Assembly (NCBI GenBank): GCA_016342685.1
Contig: JAEINU010000007.1
Location: forward strand, 62,001 to 126,000
Direction: 5' to 3'
Source: Bacteroidales bacterium
GTDB lineage: Bacteria; Bacteroidota; Bacteroidia; Bacteroidales; UBA12077
Length of the DNA: 64,000 nt
In this document: piece after piece, positions 1 to 64,000 of the stretch
Layout of the letters: every line of letters starts with the position of its first letter
Position numbering within the stretch: position 1 is the first letter of the stretch
Program-made: the position numbers and the translations under genes
Notes under the pieces: model-generated
The model's input: only the letters and a program-made list of their open reading frames with translations
Databases searched by the model: none
What the model was told of the DNA's origin: nothing

Positions 1-924
1 TACAATATTCCTACTGCAAAGTATATGTCTTTTACAAAAGCCACTTTAGATGAAGGAAAGAAATTCTTGGAGACATTGTCGACTCCTTATGTGCTAAAAG
101 CAGATGGATTGGCTGCCGGGAAGGGTGTTTTAATTTTGACTGATTTGAACGAAGCTAAGAATTCACTTGCAGAAATGCTTGGTGGCCAGTTTGGAGAGGC
201 AAGTGAAAAAGTTGTAATTGAAGAGTTTTTAGATGGAATAGAACTATCTGTTTTTGTAATTACTGATGGAAAATCATATAAAATTCTACCCGAAGCAAAA
301 GACTATAAAAGAATCGGAGAAGGCGATACTGGTTTAAATACAGGTGGTATGGGAGCAGTTTCACCTGTTCCTTTTGCTGATAAGTCGTTTATGGATAAAG
401 TGGAGAGGAAAGTTATCCAACCAACTATAGACGGAATCCGAAAAGAGGGAATAAATTATAAAGGATTTGTTTTCTTGGGTTTAATTAAGGTTGATGATGA
501 ACCTTACGTAATTGAATATAACGTAAGGATGGGTGATCCCGAAACGGAGGTTGTAATTCCAAGAATTAAATCTGATTTGTTAGACTTATTCATACACGTT
601 GGTAATGAGACTTTAGACAAAGTGCATTTTGAGATAGATGATAGATCGTGCACAACGGTGATGCTTGTTTCAGGAGGGTATCCTGAGGAGTACGAAAAGG
701 GCATGTTAATTACAGGTTTTGATAAGATCGAAAAATCGTTTTTATTTCATGCGGGAACAAAAGAAAGTAATGATGGAACTGAAACCAATGGAGGTAGAGT
801 GATTGCAATATCATCATATGGAGTAGATCATAAGGAAGCATTAAAAATGTGTTATGAGAATGCCTTAAAAGTAGATTTTAAAGGTAAGTATTATAGAAAA
901 GATATCGGATTTGATCTAAATTAG
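1..924 (+). CDS. purD: Phosphoribosylamine-glycine ligase, 5' truncated by window edge
   Basis: PurD (GAR synthetase) joins phosphoribosylamine and glycine using ATP in purine synthesis. The frame is open from base 1 (residues YNIPTAKY precede the first Met at 25), so the gene begins outside the window. The 307 visible residues are the ATP-grasp part and C-terminus of a family usually near 425 residues. Visible motifs are the ATP-grasp lysine stretch KADGLAAGKGV, the GGMGAVSPVP loop and the metal-binding EYNVRMGDPETE. The next gene starts 6 nt after the stop, so the two are probably co-transcribed. purQ lies 16 kb away, so purine genes are dispersed here. Confidence 0.97.
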   Translation, partial: YNIPTAKYMSFTKATLDEGKKFLETLSTPYVLKADGLAAGKGVLILTDLNEAKNSLAEMLGGQFGEASEKVVIEEFLDGIELSVFVITDGKSYKILPEAKDYKRIGEGDTGLNTGGMGAVSPVPFADKSFMDKVERKVIQPTIDGIRKEGINYKGFVFLGLIKVDDEPYVIEYNVRMGDPETEVVIPRIKSDLLDLFIHVGNETLDKVHFEIDDRSCTTVMLVSGGYPEEYEKGMLITGFDKIEKSFLFHAGTKESNDGTETNGGRVIAISSYGVDHKEALKMCYENALKVDFKGKYYRKDIGFDLN

Positions 925-930
925 AGTTTT

Positions 931-1932
931 ATGGTTTCAAATATTCTTAAAAGCAATCAGCCCACTGCGCTTATTTTAACAACTTTAATTGGACTAGGTT
1001 TATGGATTGGTTCATTTTTGACCCCAATCGGCATGAATATTCCTTCGGATTGCATGAACATGCCTTTTTATGAAATTCTAACAAATGGAATTAATAAAAA
1101 TCCATTGTTTGCCGTCATACTCACTTTTGTTTTGATTTTTGTTCAAGCTTTATTATTAATTCAATTCAATAAAAAGTTTATTGTTATTAATTTTAGAACT
1201 TATCTCCCTGCATTTTTTTATTTAATCATTGCTAGTAGTTTTACTCCTCTTCAGAGGCTTAATCCTGTGGTATTTGGAACACTTTTCATATATTTAGCTA
1301 TTTACTTTATCCTTAGTGTATATAGAACAGATTCTGCCATTGATAAAATATATATAGCAGGTTTTTTTATTTCAATAGCTTCTATGTTTTGGGCACCTTT
1401 TGCTGTATTCTTTTCTATTGTAATCCTTTCTTTAATCATTCTTAGACCTTTTATTGGCAGAGAATGGATAGTTAGTCTGTTAGGGTTTTTAACACCTTAT
1501 TTCTTTGTTTTTGTGTATTACTTTTCTTTTAAAAGTAGTGATGAGTTGGATAGATTGAGTTCGAATTTTTTTAATAGTTTTAATTTAATAAAGCAGTTTA
1601 ATCAGATTCATTATGCATATTATATATTCTATGGCTTATTGTTTCTTCTAATAGCAGCAGCCAGCATTTCTATGGTAAAGAATTTTCAAAAGAAAAAAAT
1701 TCGTATACGAAAGTTCTATGCAATAAATTGGTATGTATTTATTATTTCGATTTTAATATTTGTTTTTTTTGAAAATGTGGGATATGAAATCGTTTTCATA
1801 ATCGGTATGCCAATTTCTTTTCTTTTAACAGATTATTTTTATGCAATTAAACGAAATCGATATTTTAATATTGTATTATTAATTCTTTTTAGTTCATTAG
1901 TATACATACAAATAATAGCTCATAATATATGA
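931..1932 (+). CDS. Polytopic membrane protein, DUF6427-like
   Basis: A 333-residue integral membrane protein with about eight or nine hydrophobic segments separated by very short polar loops. It resembles the Bacteroidota family I know as DUF6427, often found next to purine or housekeeping genes. The function is unknown and no catalytic motif is visible. It starts 6 nt after purD, probably in the same transcript. Its stop codon (1930-1932) lies inside a long inverted repeat that probably terminates transcription. The family name is from memory; the membrane nature is seen directly. Confidence 0.85.
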   Translation: MVSNILKSNQPTALILTTLIGLGLWIGSFLTPIGMNIPSDCMNMPFYEILTNGINKNPLFAVILTFVLIFVQALLLIQFNKKFIVINFRTYLPAFFYLIIASSFTPLQRLNPVVFGTLFIYLAIYFILSVYRTDSAIDKIYIAGFFISIASMFWAPFAVFFSIVILSLIILRPFIGREWIVSLLGFLTPYFFVFVYYFSFKSSDELDRLSSNFFNSFNLIKQFNQIHYAYYIFYGLLFLLIAAASISMVKNFQKKKIRIRKFYAINWYVFIISILIFVFFENVGYEIVFIIGMPISFLLTDYFYAIKRNRYFNIVLLILFSSLVYIQIIAHNI

Positions 1933-1952
1933 GCTATTATTATTTGTATGTA
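1903..1952. terminator. Bidirectional hairpin overlapping a stop codon
   Basis: A 22-nt left arm (1903-1924) pairs with a right arm (1928-1952) apart from a 3-nt bulge, leaving a 3-nt loop. The hairpin covers the last codons and stop of the membrane protein gene and ends 10 nt before the stop of the minus-strand operon. It is AT-rich, with no long clean U tract. Its position between convergent genes suggests it terminates both transcripts. Confidence 0.6.
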
Positions 1953-1961
1953 AAGTGTTTT

Positions 1962-2411
1962 TTATAGTTTTCGAACAAAGGATAGTAAAGCTACTGCCAA
2001 GCCCTGCTGGCCTTCCTTAAATGTGATCATCATGTGATAAACACTGGTTGTTGAACATTTGAAAGAAACCTTTGGGTAATACTTTCCAGTGGCAATAATA
2101 TAATTTGTAGTAATTAAGCGATTATTGTCATAAAGCTTAAAAATTGCTTCTCCTTGAAAATCTTTTGAGTTACAAATGGAAAATAAGTATTCTGTATTTT
2201 TACTTAATACAATCGAATACCTTTGAATTGGAACTTCTTCACCTGGTTTCGCTGCATCAAGTTTAATTTGAAAGTCTTTAAGATACATTGCATCACCTGC
2301 AACCATATTGCAAATATCAACAAGTTCTTGCCCTGACTGTGCAAAAAGCTTATTGCTATTTCCAATTAAGAGGATTGCAAATAATACGAATAATATTTTT
2401 AGTTTTCTCAT
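1962..2411 (-). CDS. Small secreted protein of unknown function
   Basis: A 149-residue protein with a clear Sec signal peptide (basic start, hydrophobic core at residues 8-18, cleavage probably after LFA). The mature part is predicted beta-rich with two or three cysteines (near ICNM, ICNS and KCST), which could form a disulfide in the periplasm. I do not recognise the family. It starts 2 nt downstream of the lipoprotein gene and is the last gene of the minus-strand signalling operon. It may therefore act in the envelope with the ABC transporter, but that is inference from position only. Confidence 0.75.
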   Translation of the reverse strand: MRKLKILFVLFAILLIGNSNKLFAQSGQELVDICNMVAGDAMYLKDFQIKLDAAKPGEEVPIQRYSIVLSKNTEYLFSICNSKDFQGEAIFKLYDNNRLITTNYIIATGKYYPKVSFKCSTTSVYHMMITFKEGQQGLAVALLSFVRKL

Positions 2412-2413
2412 AT

Positions 2414-3334
2414 TTACAATTGTATTATTTTATTGCGAACTTCAATCGTTTTATCAACAATCTTAAAAAGAGTTTCGTTAGAAATATCGATAAACTGTTT
2501 GTCGTTTTGCTTAAAAACTAGCATGCCATCTTCCTCAATCATTTCGGGTTCACCTTTCTCATAAGTAATAGTAACTTCTCTAAAAAGAACCTGAATTTCT
2601 GTAAGATCTTCTATTAAACTTCTAAATTTTGGATCTTTATCATAATTCTTTAGCAAAAGCATTAAATTACCTAAGATAATTTGTTGTTCTCCAATTTTTT
2701 CTGAAAGTTCTGCATTTACTGAATCCGATTCTTTTATGGTCTTTCCTAATAAATACATACTTTCAATCCAAACACCTGTAACAATTAAAGAACTTAGATT
2801 ACTTCTATTGTTCTCACGCAAATATCGATCCATTTGGTTAAAATTCTGAACAGATATATACATTAAGGAGTCAAGGTTTTGATTATTACTAACTAATCTT
2901 TTAAGGGTTGTAAAATCAAAAAATTGCCCAACTCGAATACCATCAGCTAATGTTTTAATTGCAGAAATGTAATCTATAACCGAACCTGTTTTGTTATACA
3001 TATTTTGGTATCCCAAATCAGCACCAAAAACACCTAATCCTATGGCTTTTTTAAAATTGGTATTGTAATTATCAACATAGTCGGTTGTAGCTAAATAATT
3101 CTTAGAATAAGGAACTCCAACAGCCTTTATGAGAGCAGCTATTTCAACCGGCGATGATATGTTTTGAACAATATCATCCATTGCTTCTTCTGAAATTTGC
3201 AGGTTTCCATCGTATATTACCGAATCAGGAATATTAAATTCATCAGAAAAATCTGTATCTTTTGGTTTATTCGAACCGCCACAAGCTGTTAGAAATAATA
3301 AAGATAGTAGTATGTAAATCAATTGTTTATTCAT
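2414..3334 (-). CDS. Lipoprotein of unknown function
   Basis: A 306-residue protein with a type II signal peptide: MNKQ, a hydrophobic stretch, and the lipobox LTAC with the modified cysteine near residue 18. The mature part is mostly helical, starting with an acidic linker. I chose the ATG at 3334; a TTG two codons upstream is in frame but would only add two residues. The stop is 2 nt from the next gene, and the gene lies 66 nt after the TerB-ABC transporter. Context suggests an envelope component of that system. No family recognised. Confidence 0.8.
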   Translation of the reverse strand: MNKQLIYILLSLLFLTACGGSNKPKDTDFSDEFNIPDSVIYDGNLQISEEAMDDIVQNISSPVEIAALIKAVGVPYSKNYLATTDYVDNYNTNFKKAIGLGVFGADLGYQNMYNKTGSVIDYISAIKTLADGIRVGQFFDFTTLKRLVSNNQNLDSLMYISVQNFNQMDRYLRENNRSNLSSLIVTGVWIESMYLLGKTIKESDSVNAELSEKIGEQQIILGNLMLLLKNYDKDPKFRSLIEDLTEIQVLFREVTITYEKGEPEMIEEDGMLVFKQNDKQFIDISNETLFKIVDKTIEVRNKIIQL

Positions 3335-3406
3335 AGTCAATAATCTTGAGTTTCAATTATTTCCCAAATTAATCTTATCTCATAAAGATATAAAAATAAT
3401 CAATAT

Positions 3407-6400
3407 TTAGGAAAAATATTTCTTTAACTTAATCTTTTCGGGTAAATCAAGTAGTTTTTTTAATAAATTAAAGTACAATGTAACATAAAAGAATGCAGTA
3501 ATAACCCATATAAATAGTAAATTAAACCAGTATGTGTCGTGATACTTTCCTGCAAAATATTTACGTGGTGCAAAAAAGTGAGATCTGAAATTGAAATATC
3601 CCTCTATATCAGGATCTCGATATATTGGATCGACTTGTTGAATTAATTCATCTTTATATTGAATAATCTTATTTTTTTCGAATACTTTTTTGACCTGATC
3701 TTCAACACTTTCATTATGAAAAGCATTTCGCTTGCTTATGTATAATTCCGAATTTGTATTTAACAAGTAGCGTATAATATTCTCTTTCTCGTTATTCGCT
3801 TTTTGAAATATTAATGAATAGTAAGAATCGAGTTTCTCTATATATTCAATTGTATTGTCTAAGATAATTTCATTGAACAGGCTCGTGTCTAGCTGGTGTC
3901 CTGATGTAAATGGAATATTGGTTCTAATTTCTTCTTTCTGAAGTTCTGTTTTTAAGAGTTGTAAATCTTCTGTAATTATACGTTTAACTTCTAAATCTTC
4001 AGAGAATTTATACCAATTGCTTTCGATGTAATCAGTTTTCTTTTCAAGTTCTGGTAAATAATATACTTGTTTAAAATCTGCCGTGCTTTCTCTTTTCTCT
4101 ATTTCGAAGAAGGTCTTTTCAAATTCGTTATTCTTAAACTGGTTAACCATTAAAGCTTCGAAAGACCATTTTGTTGGCATAAATTCGGCAATAAATGGAA
4201 CCTTCTTTATGCTTCCAATTTTTCGATTCATTTTATCAAATGGAAACATAGCACCACTTAAAGTCATCATTGGAATCATTAAAAGTGGAATGAGTATATA
4301 AATTGTTACAGCTGAATTAAACGATGCGGAAACATTTAGTCCCAGCATATTAGCAAAAGCAGCAGTAGTAAAGAGGGCAAACCAATACTCAAAAGTCATT
4401 GCCCCAATTCCTAGTATATTATTTGCTATTAGTACGAACAATATTGCTTGTATTGCCGATATAGAGAACAATATAATAATTTTAGAAACGAGGTAACTAG
4501 ATTTACTTAAGTTCAGAAATGCTTCTCTTTTAAGAATTTTTCTGTCGCGAAATATTTCTTCGGCACTAACAGTAAGTCCCAGAAATAGTGCAACAATCAA
4601 ACTCATAAAAATATAAATAGGTATATTCTCATTCTCTCTAAAAATGTAAATATTTGAGCTTGGATCTGCAATATAACGTATAATAAATGCCAGAATAAAG
4701 CCTAATAATGGTGCTTCTAGTAAGTTTAGAGTAATATATTGAGTATTACTAATCTTGGATAAGAAATCACGGATTGTAAATATTTTTAGTTGTCGAAACC
4801 ATGAAGGAATACTTAGTGTTGATGGTGGTGCATCTTTAACCTGATGAACCTCATCAAGTTTAATGTTTTCTTGAAAGCTTTCTTCCCATTTTTGAGGTGA
4901 GATTTTTCGTTTAGGAGTATATCTACCAAACTCATCAACAACTTTTGCTTCAATAATATTAAAAATGTGTTCTGGATTAACATTTCCACAGGTTGTACAT
5001 TCTCCAACTTCACTGTTAATCTGGGCATCTAGTCGTTTAAAATACATTACACCTTCAACAGGGTTTCCATAATAAATCATGTAACCACCGGTGTCAAGTA
5101 TCATCATATTATCAAACATCTTATATATGTCTGATGACGGTTGGTGTATAACAACAAATATAAGTTTTCCTTTTAGAGCAAGTTCTCTTAAAAGGTCCAT
5201 TACATTTTCAGAATCCCTTGATGATAGTCCTGAAGTGGGTTCATCAACGAATAGAATGGAGGGTTCTCTAATTAATTCTAATGCAATATTTAAACGTTTT
5301 CGCTGTCCACCACTAATCATTTTGTTAAGCGGGGAGCCTACTTTTAGATCTTTTCGATCGAATAAACCAAGACTTGTAAGTGTTTTATGCACAAGTTCAA
5401 CAATTTCTTCTTCCGATTTATTGTTGAAACATAATTTTGCATTGTAGTATAGATTTTGAAAAACAGTTAATTCTTCAATTAATAAATCATCTTGAGGAAT
5501 ATAACCAATAACGCCTTCAATTTTATCTTTTTCTGAATGAAGATTAACTCCATTTATTAAAACTTCACCTGAACTAGGGGTGTTTAATCCAGCAAGAACG
5601 TTTAATAAAGTTGTTTTACCTGCTCCACTTGCACCCATCAATCCAATTAATTTTCCTTGATCTTCAGAAAAATTAATGTCTCTTAGACCAATACCGCCAT
5701 TGGGGAAAACAAAGTTTAAATCACGGGCAGTATAAGATATTTTAACAGAGGTTGAGTCTGCTAAGTAATGAGCTACAATATCGCTATAGTAAATTGGTTT
5801 GCCTTTGGGAAGTTTTATTGAACCCCCTCCAGCAAAAAGGTAAATGCGTTTATTGTTAACAGGCAATCCATTTAGGAAAAGATCTTCCTGACCATTATAA
5901 CGCATAAAATATAGATCAACACTTTTTACCTGCAAAATGAAGAGATTGCCATCCAACGCTTCTATTTTTACATGCTTACAGTTTTTGCATTGATTTTCTT
6001 GATCATTAATTATTAGGTTACTAGAATTGTCAAGTTTTGAGATTTCATTATAAATAACATAACTTTCAATTTCAAGAAACTCTTCTTTACTTAGCTTAAA
6101 TACTTCCGCAACAGTATTAATAATTGCCATTCGTTGTTCTGAAAATTTTCTGTCGGCGTTAACCAATTCAAATAAACGAACTAATACAATTACTTTTTGT
6201 TGCTGGGTTAATGTTTTGTTAATTTTCCTGCAAATACCTAAGATTCTTACCGAATCTTTAACTGAAGTTAATTTTATTTTGTCACTTTTTTCTACTTTTT
6301 CTCCTGTAAAGCCAGCTTTTTCATCAAACAAGGCGATATAGTCAGGAACAGCTTCATCATTTAATTGTTGAGTTAAAAAGTTTTTAACATATTCCCTTTC

Positions 6401-6478
6401 ATTTGATTCAACACCTGCATCTTGTTTCGCTATGATAGCAAACAATTGCATAAGGGCTTTTAAAATCTCTTCACTCAT
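3407..6478 (-). CDS. TerB-like domain fused to ABC-2 (ABCG-type) transporter
   Basis: A 1023-residue half-transporter. Residues 1-150 resemble a TerB/DjlA-like helical domain (an AKQD..ES.ERE motif near 18-29). Residues 165-245 form a small beta domain with a CxxC (CKNC), in the place where related proteins carry an FHA-like module. The ATPase follows: Walker A GASGAGKTT at 282-290, signature SGGQRKRL near 390, Walker B ILFVDEPTSGLS. A second CxxC (CTTC) follows the ATPase. The C-terminus has an ABC-2 permease with about six membrane segments and a large soluble insert before the last one. It lies 50 nt after the SiaC-type gene and may be the output of the operon's switch. Substrate unknown. 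Confidence 0.9.
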   Translation of the reverse strand: MSEEILKALMQLFAIIAKQDAGVESNEREYVKNFLTQQLNDEAVPDYIALFDEKAGFTGEKVEKSDKIKLTSVKDSVRILGICRKINKTLTQQQKVIVLVRLFELVNADRKFSEQRMAIINTVAEVFKLSKEEFLEIESYVIYNEISKLDNSSNLIINDQENQCKNCKHVKIEALDGNLFILQVKSVDLYFMRYNGQEDLFLNGLPVNNKRIYLFAGGGSIKLPKGKPIYYSDIVAHYLADSTSVKISYTARDLNFVFPNGGIGLRDINFSEDQGKLIGLMGASGAGKTTLLNVLAGLNTPSSGEVLINGVNLHSEKDKIEGVIGYIPQDDLLIEELTVFQNLYYNAKLCFNNKSEEEIVELVHKTLTSLGLFDRKDLKVGSPLNKMISGGQRKRLNIALELIREPSILFVDEPTSGLSSRDSENVMDLLRELALKGKLIFVVIHQPSSDIYKMFDNMMILDTGGYMIYYGNPVEGVMYFKRLDAQINSEVGECTTCGNVNPEHIFNIIEAKVVDEFGRYTPKRKISPQKWEESFQENIKLDEVHQVKDAPPSTLSIPSWFRQLKIFTIRDFLSKISNTQYITLNLLEAPLLGFILAFIIRYIADPSSNIYIFRENENIPIYIFMSLIVALFLGLTVSAEEIFRDRKILKREAFLNLSKSSYLVSKIIILFSISAIQAILFVLIANNILGIGAMTFEYWFALFTTAAFANMLGLNVSASFNSAVTIYILIPLLMIPMMTLSGAMFPFDKMNRKIGSIKKVPFIAEFMPTKWSFEALMVNQFKNNEFEKTFFEIEKRESTADFKQVYYLPELEKKTDYIESNWYKFSEDLEVKRIITEDLQLLKTELQKEEIRTNIPFTSGHQLDTSLFNEIILDNTIEYIEKLDSYYSLIFQKANNEKENIIRYLLNTNSELYISKRNAFHNESVEDQVKKVFEKNKIIQYKDELIQQVDPIYRDPDIEGYFNFRSHFFAPRKYFAGKYHDTYWFNLLFIWVITAFFYVTLYFNLLKKLLDLPEKIKLKKYFS

Positions 6479-6528
6479 AAAATTATGATTTTAAAAAATA
6501 ACAAAAGTGCAAAGTACACATTCTTAAT

Positions 6529-6909
6529 TTAAAGAGTATAACTCACTTGTTCAAATGGCACATCAACTATATCGGCATATTCTTCGCCAGCTTCTTCCAT
6601 GTCTTCATCGTCTTCAGGGAAAAACCATTTAATGAGAACTTCTTTTCCACTTTCGTGCATATCTTCAAGTTTCATTAAAATATCAAGAATTAACTTTGAT
6701 GAAGCGGTATTAAAGTATACGAGTTTAAATGTAAAAACCGTTTTGTCATTTGCCACATCTTGATAATCTTCAAGCCAATTTAAAATAGGCTCGTAGAACG
6801 TCGTTACGTCTTCAGGAAGAGATCTACCTGAAATTTCAAAAATCCCACTATCCTGATCAAGAATTATGGTTGGAGTATCGTCAGTTCCTTTGATCTTTAT
6901 TACTTCCAT
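6529..6909 (-). CDS. SiaC-family regulatory phosphoprotein (DUF1987)
   Basis: A 126-residue protein matching the SiaC/DUF1987 family. In Pseudomonas aeruginosa SiaC is phosphorylated on Thr68 by the SiaB kinase and dephosphorylated by the SiaA PP2C phosphatase; the unphosphorylated form binds and activates the SiaD diguanylate cyclase. Here the motif YFNTASSK puts a threonine at exactly residue 68. The C-terminus is strongly acidic (PEDDEDMEEAGEE). The kinase gene lies 18 nt upstream and the phosphatase gene precedes that. No SiaD-like gene is in the window, so the binding partner must differ or lie elsewhere. Confidence 0.9.
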   Translation of the reverse strand: MEVIKIKGTDDTPTIILDQDSGIFEISGRSLPEDVTTFYEPILNWLEDYQDVANDKTVFTFKLVYFNTASSKLILDILMKLEDMHESGKEVLIKWFFPEDDEDMEEAGEEYADIVDVPFEQVSYTL

Positions 6910-6927
6910 AGTATTATAATATTTTTA

Positions 6928-7503
6928 TTAAATATTTCTTGAAATTGATGATGTTAGTAAGAAGAATGAACTTCCCTCATCGATTGGTAAAAAGTGGAAT
7001 TCTAGCTTTTTACCTGTTTTACGAGCTATATCGATAAAACCAAGTCCGGCACCACCTTTTTCTGATAGTCGTCCTTCTTTCATTTGACTTTTGTAAAGCT
7101 CTTTTAATCCTTCCTTATCCAGTTCGTTGATGTGGTCAAGCATTTTGGTAAGTTCTTCGATTTTATCATTTTCAATAACATTTCCAGTTGTTACATGATA
7201 ATCTTCTTTTCCCTTACTTACCATAAAGATACCTCGGCCTGCAAATAGGAAATCATCTGATCCAAAAGAATCAGCATGCTTACTAATGTTTTGCAAACAC
7301 TCAACCATAACATGGAATACTTTCTTTTGCACAGAATTGGCTTCTGACTGTTTAGCCATATTTGATTCTGTCAAAGATGTAAAGGCTTTGGTAATTTGGT
7401 GCGTAATTTCACCTTCGTATACCAAGGTAATTTCGTGAGCTTTCATAGATCTGTAAAAATCATATACAAATTCTAGAAAGCCTTTTACATTACTTTTGTC
7501 CAT
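6928..7503 (-). CDS. SiaB-family GHKL-type protein kinase (DUF6272)
   Basis: A 191-residue protein resembling SiaB kinases, which have the GHKL ATPase fold of anti-sigma-factor kinases. The N-box reads ECLQNISKHA (Glu68, Asn72, His76) and the glycine-rich ATP lid is GGAGLGFIDIARK (150-162). It is expected to phosphorylate the SiaC-type protein encoded next (18 nt gap), opposing the PP2C phosphatase encoded 37 nt upstream. No receiver or sensor domain is present, so the input probably enters through the phosphatase. Assignment is from motifs and gene order. Confidence 0.88.
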   Translation of the reverse strand: MDKSNVKGFLEFVYDFYRSMKAHEITLVYEGEITHQITKAFTSLTESNMAKQSEANSVQKKVFHVMVECLQNISKHADSFGSDDFLFAGRGIFMVSKGKEDYHVTTGNVIENDKIEELTKMLDHINELDKEGLKELYKSQMKEGRLSEKGGAGLGFIDIARKTGKKLEFHFLPIDEGSSFFLLTSSISRNI

Positions 7504-7540
7504 AGGTTGTAAAATTAATATTTATTAAAATAATAAAAAA

Positions 7541-10150
7541 TTAAAATTCTATTCCAATTAATAACACATCGTCAATTTGCTTAGTGCTTCCTTTCCATTT
7601 TGTAAAATCAGACGAAAATAGATTGGAGTACTGTTCCATTGTAAATCCATTGTTCATTGTAATATTGTCTCTGATGCGCTGAGGTGAGTATTTTCGTCCT
7701 TCAGGACCGCCAACTTGATCTGGCAAGCCATCTGAAAAAATGAAAATCTTGTCACCCTTTTTAATATCAATTGTGTGATTTATAAAATCTTTTTCTGCTT
7801 TTTTTCTATGAGGTATCCCTCCAATTGCTTTTCTGTTGCCTTTGTATTCTAGCAATTCTTCGTTTCTTAATAAGAAGAGAGGGCGGTGTGCTCCTGCATA
7901 TTGCAATTGTTTGTTCTTCGGATCTATTCGACATAGTGCAATATCCATTCCGTCGCGAGCATCTGCATCTATTCTATCTTGTTTCAGGGTGGTTCTAACA
8001 CCAAAATGCAATTTGTCAAGAATTTGTCCTGCTGTGTAATTTACATCATGATCAACAATATTATTTAACTGAAAGTATCCAATAAATGATAACAAGGCAC
8101 CTGGTACTCCATGGCCTGTGCAATCTACTGCTGATATATAGATAATATCTTCTTTTTTGAAAAACCATGGAAAATCTCCACTTACAACATCTCTAGGTTT
8201 GTAAAAAATAAATGATTTTGGAAGATATTCTTGAATTATGGTATTACTAGGAAGGATCGATGTTTGAATTCGTTGCGCGTAATTTATACTTTCATTAATC
8301 TTTTTATTCTTATCTTTTATTTCAAGTTCAATCTTTTTAGCCTCGGTAATGTCATGACCAACAAACAGTATCGTTTCTAGTTCATTCTCATTGAACTCTG
8401 GAATTGCGTTAAAGCTCATTATTCTTATTCCCTTATTGGCTGTAGGAATTGTTAGTTCTTCGTTTAATTTTTGATTTGTTCTTCTAATGCTTTTAATAGA
8501 GTCTTTAAAAAAGTCAACTAATAAAGGTTCAATCTCTAAGTCATCAATTCTAGCATTAATTATATCTCCAGATTTTATACCAAGGAAATCATCGATCATT
8601 GGATTTGCATAAAAAAACTGACCTTTTGTATTCATTCGAAGAATTAAATCAAGACTATTTTCGGAAAGCGATTGCATTTTACTTTTCATTCGCTCTTCCT
8701 TTTCCGCACGTTTCCTTTCAGTAATATCTTGCGAATTTAATATGATTCCGCTTATAGCCTGATCGTTTAATAAGTTACGTCCAGTTGTTTCGATATGTAT
8801 TTTTTTGCCGTTTTTCTTAATATATGTGTACTGAATGGTTATTGGTGTAAAAGAATCTTCAAGTAGTTTCTCGAACATTTCTTTCATGGCAGCTTCACCT
8901 TTGGCAGTAAGTCTGTCCATATCTTTACCTCGCATCATTTCTTCTGGCGTATAACCTAATATTTGTGAAACAGATGGACTTTGATATTTTAATTTGATTT
9001 CACTATCGTAAATTGAAATAACCTCTGATGCATTTTCAAGCAGAGAATGAAGTCTCTTTTGTGCATTCTCAACTTCAGTAATTTGGGTTTCTAAATTTTT
9101 ATTCGAAATTTCAAGTTCTTCTTGAGTGGCACGCATTTCTTCTGCATTCTGACGCAACTGTTCTTCATTTGCTTTGAGCTCTTCTGTCATTTGCTGAGAC
9201 TCTAGTAAAAGTTTTTCAGTTGTTTGATTCATTCTCAGATTGTACAGCGTTCTAGCAATGATCTCTCCAAGTTCTTTAAGGAAATCAATTGTTAGTGGCG
9301 AAAACTCATCTTTTATTGAAGCAAATTCAAGAATCCCTTGTAGTTTTTCTTCAGTAACTAAAGGAACGGTTAATATACTGGAAGGTTTTCTGTCGCCAAG
9401 AATTCCAGATGTTATTGTAGCATAATCTTCAGGAATTTCTGTTCGATAAACAATATCTTGTTCGTATGCGCACTGACCAATTAACCCTTCACCAATTTTA
9501 AATTCTTGTGTTACATATCTTTTTCGATTATATGCATAGGTAGCAATGTTATGAAGCTTTTTATCTTCATCATCGTAAATGTAAAACGCTCCCTGAATAA
9601 CATCAATGTATTTTATCAGTTCAAGAATAACTTCATATGCAAGTTCATTAATATTATTATGCATTCGCAGTATATCCGATATGATATCTTTTCCTTCGGA
9701 AATCCAATTTTGTTCTTTTTCCTTTTTATTATTGGCTAATAAATTATCGCGCATTAAAAGGAGTGATTTTGCCAAGATATCGTTTTCGTCATTTATCTTG
9801 TCATCATCTTCATAATTCCCTTCTCCAATTTTTTTTGCAAGGGTAGCGTTCTTATTTATATTTTGATCTCTTAATTCAATAATGGCTTTAAAATCGTTTT
9901 TGTCACTTTCTCTTTTCTTAATAAAAAAGAAAATAATTAAACCAATTATGAAGGGAGCTAAATCTACAATCCAATGTATGGGATTGTTTATATGTATTTG
10001 TTTAATTGTAGAAAGGTTTACCGTTAAATTATTTGCAATGATATCTATCATCCATGATAGGAGTATAAAAATAAACGAGACGCTAACTCCAATAATTAAA
10101 TCATTATATGAAACTGCTTTTATTTGTGTCTTATTTTTTTTAATGACCAT
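7541..10150 (-). CDS. Membrane GAF-PAS-PAS-PP2C (SpoIIE-type) phosphatase
   Basis: An 869-residue sensor phosphatase, probably the SiaA-like member of the switch. Domains in order: two membrane segments (about 17-40 and 60-78), GAF (150-305), a glutamate-rich coiled coil (310-370), PAS (365-480), PAS (490-608), and SpoIIE-type PP2C (640-869). The metal-binding aspartates are present: RDVVSGDF (653-660), DCTGHGVPGA (676-685), DGMDIAL (733-739), FSDGLPDQ (805-812). P. aeruginosa SiaA instead has a HAMP-linked periplasmic sensor, so the input end differs. The GAF domain closely resembles that of the preceding gene product (10 nt gap). Expected substrate: the phosphorylated SiaC-type protein. Confidence 0.92.
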   Translation of the reverse strand: MVIKKNKTQIKAVSYNDLIIGVSVSFIFILLSWMIDIIANNLTVNLSTIKQIHINNPIHWIVDLAPFIIGLIIFFFIKKRESDKNDFKAIIELRDQNINKNATLAKKIGEGNYEDDDKINDENDILAKSLLLMRDNLLANNKKEKEQNWISEGKDIISDILRMHNNINELAYEVILELIKYIDVIQGAFYIYDDEDKKLHNIATYAYNRKRYVTQEFKIGEGLIGQCAYEQDIVYRTEIPEDYATITSGILGDRKPSSILTVPLVTEEKLQGILEFASIKDEFSPLTIDFLKELGEIIARTLYNLRMNQTTEKLLLESQQMTEELKANEEQLRQNAEEMRATQEELEISNKNLETQITEVENAQKRLHSLLENASEVISIYDSEIKLKYQSPSVSQILGYTPEEMMRGKDMDRLTAKGEAAMKEMFEKLLEDSFTPITIQYTYIKKNGKKIHIETTGRNLLNDQAISGIILNSQDITERKRAEKEERMKSKMQSLSENSLDLILRMNTKGQFFYANPMIDDFLGIKSGDIINARIDDLEIEPLLVDFFKDSIKSIRRTNQKLNEELTIPTANKGIRIMSFNAIPEFNENELETILFVGHDITEAKKIELEIKDKNKKINESINYAQRIQTSILPSNTIIQEYLPKSFIFYKPRDVVSGDFPWFFKKEDIIYISAVDCTGHGVPGALLSFIGYFQLNNIVDHDVNYTAGQILDKLHFGVRTTLKQDRIDADARDGMDIALCRIDPKNKQLQYAGAHRPLFLLRNEELLEYKGNRKAIGGIPHRKKAEKDFINHTIDIKKGDKIFIFSDGLPDQVGGPEGRKYSPQRIRDNITMNNGFTMEQYSNLFSSDFTKWKGSTKQIDDVLLIGIEF

Positions 10151-10160
10151 TTTAAATAAT

Positions 10161-10925
10161 TTAATACTTACTTAAAGTTTTGCCTAATACGTCAGAAATT
10201 TTTTCGAAAAGGGCATTAAACTTATGTTCAAATTCTTTAAAGGATGCAAACTCAAAAACACCAATAGTTTCATCATTAAAAATTATTGGAATAATTAGTA
10301 AATTTTTGGGCGAACTGCTACCTAAACCTGATAATATAGTTACGTAGTTTTCAGGAATATCTTTTAAGTTTAGTATGGTTTTGTTTTTAGCAACCTGACC
10401 TGAAAGAGACTCTCCAAGTTTAAAATCACGAGGTTCTTCTTCGCCAAAGTATGCATATTTACCAGTGTTTTTAAATAGATCTGATTCTTTTTCTTTTAGA
10501 AAAAATAAACCTTGAACAATATCAAATTCTTTAGCAAAGTTGCTTAGTAATTTCTCTGTGTATTTAACATGATCAAACTTTGCACTTTCTTTTGGTATAA
10601 TTTTTTTAATATATACTTCCGTATCTATACTTTCACTTATTTCATCTTCTGCAATGCTGCTATCGGTATTGTCATTATCTAAAAAATGAATTTCTTCAAT
10701 TAAAGTCTCTTCATTTTTATTTCCTGTTACAATAAACACCAGAATAAATAGAACTGTTGCTAAAGCAATTGATGCAATTATTAAAACAAGTAATGTTTTT
10801 TCGTCGGCAATAATATTGTTATCAAGAATGAGGTTTTTGATTTTTCCAAAAAGCACAAACGCAACAGCCAACTCTAATGTTAGGGCAATTAAGGCTATTA
10901 TTTTATATATCTTAAAATTATTCAT
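10161..10925 (-). CDS. Membrane-anchored GAF domain protein
   Basis: A 254-residue protein with two membrane segments (about 7-30 and 45-67), an acidic linker (70-105) and a C-terminal GAF domain. Its GAF is clearly paralogous to that of the following phosphatase: GESLSGQ versus GEGLIGQ, IPENYVTILSG versus IPEDYATITSG, then a shared (V/I)FEFASxK(E/D)EF-like stretch. It has no catalytic domain, so it could be a ligand sensor, a dimerisation partner or a competitor for the phosphatase. It sits 9 nt from cheB and 10 nt from the phosphatase gene. Ligand unknown. Confidence 0.85.
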   Translation of the reverse strand: MNNFKIYKIIALIALTLELAVAFVLFGKIKNLILDNNIIADEKTLLVLIIASIALATVLFILVFIVTGNKNEETLIEEIHFLDNDNTDSSIAEDEISESIDTEVYIKKIIPKESAKFDHVKYTEKLLSNFAKEFDIVQGLFFLKEKESDLFKNTGKYAYFGEEEPRDFKLGESLSGQVAKNKTILNLKDIPENYVTILSGLGSSSPKNLLIIPIIFNDETIGVFEFASFKEFEHKFNALFEKISDVLGKTLSKY

Positions 10926-10934
10926 GAATTAATA

Positions 10935-11492
10935 TCATTTTAACTTTAATAAAAAGTTGATAATTTGCTGCGTTGTAAATATGTGATCTACTGATGTTAA
11001 CTTAAGAGATGCTTCGGTCATTGTTCTTACCTGACATTCATTTGGGTCTTGTACAATTGCTGTACCACCAAGTTGTTTTAATTTCTTTAAACCATGAGCT
11101 CCATCTCGATTTGCTCCAGACAATATTATTCCAATAATTTTATCTCGGTAAGCTTGTGCCGCAGTTTCAAAAGTTAAGTCGATCGATGGACGAGAATGGT
11201 TAACAGGCTCTTCTGTTGATAAAGCTATTCTTTTGTTTAGTTCAACATACATATGATAATTCGATGGAGCAAGGTATCCTCTTCCTGGTTTTATTGTTTC
11301 TTTATCATAAGGTTCAACAATTGGTATTTTAGATTTGATTGAAAGAGCCTCAACGAATCCAGATCGCACATGTTTAAGCCGGTGAAGACTTAAAAGCACA
11401 GGTAATGGAAAATCTTTAGGTAAAGAACTTAAAATTTTTGTTATTACCTGAAAACTTCCAGCGGATCCGCCTATAACAACTGCCTTATACAT
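10935..11492 (-). CDS. cheB: CheB-type protein-glutamate methylesterase, no receiver domain
   Basis: A 185-residue stand-alone CheB catalytic domain. The expected triad is Ser10 (GGSAGS), His37 (SLHRLKH) and Asp130 (SGANRDGAHG). The conserved RPSIDLTF segment is also present. Classical CheB carries an N-terminal receiver phosphorylated by CheA; here it is missing, so activity cannot be gated that way. It would remove methyl groups from glutamates methylated by the CheR encoded upstream. No chemoreceptor, CheA or CheW is in the window. Gaps of 9 nt on both sides suggest tight co-expression. Confidence 0.9.
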   Translation of the reverse strand: MYKAVVIGGSAGSFQVITKILSSLPKDFPLPVLLSLHRLKHVRSGFVEALSIKSKIPIVEPYDKETIKPGRGYLAPSNYHMYVELNKRIALSTEEPVNHSRPSIDLTFETAAQAYRDKIIGIILSGANRDGAHGLKKLKQLGGTAIVQDPNECQVRTMTEASLKLTSVDHIFTTQQIINFLLKLK

Positions 11493-11501
11493 GTATACTA
11501 T

Positions 11502-12332
11502 TTATGATAATTTCTTTTTATAAATACTTTCAGACTTATTAACTAATGTATAATCCTTATCTGAATTCCAGTATTCAATTTTCTCATTGTTTCCAATAAT
11601 CAAATGTCCTGCCGGAATCAAACAATTATACAGAATTTTAATAAATCTCTCCTGTAAAATCTGATTATAATAAATCATGTGATTTCGGAACAGGATTAAT
11701 CTTACCCCTTTAGGATAATCATCAAATATAATATTTTGTTTGATAAATTTTGTATTCTTAATTAAAGAAGTATCCCATTGGGCTTTTTCGCCATCAAAGC
11801 TGTAAAAATCGGACAAATTTGATTCACTATAAATGCGTTTAAAATTTACATCGTTTGTTTCGATTTTTTTAGGATCAAAATATCCGTTTTTTATATTTTC
11901 AAGATTAATTTCACTAACGCTTGAAACTATAAAGCTCACTTTATCTAATAAATTTAGTTTCCTTAATATTATAGAAATTGAAAATAATTCTTCACCTGTA
12001 GAAACTTCTGGAAACCATATTTTAAAATTTGAAGTGCTGTTAACAAGCTTCGTAAGCATGTCGTCATTTAAAATTCTCCAAAGAGCTGGGTCACGAAACA
12101 TTTCTGTAGTATCAACACATATCTCTTTTAAGAAAAGTTCGAAAAATTCTTTTTCTAATTCAATTTTTTTAATAAACCCATCTGCGTCTTTTAAAGCATA
12201 TTTTTGAATTACTTTTTCAACTCTTCGCTTAAAAAAAGTTAAGGCGTAGTTTTTAAAGTCATAATTATAAACATCTTGCAATGTTTTAATTATGTTTCTT
12301 GTATCAACTATACCTAATTCGTATTTATTCAT
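11502..12332 (-). CDS. CheR-like protein, probably inactive paralogue
   Basis: A 276-residue protein aligned over its length with the CheR encoded 21 nt upstream. The N-terminal helical domain and the STGEE part of motif I survive. The loop before it reads FPEV rather than HAGC (residues 107-110). The acidic residue after the second strand, which in CheR enzymes contacts the S-adenosylmethionine ribose, is Ser138 here but Asp133 in the paralogue. The CRNVIIYF motif has become FRNHMIYY. These changes suggest reduced or lost methyltransfer and a regulatory or scaffold role, though altered specificity is possible. Confidence 0.8.
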   Translation of the reverse strand: MNKYELGIVDTRNIIKTLQDVYNYDFKNYALTFFKRRVEKVIQKYALKDADGFIKKIELEKEFFELFLKEICVDTTEMFRDPALWRILNDDMLTKLVNSTSNFKIWFPEVSTGEELFSISIILRKLNLLDKVSFIVSSVSEINLENIKNGYFDPKKIETNDVNFKRIYSESNLSDFYSFDGEKAQWDTSLIKNTKFIKQNIIFDDYPKGVRLILFRNHMIYYNQILQERFIKILYNCLIPAGHLIIGNNEKIEYWNSDKDYTLVNKSESIYKKKLS

Positions 12333-12353
12333 TTCTTAATTAAATTTCAGCTT

Positions 12354-13193
12354 TTATTTTTTTCTATATGCTTGACCCTTTTTCTCAAATCGTGATGTAA
12401 TTTCTCCCAACATGGTTTCATGCATACCTAAAACTAAATACCCATTGGTATATAAATGATCGTGGAAAAGTTTAAAAACTTTATTCTGTAAACTATATTT
12501 AAAATAAATTATTACGTTTCTACACAAGATTAAATCGAATTTTGCAAAATATAGATTCCCACCTTGCACTAAATCGTGTTGTCTAAAGATAGGTTTCTTC
12601 TTTAGGAAATCATTAATAGCAATGGTATCAGTAACTTTATCAATTTTAAAATATTTATCATATGATACATCGTTGTACTCATCGTAATTGTATGGATTCT
12701 CTTTTATTACTTTATCAAAATTATCGAGATAGCCGATGTTAAAACGGTATTTATAAATTCCTTTTTTTGCAGCTTCGAGAGCATCAGTATTTAAGTCACT
12801 TGCAAATATTTTTGCTTTATCGAGCATTCCCATTTCATTCAATAAAATCATCATTGAATACACTTCCTGCCCTGTAGAACATCCTGCATGCCAGATATTT
12901 ATGTTTCTGTTTCCGGAAAATTTAGGAAGTATTCTATAACGTAATGTTTGCCAGATTTGAGGATCGCGAAAAAGTTCTGTTGTATTAACGGTAATGTCTT
13001 TTACGATTTTTTCAAGGAAATCTTTATTTGTCTTTAATTTGTTTATTAAAGCAACAAGATCCATATTGTTGTCGATCAGGATTTTTTGCAAACGACGCTT
13101 TAGTGATTTTTCTGAATATTCACTAAAATCGTAACTTGACGTGTTTCTTATTGTATTTATAAAGTAGTTGACTTCTTGATCTGTTAGAACCAT
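12354..13193 (-). CDS. cheR: CheR-type protein-glutamate O-methyltransferase
   Basis: A 279-residue methyltransferase with the full CheR layout: helical N-domain with a paired arginine (KRRLQK near 32-37), TTELFRDP, motif I WHAGCSTGQE (101-110), FASD with Asp133, and LILCRNVIIYF (221-231). CheR transfers methyl groups from S-adenosylmethionine to glutamates of signalling coiled coils. It is the first gene of the ten-gene minus-strand run. No chemoreceptor is nearby, so its substrate is unknown; the glutamate-rich coiled coil of the PP2C phosphatase in the same operon is a candidate (inference). Confidence 0.93.
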   Translation of the reverse strand: MVLTDQEVNYFINTIRNTSSYDFSEYSEKSLKRRLQKILIDNNMDLVALINKLKTNKDFLEKIVKDITVNTTELFRDPQIWQTLRYRILPKFSGNRNINIWHAGCSTGQEVYSMMILLNEMGMLDKAKIFASDLNTDALEAAKKGIYKYRFNIGYLDNFDKVIKENPYNYDEYNDVSYDKYFKIDKVTDTIAINDFLKKKPIFRQHDLVQGGNLYFAKFDLILCRNVIIYFKYSLQNKVFKLFHDHLYTNGYLVLGMHETMLGEITSRFEKKGQAYRKK

Positions 13194-13269
13194 ATAGAAC
13201 TCTCGTTAAAAAAAGTATATACTTAGTACGCTATTTTTTTTAAATAGTTTGTTTAAAAATGCAAAAATA
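13194..13269 (-). promoter_or_regulatory. Candidate promoter and leader of the signalling operon
   Basis: On the minus strand, TATTTTTG (13262-13269) fits the Bacteroidota -7 consensus TAnnTTTG; no good -33 TTTG is seen. The leader would be about 60 nt and holds a perfect 12-bp palindrome, AAGTATATACTT (13213-13224), and a CTATTT/AAATAG inverted repeat beside it. Either could be an operator. No other promoter-like site stands out within the run of ten genes. Confidence 0.4.
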
Positions 13270-13354
13270 ACTAATAAACTTGTATGGAAAAATTTAAGCT
13301 TAAAACAATTCAAAAATAATAGAACTTTAATTTACACTTAATGATGGCTTTAAA

Positions 13355-15013
13355 ATGAATTTAGATCAATCAAAACCTACATTAGCAATCTATGGAATTA
13401 AAGATATAAAAAATTCTGGATTTCCTGTGTTTGTGCACGACCATAATGTGACTTTTTTTGAAAATGGTAAAGTAACAAAACATATACAATTAGAAAGAAT
13501 AAGTCGAAATAAGCATGATAACACTCTGGATAAGTGTATTTACAATCTTTTAAAATCAGAGGATTTATTAGGGAAAGATTATGACATCATTTTTGTTGAT
13601 AATGTAATTGGAAGAGCATTTATTAGTGATGATGGTGAAATTCATTTTGAAGCTAACATTCAAAATAAACTTTCAGAGGGAATTGAAAAGGGGAAATGCT
13701 GGTGGTATGGTGAAGAAAAAGATGCCTATATTCTAAATCACGAATTAGCGCATATTTATAGTTGTCTACCATTTTTCGGAGATTTTAGAGAAGATAGTTT
13801 ATTAATCCACTTTGATGGTGGTGCCAGTTTAAGTAATTTTTCTGCTTGGACTTATCGCAATCAAGAAATATCAAAATTAGAATATCATTGGGATTTAAAA
13901 TACCTATCCTCTTTATTTAATGCCAATGCTCTTTCGTTTGCAATTATTGGGGCAAAAGAGTTTGATCAGCATTCAGTACCAGGCAAATTAATGGGCTTTG
14001 CTTCCTTAGGAAAGTATTCTGAGAAGATTGAAAAATGGCTTAAACAAAATGATTACTTTCAGGATATATGGAAAAGAAAATCAATATTTTTTGAAAAAGC
14101 AAAAAAGGATTTTGATGTTAAAATAAAAAGTTTTGATCAAAAAAATCTATTTCTTCAGGATATAGCCGCAACATTTCAATTTATATTTCAAAGAGATTTT
14201 ATTGAAAAGGTTGATGAGTTAAAAAATAGCACAAATGCTAAATATTTATATTTAACAGGGGGGTCGGCATTAAATATTTTGGTAAATTCTGAAATTGTTA
14301 ATAGAAAGTTGTTTAATGACGTATTTATTCCTCCGTGCACAAATGATTCAGGATTATCTATTGGAGCTGGGGCTTTGGTTGAACGATTAAAACACGGAAA
14401 ACTTGAGAGACATTCGCCCTACTTAAACAATTGGGAACTTACAAATAGAGAGATTCAATATGAAAAAACGGTTATTGAATCTATAGCTAAACTCTTAATG
14501 GAGGGAAAGGTAATAGGAATATGTAATGAGAATGCAGAATGTGGACCGAGAGCATTAGGTAATAGAAGTATTTTAGCTTTAGCTAACTCAAAAAAGCTAG
14601 CAAAAAAAGTTAGCGAAGAGCATAAGAGAAGAGAATGGTACAGGCCTGTAGCTCCTATAATGCTTGATAAAAATTCAAAATATTTTACGGGATTAGAAAA
14701 CATTCATCATCTTAGCAAGTTTATGTTGCTTGATTTTAATATTTTACCAGATAAAATAGAAGAAATTGAAGGAGTTGTTCATATAGACGGAACATCTAGA
14801 ATACAAACAATATATTCTAGAGATGAAAATCCATTTATGTATGATTTGTTGGAAGAGTTAGATGTAAATCACAGCATTAAAGCGCTGATTAATACATCTT
14901 TTAATGTACGAGGAGAGCCTATTGTTCATACGACCAATGATGCAATTCGATCTGCTCAAAATATGAAATTAGATGCTGTTGTTTTAAATGGTAAGATTCA
15001 AATTATAAAGTAA
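13355..15013 (+). CDS. NodU/TobZ-type carbamoyltransferase
   Basis: A 552-residue protein with the two-domain layout of O-carbamoyltransferases, which move a carbamoyl group from carbamoyl phosphate to sugars or antibiotic scaffolds. The N-terminal Kae1-like domain has the metal-binding pair in LNHELAHIYS (His129, His133), then IHFDGG and YLTGGSALN. The C-terminal YrdC-like domain shows CGPRALGNRSIL and INTSFNVRGEPIV. The final acceptor cannot be told from sequence. Neighbours include no glycan or natural-product genes, which is unusual. Its last 11 nt overlap the 3' end of the next, convergent gene. Confidence 0.88.
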   Translation: MNLDQSKPTLAIYGIKDIKNSGFPVFVHDHNVTFFENGKVTKHIQLERISRNKHDNTLDKCIYNLLKSEDLLGKDYDIIFVDNVIGRAFISDDGEIHFEANIQNKLSEGIEKGKCWWYGEEKDAYILNHELAHIYSCLPFFGDFREDSLLIHFDGGASLSNFSAWTYRNQEISKLEYHWDLKYLSSLFNANALSFAIIGAKEFDQHSVPGKLMGFASLGKYSEKIEKWLKQNDYFQDIWKRKSIFFEKAKKDFDVKIKSFDQKNLFLQDIAATFQFIFQRDFIEKVDELKNSTNAKYLYLTGGSALNILVNSEIVNRKLFNDVFIPPCTNDSGLSIGAGALVERLKHGKLERHSPYLNNWELTNREIQYEKTVIESIAKLLMEGKVIGICNENAECGPRALGNRSILALANSKKLAKKVSEEHKRREWYRPVAPIMLDKNSKYFTGLENIHHLSKFMLLDFNILPDKIEEIEGVVHIDGTSRIQTIYSRDENPFMYDLLEELDVNHSIKALINTSFNVRGEPIVHTTNDAIRSAQNMKLDAVVLNGKIQIIK

Positions 15014-15734
15014 ATCCGAACTTAAGGAATATTGAATTTGCAAGAGGGTTTGTAATTATTGCTGCTTGTAAAGGTATTTCTTTGCTTTTAAAAGCTTTTA
15101 ATGTACGGGCAATTCCAATACTAGCATTTACAACTCCAAATTTATCGCCATAATAACTTTCGAAAGCATTAAAGCCTAAAGCCAAATTAATATTGTTATT
15201 ATCTATTGTAGTTGAATACGAAAATTGAAAATAAGTAGAATATCTATTTTCATTTGTTTCCGAATTTTTGTCGTCACCATAAACCATTGTAGCGACTAAT
15301 ATTGAAATTGGAAAATTTTGTGTTGCATTAAAAGCAGCATCAAGTTCTATTGTATGATTGGTACTGTATTTATCGAAGTTTGTAATTTCGTCGCTTTCAC
15401 GATAAGATGGAGGGCAGTAATAATCGTATATCGCAAAAGAAAAGCTTTTTAGACTGTATTTAAAATACAAATCTAATTCAGAATAGTTTCCATCTAAACT
15501 ATGAGCAAGCCAAATACCTGATGTAGAATTATTGCGAGTTATTTCAAAACTAGGCTCAATGGTTGGCGATTTACTGGTCGCAAAACCTCTCCATGTGTGC
15601 ATACTCATAAAATCGATTTTAAACTCTGCATTCAGAATTTCGATTTTCTCATTTTCGTTTGCATGTAATTGCGAAACAAAGAATGTAAATATGACTGCAA
15701 GTACTTTCTTGTAACTTATTAACCCCGATTTCAT
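15003..15734 (-). CDS. Predicted outer-membrane beta-barrel protein
   Basis: A 243-residue protein with a Sec signal peptide (MKSGLISYKK, hydrophobic core, cleavage near LHA). The mature part is an alternating-polarity beta pattern ending in FGFTL, as expected for an outer-membrane barrel. HTWRGF...SPTIEPSFE near the start resembles TorF-like putative porins. I chose the Met at 15734 because it gives a proper signal peptide; a Met 11 codons upstream would add a non-hydrophobic leader. It overlaps the convergent carbamoyltransferase gene by 11 nt, leaving no room for a separate terminator. Confidence 0.72.
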   Translation of the reverse strand: MKSGLISYKKVLAVIFTFFVSQLHANENEKIEILNAEFKIDFMSMHTWRGFATSKSPTIEPSFEITRNNSTSGIWLAHSLDGNYSELDLYFKYSLKSFSFAIYDYYCPPSYRESDEITNFDKYSTNHTIELDAAFNATQNFPISILVATMVYGDDKNSETNENRYSTYFQFSYSTTIDNNNINLALGFNAFESYYGDKFGVVNASIGIARTLKAFKSKEIPLQAAIITNPLANSIFLKFGFTL

Positions 15735-15801
15735 AAAGCCCCTAAATTTGAGGGCAAAAGTATACAAAAAGACGAAAATCCTATAAGAAATTGAAATCTT
15801 T

Positions 15802-16854
15802 TTATTCTAAATTGAAACTATACATAATGGGCTGATGGTCAGTGTTTAAAAAGTCAAAATCAATAGTTTTTACAAATTGGCATTTTATGTTTGGCGACAT
15901 AAGATAAAAATCAATAATTGGAGTTATTGTTTTTCCCTTTTCATATGGAGCGTTTAAATATCTGTTTGTAGGAGTGCTTGGGTCGTAAACCCAAGTCCAA
16001 TCTTTAGGTAGATAATCTTTATTTATTGGGTTTAATACAAATCGTTTTGTTGGGGAATTTTCTTTTATCTCAGAATAATCGACATCGGGTGGATTTTGAT
16101 TCCAATCCCCACCTACGATAACATAATTTCCTTTTTCATATTCCTCGATTATGAATTTTTTCAAATAATCCATTTGTTGTTTTTTTAAAGTGCCATCGTC
16201 ATATGCAGAATAATGTGTATTGATGAGGATAAATTCTTTTTTGTTTTTTGTTGCAAATCGTTTTACTAAAAAACATCTGTCTGACATAAATAAACGAACA
16301 GGCCACGAATAATTTCCAGGAAATGAATAGCGAGTTACCGATTTTGGATTAGATCTAGACATGCTTAATAAACCAGATTTTACTTTGCCAAGAGGCTTTA
16401 TTATTGGCGATGGAACAAATTTGACATCGTAATTTTTTCCAAAAAAACCTCGAAAGCATGGAAGATTTAGTTTAAAACATTCCAGTTCATTAATATGATA
16501 ACTTCTTTTAGAGTTGATGTCTACTTCTTGGAGTAAAATAAAATCTAAACTGTCATTCTTTTTTAAGATTGATTTAATAAACTTTAAATTTGTTAATACA
16601 TTTTCCTTAGAAGTTCTAACCTGTTCGCCACCATCATAGAAAAAATCCATATCGGCACTTAAACCACAATAACCAATATTCCAAATCATTAAATCGTAAT
16701 TTTTACTAATTTCAATTGAGTCAGGATAATCAGACTTGTATATCGTTTGCTGTGATTTAGGTTTATAATCAAATATCGAAGAGTATATTATGAATAGTAC
16801 AATACAAATTACAATTAATAAGAATATTTTAAAGATTAGCTTAAGGAACTTCAT
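15802..16854 (-). CDS. Membrane-anchored endonuclease/exonuclease/phosphatase-family protein
   Basis: A 350-residue protein with one N-terminal membrane segment (about 5-27) followed by an EEP-fold domain. Visible catalytic signatures are LLQEVD (metal-binding Glu), GGDWNQNPP (Asp/Asn) and FLNTDHQPIMYSF (Asp-His near the C-terminus). The family includes DNases, sphingomyelinases and inositol phosphatases, so the substrate cannot be assigned. The anchor puts the domain in the periplasm or on the inner face. It is probably monocistronic, 67 nt upstream of the barrel gene. Confidence 0.85.
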   Translation of the reverse strand: MKFLKLIFKIFLLIVICIVLFIIYSSIFDYKPKSQQTIYKSDYPDSIEISKNYDLMIWNIGYCGLSADMDFFYDGGEQVRTSKENVLTNLKFIKSILKKNDSLDFILLQEVDINSKRSYHINELECFKLNLPCFRGFFGKNYDVKFVPSPIIKPLGKVKSGLLSMSRSNPKSVTRYSFPGNYSWPVRLFMSDRCFLVKRFATKNKKEFILINTHYSAYDDGTLKKQQMDYLKKFIIEEYEKGNYVIVGGDWNQNPPDVDYSEIKENSPTKRFVLNPINKDYLPKDWTWVYDPSTPTNRYLNAPYEKGKTITPIIDFYLMSPNIKCQFVKTIDFDFLNTDHQPIMYSFNLE

Positions 16855-16923
16855 TCAGTTTTGTTTTTTATTGACACTAAAATAAGGAAATATTTTTTGT
16901 AGCCTTTAAACATGGAGTATTTA

Positions 16924-16955
16924 TTTGTTGGAGATATTAAATAATTATATCTTTG
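16924..16955 (+). promoter_or_regulatory. Bacteroidota promoter for purQ
   Basis: TTTG at 16924-16927, a 20-nt spacer, then TATCTTTG at 16948-16955 fit the -33/-7 consensus perfectly. Transcription would start about 70 nt before the purQ ATG. Confidence 0.7.
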
Positions 16956-17032
16956 GGCAACAATTAAACATTCTTTTAGAGATTAGTTGGTTGTTAATCA
17001 AATCATTTCGTCAAATTCTAAAATCGTATTAA

Positions 17033-17725
17033 ATGAAATTTGGAGTAGTTGTATTCCCCGGTTCAAATTGTGATCAAGACATGATTTATGTTCTTAGCAA
17101 TATTATGGAACAAGAAGTAGTTAAACTTTGGCATAAAGATACTGATTTGCAAAATGTAGATGCAGTTGTTCTTCCAGGAGGTTTTTCTTATGGAGACTAT
17201 TTGCGTTCAGGTGCTATTGCGCGCTATTCTCCAATTATGGAAAAAGTAATTGAATTTGCTAATAATGGTGGATTTGTATTTGGTGTTTGTAATGGATTCC
17301 AAATTTTATGTGAAACAGGATTGCTGCCAGGAGCATTACTTCATAATGATAATCAGAAATTTATTTGTAAAAACATTCATATTATTCCAGATAACAATAC
17401 AAGTAGCATAACTGGATTATTAGATAAACAATTTGCTCTAAAAATTCCTATTGCACATGGCGAAGGTAGATATTTTGCAAAGAAAGAAGTATTGCAAGAT
17501 ATGCGTCAGAATGGACAAATATTATTTAGATATTGCGACGAACATGGAGAAATAACTTCCCAAGCTAATCCAAATGGATCTGTTGAAAATATTGCAGGCG
17601 TTTGTAATGCCAAAAAGAATGTATTTGGAATGATGCCTCATCCTGAAAGAGGTGCCGATGATGAATTAGGAAATACCGATGGAAGACTTATTTTTGAATC
17701 GATACTTGCTTTTATACAAAAGTAA
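17033..17725 (+). CDS. purQ: Phosphoribosylformylglycinamidine synthase, glutaminase subunit
   Basis: A 230-residue class I glutamine amidotransferase that supplies ammonia to PurL for the FGAR to FGAM step of purine synthesis. The nucleophile is Cys86 in GVCNGFQ. GGFSYGDYLRSGA, AHGEGRY and the His-Glu pair in MMPHPERG complete the signature. The length fits stand-alone PurQ, which normally works with PurL and PurS; neither is in the window. It has its own consensus promoter and a strong terminator, so it looks monocistronic. Confidence 0.97.
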   Translation: MKFGVVVFPGSNCDQDMIYVLSNIMEQEVVKLWHKDTDLQNVDAVVLPGGFSYGDYLRSGAIARYSPIMEKVIEFANNGGFVFGVCNGFQILCETGLLPGALLHNDNQKFICKNIHIIPDNNTSSITGLLDKQFALKIPIAHGEGRYFAKKEVLQDMRQNGQILFRYCDEHGEITSQANPNGSVENIAGVCNAKKNVFGMMPHPERGADDELGNTDGRLIFESILAFIQK

Positions 17726-17745
17726 TTTCATATAAAATTATATAT

Positions 17746-17778
17746 AAGCCTGACAGTTATTGCTGTCAGGCTTTTTTT
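17746..17778 (+). terminator. Rho-independent terminator of purQ
   Basis: A perfect 11-bp stem (17746-17756 with 17763-17773), a 6-nt loop and a run of seven T. It lies 21 nt after the purQ stop. Confidence 0.92.
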
Positions 17779-17888
17779 ATTCCATAAAAACAATTTATAA
17801 AATCAATTGTTGAAGTACATAAGCATATTAGTTGATTGCTTTTAATATCAATTAACTTTATATTTAACTTTAAAATAAAACTCAAATC

Positions 17889-18506
17889 ATGGACTTAAAG
17901 CAAGCAATTGAAATTAGAACCAGTATTAGAAATTTTACTGAAGAGAAAGTACCAGTTGGTGATTTAAAAGAACTTGTACGAAGAGCGGGTTTGGCCCCTA
18001 GTGTTAATAATTATCAGCCATGGAAATTCTATGTTGTTACAAATAAAGAAGTACTTTCCAAAATGGCATATAAGGTTGCAGAAAGAATAAAAGAACTACC
18101 GGCAAATAGCTCAATAGCTTCTGATAATGTAAAATCACAAGTAGAGTGGTTTGCTACTTTTTTTGAAAATGCACCAGCTGTTATTGCAATGACAATGGAA
18201 GATTATGAATCAGTTCTTGAGAAAGGCGTTGAGCTAAGTCATGAGAAAATTAATAAAATGAGAAATTTCCCTGATCTGCAAAGTGCAGGAGCTGCAATCC
18301 AAAACATGCTTCTTTCTGCCGTTGATATGGGATATGGCGCATGTTGGTTAAGTGCTCCTATGATGGCAAAAGATACCTTGGAGGAAATATTAGAAATAAA
18401 AGAACCACATCATTTAATTGCCTTTGTTGCGGTGGGTAAATCTGCACGTGAACTAAAACCAAAATCAAAAAAATCAATTGACGAAATATTTAAATTAATC
18501 GATTAG
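17889..18506 (+). CDS. Nitroreductase-family FMN oxidoreductase
   Basis: A 205-residue protein of the nitroreductase fold, which uses FMN and NAD(P)H to reduce nitro groups, quinones or flavins. The N-terminal IEIRTSIRNFTEEKVP is the FMN phosphate-binding start. LAPSVNNYQPWKFYVV and the C-terminal GYGACWLSAPM are typical. The true substrate is unknown. The following ArsC-like gene starts 1 nt after this stop, suggesting coupled translation and possibly a shared role in redox or stress response. Confidence 0.92.
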   Translation: MDLKQAIEIRTSIRNFTEEKVPVGDLKELVRRAGLAPSVNNYQPWKFYVVTNKEVLSKMAYKVAERIKELPANSSIASDNVKSQVEWFATFFENAPAVIAMTMEDYESVLEKGVELSHEKINKMRNFPDLQSAGAAIQNMLLSAVDMGYGACWLSAPMMAKDTLEEILEIKEPHHLIAFVAVGKSARELKPKSKKSIDEIFKLID

Positions 18507-18507
18507 G

Positions 18508-18855
18508 ATGACATATAAAATTTACCATAATACTAGATGCCGCAAAAGTCGTGGAGGATTACAATATCTTGAAGAAAAGGGAATACAACCCGAAATCGTA
18601 GAATATTTAAAAGATCAGGTTTTTACTGAGGAAAGCTTAACGAAAATCATAAGTAAATTAAATATTAAACCACAAGAATTAATTCGAACTCAAGAAGTCG
18701 ATTACAAGCAAAACTTTAAAGGTAAAAACTTTTCAGATGATGAATGGGTAAAAATTTTAGTTGAAAACCCAAAGTTTATTCGGCGACCAATTATCGTGAA
18801 AGGAGATAAGGCTGTTATTGGAGATATTGTAGAACATATTGATGTCTTGCTTTAA
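18508..18855 (+). CDS. ArsC/Spx-family thioredoxin-fold protein
   Basis: A 115-residue protein of the ArsC/YffB/Spx family. The motif HNTRCRKSR places the reactive cysteine at residue 11, and NPKFIRRPIIV is the conserved Arg-Pro segment that in ArsC helps bind arsenate. It lacks a CxxC, so it is not Spx of the Bacillus type. It may be a glutaredoxin-dependent arsenate reductase, but no ars regulator or efflux gene is near, so a general thiol role is equally likely. It is translationally linked to the nitroreductase gene. Confidence 0.88.
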   Translation: MTYKIYHNTRCRKSRGGLQYLEEKGIQPEIVEYLKDQVFTEESLTKIISKLNIKPQELIRTQEVDYKQNFKGKNFSDDEWVKILVENPKFIRRPIIVKGDKAVIGDIVEHIDVLL

Positions 18856-18890
18856 TTTTTGTATCTTTTGATGTCTATTTTTATTGCTTG

Positions 18891-18916
18891 ATTTACATTG
18901 CATTAGTAATGTAAAT
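18891..18916. repeat. Inverted repeat before the fumarase gene
   Basis: ATTTACATT (18891-18899) and its exact complement AATGTAAAT (18908-18916) are separated by 8 nt. With no T run this is a poor terminator, and it may be an operator for the fumarase gene 38 nt downstream. Confidence 0.35.
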
Positions 18917-18954
18917 ATTATTGATCCTAAAATACAAACTAAAACAGATACCCT

Positions 18955-20571
18955 ATGTCTACTCCCGAATTTAATTATCAAGAGCCGTTTCCTTTGGGGA
19001 AAGATGAAACAGAATATTATCTTCTAACCAAAGATCATGTTTCAGTTTCCGAATTTGAAGGAAAGAGGATTCTAAAAGTCGAAAAAGAAGGTTTAACAAA
19101 ATTAGCTAACGCTGCTTTTAGAGATACTTCTTTTATGTTACGGCCAGTTCATTTAAAACAAGTTGCATCTGTTCTCGACGATAAAGAGGCCAGTAAAAAT
19201 GATAAATATGTAGCTTTAGCCATGTTGCGAAATGCAGAAGTATCGGTAAAAGGGAAATTACCTTTTTGCCAAGATACTGGAACTGCAACAATTGTAGCAA
19301 AAAAGGGACAGCAAGTATGGACTGGTGGTGGCGACGAAGAAGCTCTATCTCTTGGAGTTTATAAGACATATACAGAAGAGAGTTTGAGATATTCTCAAAC
19401 AATTCCTTTAGATATGTATACCGAGAAAAATTCAAAAACAAACTTACCGGCGCAAATTGATATTCATTCTACCGATGGCGATGAGTATAAATTTCTTTTT
19501 GTTGCTAAGGGTGGGGGGTCAGCAAATAAAACAGCACTTTATCAGCAAACTAAAGCCCTGTTGAATCCAGAAAAACTAGAAGCTTTTTTACTTGAAAAGC
19601 TAAAATCATTGGGAACTGCAGCTTGTCCACCTTATCATATAGCCTTTGTAATTGGAGGAACATCGGCTGAGACAAATTTAAAAACGGTGAAGTTGGCATC
19701 TGCAAAGTTTTACGACGATTTACCTACAACAGGAAACGAAGGAGGCAGAGCTTTCAGAGACATTGATCTTGAAAAGAAAATCTTAGAAGCTTCATATGAT
19801 ATTGGAATTGGAGCTCAGTTTGGAGGAAAACATTTTGCTCTTGATATTCGAATTATAAGATTACCTAGACATGGTGCATCTTGTCCTGTGGGAATGGGTG
19901 TTTCTTGTTCGGCGGATAGAAATATAAAGGCGAAGATAAATAATGATGGAATTTGGATTGAAAAAATGGAAGACAATCCAGGTCAGTTTATTCCTGAAGA
20001 ACTTCGTAAACCAGATGAAAAAGGAGCAGTTGCCATTGATTTAAATCAGCCGATGAAAACAATTTTAAGCGAATTGTCGAAACATGTGGTAGGAACTCGT
20101 TTATCATTAAATGGAACAATTATAGTTGGTCGTGATATTGCACATGCCAAGCTAAAAGATAAAATTGATAATGGCGAAGGTTTGCCTCAGTACATTAAAG
20201 ATCACCCAATATATTATGCAGGACCGGCAAAAACTCCAGAGGGAATGCCATCTGGGTCATTTGGACCAACAACTGCAGGAAGAATGGATCCATATGTTGA
20301 TCTTTTCCAAAGCAATGGGGGCAGTATGGTAATGATTGCAAAAGGAAACCGAAGCAAGCAAGTTACTGATGCTTGTAAACATTATGGTGGTTTTTATTTA
20401 GGAAGTATTGGTGGGCCTGCAGCTTTATTGGCTCAAGAAAATATTACAAAAGTTGAATTGCTTGAATATCCTGAATTAGGAATGGAAGCAATCTACAAAA
20501 TTGTTGTGAAAGACTTTCCAGCATTTATTCTTGTTGACGATAAAGGGAATGATTTTTATAGTATGCCTTAA
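18955..20571 (+). CDS. Class I (iron-sulfur) fumarate hydratase
   Basis: A 538-residue fumarase that interconverts fumarate and malate in the TCA cycle or in reductive fumarate metabolism. The three [4Fe-4S] ligands lie at Cys105 ([10 protein letters not shown]), Cys224 (GTAACPPYH) and Cys318 (MGVSC), the numbering of the E. coli FumA enzyme. The C-terminal beta domain contains GPTTAGRMD and [11 protein letters not shown]. Class I enzymes are oxygen-labile, which fits a low-oxygen life style. It is monocistronic, ending at a strong hairpin. Confidence 0.96.
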
Positions 20572-20592
20572 TTTAGATAAAAATATAATATT

Positions 20593-20623
20593 AAGCCTTG
20601 TAGAATTTCTACAAGGCTTTTTT
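20593..20623 (+). terminator. Rho-independent terminator of the fumarase gene
   Basis: A perfect 13-bp stem (20593-20605 with 20607-20619) leaves a nominal 1-nt loop, so the innermost pairs must open. It is followed by a run of six T, about 20 nt after the stop. Confidence 0.9.
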
Positions 20624-20693
20624 GTAAAAAAAATTTAAAGCTGCAGGCACTAATTGGGACATTATATCGTATAAAAGATTAAAGTTTATAATA

Positions 20694-21752
20694 ATGATTG
20701 AATTCTCTTTATGGTCTTTACCTGATTTTATATCAATAATAATTGGTGTTACTATTGCTATTTTCTTTTTGATTTTAAAATCTGATAACAGAAAAGCAAA
20801 CATATTTCTTAGCTTGTTTTTATTGAGTATCTCTTTAGAAATTTTCAGTGTTTTGCTAGAAGATATTTTAATTGCTAAGCAGGTTTTTAATATTGATTTT
20901 CAAACCTCATTATTTACTATTCCCTTTCTATATTTTTATGTTAAAAATTGCATAAATCAGAAACAAACAAGATTAGATCTTTTGTTCTTACTTCCAGGAA
21001 TAATAGTCAATGTACTTATACAATTCAAGATTGATTTTCAGGGAGTTTATCTTTTCAGGTTTATAGAATATGTCTTCAATATTATAATTTTATGGATGAT
21101 TTACAAGAAATTAAAGAACCATCGAACGGTATTAGTTAACTATTATACTGAATTAGAACAAAAAACACTTTCGTGGATAAAAACAATACTTTACATTTTT
21201 ATTGGATTCCATATTTTATGGATATTTGAAGATGTTATTGGTTTAGAAAGTGAATTTGTTGCAGATATTTTCCCTTTGTTATCTACACTACTTACTTTAT
21301 TTACGATTTTTGTAGTTGCATATCATGGTTTTTCACAACCAGAGATATTTAAAAAGCGTCAGTTTAATTCTTTCACAAATAATAATGAAACAAGAGATTT
21401 TGATGAGGGCAACATAAAAATATTTGAAGAGGTAAAAGCTAGAATTATTAATGATAAGCTTTATCTTATTCAAGACTTAAATCTCTCTATGCTAGCTGCA
21501 AAACTTGAAATTAAAGATAAAGACTTATCTGGAATTATTAATCGACAATCAGGAACAAGTTTTTATCATTTTATAAATAATTTTCGATTAATCGAATTTA
21601 AAGAATTATTAAATTCGGAGAAAGAAAGTCAATTAAGTTTATTGGGTTTGGCTCAGGAAGCAGGGTTTAAATCAAAATCTACTTTTTACGATTTCTTTAA
21701 AAAAGTAGAAGGTATTACTCCAAATCAATACAAAAAAGAGATACAAAAATAG
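20694..21752 (+). CDS. AraC-family regulator with membrane N-terminus
   Basis: A 352-residue protein. Residues 1-225 hold about seven hydrophobic segments with short loops. Residues 250-352 form an AraC-type double helix-turn-helix (SMLAAKLEIKDKDLSGIIN ... LLGLAQEAGFKSKSTFYDFFKKVEGITPNQYK). This design, common in Bacteroidota, places a DNA-binding domain on a membrane sensor. The next gene encodes a lipoprotein in the same direction and is a possible target, but no operator is proven. Confidence 0.9.
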   Translation: MIEFSLWSLPDFISIIIGVTIAIFFLILKSDNRKANIFLSLFLLSISLEIFSVLLEDILIAKQVFNIDFQTSLFTIPFLYFYVKNCINQKQTRLDLLFLLPGIIVNVLIQFKIDFQGVYLFRFIEYVFNIIILWMIYKKLKNHRTVLVNYYTELEQKTLSWIKTILYIFIGFHILWIFEDVIGLESEFVADIFPLLSTLLTLFTIFVVAYHGFSQPEIFKKRQFNSFTNNNETRDFDEGNIKIFEEVKARIINDKLYLIQDLNLSMLAAKLEIKDKDLSGIINRQSGTSFYHFINNFRLIEFKELLNSEKESQLSLLGLAQEAGFKSKSTFYDFFKKVEGITPNQYKKEIQK

Positions 21753-21850
21753 TCCGACTGCATCTATTCGGAATTCTTCGAACGCGAAATTTTTTGTAAT
21801 ATTAGTATTACACATCATATTTGCTTTTCACGAATTTTAAAAGACAAAAC

Positions 21851-22711
21851 ATGAAAAAGCAAACATTAAAAATAGCATTTCTTCTATTAATTAGCATTTC
21901 TGCAATAGCAACAATTTCTTGTGGAGATGATGATAATTCAGTGTCTCCAATTATTGATGCAGGGAACGATCCTAACTTTAAGATTATTGTTAATTCGGAT
22001 CAAGGTTTAGAAAGCTTTAACAGAAAAGTAATGGTTTTTGATATTCCAATTTATGCCGTTAGTAAAGTTGATGATGACAAGTTGTTGCACGCCGCAAATG
22101 TATTAGCACAATATTTAGATAATGATGAGGATGGTATTATTGATGATCCAAAAGTTATTGATGCCATGGTTAAAAATGAAGCATTCGTTGTTATGTGGAA
22201 ACGCGAAAGCGATTTAAATATTAATCCACCAGAAAATAGAATGGGGCAGGATTTAGGGAATAACGAAACGGTTCCTTCTTTTGTTGTAAACGGATGCACA
22301 GGACAGTTTGATGCTACACTTGAAGAAATTTTACATATTATTTCTAATGCAGGTTATGCGTCGGCATATCCGGATGTTTTTGGAACATACGCTGAAACAG
22401 AATTAGCAAAAGCCTTAGATAAAGCACGTGGGGGACATTTTACTTCTATTCCCAACCAGTATCCAGAAGGTGTTTGGTTTAAATATGATGATAATACTTG
22501 TGAATATGACTGTCAAGCAACAGAGTATTTCTATTGGGCATTTACATCTTATTTAGGTGCACAAGAAAATAGATTAGGAGATATTGATAATGAATGGTTG
22601 TTAAATACAAAAGAAAAAGTTGCGGAAACAGATACCGACATAACAGAAATAATTACAAATCCTGAATACAAATTACCGAAGGTTTTACCTGATGGAACAT
22701 ATAAAAGATAA
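21851..22711 (+). CDS. Lipoprotein of unknown function
   Basis: A 286-residue lipoprotein. The ATG at 21851 gives a clean type II signal peptide (MKKQTLK, hydrophobic core, lipobox ATISC); an ATG ten codons upstream adds only a hydrophilic leader. The mature part contains DNDEDGIIDD, similar to a calcium-binding acidic loop, then EILHIISNAGYA and CEYDCQATEYFYWAFTSY. EILHIISNAGYA plus the acidic loops hint at a metal-dependent or structural domain, but no family is recognised. It follows the AraC-type gene by about 100 nt. Confidence 0.75.
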   Translation: MKKQTLKIAFLLLISISAIATISCGDDDNSVSPIIDAGNDPNFKIIVNSDQGLESFNRKVMVFDIPIYAVSKVDDDKLLHAANVLAQYLDNDEDGIIDDPKVIDAMVKNEAFVVMWKRESDLNINPPENRMGQDLGNNETVPSFVVNGCTGQFDATLEEILHIISNAGYASAYPDVFGTYAETELAKALDKARGGHFTSIPNQYPEGVWFKYDDNTCEYDCQATEYFYWAFTSYLGAQENRLGDIDNEWLLNTKEKVAETDTDITEIITNPEYKLPKVLPDGTYKR

Positions 22712-22758
22712 ACAATTTACATATAATTTATTCTAAGGTAGAAATTGCAGGAACTTCA

Positions 22759-22787
22759 TTTGAGAACTTTTCTAAGGTATAACTTTG
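22759..22787 (+). promoter_or_regulatory. Promoter of the TetM-like GTPase gene
   Basis: TTTG at 22759-22762, a 17-nt spacer, then TAACTTTG at 22780-22787 fit the Bacteroidota consensus. An imperfect inverted repeat (GAACTTTTC ... GAAAAGTTTTC, about 22763-22798) spans the -7 box and could act as an operator or attenuator. Confidence 0.6.
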
Positions 22788-22832
22788 GAAAAGTTTTCTT
22801 TTTTATAAGTTTGTTGTCTTAAAATTGAATCA

Positions 22833-24791
22833 ATGCAAAACAACATTCGAAATATTGGAATCCTTGCTCATGTCGATGCTGGAAAAACTACTATAACTGA
22901 GAATTTTCTTTTTTTAAGCGGACAAACCAAAAAACTTGGAAGTGTCGACGATGGAACAACACAAACCGATTTCTTGGATGTGGAACGTGAACGCGGAATT
23001 TCGGTTCGATCATCAAATACAAGCTTTGATTGGGAAAATGTAAAGATTAATTTAATTGACACACCTGGTCACGTCGATTTCTCGGCAGATGTGGAACGTG
23101 TGTTACGTGTTATGGATTGTGCAATAATGGTAATATCAGCTGTTGAAGGCGTTCAGGCACATACGGAAACTTTATGGACTGCACTACAACATAGAAAAAT
23201 TCCAACACTCATTTTTATCAATAAAATTGATCGAACAGGAGCAGATGTGGAGTTGGTTATAAAAGAGATTCGAAAAGACTTAACAAATAATTTAGCGATA
23301 CTTTCAGATGTGTCAAATGAAGGATCTCCTGATGCAAATGTTAGTTTCTTGTGGAATAATGAAGTTTTGAACGACACTATAATTGAGGCAATTGCTACTA
23401 CAGATGAAAAAGTTTTGGAACAATATCTTGATGAGCATAAATTTTCGTTTGGTGAGTTGGATGAATCACTTATAAAAGCAGTAAATAACTGTAGTATGTA
23501 TCCTGTATTAATGGGATCGGCAAAGAATTCAATAGGCGTTCGAGAATTGTTAAATGCCGTGATTCATTATTTGCCAGAACCAATTGCCGATGAATCAAAA
23601 CCTTTATCAGCTTTAGTTTATAAAATTACGCACGATAAAAATATGGGGCAGATTGCTCATGTGAAAGTGTATAATGGAGGAATTAAAAATCGCGAATCAA
23701 TAATAAATACAACTCAGGAGATAATAGAAAAAGTAACACAGGTTAGAAAGTTAATATCGAATAAGTTTGAAGATATTGGTGAAGTAAAAGCTGGTGATAT
23801 AGCTGGAATATGTGGTTTGCAAAATGCTAGAGTGGGTGATGTATTAGGTGAATATTCAGATGTTTTACCCGAAGATATTTCATTAAGGACTCCATTATTA
23901 ACAGTTCAAGTAAAAGCTGAAAAAGATAAAGATTATCCTGGTTTAGCTATTGCTTTGCAAGAATTATCGAAAGAAGATCCGACATTAGATTTTGAATGGT
24001 TAAAAGAGGATAAAGAGCTGCATGTAAAAATTATGGGGTGGATTCAAATCGAAGTAATTGAGAAGATTCTAGAAAACAGATTTGGGATTGCAGCAAAATT
24101 TGATGATCCAACTGTAATTTACAAAGAAACACCTTCGAAAACTGGTGAAGGGTTTGTTCGTTATTGGATGCCAAAACCTTGTTGGGCAATCATGAAATTT
24201 TTAATCGAACCTGGAGAGGTTGGAAGCGGTGTTGTGTACGAATCAAAAATTAGTGTTAACGATGTTCATAAGAAATATCAGAACGAAGTAGAGAGAACAA
24301 TTCCAAATTCGTTAAAGCAAGGAATAAAAGGATGGGAGGTTACAGATCTTAAAATTACCTTAATCGAAGGAGAAGACCATCAAGTGCATTCTAACCCTGG
24401 CGATTTTGTAGTAGCAACTCCTATGGGAATTATGGATGGATTAACTAATACAAATACAACTTTATTGGAGCCATTAGTTTCATTTAAGATATCAGCAACA
24501 GAAGATTTATTGGGAGCAATTACTAGTGATATTACTCAAATGCGTGGAACTTTCGAAAGCCCTGAAATGGAGAATGGGAAGTTTATTTTAAGTGGAATTT
24601 TACCGGTAGCAACATCTTTGGATTTTCCGGTTCGATTAAGCTCACGTTCTGGTGGAAAAGCTAAAATCTCAACTAATTTTTATGGTTATCAAAAATGCGC
24701 TGATGAATTGGGTCAAACAAGGGAATATAAGGGTATTAGTCCGTTAGATACTTCAAAATGGATATTGAAAGCGCGTAAAGCTTTACAGTAA
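22833..24791 (+). CDS. TetM/EF-G-like ribosomal GTPase
   Basis: A 652-residue translational GTPase. G motifs: AHVDAGKTT (about 12-20), RERGISV, DTPGH, NKID. Length, the opening NIRNIGILAHVDAGKTT and the EPLVSFKI stretch in the C-terminal half match the TetM/TetO ribosomal protection group better than EF-G (about 700 residues). In Tet proteins the domain IV tip displaces tetracycline; here that area reads VHSNPGDF instead of the TetM YYSPVSTPADF. The gene has a native promoter, no mobile flank and host-like base composition, so it is probably a resident paralogue. Drug resistance is not shown. Confidence 0.88.
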   Translation: MQNNIRNIGILAHVDAGKTTITENFLFLSGQTKKLGSVDDGTTQTDFLDVERERGISVRSSNTSFDWENVKINLIDTPGHVDFSADVERVLRVMDCAIMVISAVEGVQAHTETLWTALQHRKIPTLIFINKIDRTGADVELVIKEIRKDLTNNLAILSDVSNEGSPDANVSFLWNNEVLNDTIIEAIATTDEKVLEQYLDEHKFSFGELDESLIKAVNNCSMYPVLMGSAKNSIGVRELLNAVIHYLPEPIADESKPLSALVYKITHDKNMGQIAHVKVYNGGIKNRESIINTTQEIIEKVTQVRKLISNKFEDIGEVKAGDIAGICGLQNARVGDVLGEYSDVLPEDISLRTPLLTVQVKAEKDKDYPGLAIALQELSKEDPTLDFEWLKEDKELHVKIMGWIQIEVIEKILENRFGIAAKFDDPTVIYKETPSKTGEGFVRYWMPKPCWAIMKFLIEPGEVGSGVVYESKISVNDVHKKYQNEVERTIPNSLKQGIKGWEVTDLKITLIEGEDHQVHSNPGDFVVATPMGIMDGLTNTNTTLLEPLVSFKISATEDLLGAITSDITQMRGTFESPEMENGKFILSGILPVATSLDFPVRLSSRSGGKAKISTNFYGYQKCADELGQTREYKGISPLDTSKWILKARKALQ

Positions 24792-24840
24792 GTAATATTA
24801 TTTTTCGATAGGCTCAAGATGACATTTGTTTGTTAAACAG

Positions 24841-24865
24841 AGCCTGTCTGCTCGGCAGACAGGCT
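24841..24865. repeat. GC-rich perfect palindrome between convergent genes
   Basis: AGCCTGTCTGC and GCAGACAGGCT form an 11-bp perfect stem around TCG. It is far more GC-rich than its surroundings and has no T run. It may terminate both convergent genes, or be a dispersed REP-like element. No second copy was noticed in this window. Confidence 0.6.
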
Positions 24866-24884
24866 TATTGAAGTATGGGTTGAA

Positions 24885-25574
24885 TTATTTGCTTTTTCTT
24901 AAATAGATATCTCCACTTATTGTTTCAAGAAAGATTCTGATACCACCATTATTTAGTCGTTTCGATAAATCATGTTTGCCATAATGATAATATCCCTTAT
25001 GTTTTTCGTTATTGAATTCAAAATTGCTATACATTCCACCAGAAATCGTGCTCAATTCAAGATCAGCATTGTGTTTTGTAGGAAGTGTTACATCTATAAA
25101 ACCACTAATTGATTTAACTTCAAGTCTACCAAGGAAATCGATAATTTCTATATTTCCACTTATAGTTTCAATTTCCAGTTTTACATCTTTTGGTATTTTA
25201 ACATCAAAAATTAATTCCATATCAATTGAATTGTATGTAGTTGTGTTTCCATTCTTACTTACAACTCTTTTTCTTGACTGAAGGCTCTTCATATTCTTAA
25301 TTTCCGATTCAAACTCAACCCCTGTCGATCTTTTGTTTAAGTTAAGTGCAAAGTGATCATTATCTTCATTTTCGTTTATAGAAACACTTACTTTTACATA
25401 AACTTCATTTTTGTCCCAAGTACTTACGTTTATTTCGTCAGCAAATTCGAAATTTAACTCTAAATCTTCATTGCTTTTTATTGCCGATGATTTCTCAACA
25501 ATTGTTTGGCTATATAAGGTGTTGCAAAAAAACATAAGAATAGCTATAACACCTGTTGTTATTGTGTTTTTCAT
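24885..25574 (-). CDS. Secreted DUF4097-like beta-repeat protein
   Basis: A 229-residue exported protein with a signal peptide (MKNTITTGVIAILMFFC..LYSQ). The mature part is repetitive beta strand with recurrent TISG/SISG turns (LEIETISGNIEIIDF, KSISGFIDVTLP, LSTISGGMYSNF, LETISGDIYLRK), typical of the DUF4097 putative-adhesin beta-helix group. It is related to the protein encoded next upstream (shared IDITLP/IDVTLP, STI.GG/STINGE and DIYLRK/NIYLRK). It is the last gene of the sigma-factor cluster. A structured terminator-like element lies between the two. Confidence 0.82.
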   Translation of the reverse strand: MKNTITTGVIAILMFFCNTLYSQTIVEKSSAIKSNEDLELNFEFADEINVSTWDKNEVYVKVSVSINENEDNDHFALNLNKRSTGVEFESEIKNMKSLQSRKRVVSKNGNTTTYNSIDMELIFDVKIPKDVKLEIETISGNIEIIDFLGRLEVKSISGFIDVTLPTKHNADLELSTISGGMYSNFEFNNEKHKGYYHYGKHDLSKRLNNGGIRIFLETISGDIYLRKSK

Positions 25575-25616
25575 AATGTTTATTTTAGAAAATTGATTAA
25601 AAAATTGATGTAAAAA

Positions 25617-25696
25617 GGGCTGTTTCAGGATCGATAACTATGAAAGCACTCGTAGTTAAATATTTTTTACAAAATCTAATTCCTTAAAAACAGCCC
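25617..25696 (-). terminator. Long-loop terminator or structured RNA between DUF4097 genes
   Basis: On the minus strand, GGGCTGTTT (25688-25696) pairs with AAACAGCCC (25617-25625) and is followed by a run of five T. The 62-nt loop contains a smaller hairpin (AACTA at 25636-25640 with TAGTT at 25653-25657). It could attenuate read-through to the second DUF4097 gene or be a small structured RNA. Confidence 0.55.
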
Positions 25697-25704
25697 ATAA
25701 GAGT

Positions 25705-26493
25705 TTATTTCTTACGAAGATAGATATTATCATTTATGGTTACAAGTTTGATATCAACACCGCCACCATTTATTTTACCTTTAATTTTTTGTCCTCCACC
25801 AATGTAGCTTAAGCCATCTTTCTGTTTTTTCTCAAAATCAATATCAAAATTAGTAAATATTTCACCATTAATTGTACTCATTGAGATATCGGCGGGAGTA
25901 TTTGCAGGTAAAGTAATGTCAATTATTCCATTTATCGCATTTATTGATATTGGTGAATTCTGATTTACGGTTCCAAAATCAATCTCTACATCTCCATTTG
26001 TTAAACTTAGAATAACAGGTCCTGTTACATTTTCTAAACTAATTCCTGGGTTTAAAATGCTTACTTCTAACTCACTGCTAAAGTTTTTTACTTTAATGTC
26101 ATCACCGGCATAAGGACTTCGATAATCAATTTTTACATTAATTCCTTTTGGCACTTTAAATGTATAATGAGCATCTTCGGCTTGCTTACTTGCAGCTTGA
26201 ATCACAACAATATTCCCATCAGTTTTTACTTCCAAACCAATATTAGTATTGTCTTCAGCTCCAGATCCATACAACGATTTTAATCCATCGGCACGTTCGG
26301 GTTTTTTCTCGTATCTACCCGATTCTATAATGAGTTGTGAGCCACTGGTTTCTTCAATTGAAATTCCACCAGAGAAGTTTTTAATTACAACTTGGTTTCC
26401 CTGTTTTACATCGTGTTTGTATTCCTGAGAATAACATGTACTTATTGCAAATGTTAAGATTGCGGTTAATATAATTGATCCTATTTTTTTCAT
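25705..26493 (-). CDS. Secreted DUF4097-like beta-repeat protein
   Basis: A 262-residue exported protein with a signal peptide (MKKIGSIILTAILTFAISTCYSQ). A cysteine near the cleavage site could allow lipidation, but the site fits signal peptidase I better. The mature domain is a beta-helix-like run of short strands with NINAINGIIDITLP and SMSTINGEIFTNF turns, paralogous to the next gene product. It lies 68 nt after the anti-sigma gene, so probably in its operon. A role at the cell surface or in envelope-stress response is inferred from that link. Confidence 0.82.
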   Translation of the reverse strand: MKKIGSIILTAILTFAISTCYSQEYKHDVKQGNQVVIKNFSGGISIEETSGSQLIIESGRYEKKPERADGLKSLYGSGAEDNTNIGLEVKTDGNIVVIQAASKQAEDAHYTFKVPKGINVKIDYRSPYAGDDIKVKNFSSELEVSILNPGISLENVTGPVILSLTNGDVEIDFGTVNQNSPISINAINGIIDITLPANTPADISMSTINGEIFTNFDIDFEKKQKDGLSYIGGGQKIKGKINGGGVDIKLVTINDNIYLRKK

Positions 26494-26561
26494 GATTTTA
26501 TTATTTTGTGAATTTTTAAACTTAATTTATAGATTGCCGGCTATAACGTTATATATATAAT

Positions 26562-27356
26562 TTAAATAAAAACTTTTAATCCTTCTTGTACCTGTTCTCG
26601 CACAACTGGTATTGTATTTTCGTTGTTTAGTATCTTTTTAAATGTCTTTTTAGCTCTTTCATCTTGCATTTGAGTTAGCAAGTTAATAAGTGTAATCTGT
26701 AATGCAGGGTCTTTTTCTGTTTCCAGGATTTCAATAAAAGAATTTCTTATATTTTCGCTTTCTGAGTATTTAACTAGTGCATTAGCTGCAGCTATTCGTA
26801 CATTTATATTATCGTCGTTTTCAAAAGTATTAATTAAGGTGTTTATTGTTTTTTCATCAGATTTTACCTGTTTTTCTATAATATTTATTGCATTTAATCG
26901 CTGACTTGCAGTTGGTGTCATAAGAGAAGCCATGGTGGACGTTTGTTGCATTGTAAAAAGTTCTGATTTTAAATAAGCTATTTCGGAGTTGTTTTGATTT
27001 TTTAGTTGGAAATTTTGTCCTAAAACAAATCCAATTCCAAGTATGATAATAATAGTTGCAGCATATTTAATATACTTCCAGCTATATTTAACTATATATA
27101 AATTCTCTGTTTTTGGAGTAGATTGAATGTTTAACTTTTCATTTTCAAGCATTGAGTAGAAATCAAGTTTCAAGTTTTCGGCAGGTTTCTCGTCTTCAAT
27201 ATCATTCATATCATTAAGTAATAAAACGAGTTGTTTATGTTCCGTTCTGCATGTTTTACAAGTAAGAAGGTGTTCTTCAATTTGAACTTTAATATCTTCA
27301 GAAATATTTCTTTCGATAAAATCTATGAGTGTATGTTGTATGTTTTTACATTCCAT
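26562..27356 (-). CDS. Anti-sigma factor with zinc finger and HEAT-like repeats
   Basis: A 264-residue transmembrane protein. Residues 1-60 form a zf-HC2 anti-sigma domain (EEHLLTCKTC supplies the HxxxCxxC zinc ligands). One membrane segment follows at about 96-115. The periplasmic part (about 150-264) carries HEAT-like helices (VRIAAANALVKY, ALQITLINLLTQM). It should hold the ECF sigma factor encoded 11 nt upstream until an envelope signal releases it. HEAT repeats in place of a small sensor suggest the signal is a protein partner. Confidence 0.88.
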   Translation of the reverse strand: MECKNIQHTLIDFIERNISEDIKVQIEEHLLTCKTCRTEHKQLVLLLNDMNDIEDEKPAENLKLDFYSMLENEKLNIQSTPKTENLYIVKYSWKYIKYAATIIIILGIGFVLGQNFQLKNQNNSEIAYLKSELFTMQQTSTMASLMTPTASQRLNAINIIEKQVKSDEKTINTLINTFENDDNINVRIAAANALVKYSESENIRNSFIEILETEKDPALQITLINLLTQMQDERAKKTFKKILNNENTIPVVREQVQEGLKVFI

Positions 27357-27367
27357 CGTTTTGTTTT

Positions 27368-27910
27368 TTATGCTATTTCAAAATAAAGTTCTCTTAATTT
27401 ATGCATTGCTCTATGCACTTTTACTTTTATAGCTGTCACCGAATTTCCGGTTATATCAGATATTTCTTTGTATTTTAAACCTTGAAATCTGCTAAGTTCA
27501 ATAATATGTTGCTCTTCGGCATTTAGTTGTTTTAAAGCTTCGTAAAGACTTGTTTTTTTAGTTTCAAATTCTATTTCTTCTAATGCAGATAGGCCTTCTT
27601 GTTTAATATGTTCTATTTCGTTATAATCAGATTTCAGAAATTTATTTTCTTGATAGTGTTTTAAATGAACATTTCGTGCTATCTGATACATCCATGATTT
27701 AAATTTAGATTCTGAATCGTAGCTTTTGCGATACGAAATTATTCTACGAAAAACATTTTGAGTTAAATCATTGCTTATTTCCTTATCGTGAGTTATTCGT
27801 AAGAAAAAGTTGTAAAGCTTTATATGATATTTCTCAAATAATGGAGCAAGTGAGTCTAAATCTCCATTTTTAACTTTTAGCATTAGATGTTCATCGTTGA
27901 ACTGTTCCAC
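27368..27910 (-). CDS. ECF-family RNA polymerase sigma factor
   Basis: A 180-residue group IV sigma factor with region 2 (YNFFLRITHDKEISNDLTQNVFRRI, then FKSWMYQIARNVHLKHY) and region 4 (LNAEEQHIIELSRFQGLKYKEISDITGNSVTAIKVKVHRA). The start is GTG (27910); the first ATG is nine codons later and would cut into region 2. It heads the cluster with its anti-sigma factor and two DUF4097 proteins, which are the likely regulon core. A candidate autoregulated promoter lies about 30-57 nt upstream. Confidence 0.93.
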   Translation of the reverse strand: MEQFNDEHLMLKVKNGDLDSLAPLFEKYHIKLYNFFLRITHDKEISNDLTQNVFRRIISYRKSYDSESKFKSWMYQIARNVHLKHYQENKFLKSDYNEIEHIKQEGLSALEEIEFETKKTSLYEALKQLNAEEQHIIELSRFQGLKYKEISDITGNSVTAIKVKVHRAMHKLRELYFEIA

Positions 27911-27940
27911 AATTAAATTTTAATTTTTGTTTCTGTATTG

Positions 27941-27967
27941 GGTATCTAAAATTTTGAAAAAGGTTAC
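27941..27967 (-). promoter_or_regulatory. Candidate ECF-type promoter for the sigma operon
   Basis: On the minus strand, GTAACC (27962-27967), a 15-nt spacer and GATACC (27941-27946) resemble an ECF -35/-10 pair, suggesting autoregulation. A housekeeping-like -7 box, TACTTTTG (27971-27978), lies just upstream. Both assignments are by eye. Confidence 0.35.
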
Positions 27968-28022
27968 AAACAAAAGTAAAAATAAGTTAATTTATCCATA
28001 AGATGCTTTATTTCAAACAAAT

Positions 28023-28052
28023 AAAAAAAGCGTCTCGATTAAGGACGCTTTT
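28023..28052 (-). terminator. Rho-independent terminator of sppA
   Basis: A 9-bp stem (28026-28034 with 28044-28052) is followed on the minus strand by seven T. It lies 21 nt after the sppA stop. Confidence 0.88.
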
Positions 28053-28072
28053 AAAAACATTATGATTATTCA

Positions 28073-29839
28073 TTAATAAATCTCTACTTCGTAAGGAATC
28101 CTCGCTTGTATCCCTTGTAGATTTTTTAAGTTTTGGACTGCATTATAATATTTATACTCGTCGCCAAGTTCGTTTTTAAGAATTGAAACTCGAACGTTAC
28201 CTTGGAAATCTTCCAATAATTGCTCAATTGGATCTTTTAGTTTTGGATAGTTAACTGTTCTATATTTTTCGATGTTAGCAGCTTCTGCAGCTATTTTAAT
28301 AGCATCATCTAATCCTCCAAAATCATCAATAAGTCCATTTTCTAAGGCATTTGCTCCACTCCAAACTCTTCCTTGCCCAATTTCGTCAACTTCTTCTGTT
28401 GTCATATTACGGCCTTCTGCAACATGAGAAATAAAAGTTGAATAAATATCTTCAATACTCAACTGTATAACTTCTCTTTCTTGAGCAGTTAGTCTGCGGG
28501 TAAATGTTCCCATGTCGGCGAAGTTATTTGTTTTAACAACATCAACATAAACACCAAGTTTTTTATTTAAAAGTTCTTTACCGTTAAATAAAACGCCAAA
28601 AACACCTATTGAACCCGTGATTGTATTTGGGCTAGCAATAATTTTTTGCGCTGGAGCAACAATATAATATCCTCCCGATGCAGCAACATCACCTAATGAA
28701 GCTATAACAGGTTTAATTTCCTGAGCGAGTTTAACTTCTCTCCAAATTACTTCTGAAGCTAAAGCACTACCACCACCAGAATTTACTCTAAATACAATTG
28801 CTTTAACTGAAGAATCTTTTCTTGCTTTGCGAATAGCTCTTGAAATTCGGTCAGAACCTATTGTTCCTTCCTGACCTTCACCCATAATAACATTTCCACT
28901 TGCATAGATAACTGCAATTTTATCTTTTTCTAATGATTTTCGTTTCGTGTTAGGAACTTTTGTGTATTTCGATAATGAAATACTTTCCAGTTTATCGGAA
29001 TCTTTTTTGTCGGTTAAACTAGCAAGTTCAGTTAAAATCTCATCTTTATACTTAAGCTCATCAACAAGGCCCTTATCAACTGCCGATTGAGCATTGTTAA
29101 GCGCAAGTTTATTTGCTAATTCATTTAATTGATCAATTGTCATTTTCCTTTCTTCAGAAATTCCTTTTAACATTTGATCCCAAATAGAACCCATATAAGT
29201 CATTACCTGAAGACGATTAGCCTCACTCATTTTAGTATACATAAATGGCTCAACCGCGCTTTTAAATTTACCATGACGAATAATCTGTGGTTCAACGCCA
29301 AGCTTCTTCAATGTTTCCTTAAAGAACATAATCTCGGAGCGCAATCCAACAAATGTTAGCAAACCTTCTGGGTTCAAATAAATTTTATCCGAAACACTTG
29401 CAATGTAGTATGAAGCTTGGGTGTAGGTGTCGCTGTAACTTACAATAAACTTTTCCGATTCTTTAAAATCGATAAGAGCATTTCTTATTTCTTCTATGGT
29501 AGCAATTCCTGTTGGTATAAAAGTTAAATCAAGATAAATACCATCAATGTTTGGATCTGTTTTTGCTTTTTTGATATTATTTAGAATATCATTTAATCCA
29601 AGTTGATTTGTAGGGACAAAGCTTGCAAAATCAAAATTATCGAATGGACTATTATTACTTCTGTCCATAATGGGCTGATCGAGCTTAATATGAAGAATCG
29701 TGTGTGCTTTTACTTTTACGGGTTGGTCTTGTGATGATACCATTGCGCCAATTCCGCCAATAATTATGAAAAACATAATTAGACCGGCAAGTAAAACACC
29801 TAGCACTGAGGCTAATAAATACTTAAAGAAACTTTTCAT
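28073..29839 (-). CDS. sppA: Signal peptide peptidase SppA, 67K type
   Basis: A 588-residue membrane protease that digests cleaved signal peptides. It has one N-terminal membrane segment (about 9-32) and two tandem SppA domains. By comparison with E. coli SppA, the catalytic lysine is the second Lys of GKFKSAVEPF in the first half, and the nucleophile serine is in AASGGYY in the second half. NSGGGSALASEV and TITGSIGVFG are also conserved. It is close to the usual 67K-type length of about 600 residues. It has its own terminator, so it is probably monocistronic. Confidence 0.95.
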   Translation of the reverse strand: MKSFFKYLLASVLGVLLAGLIMFFIIIGGIGAMVSSQDQPVKVKAHTILHIKLDQPIMDRSNNSPFDNFDFASFVPTNQLGLNDILNNIKKAKTDPNIDGIYLDLTFIPTGIATIEEIRNALIDFKESEKFIVSYSDTYTQASYYIASVSDKIYLNPEGLLTFVGLRSEIMFFKETLKKLGVEPQIIRHGKFKSAVEPFMYTKMSEANRLQVMTYMGSIWDQMLKGISEERKMTIDQLNELANKLALNNAQSAVDKGLVDELKYKDEILTELASLTDKKDSDKLESISLSKYTKVPNTKRKSLEKDKIAVIYASGNVIMGEGQEGTIGSDRISRAIRKARKDSSVKAIVFRVNSGGGSALASEVIWREVKLAQEIKPVIASLGDVAASGGYYIVAPAQKIIASPNTITGSIGVFGVLFNGKELLNKKLGVYVDVVKTNNFADMGTFTRRLTAQEREVIQLSIEDIYSTFISHVAEGRNMTTEEVDEIGQGRVWSGANALENGLIDDFGGLDDAIKIAAEAANIEKYRTVNYPKLKDPIEQLLEDFQGNVRVSILKNELGDEYKYYNAVQNLKNLQGIQARIPYEVEIY

Positions 29840-30021
29840 TTTATATTATTATTAAGGTTAATTTTATTGATAAATGATAAAAATATATTTTTAAAACTAG
29901 TATAACAACAAAAATAATGAATTGATGTTTAATATTACCATCGCAAGATTTCTGTGTTGTTCTATTTTATAGTTTTAGTTTACGTAATTTTGCTTTTGTT
30001 ACATTTTAAAAGTAAAAAAAC

Positions 30022-30504
30022 ATGAATCAGGTTTATTTATTAATTGGGGGTAACTTAAACAATAGGTTAGAATTGCTTGCGCAAGCAAAGGAAAGTATTG
30101 TAAAAGATATTGGCAGTTGTATAATGGAATCTTCTGTTTATGAATCTGAGCCTTGGGGTTTTTTGTCGGATCAAAATTTTTTAAATCAAGTTTTGATTCT
30201 TAATACTAAATTGGAACCTATTGAGGTTTTAAATGAAAGTCAAAAAATAGAAAATAAGCTCGGTAGACTTAGAAAATCAACAAACTATTCATCACGAACA
30301 ATGGATATTGATCTCTTATTCTACAATAATGAAATAATTAATAACCCAAGATTAACTGTGCCACACGAACATCTGTATAAAAGAAGATTTACACTCGAAC
30401 CTTTGGTTGAGTTAACACCTGATTTTATGCATCCCGTTTTTGAAAAATCCTTAGCAAAGTTATTAATTGAGTGTTCCGATAAATCGGTAGTAAAAAAGTT
30501 GTAA
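30022..30504 (+). CDS. folK: Hydroxymethyldihydropterin pyrophosphokinase
   Basis: A 160-residue HPPK that transfers pyrophosphate from ATP to 6-hydroxymethyl-7,8-dihydropterin in folate synthesis. Visible motifs: LIGGNLNNRLE, ESSVYESEPWGF, and the metal-binding SSRTMDIDLLFYNN, then LTVPHEHLYKRRFTLEPL. It is not fused to FolP or FolB. A -7-like box, TAATTTTG, lies at 29985-29992. Its TAA stop directly touches the TAA of upp on the other strand, with no spacer. Confidence 0.96.
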   Translation: MNQVYLLIGGNLNNRLELLAQAKESIVKDIGSCIMESSVYESEPWGFLSDQNFLNQVLILNTKLEPIEVLNESQKIENKLGRLRKSTNYSSRTMDIDLLFYNNEIINNPRLTVPHEHLYKRRFTLEPLVELTPDFMHPVFEKSLAKLLIECSDKSVVKKL

Positions 30505-31155
30505 TTACATTTTACTTCCGAAAGCTAAATCGCCAGCATCTCCTAAGCCTGGGACAATGTATGATTTTGAAGTAAGTTCATCGTCTACATCTCCAGCCCA
30601 AATAGTTACGTTTTTCATATTAACATGTTTTTTTACATAATTTAAACCTTCTGTGCTGGCTATTATCGTTACAATATGTGTGTGCGATGGGGTTCCTCTT
30701 TCAAGCAATCCTTTATATGCTATTTCCATAGATGCACCTGAAGCTAACATAGGATCAGAAAGAATTAACAATTTTTTATCGATAGAAGGACTTGAAAGAT
30801 GTTCAAACTGAATAGAAAAAGTACCGTCTTTATGATATTTTCTATGTGCCGAAATAAAAGCATTTTCAGCAGTGTCGAAATAATTCAGAAATCCATAATG
30901 AAAAGGTAGCCCTGCTCTAAGTATTGTTGCATTTACAATTTCTGATTGGGGAAGCGACATTCTTGATGTTCCAAGAGGAGTTGTTATTTCTTGCTCTTTG
31001 TAATTAAGTTCTTTACTTATTTCGTAGGCAAATATTTCACCAATACGTTCCATGTTTCTTCTGAATCTCATGCTATCTTTTTGGATATTTTTATCGCGTA
31101 GTTCAGAAATAAAAAGATTCATTAAAGAATTTTTCTTAGCAAGTATATTTACCAT
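30505..31155 (-). CDS. upp: Uracil phosphoribosyltransferase
   Basis: A 216-residue UPRTase that makes UMP from uracil and PRPP for pyrimidine salvage. The PRPP loop reads LILSDPMLASGAS, and the C-terminal uracil-binding stretch is YIVPGLGDAGDLAFG. The upstream start at 31155 is preferred although it overlaps the preceding gene by 20 nt, because the family normally has about ten residues before the SLMNLFISELRD segment. The overlap suggests translational coupling with the acyltransferase-like gene. Confidence 0.95.
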   Translation of the reverse strand: MVNILAKKNSLMNLFISELRDKNIQKDSMRFRRNMERIGEIFAYEISKELNYKEQEITTPLGTSRMSLPQSEIVNATILRAGLPFHYGFLNYFDTAENAFISAHRKYHKDGTFSIQFEHLSSPSIDKKLLILSDPMLASGASMEIAYKGLLERGTPSHTHIVTIIASTEGLNYVKKHVNMKNVTIWAGDVDDELTSKSYIVPGLGDAGDLAFGSKM

Positions 31156-32074
31156 AACCAGAATATTTTAATAAAATTTTTAACAACAAAGGGAGTTTAC
31201 TCATAAAAAATCTCGTGTATTTATATGAATGAGCACCTACTCCTGATAGAAAATCACTATCATTATTTTTAATGATATTTTCAAGGTTCAAAGTTAAGTT
31301 TTTTTCGGAATGTGTTTTAATAAAATTATTAATAAGTAGGTGTAGAGCATTTGTTTTTAGCCCATAATTATTGATTGAGTTAAAAAGCAGGTGCATTTTT
31401 TGTTTTGATCTTAAAATTAAAGCAACTGCACATAAGTTGTTTTCATAGGAATAAGCACCGTAAATATCTATCAAATTGTATTTTAATCCATAAGAAATAA
31501 TTAACCTTAATTTAGATAACTCATTCTTTTTTAAAATCGGAAATGCAATGTTCTTTCGATTTAATGAGAAATCAAAAAAATCATTGAGCGCCAATCCATG
31601 TATAATGTTAATTTTATTTTCCTTTGCAACATTAATATTTCCTTGAAAAGAGGGTGAAAATTTTGAGAATAAGTTTTCATAGGATTGCATAAGATCCAGT
31701 TCGAATGTCCTAAATTCCGTGGTTTTATTCCCTGAAAGTTTGTTAAATTTATTTAGGTGTAGATTTATTCTGGAGAAATTCTGTGGAATTGATTTAATGA
31801 ATTCATTGCTTATTTTTTCGGATAAAATGCGATTGGAAAATATTCCAAGCCTATTACTTAGTTTGGGAGAGGAAATGAATTTTTGTTTATATCTTTCAAA
31901 TTGCAGTAACGGCATTACATACTCATAATCTCCAATTACAAGGGCTTCCCAGTTTTCACAAATGATATTTAAATACCAGGAATATGCGAAAATGCTTCCA
32001 TTAATGGAATTATTAATGCAATTATCCCATCGAATAAAATTGATTTGGTGATTTTTAAGATATTTTATTTTCAA
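31136..32074 (-). CDS. GNAT/FemAB-like acyltransferase of unknown function
   Basis: A 312-residue soluble protein whose C-terminal half (about 150-290) suggests a GNAT/FemAB-type acyl-N-acyltransferase fold (strands around NLIDIYGAYSYENNLCAVALIL, then the helix-rich ALHLLINNFIKTH). The substrate is unknown. The only start compatible with a full N-terminus is TTG at 32074 (or the adjacent ATT); the first internal ATG would delete about 50 residues. It overlaps upp by 20 nt. The family call is tentative. Confidence 0.65.
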   Translation of the reverse strand: MKIKYLKNHQINFIRWDNCINNSINGSIFAYSWYLNIICENWEALVIGDYEYVMPLLQFERYKQKFISSPKLSNRLGIFSNRILSEKISNEFIKSIPQNFSRINLHLNKFNKLSGNKTTEFRTFELDLMQSYENLFSKFSPSFQGNINVAKENKINIIHGLALNDFFDFSLNRKNIAFPILKKNELSKLRLIISYGLKYNLIDIYGAYSYENNLCAVALILRSKQKMHLLFNSINNYGLKTNALHLLINNFIKTHSEKNLTLNLENIIKNNDSDFLSGVGAHSYKYTRFFMSKLPLLLKILLKYSGYGKYTC

Positions 32075-32157
32075 AATATTTACTTGTTAAGCTTTTGTAT
32101 AAAAACTTCTATCAAGAGATATTATTATAATAAGTACAATTTACGATTAGATTTGTT

Positions 32158-32856
32158 TTACATTCTACCCTCATCTGCAAAACTGTAATATTTTGTATCT
32201 GCAATAACGATATGATCTAACACTGAAATATCTACCAAATCGGCACCGGTTTTTAATTTTTGAGTAATTGAATCGTCTGCTGAGCTTGGATTCTTATTTC
32301 CAGAGGGATGATTGTGACATAATATGATCGAAGAGGCTAGTTTTTCGATCGCATTTTTTAGAATTATTTTAATATCAATTACTGTACCTGCAATTCCTCC
32401 CTGACTTATTTTGAATTTTTCAATAATCCCATTTGAGCGGTTTAGTAACAGAATCCAAAATTCTTCGTGCGGAAGGTCTCCAATAACAGGTTGAAACAAC
32501 TCAAACACATCATTGCTACATGTTATTTTTTTCTTATTAATGATTTCAGACATTTTCCTTCTTCGCCCAAGCTCTAATGCGGCCATTATTGTTATTGCTT
32601 TAGCTTCTCCGATACCTTTTATTTTAGTTAGATCGGGAATTCCAAGTTTGCCAAGTTCATTTAAATTATTGTTGGCGTTTTTAAGCACTTTTTTTGATAA
32701 GTCAACTGCCGATTCGTTTCTTGTTCCAGAACCTAAAAGAATTGCAATGATCTCTGCATCGCTTAAACTGCTGATCCCCTTTTTTAATAATTTCTCGCGT
32801 GGGCGATCTTCAAGCGCCCAATCCTTAATCTTAAGACTGGTATAATCTTCCATCAT
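32158..32856 (-). CDS. radC: RadC-family (JAB/MPN) protein
   Basis: A 232-residue RadC protein. The N-terminal helix-hairpin-helix part (LKKGISSLSDAEIIAILLGSG, LTKIKGIGEAKA) is followed by an MPN domain with the metal motif HNHPSGNKNPSSADD. The molecular role of RadC is unsettled: the name comes from a mapping error in E. coli, and DNA repair is not established. Two adjacent ATG codons (32856, 32853) are possible starts. It is probably transcribed alone. Confidence 0.94.
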   Translation of the reverse strand: MMEDYTSLKIKDWALEDRPREKLLKKGISSLSDAEIIAILLGSGTRNESAVDLSKKVLKNANNNLNELGKLGIPDLTKIKGIGEAKAITIMAALELGRRRKMSEIINKKKITCSNDVFELFQPVIGDLPHEEFWILLLNRSNGIIEKFKISQGGIAGTVIDIKIILKNAIEKLASSIILCHNHPSGNKNPSSADDSITQKLKTGADLVDISVLDHIVIADTKYYSFADEGRM

Positions 32857-32907
32857 CTACTAATCATAATTGTCAATAAATTAAAATTAGCGATAATTTT
32901 GGGAAAT

Positions 32908-32935
32908 AAAAAAGGCATGAAAATTATTTCATGCC
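32908..32935 (-). terminator. Rho-independent terminator of trxA
   Basis: A 9-bp stem (32914-32922 with 32927-32935) is followed on the minus strand by six T, 22 nt after the trxA stop. Confidence 0.88.
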
Positions 32936-32957
32936 CTAAACTTAGTGTTTAAATGTC

Positions 32958-33275
32958 TTATAAAAGTGGCTTTAGCTTAGCTTCAAGATTGCTTTTTGGA
33001 ACTGCACCAACCTGTTTGTCAACAACTTCGCCATTCTTAATGTATAAAATTGTTGGAATATTTCTGATGCCATATTTTGAGGCTACTCCAGGGCTGCTAT
33101 CAACATCAACTTTTACACAAACTGCTTGATCTTTATAATCATCCGAAAGTTCTTCTACGATTGGACCAATCATTCTACAAGGACCACACCATTCTGCCCA
33201 AAAATCAACTATTACAGGTTTATCTGATTTTAATACTACTTCTTCGAAATTCGAATCATTAACTTCTACTGTCAT
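32958..33275 (-). CDS. trxA: Thioredoxin
   Basis: A 105-residue classic thioredoxin, a cytoplasmic dithiol reductant for ribonucleotide reductase and other proteins. The active site is Trp29-Cys-Gly-Pro-Cys33, with the cis-proline in RNIPTILYIKNG. Length and motifs are standard. It has its own terminator, and a -7-like TAAATTTG box (33324-33331, minus strand) lies about 50 nt upstream, although no good -33 element is present. Confidence 0.97.
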   Translation of the reverse strand: MTVEVNDSNFEEVVLKSDKPVIVDFWAEWCGPCRMIGPIVEELSDDYKDQAVCVKVDVDSSPGVASKYGIRNIPTILYIKNGEVVDKQVGAVPKSNLEAKLKPLL

Positions 33276-33343
33276 AATTTTTAGATTTTATGTTTTTAAT
33301 TATTTTTCAGATTAAGATATCTACAAATTTATATATAAAAAGT

Positions 33344-36300
33344 TTAATTTATGGAATATTGTATCTCCGTTTTTTCATTAAGGAAATTTATCAAATCATT
33401 TGTAACATCAATTCGCTCAGTTCGAGAGAATAAATCAACACCGAAATTTTCTTCGGTATCAATAATTTTAAAACGAAGATTCACTTTTCCTTTTTTTGCT
33501 AATACATGTTCTTTTATTTCTTCTATTAATTTTGGATTTACATTTTTTAAAGGGATTTTTAATAAAAGATTCTCGACCATTTCTTCACGAACCTGACTTA
33601 ACATCATTATTGTTTTTATTTTGAATTCAAGTTCTTGGTCGTTGTATGGTCTGGGTTGAACTTTACCTTTAATCATAAGGGAATAGTCGGCATAACAATA
33701 CTTTCTAAAGTTTTCATAATCTTTACCAAAGAGGGCTATTCGGTACGATTCTGTAAAATCCTGAATAGTTAAAAAGCCGAAGGGTTTTCCTGTTTTTGTC
33801 ATCGAATGATGAACATCTGTTACAATCCCAGCAACTGTCAAATCACGACCTTGTAACTTATTAATATCATTAAACTCATTTAACGCTACATTACAAAAGG
33901 TGTCAATTTCTAATTTGAAATCATCCAATGGATGCGCAGAAAGAAATATCCCAATAATTTCTTTTTCTCGTTTTAGCCTTTCTAGTTTTGGCCAATCTTC
34001 TGATGATGTTACTTCTGGTTTAGAAATTTCAATACTATCAGTGCCTCCAAATAAAGATTGTTGATTTGTGTTTTGGTCGTTTTGAAATTTATTTCCATAT
34101 CTAACCAAATTTTCAATAAAGGTATTTTCCTTGTTATCTTTCGAAAAATATTGTCCGCGATTAAGATTGTCTAAATTATCTAAAGCACCTGCAGTCACTA
34201 GTGCTTCTAGGTTTTTTTTATTAACCTGACCAAGGTTATTTCGTTCAATAAAATCATAAACGTTTTTAAATGGTCCATTTTTTTCTCGTTCCTGAATAAT
34301 TGCGTCTACTGCTCCCTCTCCAACACCTTTAATTCCAGCCATTCCAAATCGAATAGCTCCATTTTTGTTAACAGTAAACTTACGATAACTTTCATTTACA
34401 TCAGGACCCAAAACTTCCATGCCCATATTACGGCACTCTTCCATAAAATTCGTAATTTTAGTTATATCACTAAGATTACGGCTTAGTACCCCTGCCATAA
34501 ATTCGGCTGGATAATGAGCTTTTAGGTATCCTGTTTGATAAGCTATATAAGCATAGCACACTGAGTGAGATTTATTAAAAGCATAACTTGCAAATGCTTC
34601 CCAATCGCTCCAGATTTTATCTATTAGCTTTTCTGGGGTTTTATTGTCTGTTTTGCACCCTTCAACAAATTCTTCACTTGTTAGACATCCGTCGGTAAAC
34701 TTAACTTTAAGCTTATCCATCATGTCTATTTTCTTCTTACCCATTGCCTTACGCAATGTGTCAGAATCTCCACGGGTAAAACCTCCTAAGGCCCTTGATT
34801 GAAGCATCACCTGTTCTTGGTAAACTGTAATGCCATATGTGTCATTGAGGTAAGGCTCCATTGATGGATGATCATAGGCAATTTTTTCTCTACCGTGTTT
34901 CCGGTTAATAAAAGAAGGAATATATTCCATCGGACCAGGCCGATAAAGAGCATTCATAGCTACAAGGTCTTCGAAACGGTTAGGCTGAAGTGCTCTAAGG
35001 TGCTTTTTCATCCCCGGTGATTCAAACTGAAAAATAGCAGTTGTTTCACCACGACTAAAAAGTTTGAATGTTACTTCATCTGTAAGTTCAATGTTGTTAA
35101 TGTCAACATCAATTCCCTTGGAAAGCTTTATATTGGCAATTACATCTTTAATTATGGATAATGTTTTAAGTCCAAGGAAATCCATTTTTAGTAAGCCAAT
35201 ATCCTCAACAAATCGTCCGTCGTACTGGGTAGTAAGTAAATCTTCTCCCTTGGTTGGCATAACAGGAATATGCTCATCAAGTGGATTTTTTCCTATAAGA
35301 ACTCCACAAGCGTGCACTCCTGTTTGGCGAACAGAGCCTTCCAATGATTCTGCTAGGTTTATTGTTTGTGCAATTAATGGATTTGATGATTTCTTTTCTA
35401 ATAGGAGTGCCGGTTCTTCCTTGTAAGCTTTTTCAAAGCTCATCTTTGGGGCTTCAGGGACTAACTTTGCCAAACGGTTGGCTTCAGATAGGTCTAATTT
35501 TAATACCCGTGCAACATCCTTAATGGAGCTTTTAGTAGCCATAGTACCAAAAGTACAGATATGTGCTACTTTATCGTGTCCGTATTTTTGTGTTACATAA
35601 TCTAATACAAGTTGTCGTCCATCATCATCAAAGTCAATATCAACATCGGGCATTGATATACGATCGGGGTTAAGAAAACGTTCGAATAGGAGGTCATATT
35701 TTATTGGATCGACATTTGTAATTCCAGTAGAATAAGCAACAACAGAACCAGCTGCTGAACCACGACCCGGCCCCACAAGTACACCATTGTTTTTTGCCCA
35801 GTTAATGAAATCTTGTACAATAAGGAAATATCCAGGAAACCCCATTTTTATTATGGTGTCTAACTCAAAGTTAATTCTTTCTAAATGTCCTTCAGGAATA
35901 GGATCTCCGTATCGATTTTTTGCACCTTCAATGGTAAGATGCCGCAAGTAATCATCTTCTGAATCAAAACCTTCTGGAAGAGGAAAGTCAGGCATAATGG
36001 GCTTAGAGTCTAACTCAAATGCCTCAACTTTATTAGCAATTTCTATTGTATTTGCGAGGGCTTCAGGAACATCTGCAAACACTTTATTCATTTCCTGTGT
36101 TGTTTTAAACCACTCCTGTCTGGTATAGCGCATTCGTGTAGGATCATCGAAATCACGTCCTGTATTTAAACAAACCAGTACGTCATGTGCTTCTGCATCT
36201 TCAGGATCAATAAAGTGGGAATCATTGGTGGCAATAAGTTTAACATCAAGTTCTTTTGCAAGTTCTCGTAGTACTTTATTTACTTTAACTTGATTTTCCC

Positions 36301-37609
36301 AAACGTCTAATCTTAAACGAGGATCGTTATTTTTATGTCGTATAAGCTCAAGGTAATAATCATCATTAAAGACAGATTTATACCACAATATTGTTTCCTT
36401 GGCTTTATCAAAATTACCAGCCATTATGTGTTGTGAAACTTCACCACCAAGACATGCACTACTTGCTATAATACCTTCATGGTATTTTTCCAGTAATTCT
36501 CTGTCGATTCTTGGCTTGTAGTACATACCATCGGTGTACGATATCGAGGTAAGCTTTAGAAGGTTTTGATAACCTTTGTAATTTTTTGCTAAAAGGACAA
36601 GATGATAACCCGATGCATCTAGTTTATCTTCTTTGCGAAGATGTCCACGTCGAGCAACATAAGCTTCTACTCCAATGATGGGTTTAATACCATTTTTTTT
36701 ACAAGATACATGAAATTCTTTAACACCAAACATGCCACCATGGTCAGTTATTGCAACTGCAGGCATTCCATCGGCTTTTGCTTTATTTGCTATCCCTGCT
36801 GTTGTTGCTGCGCCATCAAGAATAGAGTATTGGGTGTGTACATGCAGATGAACAAAAGCTTGAAGTTCTGTTCCTGTTGTTATATTTTGTAATTTGCGCT
36901 CTTCTTCTTCAACAGAAATATCACTAAACTCATTCACCTTGAATGATTCGTATTTTATACCAACAGGTTTTATTACAGATGGATTTTTACGTCGAAAAGA
37001 TTCAACTTCTCCTGTTGACATTTTAAGGGCTTCATTACTTGCCCCTCCAACCCTTATTAATTCAAGAAAACATCTAGATGTGGCTTCAACATCAGCTGCG
37101 GCATTATGAGCTTCGGGGAAAGGGGCATTAAAGAGTTTTAAATGAAGTTCTGTAAGGGTTGGTGATTTTATACTTCCATTTTTATTTTTGATAGCACAAA
37201 AGTTTGTACTCTCTGTTTTTGTACAAAAATTTGGTGTTTTTGTCATTATTTCTTCCAAACCGCACCTTAAAAGCTCGCTGCCAACTATGTTAATATCAAA
37301 CTCAACATTGTGTCCTACTATAAACTTTGCTTTTTTAACATCTTCTACAAAATCGTTTAAAGCATCTTTTAGCTGAATACCTTTTTCATTTGCAATTTCA
37401 GTTGAAATACCATGTACTTCTATTACATCTTCAGGTATGGTATAACCCTCAGGCTTAATCACATGGTTTTTAGCAAATAGAAAATTACCTTCCAAATCGT
37501 GACATTGCCATGCTAGCTGGACCATTCTTGGCCAGTTTTCAAAATCAGTTAAAGGAGCTTTCCACTTTTTAGGTAATCCCGTGGTTTCGGTATCAAATAT
37601 TAAAAACAT
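33344..37609 (-). CDS. dnaE: DNA polymerase III alpha subunit with N-terminal proofreading domain
   Basis: A 1421-residue replicative polymerase. Residues 1-190 are a DEDDh exonuclease (IFDTETTGLP, HNVEFDINIVG, EAHNAAADVEAT). A PHP domain (FVHLHVHTQYSILDG), the polymerase palm (PDVDIDFDDDGRQ), fingers, a helix-hairpin-helix and a C-terminal OB domain follow. Fusion of an epsilon-like nuclease to DnaE is a form I associate with several Bacteroidota. The start at 37609 gives the conserved MFLIFDTETTG; a TTG at 37645 lies inside the promoter -7 box and cannot be translated from that transcript. Confidence 0.95.
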   Translation of the reverse strand: MFLIFDTETTGLPKKWKAPLTDFENWPRMVQLAWQCHDLEGNFLFAKNHVIKPEGYTIPEDVIEVHGISTEIANEKGIQLKDALNDFVEDVKKAKFIVGHNVEFDINIVGSELLRCGLEEIMTKTPNFCTKTESTNFCAIKNKNGSIKSPTLTELHLKLFNAPFPEAHNAAADVEATSRCFLELIRVGGASNEALKMSTGEVESFRRKNPSVIKPVGIKYESFKVNEFSDISVEEEERKLQNITTGTELQAFVHLHVHTQYSILDGAATTAGIANKAKADGMPAVAITDHGGMFGVKEFHVSCKKNGIKPIIGVEAYVARRGHLRKEDKLDASGYHLVLLAKNYKGYQNLLKLTSISYTDGMYYKPRIDRELLEKYHEGIIASSACLGGEVSQHIMAGNFDKAKETILWYKSVFNDDYYLELIRHKNNDPRLRLDVWENQVKVNKVLRELAKELDVKLIATNDSHFIDPEDAEAHDVLVCLNTGRDFDDPTRMRYTRQEWFKTTQEMNKVFADVPEALANTIEIANKVEAFELDSKPIMPDFPLPEGFDSEDDYLRHLTIEGAKNRYGDPIPEGHLERINFELDTIIKMGFPGYFLIVQDFINWAKNNGVLVGPGRGSAAGSVVAYSTGITNVDPIKYDLLFERFLNPDRISMPDVDIDFDDDGRQLVLDYVTQKYGHDKVAHICTFGTMATKSSIKDVARVLKLDLSEANRLAKLVPEAPKMSFEKAYKEEPALLLEKKSSNPLIAQTINLAESLEGSVRQTGVHACGVLIGKNPLDEHIPVMPTKGEDLLTTQYDGRFVEDIGLLKMDFLGLKTLSIIKDVIANIKLSKGIDVDINNIELTDEVTFKLFSRGETTAIFQFESPGMKKHLRALQPNRFEDLVAMNALYRPGPMEYIPSFINRKHGREKIAYDHPSMEPYLNDTYGITVYQEQVMLQSRALGGFTRGDSDTLRKAMGKKKIDMMDKLKVKFTDGCLTSEEFVEGCKTDNKTPEKLIDKIWSDWEAFASYAFNKSHSVCYAYIAYQTGYLKAHYPAEFMAGVLSRNLSDITKITNFMEECRNMGMEVLGPDVNESYRKFTVNKNGAIRFGMAGIKGVGEGAVDAIIQEREKNGPFKNVYDFIERNNLGQVNKKNLEALVTAGALDNLDNLNRGQYFSKDNKENTFIENLVRYGNKFQNDQNTNQQSLFGGTDSIEISKPEVTSSEDWPKLERLKREKEIIGIFLSAHPLDDFKLEIDTFCNVALNEFNDINKLQGRDLTVAGIVTDVHHSMTKTGKPFGFLTIQDFTESYRIALFGKDYENFRKYCYADYSLMIKGKVQPRPYNDQELEFKIKTIMMLSQVREEMVENLLLKIPLKNVNPKLIEEIKEHVLAKKGKVNLRFKIIDTEENFGVDLFSRTERIDVTNDLINFLNEKTEIQYSIN

Positions 37610-37642
37610 CAAATTTAATTTTGTAGGAGAATAAAAACGCAA

Positions 37643-37677
37643 CAAAGTTAGTTTAACCCAATTCTTTTATAAGCAAA
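37643..37677 (-). promoter_or_regulatory. Promoter of dnaE
   Basis: On the minus strand, TTTG (37674-37677), a 23-nt spacer and TAACTTTG (37643-37650) match the Bacteroidota consensus. The transcript would start near 37636, upstream of the ATG at 37609 but downstream of the TTG at 37645, which fixes the dnaE start. Confidence 0.62.
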
Positions 37678-37905
37678 TCGCTTAGCTTTTTTACAAAAAA
37701 TTTAAAAAGAAATAAGATTTAAAAGTAAACATTTCACTCATAAGAATCTCCTTATGTTAATAATTATTGATAAAATGAGATGTTTCCTTTTTACTAAAAC
37801 AGTTGATTTTAGTTTGTGTTTAGATAAGATTTAAAGATGAATTAACTAATTGAGCTTTACCTCCAAATAAGATTAGGAAATGTTTTATTAAAAATAATAA
37901 AGTTG

Positions 37906-37913
37906 TATCTTTG
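37906..37913 (+). promoter_or_regulatory. -7 box of the rpsP-rimM promoter
   Basis: TATCTTTG matches TAnnTTTG exactly and is identical to the purQ -7 box. The -33 element is weak (a TGTTTT-like sequence near 37881). Transcription would start about 45 nt before rpsP. Confidence 0.6.
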
Positions 37914-37963
37914 CCGCACATTTTTAGAAATGTAGGTTTAATTAATAATTTAAAAACGAGAGT

Positions 37964-38539
37964 ATGCCTGTAAAAATTCGATTAACAAGAAGAGGGAGAA
38001 AAAAAGCTCCATTTTATCACATTGTTATCGCAGATAGCAGAGCGCCACGAGATGGTAGATACATTGAAAGTATAGGAAGATATAATCCTAATACGAATCC
38101 TGCTACTATCGAGTTAGATTTTGATAAAGCTATTGATTGGCTTCAAAAAGGCGCTCAACCTACAGATACATGTAGAGCTATTTTGTCGTATAAAGGAGTG
38201 ATGATGAAAAAGCACTTACTTGAAGGAGTAAAAAAAGGTGCTTTAACTGAAGAACAAGCAGAGACAAAATTTCAGAGCTGGTTAACAGAGAAAGAATCTA
38301 AGATTCAAGCAAAAGTTGATTCACTTAAAAAAGGTGAAGATATAGAAGCTAAGAAACGTTTAGATGCTGAGACTAAAGTTCGTGAAGCAAGAGCTGAAGA
38401 ATTTGCTAAGCGCATTGCTGACGCTGCTGCTGAAGAAGCTAAGGCTGCTGCTGCTAAAAAGCAAGCTGAAGAAACTCCTGAGGCTGCTGAAGAGCAAGCT
38501 CCTGAAGCTGAAAATACTGAAGAAGCTACAGAAGCTTAA
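37964..38539 (+). CDS. rpsP: 30S ribosomal protein S16 with long acidic-alanine tail
   Basis: Residues 1-85 are a normal bS16 ([41 protein letters not shown]), a 30S assembly protein. Residues 86-191 form a helical extension that ends in low-complexity Ala/Glu ([14 protein letters not shown]...). Most bS16 proteins are 80-95 residues; extended forms occur in Bacteroidota. The GCT/GAA-rich codons of the tail keep other frames open and can mislead gene prediction. rimM follows after 13 nt, the usual partner. Confidence 0.96.
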
Positions 38540-38552
38540 GATATTTTCATGC

Positions 38553-39074
38553 ATGAAAAAGGATAATCATTATTTAGCTGGGGCGCTTTTAAAATCAACT
38601 GGGACTAAAGGCGAAATTATTTTAAAGTTTAATAGTGGTTTATCTGATGAAATTCTAAAATTGGAATCAATTCTTGTCGAAGTCGACGGGAAATTGGTTC
38701 CTTTTTTTATTGAGACAATCAAAATAAAATCAAGTGCTACAGCGGTTGTGCAAATTGAAGGGATAAATTCTGAGCAGTCTTCAAAGGAGTTTATTGATAG
38801 CGATTTTTATATTTCCAAAAAGCAAAAAAGGGAAGTTGATCTAGTTCTTGAAGAATCTATAGATGTTGCCGGTTATATTCTTAAAGATCAGGATAATAAA
38901 TTAATTGGAACTGTTGTTGAATTTATTGATATAGCAAGAAATCCATTATTAAATGTTAAAGTTGGTAAAAAGGAAATTCTAATCCCAGCCAACGAGGATT
39001 TGATTATTGAAGTAGATGACGACGAGCAAATTATTTTAATGCATATTCCTGAAGGTTTATTCGATCTTCCTTAA
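38553..39074 (+). CDS. rimM: Ribosome maturation factor RimM
   Basis: A 173-residue RimM that binds S19 and helps 30S head maturation. The N-terminal barrel starts YLAGALLKSTGTKGEIILKF, and the PRC-barrel C-domain includes LIGTVVEFIDIARNPLLNVKVGKKEILIPANEDLI. The start is ATG 38553; an open frame extends upstream into the rpsP tail, but its translation is low-complexity Leu/Lys with no family match. It overlaps the convergent thioesterase gene by 4 nt. Confidence 0.95.
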   Translation: MKKDNHYLAGALLKSTGTKGEIILKFNSGLSDEILKLESILVEVDGKLVPFFIETIKIKSSATAVVQIEGINSEQSSKEFIDSDFYISKKQKREVDLVLEESIDVAGYILKDQDNKLIGTVVEFIDIARNPLLNVKVGKKEILIPANEDLIIEVDDDEQIILMHIPEGLFDLP

Positions 39075-39505
39075 AGTTTAATATCTTCTTCGAAATCTTG
39101 AATTTTCACTTTCCAAAGCTCGGGTAGTAGAACGGGTTTGTTCTCGTTTATCCCAAAAGCAACGAGTACAGCGTCATTTTGTGCTTTAATTTCTTTTGTG
39201 TCCACATTAATAATTTCCTGAATCATTTGAAGGCTTTTGTTTCCTAGTCTATGAACTTTTGTTTTTACCTCTATATTTTCTTCGAGAAAAATAGGATTGA
39301 AATATTCGATAGTGATTTTAGCAAGCACTAGAGCTTGTTTTTTCCATTCCATTTTGGTTTGAAATACTTTTTCGAAGTAATGAGTTCTTGCTAAATCAAA
39401 AAAATTCTGATAAACAGAATTGTTAACATGAGCCATTATATCAATATCGTTAAACCGAATTTGAACCGGCGTGCTATGCAGAAAATTAAATTTTGTATTA
39501 TTCAT
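39071..39505 (-). CDS. Hotdog-fold acyl-CoA thioesterase
   Basis: A 144-residue protein of the 4-hydroxybenzoyl-CoA thioesterase/YbgC group, which hydrolyses acyl-CoA esters. The signature is VQIRFNDIDIMAHVNNSVYQNFFDLAR, with the catalytic Asp in the NDID segment. The ATG at 39505 is chosen because it starts just before that domain. It overlaps the stop of the upstream dehydratase gene by 8 nt, so translation is probably coupled. Physiological substrate unknown. Confidence 0.9.
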   Translation of the reverse strand: MNNTKFNFLHSTPVQIRFNDIDIMAHVNNSVYQNFFDLARTHYFEKVFQTKMEWKKQALVLAKITIEYFNPIFLEENIEVKTKVHRLGNKSLQMIQEIINVDTKEIKAQNDAVLVAFGINENKPVLLPELWKVKIQDFEEDIKL

Positions 39506-41387
39506 GATCTTGAAATTCGATATCGAGTTCTTCGTAAATGGAGTTCTGACTTTTAAATTCGGGAACAATTTCTTTCATTTTTTTGACAACTTCTATATTG
39601 TTGTGATGTTTCTGAAGATTAAGAAGGTCTTTGAATTGTTCTTGAACCTGTGCAATGTTGTACTTTATAACTTTGGCAATCATTATTTTAGAATGGTGAG
39701 TAGGAATGGTATTTTCTTTATCGTTTAGAAGTTCCTCATACAATTTTTCTCCTGGCCTTAATCCTGTATATTTTATTTGAATATCCTTACCTATATCAAG
39801 GCCTGATAATTTGATCATTTTTTTTGCAAGATCAATGATCTTAACCGATTTTCCCATATCAAATATAAAAATTTCCCCGCCTTTACTCATTGCACCTGCT
39901 TCAATTACAAGCTGACAAGCTTCAGGTATTGTCATGAAATATCGGGTAACTTCTGGATGAGTTACGGTAACAGGACCTCCTTTGTCAATTTGTTTTTTAA
40001 ATCTAAGAATAACAGAACCATTTGAGCCTAATACATTTCCAAATCTTGTGGTAATAAAATTTGTGTTGCTTATTTGATTAAAAGCTTGGATATATATTTC
40101 TGCAATTCGCTTAGAAGCCCCCATTACATTGGTTGGGTTTACAGCTTTGTCGGTAGAAACCATTACAAACTGCTCTACTTTGAACTCGTGAGAAACATCT
40201 GCCAAATTCTTTGTTCCTATGATATTTGTTCTTAAGGCTTCAGTAGGGTTGTTCTCCATCATAGGAACATGCTTATATGCTGCTGCATGGTATACAAATG
40301 AGGGTTTATAAGCTTCGAAAAGTTTTGTTATCCTATATTTATCGGCAACATTCCCAATTACGATCTCAAAGTTGTAGAAATTATTTTTTTCTTGAAGGTC
40401 GAGTTCCATATCATATAAAGGAGATTCGGCCTGATCAAAAAGAATAATTTTATGGGGATGAAATTTAATTAATTGCCTTACAATTTCGCTTCCTATTGAT
40501 CCGGCTGCACCGGTAACAAGTATAGTTTTATTTAAAAGCTTCTTTTTAATGCCAGTTACATCTAATACAATTGGAGGCCGTTCCAATAGATCCTCAATTT
40601 TAATTTTTTTAATTTGATTAAAACTTAATTCTCCATTAATCCATGTATTAATATCAGGAACAGAAAGAACTTTTATGTTAAGTTGTAGACATTTTTCGAT
40701 AATATCTTGTTTTTCTTCGGCTTCAATTTGCTCCTTGGCAATAATAAGTTTGTCGATGTTATTTTTTTCTGATAAGCTCTCGAGATGATCAGGGTGGTAT
40801 ATTGAAACTCCTTCTAAGGTTTTACCAACATTGGAGTAATTTTTATCAATAAATGCAATAACTCTGTTCTTACTTTCCACATCTTTATCAAGGGTTCTTT
40901 TTGTAATAACTCCAAATTGGCCTGCACCATATATTATTACATCAGATTTTTCTTTACTCGGATTGTATAATTCCTGATAAACGATTTTGGTGGCTAATCT
41001 GAATGATGCCATTAAGAATACTGTAAGTAGAAAATCAATGGCAATAACAGAGAATGGGATTATGTATGAACCATTAATTAGGAAATAATTAATAACATTC
41101 ATTACAACAAAAACTAAACTTCCGCTTATTGCTACAAGGAAAATTCGCTCTGTGTCTTTTGCTCCTGAATATCGAATAATACCTGCATATGATTTAAAAA
41201 TTAAGAAAGTAATGGATCTAAAGAATAAAACAAAAGGTATAATGAAAGATAAAGCGTCGATATAACCTTCGGGAATAACAAAATTAAAGCGTAATAAAAA
41301 CGCTGCAGATATTGATGCTGCACAGATAAATAAGTCGATTAGGAAAACAATCCATCGAGGAGTATATGATTTGGGGAATTGAATCAT
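39498..41387 (-). CDS. Membrane nucleotide-sugar 4,6-dehydratase/epimerase (CapD/WbpM type)
   Basis: A 629-residue long-form SDR enzyme that modifies UDP-GlcNAc for surface glycans. Four membrane segments (about 12-125), a CoA-binding-like Rossmann domain (147-245), then the catalytic domain with GAAGSIGSE (293-301), YHAAAYKHVPM and STDKAVNP (411-418). The usual Tyr of YxxxK is Met422 (MGASK), the known state in WbpM-type dehydratases. No other glycan genes surround it; it is linked to a thioesterase gene. Confidence 0.94.
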   Translation of the reverse strand: MIQFPKSYTPRWIVFLIDLFICAASISAAFLLRFNFVIPEGYIDALSFIIPFVLFFRSITFLIFKSYAGIIRYSGAKDTERIFLVAISGSLVFVVMNVINYFLINGSYIIPFSVIAIDFLLTVFLMASFRLATKIVYQELYNPSKEKSDVIIYGAGQFGVITKRTLDKDVESKNRVIAFIDKNYSNVGKTLEGVSIYHPDHLESLSEKNNIDKLIIAKEQIEAEEKQDIIEKCLQLNIKVLSVPDINTWINGELSFNQIKKIKIEDLLERPPIVLDVTGIKKKLLNKTILVTGAAGSIGSEIVRQLIKFHPHKIILFDQAESPLYDMELDLQEKNNFYNFEIVIGNVADKYRITKLFEAYKPSFVYHAAAYKHVPMMENNPTEALRTNIIGTKNLADVSHEFKVEQFVMVSTDKAVNPTNVMGASKRIAEIYIQAFNQISNTNFITTRFGNVLGSNGSVILRFKKQIDKGGPVTVTHPEVTRYFMTIPEACQLVIEAGAMSKGGEIFIFDMGKSVKIIDLAKKMIKLSGLDIGKDIQIKYTGLRPGEKLYEELLNDKENTIPTHHSKIMIAKVIKYNIAQVQEQFKDLLNLQKHHNNIEVVKKMKEIVPEFKSQNSIYEELDIEFQDHE

Positions 41388-41449
41388 AACATGTAAATAA
41401 TTTAAAGATATTTATTCTTCAAAAATAACTAAAAAATATGCAGCACGTC

Positions 41450-41457
41450 TAATTTTG
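41450..41457 (+). promoter_or_regulatory. -7 box for the DUF2807 gene
   Basis: TAATTTTG fits TAnnTTTG, 40 nt before the ATG at 41497. It overlaps an earlier in-frame start near 41455, which argues against that start. No clear -33 element. Confidence 0.5.
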
Positions 41458-41496
41458 GCGCGTCTTTTCTTAAAACAATACAAAAATCTGATATTT

Positions 41497-42222
41497 ATGA
41501 AAACAAATTCGAAAGTATTAATTATTATGGTAGCCATGATTTTTGTGGCAAGTTCATCTATAAGTTTTGCGAATGGTATTAATGATATTAAAAAGGAGAA
41601 TAGAAAAGTCTCTGATTTTAATCAAATTAACATGTCGATACCTGCAGATGTTTATTTAACTCAAGGTGCAAAAAACGAAGTGATTATTGAAGCCGACGAA
41701 GATGTGTTGGCAAAAATAGAAACAGAGGTTCGAGAAAATGAATTGGATATTAAGTTTGAAAAATGGTATAACTACAGAGGGACAAAACAGATTAAAGTAT
41801 ACATAACTGTTAAGGAAATAAATAAGCTTGTTTTGGCTGGCTCTGGAGATATTATATCTAAATCAACAATAAAATCAGAAAAGCTTAAAATGGTTATTAC
41901 TGGGAGTGGATCGATTTTAATAGATGATCTTTATGTTAAAGAAGTCCATGCAAACATTTCCGGGTCAGGAGATATCCGTATAGCTAGTAAGGAAAAAGCA
42001 ATGGAGCTAGATGCAACTATAACAGGTTCTGGCAATATTACAGCTTCGGATTTAGAATTTGAAAAAGCAGACTTGGTAATTACAGGTTCAGGAACAATTG
42101 AGGCGAATGTAATTGATGAGTTAGATGCAACAATTACAGGTAGTGGCAGAATATACTATAAAGGGAAGCCTTTAATTGATGCAAATGTCACTGGTAGTGG
42201 AAAAATAAGAACTAACAACTAA
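41497..42222 (+). CDS. Secreted DUF2807 (head GIN domain) protein
   Basis: A 241-residue exported protein with a signal peptide (MKTNSKVLIIMVAMIFVASSSISFA). The mature part is a right-handed beta-helix-like repeat with regularly spaced GSG turns (AGSGDI, TGSGSI, SGSGDI, TGSGNI, TGSGTI, TGSGRI, TGSGKI), the DUF2807 or 'head GIN' pattern. The opening FNQINMSIPADVYLTQG is typical. The role is unknown, possibly surface adhesion. It is distantly similar in style to the DUF4097 pair but not next to them. Confidence 0.9.
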   Translation: MKTNSKVLIIMVAMIFVASSSISFANGINDIKKENRKVSDFNQINMSIPADVYLTQGAKNEVIIEADEDVLAKIETEVRENELDIKFEKWYNYRGTKQIKVYITVKEINKLVLAGSGDIISKSTIKSEKLKMVITGSGSILIDDLYVKEVHANISGSGDIRIASKEKAMELDATITGSGNITASDLEFEKADLVITGSGTIEANVIDELDATITGSGRIYYKGKPLIDANVTGSGKIRTNN

Positions 42223-42244
42223 AAATGGTTTCTTAATAAAGTAA

Positions 42245-42274
42245 AGGGCTGCTCATAATCGAGCAGCTTTCTTT
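42245..42274 (+). terminator. Terminator of the DUF2807 gene
   Basis: GCTGCTC (42248-42254) pairs with GAGCAGC (42261-42267), extended by weaker pairs and followed by a T-rich stretch. It lies between two convergent genes and may serve both. Confidence 0.75.
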
Positions 42275-42281
42275 ATAGACA

Positions 42282-42497
42282 TTAGTTAACAAAAAATCGT
42301 TTGCGAAAAAAGCAGCTTAAACCTGCCAAAGCAATGCAAATGATTGTACTAATAGGAGTATAGCTGCAATGAGCTTTATAACCTAGCATTGATATATTAT
42401 TTGCATGTTCAGATGGAATTAAAGTAGATAATGCACAGAGAGTTAAGATAATTGTTAAAATGAAAAACATCCAATATCCTTTTTTTCTAGTTTTCAT
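42282..42497 (-). CDS. Small membrane protein
   Basis: A 71-residue protein with two hydrophobic segments (about 9-27 and 46-64) around a short periplasmic loop containing MLGYKAHCSYTPISTI. It has a basic start (MKTRKKGYW) and a basic end (FFRKRFF). I have seen similar short proteins in Bacteroidota but cannot name a function. It lies 13 nt downstream of the MarC-type gene, so probably co-transcribed. The length makes it less certain than neighbours. Confidence 0.65.
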   Translation of the reverse strand: MKTRKKGYWMFFILTIILTLCALSTLIPSEHANNISMLGYKAHCSYTPISTIICIALAGLSCFFRKRFFVN

Positions 42498-42510
42498 ATT
42501 TTTTGTAGGA

Positions 42511-43143
42511 TTAATTAAAAATATCTAATAAAATAGGTTTCAGTCCACTAAAGAAGAATTCCACGGCTATTACCATAACAATTAACCCCATTAAGCGCAT
42601 CATCACATTTTTTCCGGTTTCGCCCAAAAATTTAATGATCTTTGAAGAACTTGCGAGTATAATAAATGTTAAAAGCAGTACAAGAAAAATTGCTATAAAT
42701 AATGCAACTATTTTACCGACACTGGTAGCGTCTTCCATTAATACGATTGAATTGGTTATTGCTCCAGGGCCGCATATCATTGGAATTGCTAGTGGTGTTA
42801 CTGAAATATCGTTAACATATGTTTTAATTTCCGATTCTTTTACCTTAACCTTTCCCAATCGCGCTTGCAGCATATCCATTCCCATAAGAAAAAATATAAC
42901 CCCTCCAACAATTCTAAAGCTATTCACAGAGATACCAAAGAAGTTAAATAGCAATTGACCCGATAATGCAAATGCAATAATGGTAATAAAGGAAATAATA
43001 ACGGCTTTTCTTGCAGTTCTAACCCTGTTCTTATGTTCTAATTCGGATGTCATGGTCATGAAGATAGGCATGGTTCCGATAGGGTTTATGAGCGTAAAAA
43101 ATGATGTAAAGCTCAAAAGTGCAAAAGTTATTGTTTCATTCAT
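42511..43143 (-). CDS. MarC-family membrane protein (UPF0056)
   Basis: A 210-residue protein with six membrane segments and the family hallmark LINPIGTMPIFMTMT near the N-terminus, then PLAIPMICGPGAITNSIVLM in the middle. MarC proteins were once linked to multiple-antibiotic resistance, but that role was withdrawn and the substrate is unknown. It lies 39 nt downstream of a HEPN-like gene on the same strand. Confidence 0.94.
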   Translation of the reverse strand: MNETITFALLSFTSFFTLINPIGTMPIFMTMTSELEHKNRVRTARKAVIISFITIIAFALSGQLLFNFFGISVNSFRIVGGVIFFLMGMDMLQARLGKVKVKESEIKTYVNDISVTPLAIPMICGPGAITNSIVLMEDATSVGKIVALFIAIFLVLLLTFIILASSSKIIKFLGETGKNVMMRLMGLIVMVIAVEFFFSGLKPILLDIFN

Positions 43144-43182
43144 TGTTTGTCATTTTTATTTTATCGAAATTATAGTTAATTA

Positions 43183-43677
43183 TTAAAATGTGTAGTAAAA
43201 ATTAGAATTAATTTTTTTATCAGCAATGATTCCTTTGTTCATTCCTTCGAGTAATCTGATACTGGCTTTTTTAAAATCAATATAAAAATCCTCAGCAACC
43301 AAGATAAGCTTTTGGTCAATTTCTTTTAAATGTTGTTTGCCAAAATCAGAATGTTTTTGATATGTTAGATAAACATATTTCCCAGATGTAAAAGTATGTG
43401 CTAAGCTTGCCCTAAGTTGGTCGTATAAAAGATGATTGTTATTAAACTGCGCATATTTTTGAGGCATTAAACGGTTTATTGCATGAGAAAAACGGAGCTT
43501 AGACTGATCTCTTGCCTTTAAGGGTTTCGAATCTAGAAAACTTCCCAATGTTTCTAATCCTTGTGCCATTATAACAAATGCAAAATGATAAAGCTCTGCA
43601 TCTATCAATCTTTGGATATCATCAATAAAAACTGTTTGTATGAATTGTTTTGACGAAATTAGGTTTTGATTCTCCAT
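43183..43677 (-). CDS. HEPN-like helical protein of unknown function
   Basis: A 164-residue all-helical protein. LYDQLRASLAHTF contains Arg-x4-His, the motif of HEPN domains (R-x4-6-H), many of which are RNases in toxin-antitoxin systems. Only this motif and the helical content support that. No antitoxin-like nucleotidyltransferase is adjacent. It lies 41 nt after ywbE and 39 nt before the MarC gene. It may instead be a conserved housekeeping helical-bundle protein. Confidence 0.6.
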   Translation of the reverse strand: MENQNLISSKQFIQTVFIDDIQRLIDAELYHFAFVIMAQGLETLGSFLDSKPLKARDQSKLRFSHAINRLMPQKYAQFNNNHLLYDQLRASLAHTFTSGKYVYLTYQKHSDFGKQHLKEIDQKLILVAEDFYIDFKKASIRLLEGMNKGIIADKKINSNFYYTF

Positions 43678-43718
43678 TATTTAATATTTGATTGCTTTTG
43701 AATTTCAAAACTTACACT

Positions 43719-43913
43719 TTAGGCTTCAATTTCTTTTACACGACCAACTTCTCCAGTTGTTAGTCTAACTTTTATTCCATGTGGGTGTGATGATGAATTT
43801 GTTAGAATATCCTTAACAACTCCTTGTGTTAATTTACCTGATCGTTGATCTTGTTTAAGAACAATTGACACTGAGATCCCTGGCTTTATGTTTGACCTGA
43901 TAGTTCCGCTCAT
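43719..43913 (-). CDS. YwbE-family small protein (DUF2196)
   Basis: A 64-residue protein matching the YwbE family (IRSNIKPGISVSIVLKQDQRSGKLTQGVVKDILTNS). It is predicted to be a small beta barrel with a KOW/SH3-like look, possibly nucleic-acid binding. Function unknown. Its ATG overlaps the stop of the nucleoid-associated protein gene by 1 nt (TAATG), so translation is probably coupled. Confidence 0.9.
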   Translation of the reverse strand: MSGTIRSNIKPGISVSIVLKQDQRSGKLTQGVVKDILTNSSSHPHGIKVRLTTGEVGRVKEIEA

Positions 43914-44956
43914 TATTTTTCTTCTTTAAAAAATATTTGATAATACTGCATTCCTGTTTTTTCATCAACTCCACGAGAGATGTATTCTCTGTTACCGTGC
44001 ACATAAATATGGAAGTTCTTATCAAGTTTTATAACACTTTTAAAAATACGTGCTTGTTTTTTTACTGCACTATCCGAAATCTGAAATTCATCTGAAATCT
44101 GAACTTCGTTGTCAGATTCATATACTTTCTTATAATCGTTAAAGCTGCCTATAATATCCTTATCTTCAATTACTTTTTCGGCGAAATCTTCCATTTCGAA
44201 GTTGTCGGTTTCTTTAAAGAATTTCTTTGATTTATTAATTAAATCGACCTGATCGGCTTTTGCCATGTCGTATTCGTTCGGAAGTTCCTTAATTACAAAA
44301 TCCTTGTACATTTTCATCACATTTTCGGTGTGATAATATTCATCTTCACGTTGTTTGATTTTAAGAAAATCATCAATCCAATATCGAGCATCTTCTCCTT
44401 TGCTAAGTTTATCGACCGACGTAACTACATATCCATTTTCTTTTTCAGTATTTAGAATCAAACATCCTTTATCTAATTTTTTAATGTCGATTCCTTGCTC
44501 GCTTTCTATGGAATAGTTGTCTTCGTTCGGATAAACTTTTAAAAAAGTTTCTTTTGTTTCTGATTTAAATAATCCAATTGCATCGACAGGTTCGTTATTA
44601 AACTCTAGATCTTGGAAATATACTGTGTAAAACTCACCACCATTAATGTTTGGATGAGTAGAGTTTTCGTAAAGATGTTTTGCCAAATTCATTGATTGAT
44701 CCATGATTTGTTCTGGATCATCAAATACTTTTTGTGCGTAATGATATACTTCGTTTAAGTTTAAATCAGATTCGTGATAGAAATTGAAGAATTCGTTTGA
44801 TTTAAATGGAGTAAGAAAATATTTGGTAAGTAATTCTTTAATCTCATCATTAATGTTTAATAAGTCTTTAGAAAAACGAATATTCTCTTCGCTGTATTTA
44901 CTTCCAACTTTATGAACAACTAGTTGGTCTATAATTGTTTCTGAAAATAAGATCAT
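43913..44956 (-). CDS. 37-kDa nucleoid-associated protein (NdpA/YejK family)
   Basis: A 347-residue protein of the NdpA/YejK nucleoid-associated family. Visible features are the start MILFSETIIDQLVVHKVG, FYTVYFQDLEFNNEPVDAIGLFK and a C-terminal FHIYVHGNREYISRG. I chose the ATG at 44956 because the family begins just before the VHKVG stretch; the longer frame adds 21 unrelated hydrophobic residues. The YwbE gene overlaps its stop. Exact function in chromosome packaging is not established. Confidence 0.88.
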   Translation of the reverse strand: MILFSETIIDQLVVHKVGSKYSEENIRFSKDLLNINDEIKELLTKYFLTPFKSNEFFNFYHESDLNLNEVYHYAQKVFDDPEQIMDQSMNLAKHLYENSTHPNINGGEFYTVYFQDLEFNNEPVDAIGLFKSETKETFLKVYPNEDNYSIESEQGIDIKKLDKGCLILNTEKENGYVVTSVDKLSKGEDARYWIDDFLKIKQREDEYYHTENVMKMYKDFVIKELPNEYDMAKADQVDLINKSKKFFKETDNFEMEDFAEKVIEDKDIIGSFNDYKKVYESDNEVQISDEFQISDSAVKKQARIFKSVIKLDKNFHIYVHGNREYISRGVDEKTGMQYYQIFFKEEK

Positions 44957-45121
44957 AAATAATATTTTTAAACTGCAATAAAGGTACTGTATAAAAAACA
45001 AATATCCCCAGGCAACCACACCCGAGGATATTCTAAATTAAATTTCGAAAATCGAAAAATAACCTGATGCAAAGATACTCAATAAAAGTATTTTTTTGCT
45101 ACAAAAACAAATAAAGATTGC

Positions 45122-45394
45122 TTAGAACTCAAAGTGATAACCCACGCTAATAGTAACCGGAGTTAATTTACTCATTTCGTAACTATAATCTATTAATTCG
45201 TTTCGGTAGGTCTCTACATCATCAGATCGAATCGGTACAATTAGATCAACATTTATCCCACTCTTTTTTTTGCTTCCAAAACTTAAACAATAGATAGTTT
45301 TATTGGCCATTCCAAGTCCAAAGTTGAGATGCTTATAATTTGGATTTTTAGCATATGTGCTAGCGGATAGCAATACAGCACAGAATAAGTTTTT
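45122..45394 (-). pseudogene. Broken or truncated outer-membrane protein gene
   Basis: The open frame translates as a signal-peptide-like stretch (KNLFCAVLLSASTYAK), then about 70 residues of beta pattern ending VTISVGYHFEF, as in barrel proteins. There is no ATG: the frame runs back to a TAA directly beside a run of seven A, and the first usable start is TTG at 45373, which would lose most of the signal peptide. A frameshift in the A run or loss of the 5' end is likely. It lies 16 nt after the TPR protein gene. Confidence 0.5.
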
Positions 45395-45410
45395 TTATTA
45401 AAAAACAGAT

Positions 45411-46511
45411 CTAGTTGAAGTTAATTTCTGGAAAAACGGCAAGATTTAAAGCTGCTTTTTTATACTTGGCAGATTGTTTAGGGTTTGATTGTTTTACAAT
45501 TCGTGAAAGTCCAAAATAAGCGTATGATTTATATTGATTTGCAAAATCACCATATTTGTCAAGTTGATTGATGCTTTTTTTGTAAATTATTTCAGCATCG
45601 GCTAAATTCTTATCTTTCTTTTCAAGAATAATTCCTTCATAAATCTGTGCAATAGTTGTAAAAAAGTCGTTGCTATGATTTGTGTGTTCTAATACTAGAA
45701 TTAATTCTTTTGCTTTATTGTATTTCTTTAAAAGTAAAAGATTTTGAACCTGATACAAATCATAAAGCAAGTTATTGGGATAGTCTTTTGTTAATTGTTT
45801 TATATACTTGAGAGCCTTCTTAAAATCTTTCTCAAAATACATATTAACATAAACCAGAAAGAACAAGGACTCTGTTTTAAGAAATATGCCATGTTTTCCA
45901 TTAAATTCTAACTGTTTTATTCCCTTTGTGGCATTTCCATTAGGAAAGAAGTATGCCACAGGTTTATAAACAGGATGTGCTTTAGGGTAATATTCTCTGT
46001 AGTAGTTGTATACTCCCGAAGAAAAATTGAAGTCGATTAATGAATCTGTTAACTCAAAACCTTTAATCAACATTTTATACGCACTGTTCAAATGAGGAAT
46101 AACCTTCCCTGAAATATGATTATCAGCAAAATATTGCATAATTAACAATCTCCCTAACAAATTGAAAAAGATAGCTTCTGAATTATCTTCGTTTTTCTCA
46201 AGTTGTTTTTCGACTTTTACTAATGCTTGAGCAAGGCTGTTTAGAAAATCTTCTTCATATTTACTTTCTGGTGTTATTGGAAAATATTTCCAGTAAAGAG
46301 TTAAAGATCTATAAATACCAGGAAAGGGGTGATTAGGATATTCTTTTTCAAGATTCTCAATTGTTTTTTCCGAATTTAGAAACCTAAAATTATAGATGCT
46401 ATCTATGTTTTGCTGCAATTCTTGTACATACAAAGTGTCAGTTAGAATTGATTCTTGACTATAAATATTTAATGTAACAACTAAAAAACAAAAAGTTATA
46501 AATCTGCTCAT
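45411..46511 (-). CDS. Exported TPR-like protein
   Basis: A 366-residue protein with a signal peptide (MSRFITFCFLVVTLNIYSQ) and helical-repeat (TPR-like) content, strongest at residues 225-345 (FKKALKYIKQLTKDYPNNLLYDLYQVQNL, then YNKAKELILVLEH). It probably acts in the periplasm as a protein-binding scaffold. No enzymatic motif is visible. The broken barrel-like frame follows 16 nt downstream, suggesting a former two-gene outer-membrane unit. Confidence 0.8.
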   Translation of the reverse strand: MSRFITFCFLVVTLNIYSQESILTDTLYVQELQQNIDSIYNFRFLNSEKTIENLEKEYPNHPFPGIYRSLTLYWKYFPITPESKYEEDFLNSLAQALVKVEKQLEKNEDNSEAIFFNLLGRLLIMQYFADNHISGKVIPHLNSAYKMLIKGFELTDSLIDFNFSSGVYNYYREYYPKAHPVYKPVAYFFPNGNATKGIKQLEFNGKHGIFLKTESLFFLVYVNMYFEKDFKKALKYIKQLTKDYPNNLLYDLYQVQNLLLLKKYNKAKELILVLEHTNHSNDFFTTIAQIYEGIILEKKDKNLADAEIIYKKSINQLDKYGDFANQYKSYAYFGLSRIVKQSNPKQSAKYKKAALNLAVFPEINFN

Positions 46512-46593
46512 CTAATTTAAAAGTATTTACAATTCAAAATCAAAAGTAAATGTATAAACAGTTTTCTTTTATTTTGTTATTTTAATGCTAAAA

Positions 46594-47427
46594 TTAGTTT
46601 AAAGTAAAGCTTTTTTTTACTCGCACTCCTTTTTCTGTTTTATGAACCTTAGCACACTCATTATATAAATCGTGCTGAAAAAACAAAGTGTAGTTTTTAT
46701 CTGCAGCCTCGTTCAGGAAATCTTCTTTTTCTTGGAGCATTTTCATAGGATAAACATCATAAGCCATATTCCAAACTAAAGGAATGTGTGCTGTAGATGG
46801 AATTAGGTCGGCCATAAATACTATTGTTTCCTTACCAGTATTTATGAAAGGAATGATTTGACCTACGGTATGTCCATTATATAAACGAAGATTTATTCCA
46901 GGATATAGTTCTATATCTTGTTCAACAAATTTTAACTGCCCACTATCAAACATTGGTTTTAGATTCTCTTCTAAAAAAGCAGCTCCTTCTTGTTTGTTTG
47001 GTTTCATAGCCCATTCCCAATGAGGTTTACTAACCCAATAATTTGCATTTTTAAAAGTGAGTTCAAATCCCGATTTATCGGAATTGTACTTAACTCCGCC
47101 ACCACAATGATCTGCATGTAGGTGAGTTAGTATAATATCGGTTACATCATCAAAAGAATATCCATTCTTTTTTAAAGCTCCTTCCAATCCATTGCCACCA
47201 TTTAAATAAACATGACTAAAGAATTTCTCGTCTTGTTTATCGCCATATCCATTGTCAATTAGAATTACTCTGTCGCCTGTATCAATTAACAAAGAGCGCA
47301 AAGCCCAATTGCATAAATTGTTTTCATCTGCCGGATATTTTTTATTCCATAAAAATTTAGGAACAACTCCAAACATTGAGCCACCATCAATTTTAAAGTT
47401 TGTAATATGAATAGGATATAGTTTCAT
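46594..47427 (-). CDS. Metallo-beta-lactamase-fold hydrolase
   Basis: A 277-residue soluble hydrolase. The metal site is THLHADHCGGG (HxHxDH), with further ligands in NGHTVGQ, FMADLIPS and FFQHDLY. It lacks a signal peptide, so it acts in the cytoplasm. The layout resembles lactonase-like or glyoxalase II-related branches, but the substrate cannot be assigned. It is divergent from the mpl-like ligase gene with an 80-nt gap holding both promoters. Confidence 0.93.
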   Translation of the reverse strand: MKLYPIHITNFKIDGGSMFGVVPKFLWNKKYPADENNLCNWALRSLLIDTGDRVILIDNGYGDKQDEKFFSHVYLNGGNGLEGALKKNGYSFDDVTDIILTHLHADHCGGGVKYNSDKSGFELTFKNANYWVSKPHWEWAMKPNKQEGAAFLEENLKPMFDSGQLKFVEQDIELYPGINLRLYNGHTVGQIIPFINTGKETIVFMADLIPSTAHIPLVWNMAYDVYPMKMLQEKEDFLNEAADKNYTLFFQHDLYNECAKVHKTEKGVRVKKSFTLN

Positions 47428-47507
47428 AACAGAAATAGATTTAATTCAATATTTAATATTTCGAGTACAGTTTATTATCTTCACGCATTAAATACAAATA
47501 TATAATA

Positions 47508-48869
47508 ATGAAAGTTCATTTTATAGCAATTGGTGGCAGTGCAATGCATAATTTAGCCATAAGCCTTTGTAAAAAAGGATATCAGGTTTCAGGGTCAGAT
47601 GATGAAATATTTGAACCATCACGAAGTCGACTGAGTAAGCACGGGATATTACCCGAAAAAAGCGGATGGGATGTTGCAAAAATCAATACTGATATTGATG
47701 CTGTAATACTTGGCATGCATGCCAGAGAAGATAACCCTGAATTAATAAAGGCACGAGAATTAAAATTGAGAATATATTCTTATCCGGAATATTTATACGA
47801 ACAAACTAAAAATAAGATTAGAGTGGTAATTGGTGGTAGTCATGGGAAGACAACCATTACCTCAATGATAATGCATGTGTTGAAATTTCACAACAAGAAG
47901 TTTGATTACATGGTTGGTGCTCAGATTGATGGCTTTGATACAATGGTTAGTTTATCTAACGATACGTCTGTTGCTGTTTTCGAAGGTGACGAGTACCTTT
48001 CGTCTCCAATTGATCGCAGACCAAAGTTCCATTTATACAAACCTCACATTGCAGTTTTGAGTGGTATTGCATGGGATCATATCAATGTTTTTCCAACGTT
48101 CGAAAATTATGTAGATCAGTTTAAAATATTTATTGATAAGATTGAAGAAAAAGGTTCCTTGTTCTATTGCGATTTGGATTCAAATCTTACTAGTCTTGTT
48201 GCAAATACAAACAATAGTATCGAAAAAACAGCATATGGCGTTCATCCTTTTTCAATAGAAAAGGGCATAACATATGTAAATAGCATGGATGAGAATATTC
48301 CACTAAAGATTTTCGGTGAACATAATCTTCAAAATATGAACGCCGCTAAATTGGTTTGTAATAAACTCGATATTAGCGATAATGATTTTTACATGGCAAT
48401 TGCTGAATTTAGTGGGGCATCGAAACGATTAGAGGTTCTAGCTGAAAACACAGAAACAAAGATTTTTTTGGATTTTGCGCACTCGCCATCAAAGTTAAAG
48501 GCGACAGTTAATGCCGTTAAGAACCAGTATAAAGGCAAAAAACTTTTTGCAGTTATGGAATTACATACTTTTAGCAGCCTTAATAGTGATTTTCTCAGTG
48601 AATATAAAGATTGCATGAATGAAGCAGATGTTGGAGTTGTATATTATAATCCCGACGTTATTAAGCATAAGAAACTTGAATCAATTAGTATGGAGCAAGT
48701 GAGAAGAGCCTTTAATAAAGATGATCTTACAATAATCATTTCACAGGCAGAATTGTTAAAATTCATAAAAAAAACAAACTTATTGAATACTAGTCTTTTA
48801 ATGATGAGTAGCGGTAATTTTTCGGGTATTGATTTAAAAAGTTTTGCAAAAGATCTATTAAAATCATAA
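47508..48869 (+). CDS. mpl: Mur-ligase-family protein, probably Mpl
   Basis: A 453-residue protein of the Mpl type, which recycles cell-wall tripeptide by joining it to UDP-MurNAc. The N-terminal Rossmann domain begins VHFIAIGGSAMHNLA, the ATP loop is GGSHGKTTI (about residue 110), and SGIAWDHINVFPTFENY and FLDFAHSPSKLKATV follow. MurC differs in the first motif, and no other mur genes are near, so Mpl is favoured. Biochemical proof would need activity on tripeptide. Confidence 0.88.
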   Translation: MKVHFIAIGGSAMHNLAISLCKKGYQVSGSDDEIFEPSRSRLSKHGILPEKSGWDVAKINTDIDAVILGMHAREDNPELIKARELKLRIYSYPEYLYEQTKNKIRVVIGGSHGKTTITSMIMHVLKFHNKKFDYMVGAQIDGFDTMVSLSNDTSVAVFEGDEYLSSPIDRRPKFHLYKPHIAVLSGIAWDHINVFPTFENYVDQFKIFIDKIEEKGSLFYCDLDSNLTSLVANTNNSIEKTAYGVHPFSIEKGITYVNSMDENIPLKIFGEHNLQNMNAAKLVCNKLDISDNDFYMAIAEFSGASKRLEVLAENTETKIFLDFAHSPSKLKATVNAVKNQYKGKKLFAVMELHTFSSLNSDFLSEYKDCMNEADVGVVYYNPDVIKHKKLESISMEQVRRAFNKDDLTIIISQAELLKFIKKTNLLNTSLLMMSSGNFSGIDLKSFAKDLLKS

Positions 48870-49031
48870 AATCATTTGTTTATTTCAAAATCTTTTGCTT
48901 TTTTTGCTGCTCGAAAATTTGAAAGAGTACATTGAAATTATTGTTGTAAAGGAGATTATTTAGAAATCTAGGGTAAATATTCATCGTTGAAATACATCTT
49001 AAAAAAAAAGATGAAAAAAATGAAAAAAATA

Positions 49032-49062
49032 TTTGCAAGAATGAAAAAATCATTTACTTTTG
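49032..49062 (+). promoter_or_regulatory. Promoter of tRNA-Glu and rpsT
   Basis: TTTG (49032-49035), a 19-nt spacer and TACTTTTG (49055-49062) fit the Bacteroidota consensus. Transcription would start about 20 nt before the tRNA. The rest of the 220-nt gap before it is AT-rich with no gene. Confidence 0.72.
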
Positions 49063-49089
49063 CACCACCAAGTTTTAAACTTGAATAAT

Positions 49090-49161
49090 GGTCCGTTCGT
49101 CTAGGGGTTAGGACGCTAGGTTTTCATCCTAGTAACAGGGGTTCGATTCCCCTACGGACTA
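49090..49161 (+). tRNA. tRNA-Glu, anticodon TTC
   Basis: A 72-nt cloverleaf: acceptor GGTCCGT pairs with ACGGACT (first pair G-U), anticodon stem CTAGG/CCTAG with loop TTTTCAT giving anticodon TTC, and T arm AGGGG-TTCGATT-CCCCT. The CCA end is not encoded. rpsT begins 29 nt later, so both are probably on one transcript. Confidence 0.96.
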
Positions 49162-49190
49162 CAAAGTTTTAATAAGTTAACGGAGAAGTT

Positions 49191-49442
49191 ATGGCAAACC
49201 ATAAGTCAGCAGAGAAAAGAGCAAGACAAAACGAAGTAGCACGATTACATAATAAATATTATGCAAGAGGAGCTCGTAATATGATTAAGAAGTTACGTGA
49301 AACTACTGATAAAACTGAGGCAACTGAAATGTTACCAAAAGTTTGTGCAACGCTTGATAAATTAGCTAAGAAAAATATTATCCATACAAATAAGGCAGCG
49401 AATTTAAAATCAAGCTTGACATTATTAGTAAATAAGTTATAA
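49191..49442 (+). CDS. rpsT: 30S ribosomal protein S20
   Basis: An 83-residue basic helical protein of the small subunit (ANHKSAEKRARQNEVARLHNK), which binds 16S rRNA early in assembly. The length is normal. A GGAG lies 7-10 nt before the start, one of few Shine-Dalgarno-like sites in the window. It follows tRNA-Glu and ends at a strong terminator. Confidence 0.97.
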   Translation: MANHKSAEKRARQNEVARLHNKYYARGARNMIKKLRETTDKTEATEMLPKVCATLDKLAKKNIIHTNKAANLKSSLTLLVNKL

Positions 49443-49460
49443 TCAAACTTACATATTTCA

Positions 49461-49493
49461 AAAGCCTTTCTTCATACGAAGAAAGGCTTTTTT
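49461..49493 (+). terminator. Rho-independent terminator of rpsT
   Basis: A perfect 13-bp stem (49461-49473 with 49478-49490), a 4-nt loop and a T run, 18 nt after the rpsT stop. Confidence 0.94.
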
Positions 49494-49536
49494 GTTTTTA
49501 TACTTTTCCTAACTTTACAAACTAAATTTCTTTATT

Positions 49537-50118
49537 ATGATTAAAAGAGTTTGTGTTTTTTGTGCCTCGAGTCATAAGGTTGATTCAAAATATTTTGATG
49601 TAGCAGAGAGTACTGCTAATCTGTTTGCCAAAAATAGTATTACAACAGTTTATGGTGGTGGAGCAGTTGGTTTAATGGGTAGGCTTGCAGACGTTGCTAT
49701 GGATAAAGGTGGAGAGGTTATTGGAATAATTCCATCGTTTATGATGGATGTGGAGTGGGGGCATAAAAATATTACCGAGCTTATTTTGGTAAAAGATATG
49801 CACGAACGTAAGAAAAAGCTTGTTGAGAATGTTGATGCAATTGTAATTTTGCCTGGAGGTTCGGGAACTTTAGAGGAGGCTATGGAGGTAATTACACTTA
49901 AACGTTTAGGGAAATTTACAAAACCAATAATTTTTGTTAATACGGATGGATTTTACGATAGTTTGTTTCTGTTATTTGAAAAGATGATTGAAGAAAAATT
50001 TATGAGAGAGGAGCATCGGTCTATGTGGCAATCTGTTGACGATCCTGAAAATATTATTTCTGCAATTGAAAAATCACCAATATGGGATGAGTCTGCAATT
50101 AATATTGCAGCTGTTTAA
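49537..50118 (+). CDS. LOG-family nucleotide 5'-monophosphate phosphoribohydrolase
   Basis: A 193-residue Rossmann-like protein of the LOG (lysine decarboxylase-like) family. It carries the family motif PGGSGTLEEAMEV, plus YGGGAVGLMG near the start. LOG enzymes release a base from nucleoside monophosphates; plant and some bacterial members activate cytokinins, and others handle purine or pyrimidine nucleotides. The bacterial role is not fixed. It is monocistronic and ends at a terminator shared with the convergent PP2C gene. Confidence 0.93.
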   Translation: MIKRVCVFCASSHKVDSKYFDVAESTANLFAKNSITTVYGGGAVGLMGRLADVAMDKGGEVIGIIPSFMMDVEWGHKNITELILVKDMHERKKKLVENVDAIVILPGGSGTLEEAMEVITLKRLGKFTKPIIFVNTDGFYDSLFLLFEKMIEEKFMREEHRSMWQSVDDPENIISAIEKSPIWDESAINIAAV

Positions 50119-50152
50119 AAAATAAATTTAGTTCTGAAGAAGTTCAGATATA

Positions 50153-50191
50153 AAAAAGTTGTCACCTTTTGATAAAAGATGACAACTTTTT
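50153..50191. terminator. Bidirectional terminator between LOG and PP2C genes
   Basis: AAAAAGTTGTCA (50153-50164) pairs with TGACAACTTTTT (50180-50191), and the interior adds a CTTTT/AAAAG stem after one mismatch. Each strand ends in a T run, so it can stop transcription from both sides. Confidence 0.88.
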
Positions 50192-50202
50192 CTTATTTGG
50201 TA

Positions 50203-53200
50203 TTAAAATCTTCGTCCAATAAATACAATATCGTCTATTTGTTCATGACTTTTCATCCAATCCAAAATAATTTTTTCTAATTCTACACCTTGTTCTTTCA
50301 TTGGCATATTTTGAATTGAAAGCAGCAAGTTTTTCATGTTCTTTTTTTGGAATTTTCTACCGTTTGGACCACCAAATTGATCTGCATATCCATCCGAGAA
50401 AATAAAGAATGAATCACCCTTTTGGACTTTAATTTCATGATTTGTAAACTTCTTGTCCTTGTGTACGGTAGTCATTCCTATTGGGAATCGATCAGCTTTA
50501 ATTTCTTCTAATTCTCCATCACGAATTTTAATTAAAGGATTGTAACCACCAGAGTACTCTAAAATTTGGGTGTCTTTATTGTAACACATTAAAGCCAGAT
50601 CCATTCCATCGTTAACTACACGCTCGCCTCTAACATTTTTTTGGTGAAGTGCATTGATAATCTCTAAGTCAAGTTGATCTAATATTTTTGCGGGTTCAAG
50701 TATTCCATACTCTCGTACAATTTTTGTTAACATACTATGTCCAAGAATTGACAGAAATGCACCTGGAACACCATGTCCTGTGCAATCTACTGCTGCAATC
50801 ATTTCTTTATTCCCTACAGTCTCTATCCAATAAAAGTCACCACTAACAATATCCTTTGGGCGGAAAAATATAAATGTATCATCAAAAGGAATTTCAGGAG
50901 GTAACACAGCTGTTTGAATACGCTTAGCATATCGAATGCTGTCTGTAATGTCTTTATTCTTTTTCTCTATTTCCAAACTCTTCTGAACTACTTCAGCTGT
51001 TCTTTCTTCTACCTTGTCTTCAAGTATTTTTTTCTCTTTAATGAGATTTTTTTCTCGTACCTTAATGTATGAAACAATACCAATAAGTATTAATACGATT
51101 ATTGAAAGAATAAACCACCAAGTTTTGTAAAATGGAGGACGGATAGAAAAGGAGTAGGTAATTGGTTCCTCATTCCATATGCCAGCACTGTTTTTGGCTT
51201 TTACTTTAAAAATATATTTCCCAGGAGCTAAAGAGGAATATGTTTCAATAGTTCTTCTTGTTATTGGTCTCCAATCTTTATCGGCTGGGGCAAGTAAAAT
51301 TTGATAATGAACAGCGTCTGGATTATTTAAGCAAATACTGTTGTAATCAAATGTAAAGTTGTTTTCTAAGTAACTAAATTTCTGATTTTGAATTAACTCT
51401 CGATCAACTCTATTAACTTGTAATTTTGCAATATGAGTTAGGGGTTGTGGTTGATTGCAAATATCTATTGCAGGTTGGTATTTGGTTACGCCCTTTACTG
51501 TTCCAAACCAAAGATTTCCGTCTTTATCTTTATAGCTTGCATTTTCTTTAGCTTCAATTCCTGTAAATCCACTTTTTTCGGTATAAGTTCTCACATAACC
51601 CTTAGTATCAATCTTATTAAGTCCTCGACTTGTTCCAACGTAAACATTGTTGTTATCGTCTACGTTAAGCTGATTTATTAGATTAGAAAGTAATCCATCA
51701 TTTTCTGTTATTGTCTTAATTATTTCATTCCCATTATAAACCAATACTCCTTTAGTTTGAGTTCCTATCCATATATTTCCTTCTTTATCCTCAATCATAC
51801 ACTTAGGGGTAACTATTCCCTCTAATTCAATTTTTGTGATACTATCTCCAATAATAAGATTTAGGCCTTTGCCATTATTAATTCCGACCCAAATTCGATC
51901 TTTAGAATCTGCATATATAGCTGATATATCAGATCCGTTTAAGCCATTTATCTGACTTAAGAATTCGCTTTTTTGATTGTCGATTTCGTAATATATTATA
52001 CCAGAAAGTGTTCCTACCCATAGTTGGTTTTCTGAATCAACATCAAGTGCTGTAACAGAATTAGTTCGGCTAAAGTACCTATTAATTATTGGATTAAACT
52101 CAAAACGTCCCGATTTGTAATTATACATATTCACGCCGTTATCTTCAGTTCCAATCCATATATTTCCGTTGTTATCATTTTTTAAATACCTTATATCATC
52201 ACCAATGCTATTTGTGGCGTTATTATAATGGGCAAATTGAATTCCTTTACGGCCAGCTTTGGGATTGTATATTGAAATACCTTTACTTGTTCCAAACCAA
52301 TACTTTCCACCTTTATCCTGAACAACCGACCAAATATTTTGATCAATTAATCCATCCTTTTTGCTGAATGATTCAAATTTCTCGCCCTTAAATACAGATA
52401 GACCATGTTCATTTGTTCCGATTAGAATATTTCCTTCAACGTCTTCTTTAATTTTCCAGATTTTTAGATCTGCTAGCCCATTTGAATTATTAAATGTTTT
52501 AATTCCAGATTCAGAGAATTTACTAATTCCACCACCCCAGGTTCCTACCCATATATTTCCTTGAGAATCTTCTGCAATTGTGCTTATCCAATTATCAGCT
52601 AATCCATCGCGTTTAGCATCATATATTTTAAATTCGTCTTTATCTTTCATATAGCGGAATAATCCACCATGAAATGTTCCAAACCAGATATCTCCCTTTT
52701 TATCCTCGTGCATATCGGTAATTTGAAAATACCGACTAAGGCCTTTGGGTGCAAATCCTTCAAAAGAGTTTTCTTTTTTATTGTATTTTTTTATCCCAGC
52801 TTCTGTTATAAAAAACACAGTGTTGTTTTTGGCAATTGTTCCTGAAAAAACTCTATCGCCGAGTTGTTTTCCTTTAAATTGCTCAAAAATTAGTTTGTTG
52901 GGATCAAGTTCAAACGGATTTTCTAATTTAATTAAACCATCGCCTAGGGTTGTTATCCACAAAATGTTGTCGGTATCATATAAAAACGAGGTAATTTCAA
53001 CGGTAAGTTGTTCTCCTATCGGGTGGATCTGAAAATCTTTTCCATTGTAAAGCGTGATCTTCCCAGATTTATGCCCCATCCATATATTTCCTTTAGGATC
53101 TTTTATTATAGCTTTTATTCCACCTTCAGCTAGACCATCTTCTGAAGTATAATTATGAAAGTTTACACCGTCGAATTTTGAAATGCCACTTTCTGAAGCA

Positions 53201-53397
53201 AGCCATAGATATCCGTCGTTATCTTGTATTACATCATAAACTTTAGATTGAGGAAGACCTTCTTTTACGCCGTAGTTATCGAAATAATATGTTTGTGCTG
53301 TTGTCGATGTGCTTATTAAAATAGCAGCATAAAAAAAAGTTATTCGCTGAAGTAAGCGAATAACTTTTTTAGTTTTCGAATTATGTATAGAAACCAT
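50203..53397 (-). CDS. Propeller-type sensor with SpoIIE-family PP2C phosphatase
   Basis: A 1064-residue transmembrane signalling protein. The signal or anchor segment (about 15-35) is followed by two-component-regulator propeller repeats (GLPQSKVYDVIQDNDGYLWLAS, GNIWIGTNEHG, GNIWVGTWGGG and others) to about residue 670, then a Y_Y_Y domain (680-750) and a membrane segment (758-778). A short coiled coil then leads to the PP2C domain (825-1064). Metal aspartates lie in DIVSGDFYW, DCTGHGVPGA, DGMDLAL and FSDGYADQ. The upstream gene, 12 nt away, encodes a caspase-fold lipoprotein. A terminator-like hairpin lies inside its first 25 codons. Confidence 0.93.
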   Translation of the reverse strand: MVSIHNSKTKKVIRLLQRITFFYAAILISTSTTAQTYYFDNYGVKEGLPQSKVYDVIQDNDGYLWLASESGISKFDGVNFHNYTSEDGLAEGGIKAIIKDPKGNIWMGHKSGKITLYNGKDFQIHPIGEQLTVEITSFLYDTDNILWITTLGDGLIKLENPFELDPNKLIFEQFKGKQLGDRVFSGTIAKNNTVFFITEAGIKKYNKKENSFEGFAPKGLSRYFQITDMHEDKKGDIWFGTFHGGLFRYMKDKDEFKIYDAKRDGLADNWISTIAEDSQGNIWVGTWGGGISKFSESGIKTFNNSNGLADLKIWKIKEDVEGNILIGTNEHGLSVFKGEKFESFSKKDGLIDQNIWSVVQDKGGKYWFGTSKGISIYNPKAGRKGIQFAHYNNATNSIGDDIRYLKNDNNGNIWIGTEDNGVNMYNYKSGRFEFNPIINRYFSRTNSVTALDVDSENQLWVGTLSGIIYYEIDNQKSEFLSQINGLNGSDISAIYADSKDRIWVGINNGKGLNLIIGDSITKIELEGIVTPKCMIEDKEGNIWIGTQTKGVLVYNGNEIIKTITENDGLLSNLINQLNVDDNNNVYVGTSRGLNKIDTKGYVRTYTEKSGFTGIEAKENASYKDKDGNLWFGTVKGVTKYQPAIDICNQPQPLTHIAKLQVNRVDRELIQNQKFSYLENNFTFDYNSICLNNPDAVHYQILLAPADKDWRPITRRTIETYSSLAPGKYIFKVKAKNSAGIWNEEPITYSFSIRPPFYKTWWFILSIIVLILIGIVSYIKVREKNLIKEKKILEDKVEERTAEVVQKSLEIEKKNKDITDSIRYAKRIQTAVLPPEIPFDDTFIFFRPKDIVSGDFYWIETVGNKEMIAAVDCTGHGVPGAFLSILGHSMLTKIVREYGILEPAKILDQLDLEIINALHQKNVRGERVVNDGMDLALMCYNKDTQILEYSGGYNPLIKIRDGELEEIKADRFPIGMTTVHKDKKFTNHEIKVQKGDSFFIFSDGYADQFGGPNGRKFQKKNMKNLLLSIQNMPMKEQGVELEKIILDWMKSHEQIDDIVFIGRRF
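53331..53370 (-). promoter_or_regulatory. Terminator-like hairpin inside the PP2C coding start
   Basis: A perfect 16-bp inverted repeat (53333-53348 with 53355-53370) with a 6-nt loop, followed on the minus strand by a run of eight T (53338-53331). It starts about 40 nt after the caspase gene stop and lies within codons 10-23 of the PP2C gene. It has the geometry of an intrinsic terminator and may attenuate read-through; ribosomes translating the PP2C start could open it. Confidence 0.65.
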
Positions 53398-53409
53398 ATT
53401 TTATGTTTT

Positions 53410-55764
53410 TTATCTATCTTTTGAAATAAAGAAAAATGTTCCTCCTTCATCTTCTAATCCATCAATTTTACCAAATTGTGGTTTTTGCATTCCATCTTTT
53501 GCTACTGCTACAGTAACTTTAGAAACTACATTCTCAATTGGTAAACAGGCATTTGGATTGTTTCTTAATGTGTTTGCAAAAGTTCTTGTAAATTGTGAGT
53601 TATCAAGAGCTAATTCGTAACCAGCCGAAGAAAATACTTGAGATGATTTGAATTTTGTTGCTTCCCAATCGCCACAATCGCGATCTTTTAATCCTGAACG
53701 CATTGCTTGATAAAATGTTGGTCCAGATTCACAAGCGTCTGTAATTACTAATGTGTGTGTAACAAAGCTAGCATACGATTGTAAGGATGATTTTAAGGTG
53801 CTTATGTTAAAATAAGTAAATTCATCATCTCTGGTTGCATCTGTTGGAACCCAGTAGCCAATATCATTAATAAACTTACCATGTCCAGCATACCAAACTA
53901 ACAGAGAATTTACATCGTTGCTTCTAACTAAATCGCGCAATTCAATAGCAAAAAATCTTTCCATCTCAGCTTTCGCCATGTTCTTCTTATGAATAACATT
54001 ATGAACTTTATAATTTGCTAATGCCGCTTTCATCATACTAACATCTTTAACCGGTCCTTCAAGACTTGCAAAGGTTGAATAATCGGAGTTCTCAATAAAA
54101 ATAACCCAAGTTTTCCCCATTGGGTTATCTTGTGATATTTCAAGTGCCTCACGGTTTATTGTATATTCCATTTCACCAATATTGCCGTAAATATCTTCTG
54201 CCTTTACAATAAATTTATTCTTGTTAGCAATATCAATCGTAGCAAAAAACTCTGGATTATTTGCATCTACAGAATAGCTTGCAGTCATATCATTTACAAT
54301 AATGCTTTTTATTTTATTCTCGTCGCTTACTCTGCCTTCTACATATAGCTTGCGATTTTCAACATCCAAATAAATTTCTCCAGAAGTTGAAGCAAATGGT
54401 GCAATCAATGAAATTACCGGAGCATTAATTTCTGTTCTGTTTAAAGAGTAGTTTGATGCAAGTACGTTGTTATAAATATCGGCAACTGCAATCGAAATAG
54501 ATTCTTTACCAGCAATGTTTATTGTAATTGCAAATTCGTTATTTTCAGAATCTTTTTCAAATTCAACATCAACACCATTAACTTTTGCATATTGAATATC
54601 ACTTTCGTCGATAATTTTACCTTTTAAGATTACTTCTTCTGCATTCTCAATTATGTTTAGAATATTACCTGTTCGTTCCAAAGGATCAATGAAAGTTAAA
54701 CTTGGCTTATTATTTTCTCTATTTAATTCATGCAAACGTTCTTTTACAACTTTTAATCTTTCATTTGCTTCATCACTTTTATCTGACAACTTAGCGTATA
54801 TCTGATAGTCTGAAATTGCTTTTTCGTATTGAGTAATTTCCTCGTAAGATTTTGCTCTTAAAAAATACGAAGAAGCATTTTTATCATCAATAGAAACTAC
54901 TTTACTAAAGTCGTTTATTGCACTTTGGTGTTGGTTAAATTCCTGATAATAAACACCTCTGGCAAAATACGCATCTTTATCGTCGGGAGTAAAAATGATC
55001 ATTTTAGATAAATCATTAATAGCATTTGGATAGTCAATCTTCTCTTTATAAATTTTACTTCGGGTCCACAAAGCTTCTTTGCATTTAGAATCTAAATTAA
55101 GAGCTTGATTGCAAATATTTAAAGATTGATCGTATTTTTTTGCTTTGTATAAAACGTTTCCTAATGCAACATAAGTTACTAATTCTTTAGGGGCTTTTTC
55201 TAATGATTTTCTATAGTCTAATTCAGATTGACCGTAATTTTCTAGCTCATCATTAATAAATCCTCTTGAAGAATAATTTCCAGCAGATTCCTGAAGTTCA
55301 ATCAAGGAATTACTTTCTTTTAATGCCTTGTCATACTTTTTAGTAGCAATGTATGATTCCATTTTATACTTATAGGCATTAATATGCTTTTTATCCAAAG
55401 AAGTAACTTTTTCTAGCATTGGAACTGCTTCGTTGTATTGTTCTAATTCATAATACAGTCTTCCTGCATTGTAATATATAGCTTCATCTTTTGCGTCAAA
55501 TGTAGTAGCTCTTTTGTAGTCACTTGCTGCTTCCTCTTTTTTTCCTATTTTTTCATATGCTTCAGCTCTTGCAACATAAGCTTCTGTATATTCTGGATTC
55601 TCATCTATCAATTTTGTAAACTGAGCAATTGCGTCATCATAATTCCCTGAAGCGACAAATTCTTTACCCGTATTATATAGTTTAGGACTACATTCAACAA
55701 TCGAAATAAGTACTAACAATAATGGGATAAAAAATAACGAACGTTTAAATCCTAACTTTTTCAT
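53410..55764 (-). CDS. TPR lipoprotein with C-terminal caspase-fold domain
   Basis: A 784-residue protein. A signal peptide (MKKLGFKRSLFFIPLLLVLISIVEC) has a possible lipobox at Cys26. Residues 30-335 contain about nine TPR repeats. Two beta domains of Ig-like type follow (about 350-545). The C-terminal caspase (C14) domain at 552-784 has the dyad His628 (WYAGHGKF) and Cys678 (ITDACESG). Lipidation and export place the peptidase in the periplasm or at the surface, not in the cytoplasm as in most bacterial caspases known for defence. A -7-like box is at 55820-55827. The PP2C sensor follows 12 nt downstream. Confidence 0.9.
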   Translation of the reverse strand: MKKLGFKRSLFFIPLLLVLISIVECSPKLYNTGKEFVASGNYDDAIAQFTKLIDENPEYTEAYVARAEAYEKIGKKEEAASDYKRATTFDAKDEAIYYNAGRLYYELEQYNEAVPMLEKVTSLDKKHINAYKYKMESYIATKKYDKALKESNSLIELQESAGNYSSRGFINDELENYGQSELDYRKSLEKAPKELVTYVALGNVLYKAKKYDQSLNICNQALNLDSKCKEALWTRSKIYKEKIDYPNAINDLSKMIIFTPDDKDAYFARGVYYQEFNQHQSAINDFSKVVSIDDKNASSYFLRAKSYEEITQYEKAISDYQIYAKLSDKSDEANERLKVVKERLHELNRENNKPSLTFIDPLERTGNILNIIENAEEVILKGKIIDESDIQYAKVNGVDVEFEKDSENNEFAITINIAGKESISIAVADIYNNVLASNYSLNRTEINAPVISLIAPFASTSGEIYLDVENRKLYVEGRVSDENKIKSIIVNDMTASYSVDANNPEFFATIDIANKNKFIVKAEDIYGNIGEMEYTINREALEISQDNPMGKTWVIFIENSDYSTFASLEGPVKDVSMMKAALANYKVHNVIHKKNMAKAEMERFFAIELRDLVRSNDVNSLLVWYAGHGKFINDIGYWVPTDATRDDEFTYFNISTLKSSLQSYASFVTHTLVITDACESGPTFYQAMRSGLKDRDCGDWEATKFKSSQVFSSAGYELALDNSQFTRTFANTLRNNPNACLPIENVVSKVTVAVAKDGMQKPQFGKIDGLEDEGGTFFFISKDR

Positions 55765-55890
55765 TTTTCTTGATATTTTATATTTTGACGATTTTTATTT
55801 GTTCATAGGTATAAACAATCAAATTTACGAAAGCTTTTAATGAAATCGAAATTTTATTTCTATTGAATGGGATTATTTGATTAAAAAAAA

Positions 55891-56958
55891 CTATTTTTTG
55901 ATGAATCCCAATTTACTGCTGCCTAACTGCTCATTTGCATTGATATAATGTTTTAAATCAGGCGCTTTGATTCCCTTTTTAAAGAATTTATTTCCTTCAA
56001 AAACTAGCGCTTCATCCCAAAAACTATTCTTAATAAATGAATTTAAAACTTGCTCGCCACCCTCTACAATTATCGAAAGTATATTTCTTTTATTTAGTAT
56101 TTCGAATAACTGAGTTTGGAAATCTTTTGAATAATCAATAAACTCGATGGATGTTTGATTGGAATAATTTCTTAGAGCAGTATCTTTCATTGAGTTGTCG
56201 GCAATAATAATAGTTTTAGCCTCCTTGTTAAAAACATTTAAACTGGGCTTTAGTTTTAATTCTCTGTCTAAAACAACTCTTAGTGGATTTTTACCTAACC
56301 AATTCCGGGTTGTTAAACTCGGGTTGTCTTGGTAAACGGTGTTTGTACCAACTAGTATTGCTTGTTCTTCTGCTCTCCATTTATGAACTAAGGTTTTTGA
56401 ATATTCGTTCGTAATCCATGTGGGGTTTTTCGGTTGGGAGTTGCTTCTGATTATATCGATAAAACCATCTTGAGTTTGGGCCCACTTTAGTATTATATAC
56501 GGTCGTTTTTTTTCATGAAAAGAGAAGAAACGTTTATTTAGCTCTTTACATTCATTTTCTAAAACATCTTGAATTACATAAACATTGGCATTTTTTAAGA
56601 TTTGAATTCCTTTACCAGAAACGTGAGATGCTGTGTCAATTGATCCAATAACAACATTCGGAATACCCACATCAGCTATTAAATTGGCACATGGAGGAGT
56701 TTTGCCAAAATGGGAACAAGGTTCCAGATTTACATATATTGTTGATCCTTTTAGAAGATCTTTATTCTTCACAGAATTAATTGCATTGACTTCGGCATGC
56801 GATTCTCCAAATTTACGATGGTAACCTTCGCCTATAATTTGATTATTATGCACAATAACAGATCCAACCATTGGGTTGGGAGCGGTATTTCCCAGTCCTA
56901 ATTTTGCTAAATCAATGCAACGCTGCATATATTTTTCATGTATTGAACGATTGATCAT
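55891..56958 (-). CDS. ribD: Bifunctional riboflavin deaminase-reductase RibD
   Basis: A 355-residue enzyme for two successive steps of riboflavin synthesis: deamination then reduction of the pyrimidine intermediate. The N-terminal deaminase zinc site is HAEVNAI and PCSHFGKTPPC. The C-terminal DHFR-like reductase starts near residue 160 (RPYIILKWAQTQDGFI). The start at 56958 is kept because HEKYMQRCIDLAKLG aligns with the usual N-terminus. It is divergent from prmC with only 22 nt between starts, so the promoters must overlap. Confidence 0.95.
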   Translation of the reverse strand: MINRSIHEKYMQRCIDLAKLGLGNTAPNPMVGSVIVHNNQIIGEGYHRKFGESHAEVNAINSVKNKDLLKGSTIYVNLEPCSHFGKTPPCANLIADVGIPNVVIGSIDTASHVSGKGIQILKNANVYVIQDVLENECKELNKRFFSFHEKKRPYIILKWAQTQDGFIDIIRSNSQPKNPTWITNEYSKTLVHKWRAEEQAILVGTNTVYQDNPSLTTRNWLGKNPLRVVLDRELKLKPSLNVFNKEAKTIIIADNSMKDTALRNYSNQTSIEFIDYSKDFQTQLFEILNKRNILSIIVEGGEQVLNSFIKNSFWDEALVFEGNKFFKKGIKAPDLKHYINANEQLGSSKLGFIKK

Positions 56959-56980
56959 ACAATTTTTTTAATTTTGAGCT

Positions 56981-57844
56981 ATGACTTCAAATCACACCAT
57001 AAAGAAACTAATTTCGAAAATAAAATCCGAATTAAAAGATATTTATCCAATCGAGGAAATAGAGGGTTTTATCGGTTTAATTTTTGAAAAGCATCTTTCG
57101 TATTCAAAAATGCAAATACATATGAATATGGACAAACAACTATTTGAAGAAGATGTTTGTAACATACTTGATGTAATTGAAGAGCTTAAAGAACAGAAAC
57201 CTATTCAGTACCTTCTGGGAGAAACGGAGTTTTATAATTTGAATTTTAAGGTAACAAGTGCTGTTTTAATACCAAGGCAAGAAACAGAGGAGCTTGTTGA
57301 TTGGATTATAAAAGAAAATAACCAAAAAGGAACATTAGATATTTTGGATATTGGAACGGGAAGTGGATGTATAGCTATTTCTCTTGCAAAAAACATTCCT
57401 GATTCAAGAGTGACAGCATTTGATATTTCTGAAGAAGCTTTGTTAATTGCTATAGAGAATAGTAATCTAAACAAAACGAAAGTAAGTTTTACAAAGCTTG
57501 ATATTCTAAATCCTCCAAAAGATTTTAATAAGAAGTTTGATATTATTGTTAGTAACCCACCATATGTAACCAATTCAGAAAAATCATTAATGCATAAAAA
57601 CGTATTAGATTTTGAACCTGAACTGGCTTTATTTGTTGAGGATAATAACCCCTTAGTTTTTTATAAAGGAATAACTGATTTTGCAAGGAAACATCTTAAG
57701 AAAAGAGGGGGCTTGTATTTTGAAATTAATGAGTCTTTTGGTAATAAAATGGAAATATTGTTAAAGACGAATGGGTTCGAAGATGTTATTGTTAAGAAAG
57801 ATATCAACAATAAAGATAGAATGGCGCGAGGAATTTTAAAATAA
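56981..57844 (+). CDS. prmC: Release factor glutamine methyltransferase PrmC (HemK)
   Basis: A 287-residue methyltransferase that modifies the GGQ glutamine of peptide release factors. A helical N-domain (1-85) precedes the SAM domain with motif I ILDIGTGSGCIAIS and the substrate motif VSNPPYV. recX starts 5 nt after its stop, so they form one operon. prfB, encoding one substrate, lies about 2.7 kb downstream on the same strand. Confidence 0.96.
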   Translation: MTSNHTIKKLISKIKSELKDIYPIEEIEGFIGLIFEKHLSYSKMQIHMNMDKQLFEEDVCNILDVIEELKEQKPIQYLLGETEFYNLNFKVTSAVLIPRQETEELVDWIIKENNQKGTLDILDIGTGSGCIAISLAKNIPDSRVTAFDISEEALLIAIENSNLNKTKVSFTKLDILNPPKDFNKKFDIIVSNPPYVTNSEKSLMHKNVLDFEPELALFVEDNNPLVFYKGITDFARKHLKKRGGLYFEINESFGNKMEILLKTNGFEDVIVKKDINNKDRMARGILK

Positions 57845-57849
57845 GATGC

Positions 57850-58341
57850 ATGGCGAGAGTAAAAAGAATTATTTCAAAAAAAGAGGCGTTGGTAAAGGCC
57901 CAAAATCTATGCGGCCACCAAGAAAAGTGCGAATCAGATATACGCAAAAAATTATTTGATTGGAGTGCCAATTTGGAGGACTTCGATAGTATTATTCTTT
58001 CTCTTAAAGAAGATCAGTTTATAGATGAACAACGATATGCTATTATATACGCAAAAGAAAAGTTTAAATTTAGTAAATGGGGTAAGATAAAAATTGCATA
58101 TTCGTTGAAACAAAAAAATATCTCCAGTAATTTTATACAAAATGCCTTGGGAGAAATTCTAGAAAATGAATATGATGATGTTCTAGAAAACGAATTAATA
58201 AAAAAAATGAAATCAATTAAGGAAACCGACGAATATACCATGAAGACTAAGCTTGTGAGATATGCGCTATCGAAAGGATATGAGAATGGCAAGGTATTTG
58301 ATAAGGTGTCATTAATTCTATTAAAGAATAAAAAGAGTTAA
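57850..58341 (+). CDS. recX: Regulatory protein RecX
   Basis: A 163-residue RecX that dampens RecA filaments during recombination. The three-helix repeats are visible (CESDIRKKLFDWSANLEDFDSIILSLKEDQFIDEQRYAIIYAKEKF, then WGKIKIAYSLKQKNISSNFIQNAL). Length and repeat layout are normal. No recA is in the window. It is translationally close to prmC, sharing one transcript. Confidence 0.93.
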   Translation: MARVKRIISKKEALVKAQNLCGHQEKCESDIRKKLFDWSANLEDFDSIILSLKEDQFIDEQRYAIIYAKEKFKFSKWGKIKIAYSLKQKNISSNFIQNALGEILENEYDDVLENELIKKMKSIKETDEYTMKTKLVRYALSKGYENGKVFDKVSLILLKNKKS

Positions 58342-58376
58342 ATTGAATCGATTTTTTATTTATTAAATACGCGAGT

Positions 58377-59762
58377 ATGCATAAAATTTTAAAGTCAACA
58401 TTTCTGTTATTACTTATAGGTGTTTTTGCTTTTCAGTGTAATATTGTAAGTGCAAAATCGAAGCGTAAACCCAAATGGGTAACTAATCGGCCTATCGATG
58501 GTAATTATTATATTGGAATAGGAAAGTCATCTAAAACTCAAGCGGACTATATTCAATCAGCAAAGAACACTGCATTAGCTGATATGATCTCAGAAATATC
58601 TGTAAATATCTCTTCAAACTCAATTCTGTATAAATTTGAAGATAACTCAGGTTACAAAGAAAAATACGAGGCAACCATAAAAACGTCTGTAAAAGACCAT
58701 ATTCAAGATTATGAGATTGTTGCTTCATGGGAGAATAAAGATGAATATTGGGTGTATTACAGATTATCAAAGGCAGAGTATAAAAGATTAAAACGAGAAA
58801 AACTCGAAAAAGCAAAAAGTCTTTCTAAAGATTTTTATGAGAAAGCAAAATTGTATGAGAAAGAGTATGATATAAATAATGCATTAATATTTTACATTAA
58901 ATCTTTTGACGCAATTATAAATCACCTTGGAGAAGATTTATCTGTATTTACTTTCGATGGAAGGATTTATTTAGATAATGCTGTATTTCAATCTATTCAA
59001 GATATATTTAGCAGAATGAGATTTGTTTCGGAAAAAGAATCTTATGAATTAAAGGCTTTATCTTCGGGTAATGAGCAGGTTATTTTTAAAGCTAAATTAA
59101 GAACAGATCTTGAAACTGAAAATCTATCAAATATTCCGATTGTTTTTTCTTTTCCCAATATTGATACGCTATCGGAACAAGTTGTAACAATAGACAATGG
59201 CAAGGCAGAATGCACAATTGCAGGAGCCGTACCTAAGGGAAGAACTCATATACTAAGAGCAGAATTAAATGTGGATAATTATTTTGGACCTGATTCAAAC
59301 GATAACTTACTAAAAAATTTATTACTGGAAAGAGGAACAAAACCTTTCGGAAATACAAATATTGTAGTTAAAGAATTATTTGCTTATCTTGAGTCGCAAG
59401 AAATTTTATTTGGTACTGAAAGTTCTCTAAATAAGCTTACACAGGTTTTTAAAAATGAATTGTCAGAAAACTTCTTTTCGTTTACAAACGACCTTGAAAA
59501 AGCTGATGTTCGGGTTAAAATAAATACAGAAATAATAAAAGGCACAAAACTTGATAAGCATAATTTACATACTGCTTTTTTAAATTGTAATATTTCAATT
59601 AAGAATTTAGAAACAGATTTAGTTATATTTACGGATGGATTTGATAACTTAAAAGGAATAAAATCTGGAAGTTTCGAATCGGCAAGTATGGACGCAATAA
59701 TTAAAGCAGAAAATAAGATTAGAAATATAATAGTACCAAACATTAGAAAATTGAAATTATAA
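58377..59762 (+). CDS. LPP20-type exported protein
   Basis: A 461-residue exported protein. Its signal may be cleaved by signal peptidase II (a weak lipobox at Cys21, AFQC) or I (after VSA). Residues 30-150 match the LPP20 domain (GNYYIGIGKSSKTQADYIQSAKNTALADMISEI). The rest has a helical region and beta-rich parts without a recognised family. It is followed 35 nt later by a smaller LPP20-type lipoprotein. Function unknown; an outer-membrane assembly role is only a guess. Confidence 0.82.
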   Translation: MHKILKSTFLLLLIGVFAFQCNIVSAKSKRKPKWVTNRPIDGNYYIGIGKSSKTQADYIQSAKNTALADMISEISVNISSNSILYKFEDNSGYKEKYEATIKTSVKDHIQDYEIVASWENKDEYWVYYRLSKAEYKRLKREKLEKAKSLSKDFYEKAKLYEKEYDINNALIFYIKSFDAIINHLGEDLSVFTFDGRIYLDNAVFQSIQDIFSRMRFVSEKESYELKALSSGNEQVIFKAKLRTDLETENLSNIPIVFSFPNIDTLSEQVVTIDNGKAECTIAGAVPKGRTHILRAELNVDNYFGPDSNDNLLKNLLLERGTKPFGNTNIVVKELFAYLESQEILFGTESSLNKLTQVFKNELSENFFSFTNDLEKADVRVKINTEIIKGTKLDKHNLHTAFLNCNISIKNLETDLVIFTDGFDNLKGIKSGSFESASMDAIIKAENKIRNIIVPNIRKLKL

Positions 59763-59797
59763 AAATTAAATCTAGTTATTAATAAAAAACAGAAGTT

Positions 59798-60388
59798 ATG
59801 AAAACTAAAATTTACAAACCACTTGGATTATTATTAGTAGGAGCAGTTGTTTTTGGAAGTACATTTACAAGTTGTAAATCTAAACAAGAAGTTTCGAATG
59901 TAAAGAACGAAACTTTAATCGAAGTATACTGTTCAGGTCCTGATTATAGAAGCGATAAAAACAATTTCCGAGCAAATTCAATTGGAGAAAGTTTGGATCA
60001 AGGTACAGCTCGTAAAAAAGCAATGAGTAATGCAAAAGCTGATTTAGCTGGATTAATCCAAACAGTTATCAAAGGAACAACTGATAATTATGTTAACTCA
60101 AGAGAGTTTAACAATGTAGAAGAAGTTGAAGAAAGATTTGAATCACTTACACGCGAAGTATTGAATCAACAATTAAACAACATTAAAGTAATTTGCGAGA
60201 AGCAAACCATTACTAAAGAAGGTCGTTACAAGACATATGTAGCGATTGAAATGAGTGTTGATGCCTTAGAAGATGCATTAAATAGCAGACTTTCTAAAGA
60301 CCAAAGATTAAAAGTTGATTACGACTACGAAAAGTACAAAGAGACTTTCGATAAAGAAATGGAAAAATTAGAAAACGGTGCTTACTAA
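59798..60388 (+). CDS. LPP20-family lipoprotein
   Basis: A 196-residue lipoprotein with lipobox FTSC (Cys26). The LPP20-like core shows GTARKKAMSNAKADLAGLIQTVIKG and YKTYVAIEMSVDALEDAL, the usual helix-strand pattern. The C-terminal 50 residues are highly charged and helical. It is probably in one operon with the larger LPP20-type protein upstream and ends at a strong terminator. Function unknown. Confidence 0.85.
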   Translation: MKTKIYKPLGLLLVGAVVFGSTFTSCKSKQEVSNVKNETLIEVYCSGPDYRSDKNNFRANSIGESLDQGTARKKAMSNAKADLAGLIQTVIKGTTDNYVNSREFNNVEEVEERFESLTREVLNQQLNNIKVICEKQTITKEGRYKTYVAIEMSVDALEDALNSRLSKDQRLKVDYDYEKYKETFDKEMEKLENGAY

Positions 60389-60410
60389 CATCTTATTCTA
60401 AACAACTTAC

Positions 60411-60437
60411 AAAGGGAGCTTTTGCTCCCTTTTTTTA
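60411..60437 (+). terminator. Terminator of the LPP20 gene pair
   Basis: A perfect 9-bp stem (60411-60419 with 60424-60432) and a run of about eight T, 22 nt after the stop. Confidence 0.92.
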
Positions 60438-60451
60438 TATCCAATAACAAC

Positions 60452-60481
60452 TTGACTTTCGTTTCATTATTGTTATTTTTG
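60452..60481 (+). promoter_or_regulatory. Promoter of prfB
   Basis: TTG (60452-60454), a 19-nt spacer and TATTTTTG (60474-60481) fit the Bacteroidota consensus. The 5' leader would be only about 10 nt. Confidence 0.62.
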
Positions 60482-60498
60482 TTTCAAAATATTCACAT

Positions 60499-61588
60499 AT
60501 GATTTCGAACGAACAACTAAAGGATATCGAAAAGCGACACGAGTTGCTGAGGAGGTATCTTTGACATTGATAATAAATTAATTAAAATCGAGGAAGAGGA
60601 AGAAAAAACTCATGCTCCTGATTTTTGGGATAATCCCAATATAGCCGAAAACCATCTTAGATATATTTCTGGAATAAAAGAATGGACTAATTCTTATTCC
60701 GAGATAAGCATTCAAGTCGAAGAGCTTAAAGTTGCGATTGATTTTTACAAAGAAGGTGAAATTGAAGAGTCCGAAGTAGAGAAACTTTATGAATTAATAA
60801 TTGTTTTAATTGAAAAGCTTGAGTTAAAAAATATGCTTCGAAAAGAGGAAGATAGTTTTGGAGCTTATTTGCAAATTAATCCAGGAGCTGGAGGAACAGA
60901 AAGCCACGATTGGGCAGAAATGCTTATGCGAATGTATATTCGTTATGGTGAGCGAAACAACTATAAAGTTAAAGAAATTAATTATCAACCAGGAGATACT
61001 GCAGGGATAAATACTGTGACATTGGAATTCACAGGCGATTTCGCTTATGGTTACTTAAAAGGGGAAAATGGAGTGCACCGTTTAGTTCGACTATCTCCAT
61101 TCGATTCGGCAAATAGACGCCATACATCTTTTGCTTCAGTTTTTGTTTCTCCAGTTGTTGATGATACAATAGAAATTGAAATAAATCCAGGCGACATTAC
61201 ATGGGAAACTTTTCGCTCAAGTGGTGCCGGTGGGCAGCATGTAAACAAAGTTGAAACGGCAGTTCGTTTAAGACACGCTCCATCTGGAATAGTAATTGAA
61301 AATCAGGAAACAAGATCTCAGTTTAAGAATAAAGAAAATGCAACTCGCATGCTTAAATCTCAACTTTACGAGTTGGAGTTACGAAAACAACTCGATGAGC
61401 GTGCTAAGATAGAGGGGGCAAAGAAGAAAATCGAGTGGGGATCACAAATAAGGAACTATGTTTTACATCCATATAAAATAATTAAGGATGTTAGAACAGG
61501 CTTTGAAGTTGGGAATGTACAAGATGTATTAGATGGGAACCTCGATGGTTTTATTAAAGCATTCCTGATGGAATTCAGCGACGACTAA
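60499..61588 (+). CDS. prfB: Peptide chain release factor 2, +1 programmed frameshift
   Basis: RF2 ends translation at UGA and UAA. Codons from ATG 60499 read MISNEQLKDIEKRHELLRRYL, then an in-frame UGA at 60562-60564. Skipping T60562 continues in the next frame as DIDNKLIKIEEE through to 61588, giving 362 residues, close to E. coli RF2 (365). The stop-recognition loop shows SPF (RLSPFDSANRRH) and the catalytic GGQ is in SGAGGQHVNK. The frameshift forms an autoregulatory loop: little RF2 means more shifting. PrmC, which methylates the GGQ, is encoded 2.7 kb upstream. Confidence 0.96.
60550..60565 (+). promoter_or_regulatory. RF2 frameshift signal
   Basis: AGGAGGTATCTTTGAC contains a perfect Shine-Dalgarno (AGGAGG), 3 nt, the slippery CTT, the UGA stop and a C that weakens it. 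This is the conserved RF2 layout. It is one of the strongest SD sequences in a window where genes rarely use SD for initiation. Confidence 0.95.
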
Positions 61589-61654
61589 ACCAACAAAACA
61601 GTATCAGTCATGTAGTATTATCATAGGAATATTCATAAAAAAGATATGTAAACA

Positions 61655-63292
61655 ATGAAAACAACAACAAACATAAATTTCAGACTATCAATCATATTTA
61701 TAATATTCCCAATCGTATTTTTTTATTCTTGTTCTGATTTTAAAAATGCAGAAGAAACAATAAATGTATTAGATGTGGAGCGAATTGTTAAGGAATTTTC
61801 TTCGGATGATTTTCAAGGACGAAAACCTTTAACGCTAGGAGAAGAAAAAGCGGTTGATTATTTAATAAATGAATATAAAAGAATTGGATTAGAGCCATTT
61901 CAGAACGGTAGTTTTATACAAGAAGTTCCACTGGTAGAAATTAAGAATACCATAAGCGAACGTATGAAGATAAATATGTGGAATGCATCCATAGAATTTA
62001 AATATTTGGATGATTTTATTGCAAATTCAGACCTATTAGTCGAAGAAACAAAGATTCGAAATTCAAGTATGGTATTTGTTGGCTATGGTATTGTAGCTCC
62101 AGAATATAATTGGAACGACTATAAAGATGCAAATGTAAAAGGGAAAATAGCAGTTGTATTAATTAATGATCCTGGATTTGGATCCGAAGATTCTACCTTT
62201 TTTAAAGGAAACGAAATGACCTATTATGGGCGATGGACCTATAAGTTTGAAGAGGCAGAAAGGCAAGGAGCAAAAGGAATAATCATTATTCACGAGAGAG
62301 AAACAGCTGGTTATCCTTGGAGTGTAATAGCAAATGGAGCCGATCAGTCCAGATTATATTTGGATTCAGATAATAATGAACCAAAGCTCACGCTTAAAGC
62401 TTGGATGACAGGAAATGCAGCGAAAGAATTGTTTTCAATGGCTGGGTTTAATTATAATGATTTAAAAGAGAAATCTGGAACTACAGAATTTAAACCGATA
62501 AATATTAGAGCAAGATTAAACCTGAAAATAAAGTCGACATATAAAAAAGGGATATCGAAAAATGTAATTGGACTTATCCCAGGAACTAAAAAAGCCGATG
62601 AGGTAATTGTTTATTCTTCACATTGGGATCATTTAGGTATTGGACCTATTGTTAATGGCGATTCAATTTACAATGGAGCTGTAGATAATTCTACTTCAAT
62701 GGCATGGATGTTGGAAATAGCCGAAGCTTTTGCCAATCTAAAGAAAAAACCAGCAAGATCTATTATGTTTTTGTCAACAAGCTCTGAGGAGGAAGGACTT
62801 TTAGGATCAGAGTACTATCTAAGGAATCCAATATTTCCTTTAAATAAAACAGTTGCAAATATTAATAATGATCTAATGTTACCTTTTGGGCCCTATAGAG
62901 ACATTACAATTATGGGATATGGTCAATCTGAGCTTGATGATTATGTTTTAAAGTTTGCAAAAGAATACGATAGATATGTACTTCCAGATCCAAATCCTCA
63001 AACAGGTATGTACTTTAGAGGAGATCAATTTAGTTTTGCAAAATATGGAGTACCCGCTTTGTATGCAAAAGGGAGTTACGATAATATAGAATTTGGAAAA
63101 GAATGGGGTATAAAGAAAGAAAAAGATTGGTTGTCTAATAATTATCACAAACAAACTGATCAGTATGATAGTGGAACATGGAACTTAGAAGGAATTGTTG
63201 ATGACGCAAAATTTCTTTTTAGAATGGGATATGAGTTAAGTAATTCGAATGATTTTCCAAAATGGAAAGAAGGTTCAGAGTTTAAAAGGTAA
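61655..63292 (+). CDS. M28-family zinc aminopeptidase-like lipoprotein
   Basis: A 545-residue exported peptidase with a signal peptide ending in FYSC, a likely lipobox (Cys26). It has the M28 fold with an inserted PA domain (about 115-250). Metal ligands visible are YSSHWDHLG (His), GAVDNS (Asp) and SSEEEGLLGS (Glu pair). M28 enzymes clip N-terminal residues from peptides; the exact specificity is unknown. The lipid anchor places it on a membrane facing the periplasm or surface. It ends 7 nt before the convergent tRNA-Ala. Confidence 0.93.
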   Translation: MKTTTNINFRLSIIFIIFPIVFFYSCSDFKNAEETINVLDVERIVKEFSSDDFQGRKPLTLGEEKAVDYLINEYKRIGLEPFQNGSFIQEVPLVEIKNTISERMKINMWNASIEFKYLDDFIANSDLLVEETKIRNSSMVFVGYGIVAPEYNWNDYKDANVKGKIAVVLINDPGFGSEDSTFFKGNEMTYYGRWTYKFEEAERQGAKGIIIIHERETAGYPWSVIANGADQSRLYLDSDNNEPKLTLKAWMTGNAAKELFSMAGFNYNDLKEKSGTTEFKPINIRARLNLKIKSTYKKGISKNVIGLIPGTKKADEVIVYSSHWDHLGIGPIVNGDSIYNGAVDNSTSMAWMLEIAEAFANLKKKPARSIMFLSTSSEEEGLLGSEYYLRNPIFPLNKTVANINNDLMLPFGPYRDITIMGYGQSELDDYVLKFAKEYDRYVLPDPNPQTGMYFRGDQFSFAKYGVPALYAKGSYDNIEFGKEWGIKKEKDWLSNNYHKQTDQYDSGTWNLEGIVDDAKFLFRMGYELSNSNDFPKWKEGSEFKR

Positions 63293-63298
63293 AAGAAG

Positions 63299-63372
63299 TG
63301 GAGCATAGCGGAATCGAACCGCTGACCTCTTGACTGCCAGTCAAACGCTCTAGCCAACTGAGCTAATGCCCC
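63299..63372 (-). tRNA. tRNA-Ala, anticodon GGC
   Basis: A 74-nt cloverleaf on the minus strand: acceptor GGGGCAT pairs with ATGCTCC, including the G3-U70 identity pair of tRNA-Ala. D stem GCTC/GAGC, anticodon loop CTGGCAG (anticodon GGC), T arm AGCGG-TTCGATT-CCGCT. CCA is not encoded. It is convergent to the M28 peptidase gene. Confidence 0.96.
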
Positions 63373-63727
63373 ATTTAATAAAGTGAAAGATCATATGGCA
63401 TATTTGAACGCTTTACTTCGGAAAATCATGAAAATTTTGTTTTCATTAAATTCAGAATCAACTAAGCTAATGCCCATTTTTAAAAACATGTGAAAATACA
63501 TTTTTTTATTTAAAATAGAAAGCTATTTTAGCAAACTCAAAACATATAGCATAATTTGTGCGTTATGTTATAAAGAATAAAGTACATCAGGTATTGATAA
63601 TTAGAAAGATAATGCATTATTTATGCATAATTCAGTTAAAATTGCGAATATTTAGAAATTTTAACATGAAAGTTTTGAAAAACATTATTATATTATTTAT
63701 TTTTAGGCATTCAAAAAATAAACCAAC
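63373..63727. other. 355-nt intergenic region after tRNA-Ala
   Basis: No convincing gene. It holds the tRNA-Ala promoter side, a partial tRNA-Ala copy (63459-63479) and the AT-rich leader of the TonB gene. A short open frame near 63558 is very AT-rich with no family look and was not called. Confidence 0.6.
63459..63479 (-). repeat. Partial duplicate of the tRNA-Ala 5' end
   Basis: These 21 bases match 63355-63376 (the 5' end and D-arm of tRNA-Ala plus flank) in direct orientation, with one substitution (G to A) and one C missing. The copy is 104 nt away. It may be a leftover of a tRNA duplication or of a past insertion. Confidence 0.7.
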
Positions 63728-64000
63728 ATGGAAGTTAAAAAAACAGATAAGGCTAATTTAGAGAAGAAAAGAGGCATGTTTCTTCAATTAGGTTATGTTG
63801 TTGTTCTTGGGCTAGTTTTACTAGCTTTTGAATGGGGAACTAGACCTGCAGAAATTAACTCATTGGGAGAGTTAGGTGATATGGATCTTGAAGAGGAAAT
63901 TATACCAATTACTCGTCAGCAAAACGAACCACCTCCACCACCTCCACCACCTCAAACTACAGAAGTTATTAATATTGTTGATGATGATGTAGAAATTGAA
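63728..64000 (+). CDS. Energy transducer TonB-like protein, 3' cut by window edge
   Basis: The first 91 residues of a TonB-type protein: a short basic cytoplasmic start, one membrane segment (about 18-38), then an acidic stretch and a run of eight prolines (NEPPPPPPPPQTT), the periplasm-spanning rod. TonB couples the proton gradient (via ExbB/ExbD) to outer-membrane transporters. The C-terminal beta domain lies outside the window, so the subtype cannot be seen. Confidence 0.88.
   Translation, partial: MEVKKTDKANLEKKRGMFLQLGYVVVLGLVLLAFEWGTRPAEINSLGELGDMDLEEEIIPITRQQNEPPPPPPPPQTTEVINIVDDDVEIE

Follow-up and report, generated by a model that had tools for sequence, protein, structure and literature searches.

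The window, the whole 64,000-nucleotide stretch of DNA from a Bacteroidales bacterium that was analysed, carries ten open reading frames on the minus strand between positions 1962 and 13193, exactly where the preliminary description had listed them. From left to right, these are:

1962..2411, minus strand: predicted secreted protein with signal peptide (hydrophobic N-terminus, residues 6-24)
2414..3340, minus strand: predicted lipoprotein (lipobox-like N-terminus, Cys20)
3407..6478, minus strand: TerB-FHA-like-ABC transporter (Pfam TerB, ABC_tran and ABC2_membrane; putative FHA-like fold)
6529..6909, minus strand: SiaC-type switch protein (PF09345 at 2.4e-41, 140.6 bits against a cut-off of 24.5)
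6928..7503, minus strand: SiaB-family kinase, DUF6272 (NF038262, 177 bits against a cut-off of 85)
7541..10150, minus strand: SiaA-like phosphatase with two hydrophobic segments, GAF, PAS, PAS and PP2C/SpoIIE (SpoIIE PF07228 at 1.3e-14)
10161..10925, minus strand: membrane GAF protein (GAF_2 at 1.2e-7; hydrophobic segments 9-27 and 45-63)
10935..11492, minus strand: CheB, methylesterase domain only (PF01339, CheB_methylest, at 9e-50)
11502..12332, minus strand: CheR2, a diverged CheR paralogue (PF01739 at 1.2e-20)
12354..13193, minus strand: CheR1, a CheR-type methyltransferase (PF01739 at 2.4e-39)

The intergenic gaps, in the same order, are 2, 66, 50, 18, 37, 10, 9, 9 and 21 nt, which bears out the range of 2-66 nt first reported. 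Profile searches (Pfam and NF scores for each gene) upheld the family assignments, as well as the claim that the string lacks a chemoreceptor, CheA and CheW, none of which was matched among the ten genes. Promoter-like sites within the string numbered 48 against 61.2 in shuffled sequences, in a scan that does not cover Bacteroidota promoters, and the 4 terminator-like sites (3.5 in shuffles) represent no excess.

The central genes encode what appears, judging from family membership and active-site residues, to be a SiaABC-type partner switch. Thr68 of SiaC, within YFNTASS, is present in 77 of 79 sequences; in an alignment with 6kko_C, the P. aeruginosa SiaC chain, it coincides with the NTS motif. 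The kinase, which matches PDB chain 6kko_A at 1.5e-15, retains the ATP-site residues Glu68, Asn72 and Gly151/153/155 in 79/79, and the metal-site residues Asp659, 676, 807 and 860 of the membrane PP2C phosphatase are kept in 68/68. The assignment is to the type of switch, the equivalog models scoring below their cut-offs (SiaA, 166.7 of 700 bits; SiaB, 89.1 of 225; SiaC, 91.4 of 150). The absence of the diguanylate cyclase SiaD, noted previously for the locus, extends beyond it: no GGDEF match was found in the whole genome (G000), nor in 17 of the 19 cluster genomes searched, which were hand-picked from the compared cluster loci. Therefore, SiaD cannot be the general output of these switches.

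Directly after SiaC lies the transporter gene, whose product comprises TerB (about residues 1-149), a putative FHA-like fold (about 150-240), an ABC ATPase and an ABCG-type membrane domain. ABC_tran (265-416) precedes ABC2_membrane (562-781) in a single chain, and the membrane domain has a long segment between one hydrophobic stretch near residue 740 and another near 985. The Walker A/B, signature and H-loop residues checked in the ATPase are conserved in 69/69 sequences, and PDB matches include ABCG1, ABCG2 and ABCG5. By domain order and motifs, this protein is a putative ABCG-type exporter, with export as its presumed direction. The FHA-like domain had not been recognised in the preliminary description. 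Most of the top Foldseek rows for this region were FHA domains, although at E values of 0.02 or worse, and VIA aligned 81 residues to Rad53 FHA1 (1g6g_B) at 2.3 A with Z 7.7, in a range (Z below 8) that can reflect a common arrangement. Apart from two TerB-like rows, the VIA list consists of FHA proteins.

The two genes that follow encode proteins without a Pfam match at E <= 0.01. All 48 sequences aligned for the predicted lipoprotein have Cys20, and the true start of its gene may be an ATG two codons past the listed TTG. Its model is mostly helical (pLDDT 87) and found no convincing PDB match (best Foldseek E 1.3; best VIA Z 6.4), though it may yet have a known fold. The secreted-protein gene lies within 300 nt after the lipoprotein gene in all 69 such pairs.

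At the opposite end of the string, the checked SAM and catalytic positions of CheR1 (Asp133, Arg76 and Asn226) are each conserved in 46/46 relatives, and the residues checked in CheB are nearly as constant (Ser10 in 48/49, His37 and Asp130 in 49/49). CheR2 has Ser at the column of CheR1 Asp133, and Asp occurs there in only 2 of 45 relatives, leaving 43 without the SAM-binding Asp; it is thus probably no active methyltransferase, an apparent degeneration that the preliminary description had not mentioned. Many relatives also have an additional sensor gene in the cluster, another feature absent from the preliminary description. In the five of these that were searched (L166, L177, L185, L191 and L220), we detected GAF in five, PAS in four and HAMP in one; at E <= 0.001 none contained an MCP domain or a kinase domain, although a histidine kinase had been expected.

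The preliminary description had staked its idea on conservation of gene order in relatives; the order is kept across many families, and the idea survives. Loci were ranked by their SiaB kinase gene, so the sample favours conserved loci. Among the best 80 of at least 521, the order SiaB-SiaC-transporter-lipoprotein-secreted protein was found in 63 of the 70 loci with room for it, all ten families were present in 35 of 64, and the gaps between genes are small. Within the same best 80 of at least 521, genes flanking the string in the window recur far less often: on the downstream side, 4 and 10 of 60 loci with room; on the upstream side, 2, 4 and 9 of 63, the outermost gene there possibly falling past the compared 10 kb if an extra sensor gene is present. 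Given 63/70 for the five-gene core versus 2 to 10 of 60-63 for the flanking genes, conservation exceeds chance, and the ten-gene string is confirmed as real and conserved in many Bacteroidales bacteria. Culturable Anaerophaga and Labilibacter are among the carriers. Exceptions include SiaB-SiaC without the transporter (L186, L226 and L228, among the 70) and SiaB-SiaC-transporter without a recognised PP2C gene alongside (L203, L214, L216 and L217).

The association of SiaC with the transporter extends beyond this string. Of 395 genomes sampled from the class, 189 have the transporter; SiaC is present in 180 of these 189 (9 lack a match) versus 33 of the 206 genomes without the transporter, and the two co-occur in about 82 of 90 genera, as read from genus codes, although related genomes are not independent and the statistical support is therefore overstated. 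At 60 transporter loci, hand-picked from the matches listed and leaning to closer relatives, with loci already compared skipped and two genomes entered twice, SiaC was near the transporter in 12, against 1.06 expected at random (per-genome SiaC counts above 11 entered as at least 11, genome sizes rounded). SiaC adjoins the transporter in several different arrangements, in this genome beside three of five transporter copies, and a TerB-FHA copy is fused to SiaC at L146, L147 and L158. Two deep transporter lineages match two SiaC lineages in trees built from every fourth named locus, with near-identical loci of the same genus dropped; the transporter tree is a quick FastTree without the window's own copy, and the SiaC tree contains several long branches of uncertain placement.

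From the observed gene order, families, retained active-site residues, co-occurrence and fusions, we infer every interaction of the following scheme, its direction of control, its methylated substrate and its exported substance. The SiaB-type kinase would phosphorylate SiaC on Thr68, and the membrane phosphatase, of the SiaA type with GAF/PAS sensors, would remove the phosphate once its sensors respond. In its unphosphorylated form, SiaC may bind the N-terminal TerB-FHA-like region of the transporter and alter its activity, whereas phosphorylation would release it; the lipoprotein and the secreted protein would work with the transporter. A membrane sensor with GAF/PAS domains, encoded in the cluster, would be methylated by CheR1 and demethylated by CheB, and its methylation state would set the sensitivity to input. 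Candidates for this sensor are the membrane GAF protein, the sensor part of the phosphatase and the extra sensor of relatives. The conserved string, which joins the switch to a membrane exporter and to methylation enzymes otherwise typical of chemotaxis, points to a role of the switch in gating export, and we give about an even chance to a SiaABC-type partner switch with an ABC exporter as output and CheR1/CheB as tuning input. A single pathway, in which CheR/CheB adapt a non-chemotactic GAF/PAS sensor that acts through SiaC phosphorylation to gate the exporter via TerB-FHA, is proposed only tentatively.

Of the single pathway first suggested, the step from the Sia switch to the transporter gains support from the co-occurrence, the several arrangements and the TerB-FHA-SiaC fusions, while the step from methylation to the switch is weaker. 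It is possible, if doubtful, that two units travel together, with SiaABC and the transporter forming one pathway and CheR/CheB/GAF a separate methylation module acting elsewhere. Against such a division, 45 of the 69 loci that offer enough room (best 80 of at least 521) have CheB, GAF, PP2C and at least one CheR upstream on the same strand, with small gaps. In the remaining 24, which favour it, the block is missing from some while the core stays, and in others it lies next door on the other strand (divergent at L146, L147 and L192, convergent at L191), yet it is still adjacent in all four of these; one of the 24 keeps CheR-CheR-CheB without GAF and PP2C. The best reading is that CheR/CheB are an input part that is frequent but not constant.

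It is unlikely that the transporter is merely co-transcribed while SiaC acts elsewhere, such as on an anti-sigma-like pathway or on a different enzyme. This genome encodes 15 SiaC domains, of which 12 have no transporter of this type next to them, and SiaC therefore has other partners; 48 of the 60 transporter loci, several of which end at contig ends, have no SiaC in the compared stretch. Nevertheless, the fusions, varied adjacency, co-occurrence and matching lineages speak for the transporter as a target of this SiaC.

Rather improbable is phospho-dependent recruitment, in which the FHA-like domain would read phosphorylated Thr68 of SiaC, the opposite of the P. aeruginosa logic. An FHA-like fold beside a protein that is phosphorylated on Thr68 in P. 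aeruginosa is consistent with it, as is the precedent of Rv1747 discussed below. Canonical FHA domains carry an Arg/Ser phosphothreonine-binding motif, which is not conserved in the FHA-like region of the transporter. Moreover, at E <= 1 the N-terminal region of the window protein matched only TerB and no FHA family, and no FHA was among the 25 of 34 matched families listed for 40 members. Because the profile is unmatched and the motif is not kept, phosphothreonine reading was rejected as the main interpretation and ranked as a rival of SiaC binding without phosphate.

It is improbable that CheR1/CheB act on ordinary chemoreceptors encoded elsewhere. In favour, this genome yields 10 MCPsignal matches outside the string and encodes two CheR genes besides those of the string, and MCPs are present in 8 of the 19 hand-picked cluster genomes. 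Against it, MCPsignal went unmatched in the other 11, each of which is at least 90% complete and carries CheR and CheB in its cluster, and no receiver domain was found in the window CheB by Pfam search. In those 11 genomes, CheR/CheB would therefore act on a different substrate, perhaps a GAF/PAS sensor.

No earlier description of such a system was found among 5.39 million open-access papers, subscription papers being mostly outside the search; DUF1987 or DUF6272 turned up in a single paper. In Pseudomonas, biofilm formation is under the control of a SiaABC-type on/off switch. Chemosensory pathways turned to other uses, such as Wsp, Frz and Dif, retain MCP, CheA and CheW. In P. aeruginosa, SiaB phosphorylates SiaC on T68, SiaA removes the phosphate, and SiaC without phosphate binds and activates SiaD (PMC7647112, PMC8457831). 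SiaC (DUF1987) domains are widespread and have been proposed as modulators of neighbouring proteins, and SiaD is the only SiaC target found described in the literature searched (PMC8457831). The string shares with SiaABCD the PP2C phosphatase, the SiaB-family kinase and SiaC with Thr68, in adjoining genes. It differs in its GAF-PAS-PAS phosphatase sensors, in equivalog scores below cut-off, in the lack of a GGDEF match in the genome, in the TerB-FHA-ABC transporter after SiaC, and in CheR/CheB upstream. Gene order, co-occurrence and fusion all point to the transporter as a second kind of SiaC target, in bacteria mostly without a GGDEF match (17 of 19 searched).

Rv1747, an FHA-domain ABC transporter, shares an operon with the Ser/Thr kinase gene pknF. 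Both systems place the gene of an ABC transporter, here with a putative FHA-like fold, in one string with a kinase gene, whereas here the kinase is of the SiaB type, SiaC, PP2C and a TerB domain are added, and the FHA motif residues are not conserved. With Wsp, Frz and Dif the string shares CheR and CheB outside flagellar chemotaxis; unlike them, its ten genes include no MCP, CheA or CheW, and the 11 cluster genomes without an MCP match provide natural cases of CheR/CheB without a detected chemoreceptor. If the proposed scheme is true, membrane export in bacteria across the Bacteroidales would be subject to chemotaxis-style adaptation.

The ten minus-strand open reading frames lie at the positions claimed for them in the preliminary description, with intergenic gaps of 2 to 66 nt, and Pfam and NCBIfam agree on the domains that had been assigned to their products. 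The window is part of contig 3 of the 4.77 Mb Bacteroidales genome G000. Among the matches listed, the closest named one to SiaB comes from 'Bacteroidetes bacterium GWB2_32_14' (95% identity).

1962-13193, minus strand: ten-gene cluster (CheR1, CheR2, CheB, membrane GAF protein, SiaA-like PP2C phosphatase, SiaB-family kinase, SiaC, transporter, lipoprotein, secreted protein)
1911-1941: 14-pair inverted repeat between the cluster end and a convergent plus-strand membrane gene

The inverted repeat is a possible shared terminator, and such sites were not in excess in a scan.

Co-occurrence of these families in the same order was checked in relatives by a contig search with a 21-protein SiaB alignment; because only the best 80 of at least 521 confirmed SiaB loci were kept, the sample leans to close relatives. 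Scoring recognised genes only, the core (SiaB, SiaC, transporter, lipoprotein, secreted protein) was found in this fixed order in 63 of the 70 loci that extend at least 5.6 kb beyond SiaB, the other seven comprising three with one of these genes doubled or split, one without a recognised SiaC and three without the transporter. Of the 69 loci that extend at least 7.5 kb before SiaB, 45 carry CheB, GAF and PP2C genes upstream on the same strand, along with one or more CheR genes, and all ten families, sometimes interspersed with an extra sensor gene, are present in 35 of the 64 loci with room on both sides. Spacing was at most 300 nt in every SiaB-SiaC (78/78), transporter-lipoprotein (70/70) and CheR2-CheB (47/47) pair. 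Genes flanking the cluster in the window were found at few related loci with room (downstream 4/60 and 10/60; upstream 2/63, 4/63 and 9/63). Three genomes from another family of the class Bacteroidia (loci L123, L124 and L125) keep nine genes with a single CheR, at 40 to 45% SiaB identity. Among named carriers, Anaerophaga thermohalophila and Labilibacter marinus have the Che genes as well, and Carboxylicivirga strains the SiaB-SiaC-transporter part only.

Among 395 genomes of the class, the transporter's N-terminal TerB-FHA region was detected in 189 and SiaC in 213 (both, 180; transporter only, 9; SiaC only, 33; neither, 173), counts in which lineages are not independent. By our reading of the lists, SiaC also occurs in about 82 of 90 transporter genera. 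The lipoprotein family was found in 206 genomes, 184 of them with the transporter. At 60 fetched transporter loci, the lipoprotein was recognised in 51 and SiaC in 12, vs about 1.06 expected by random placement (P 4e-10 if independent); further same-contig pairs about 7 to 20 kb apart (e.g. G333:C10, G605:C4, G411:C10) lie beyond the fetched stretches and were excluded from this count. Under the same assumptions, the adjacency of SiaC to three of the five transporter copies in G000 has a chance of 6e-4. The lipoprotein and secreted-protein genes also pair up where the fetched 14 to 20 kb contain no recognised TerB-FHA transporter (L256, L257, L260, L262, L270, L274), so the two products may have a role separate from it.

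SiaC and the transporter are linked in several arrangements: the operon order, a SiaB-SiaC pair convergent with lipoprotein-secreted protein-transporter, and transporter followed by SiaC (L138). A TerB-FHA region lacking the ATPase is fused to a SiaC domain at L146 and L147 (one genus) and at L158 (another family). In the transporter tree, 44/51 rows of one group are operon-linked, SiaC is convergent or not neighbouring in 61/63 rows of a second, and a third is a diverged trio. In the SiaC tree, operon rows form one group (48/50) and convergent rows another (11/11); five operon rows and one convergent row lie outside both, and many forks are weak.

G000 encodes 15 SiaC domains (e.g. C23:160652, C9:1292133-1292996, C9:378932), including one tandem pair. 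Since 12 of the 15 lie away from this transporter type, several kinds of SiaC partner probably exist within one cell. A fused double SiaB of 377 aa followed by SiaC lies about 70 kb from the cluster on the same contig (G000:C3:145259-146734; L129:7757-9274) and recurs in G045 (L139:4708-6195); L153 and L156 also encode double-length SiaB proteins.

The predicted structure of transporter residues 1-262 (pLDDT 85, pTM 0.80) comprises a helical TerB domain, matching TerB-like structures (2h5n, Z 8.9; 2ou3, Z 8.2), and a beta domain matching mainly FHA domains (no Foldseek E below 0.02; Z at most 7.8). In this region of the window transporter the one Pfam match was TerB; for 40 members, 25 families out of 34 were listed and FHA did not appear in that list. 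Canonical FHA motif residues are not conserved. Given these structural matches, the Pfam result and the motif residues, we label the modelled beta domain FHA-like, with no implication of phosphothreonine binding.

Active-site residues, whose choice in the CheB, CheR, PP2C and ABC proteins follows general knowledge of these families, are largely kept in relatives: SiaC Thr68 (77/79), SiaB ATP-site residues (77 to 79 of 79), PP2C metal residues (68/68), the CheB triad (48 or 49 of 49), CheR1 Asp133, Arg76 and Asn226 (46/46) and the transporter ATPase motifs (69/69). For CheR2, just 2/45 relatives show Asp at the SAM position.

No chemoreceptor match was obtained in 11 of 19 cluster genomes (G660, G677, G681, G687, G146, G049, G186, G562, G609, G309, G433), all of which carry CheR and CheB in the cluster; the other eight have chemoreceptors, as does G000 (10 matches). 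Many relatives carry an extra sensor gene between the two CheR genes (18/69 loci) or just before them (11/69). Five such sensors contained GAF (all), PAS (four) and HAMP (one) domains, and none had a kinase or chemoreceptor signalling domain. The window cluster lacks this gene, leaving two candidates for methylation: the membrane GAF protein and the sensor portion of the phosphatase itself. Nine loci (L211, L212, L215, L220, L221, L231, L232, L233, L236) carry a further CheB gene, together with a GAF/PAS-type sensor, ahead of the cluster; this second CheB has a receiver domain in L220, the one tested.

Gene order suggests that methylation may feed the SiaC switch. The single pathway proposed in the preliminary description, from methylation through the phospho-switch to the transporter, is partly supported: its Sia-transporter half, backed by co-occurrence, arrangements and fusions, is the stronger, and its Che half is the more tentative.

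The reported absence of SiaD extends to the whole of G000, which has no GGDEF match. As GGDEF was likewise unmatched in 17 of the 19 cluster genomes (one each in G655 and G609), the general output cannot lie in control of a diguanylate cyclase. In P. aeruginosa, according to PMC8457831 and PMC7647112, dephosphorylated SiaC binds its target and Thr68 phosphorylation releases it; by analogy, SiaC here would act in the same way, and the genomics point to the transporter as its candidate target.
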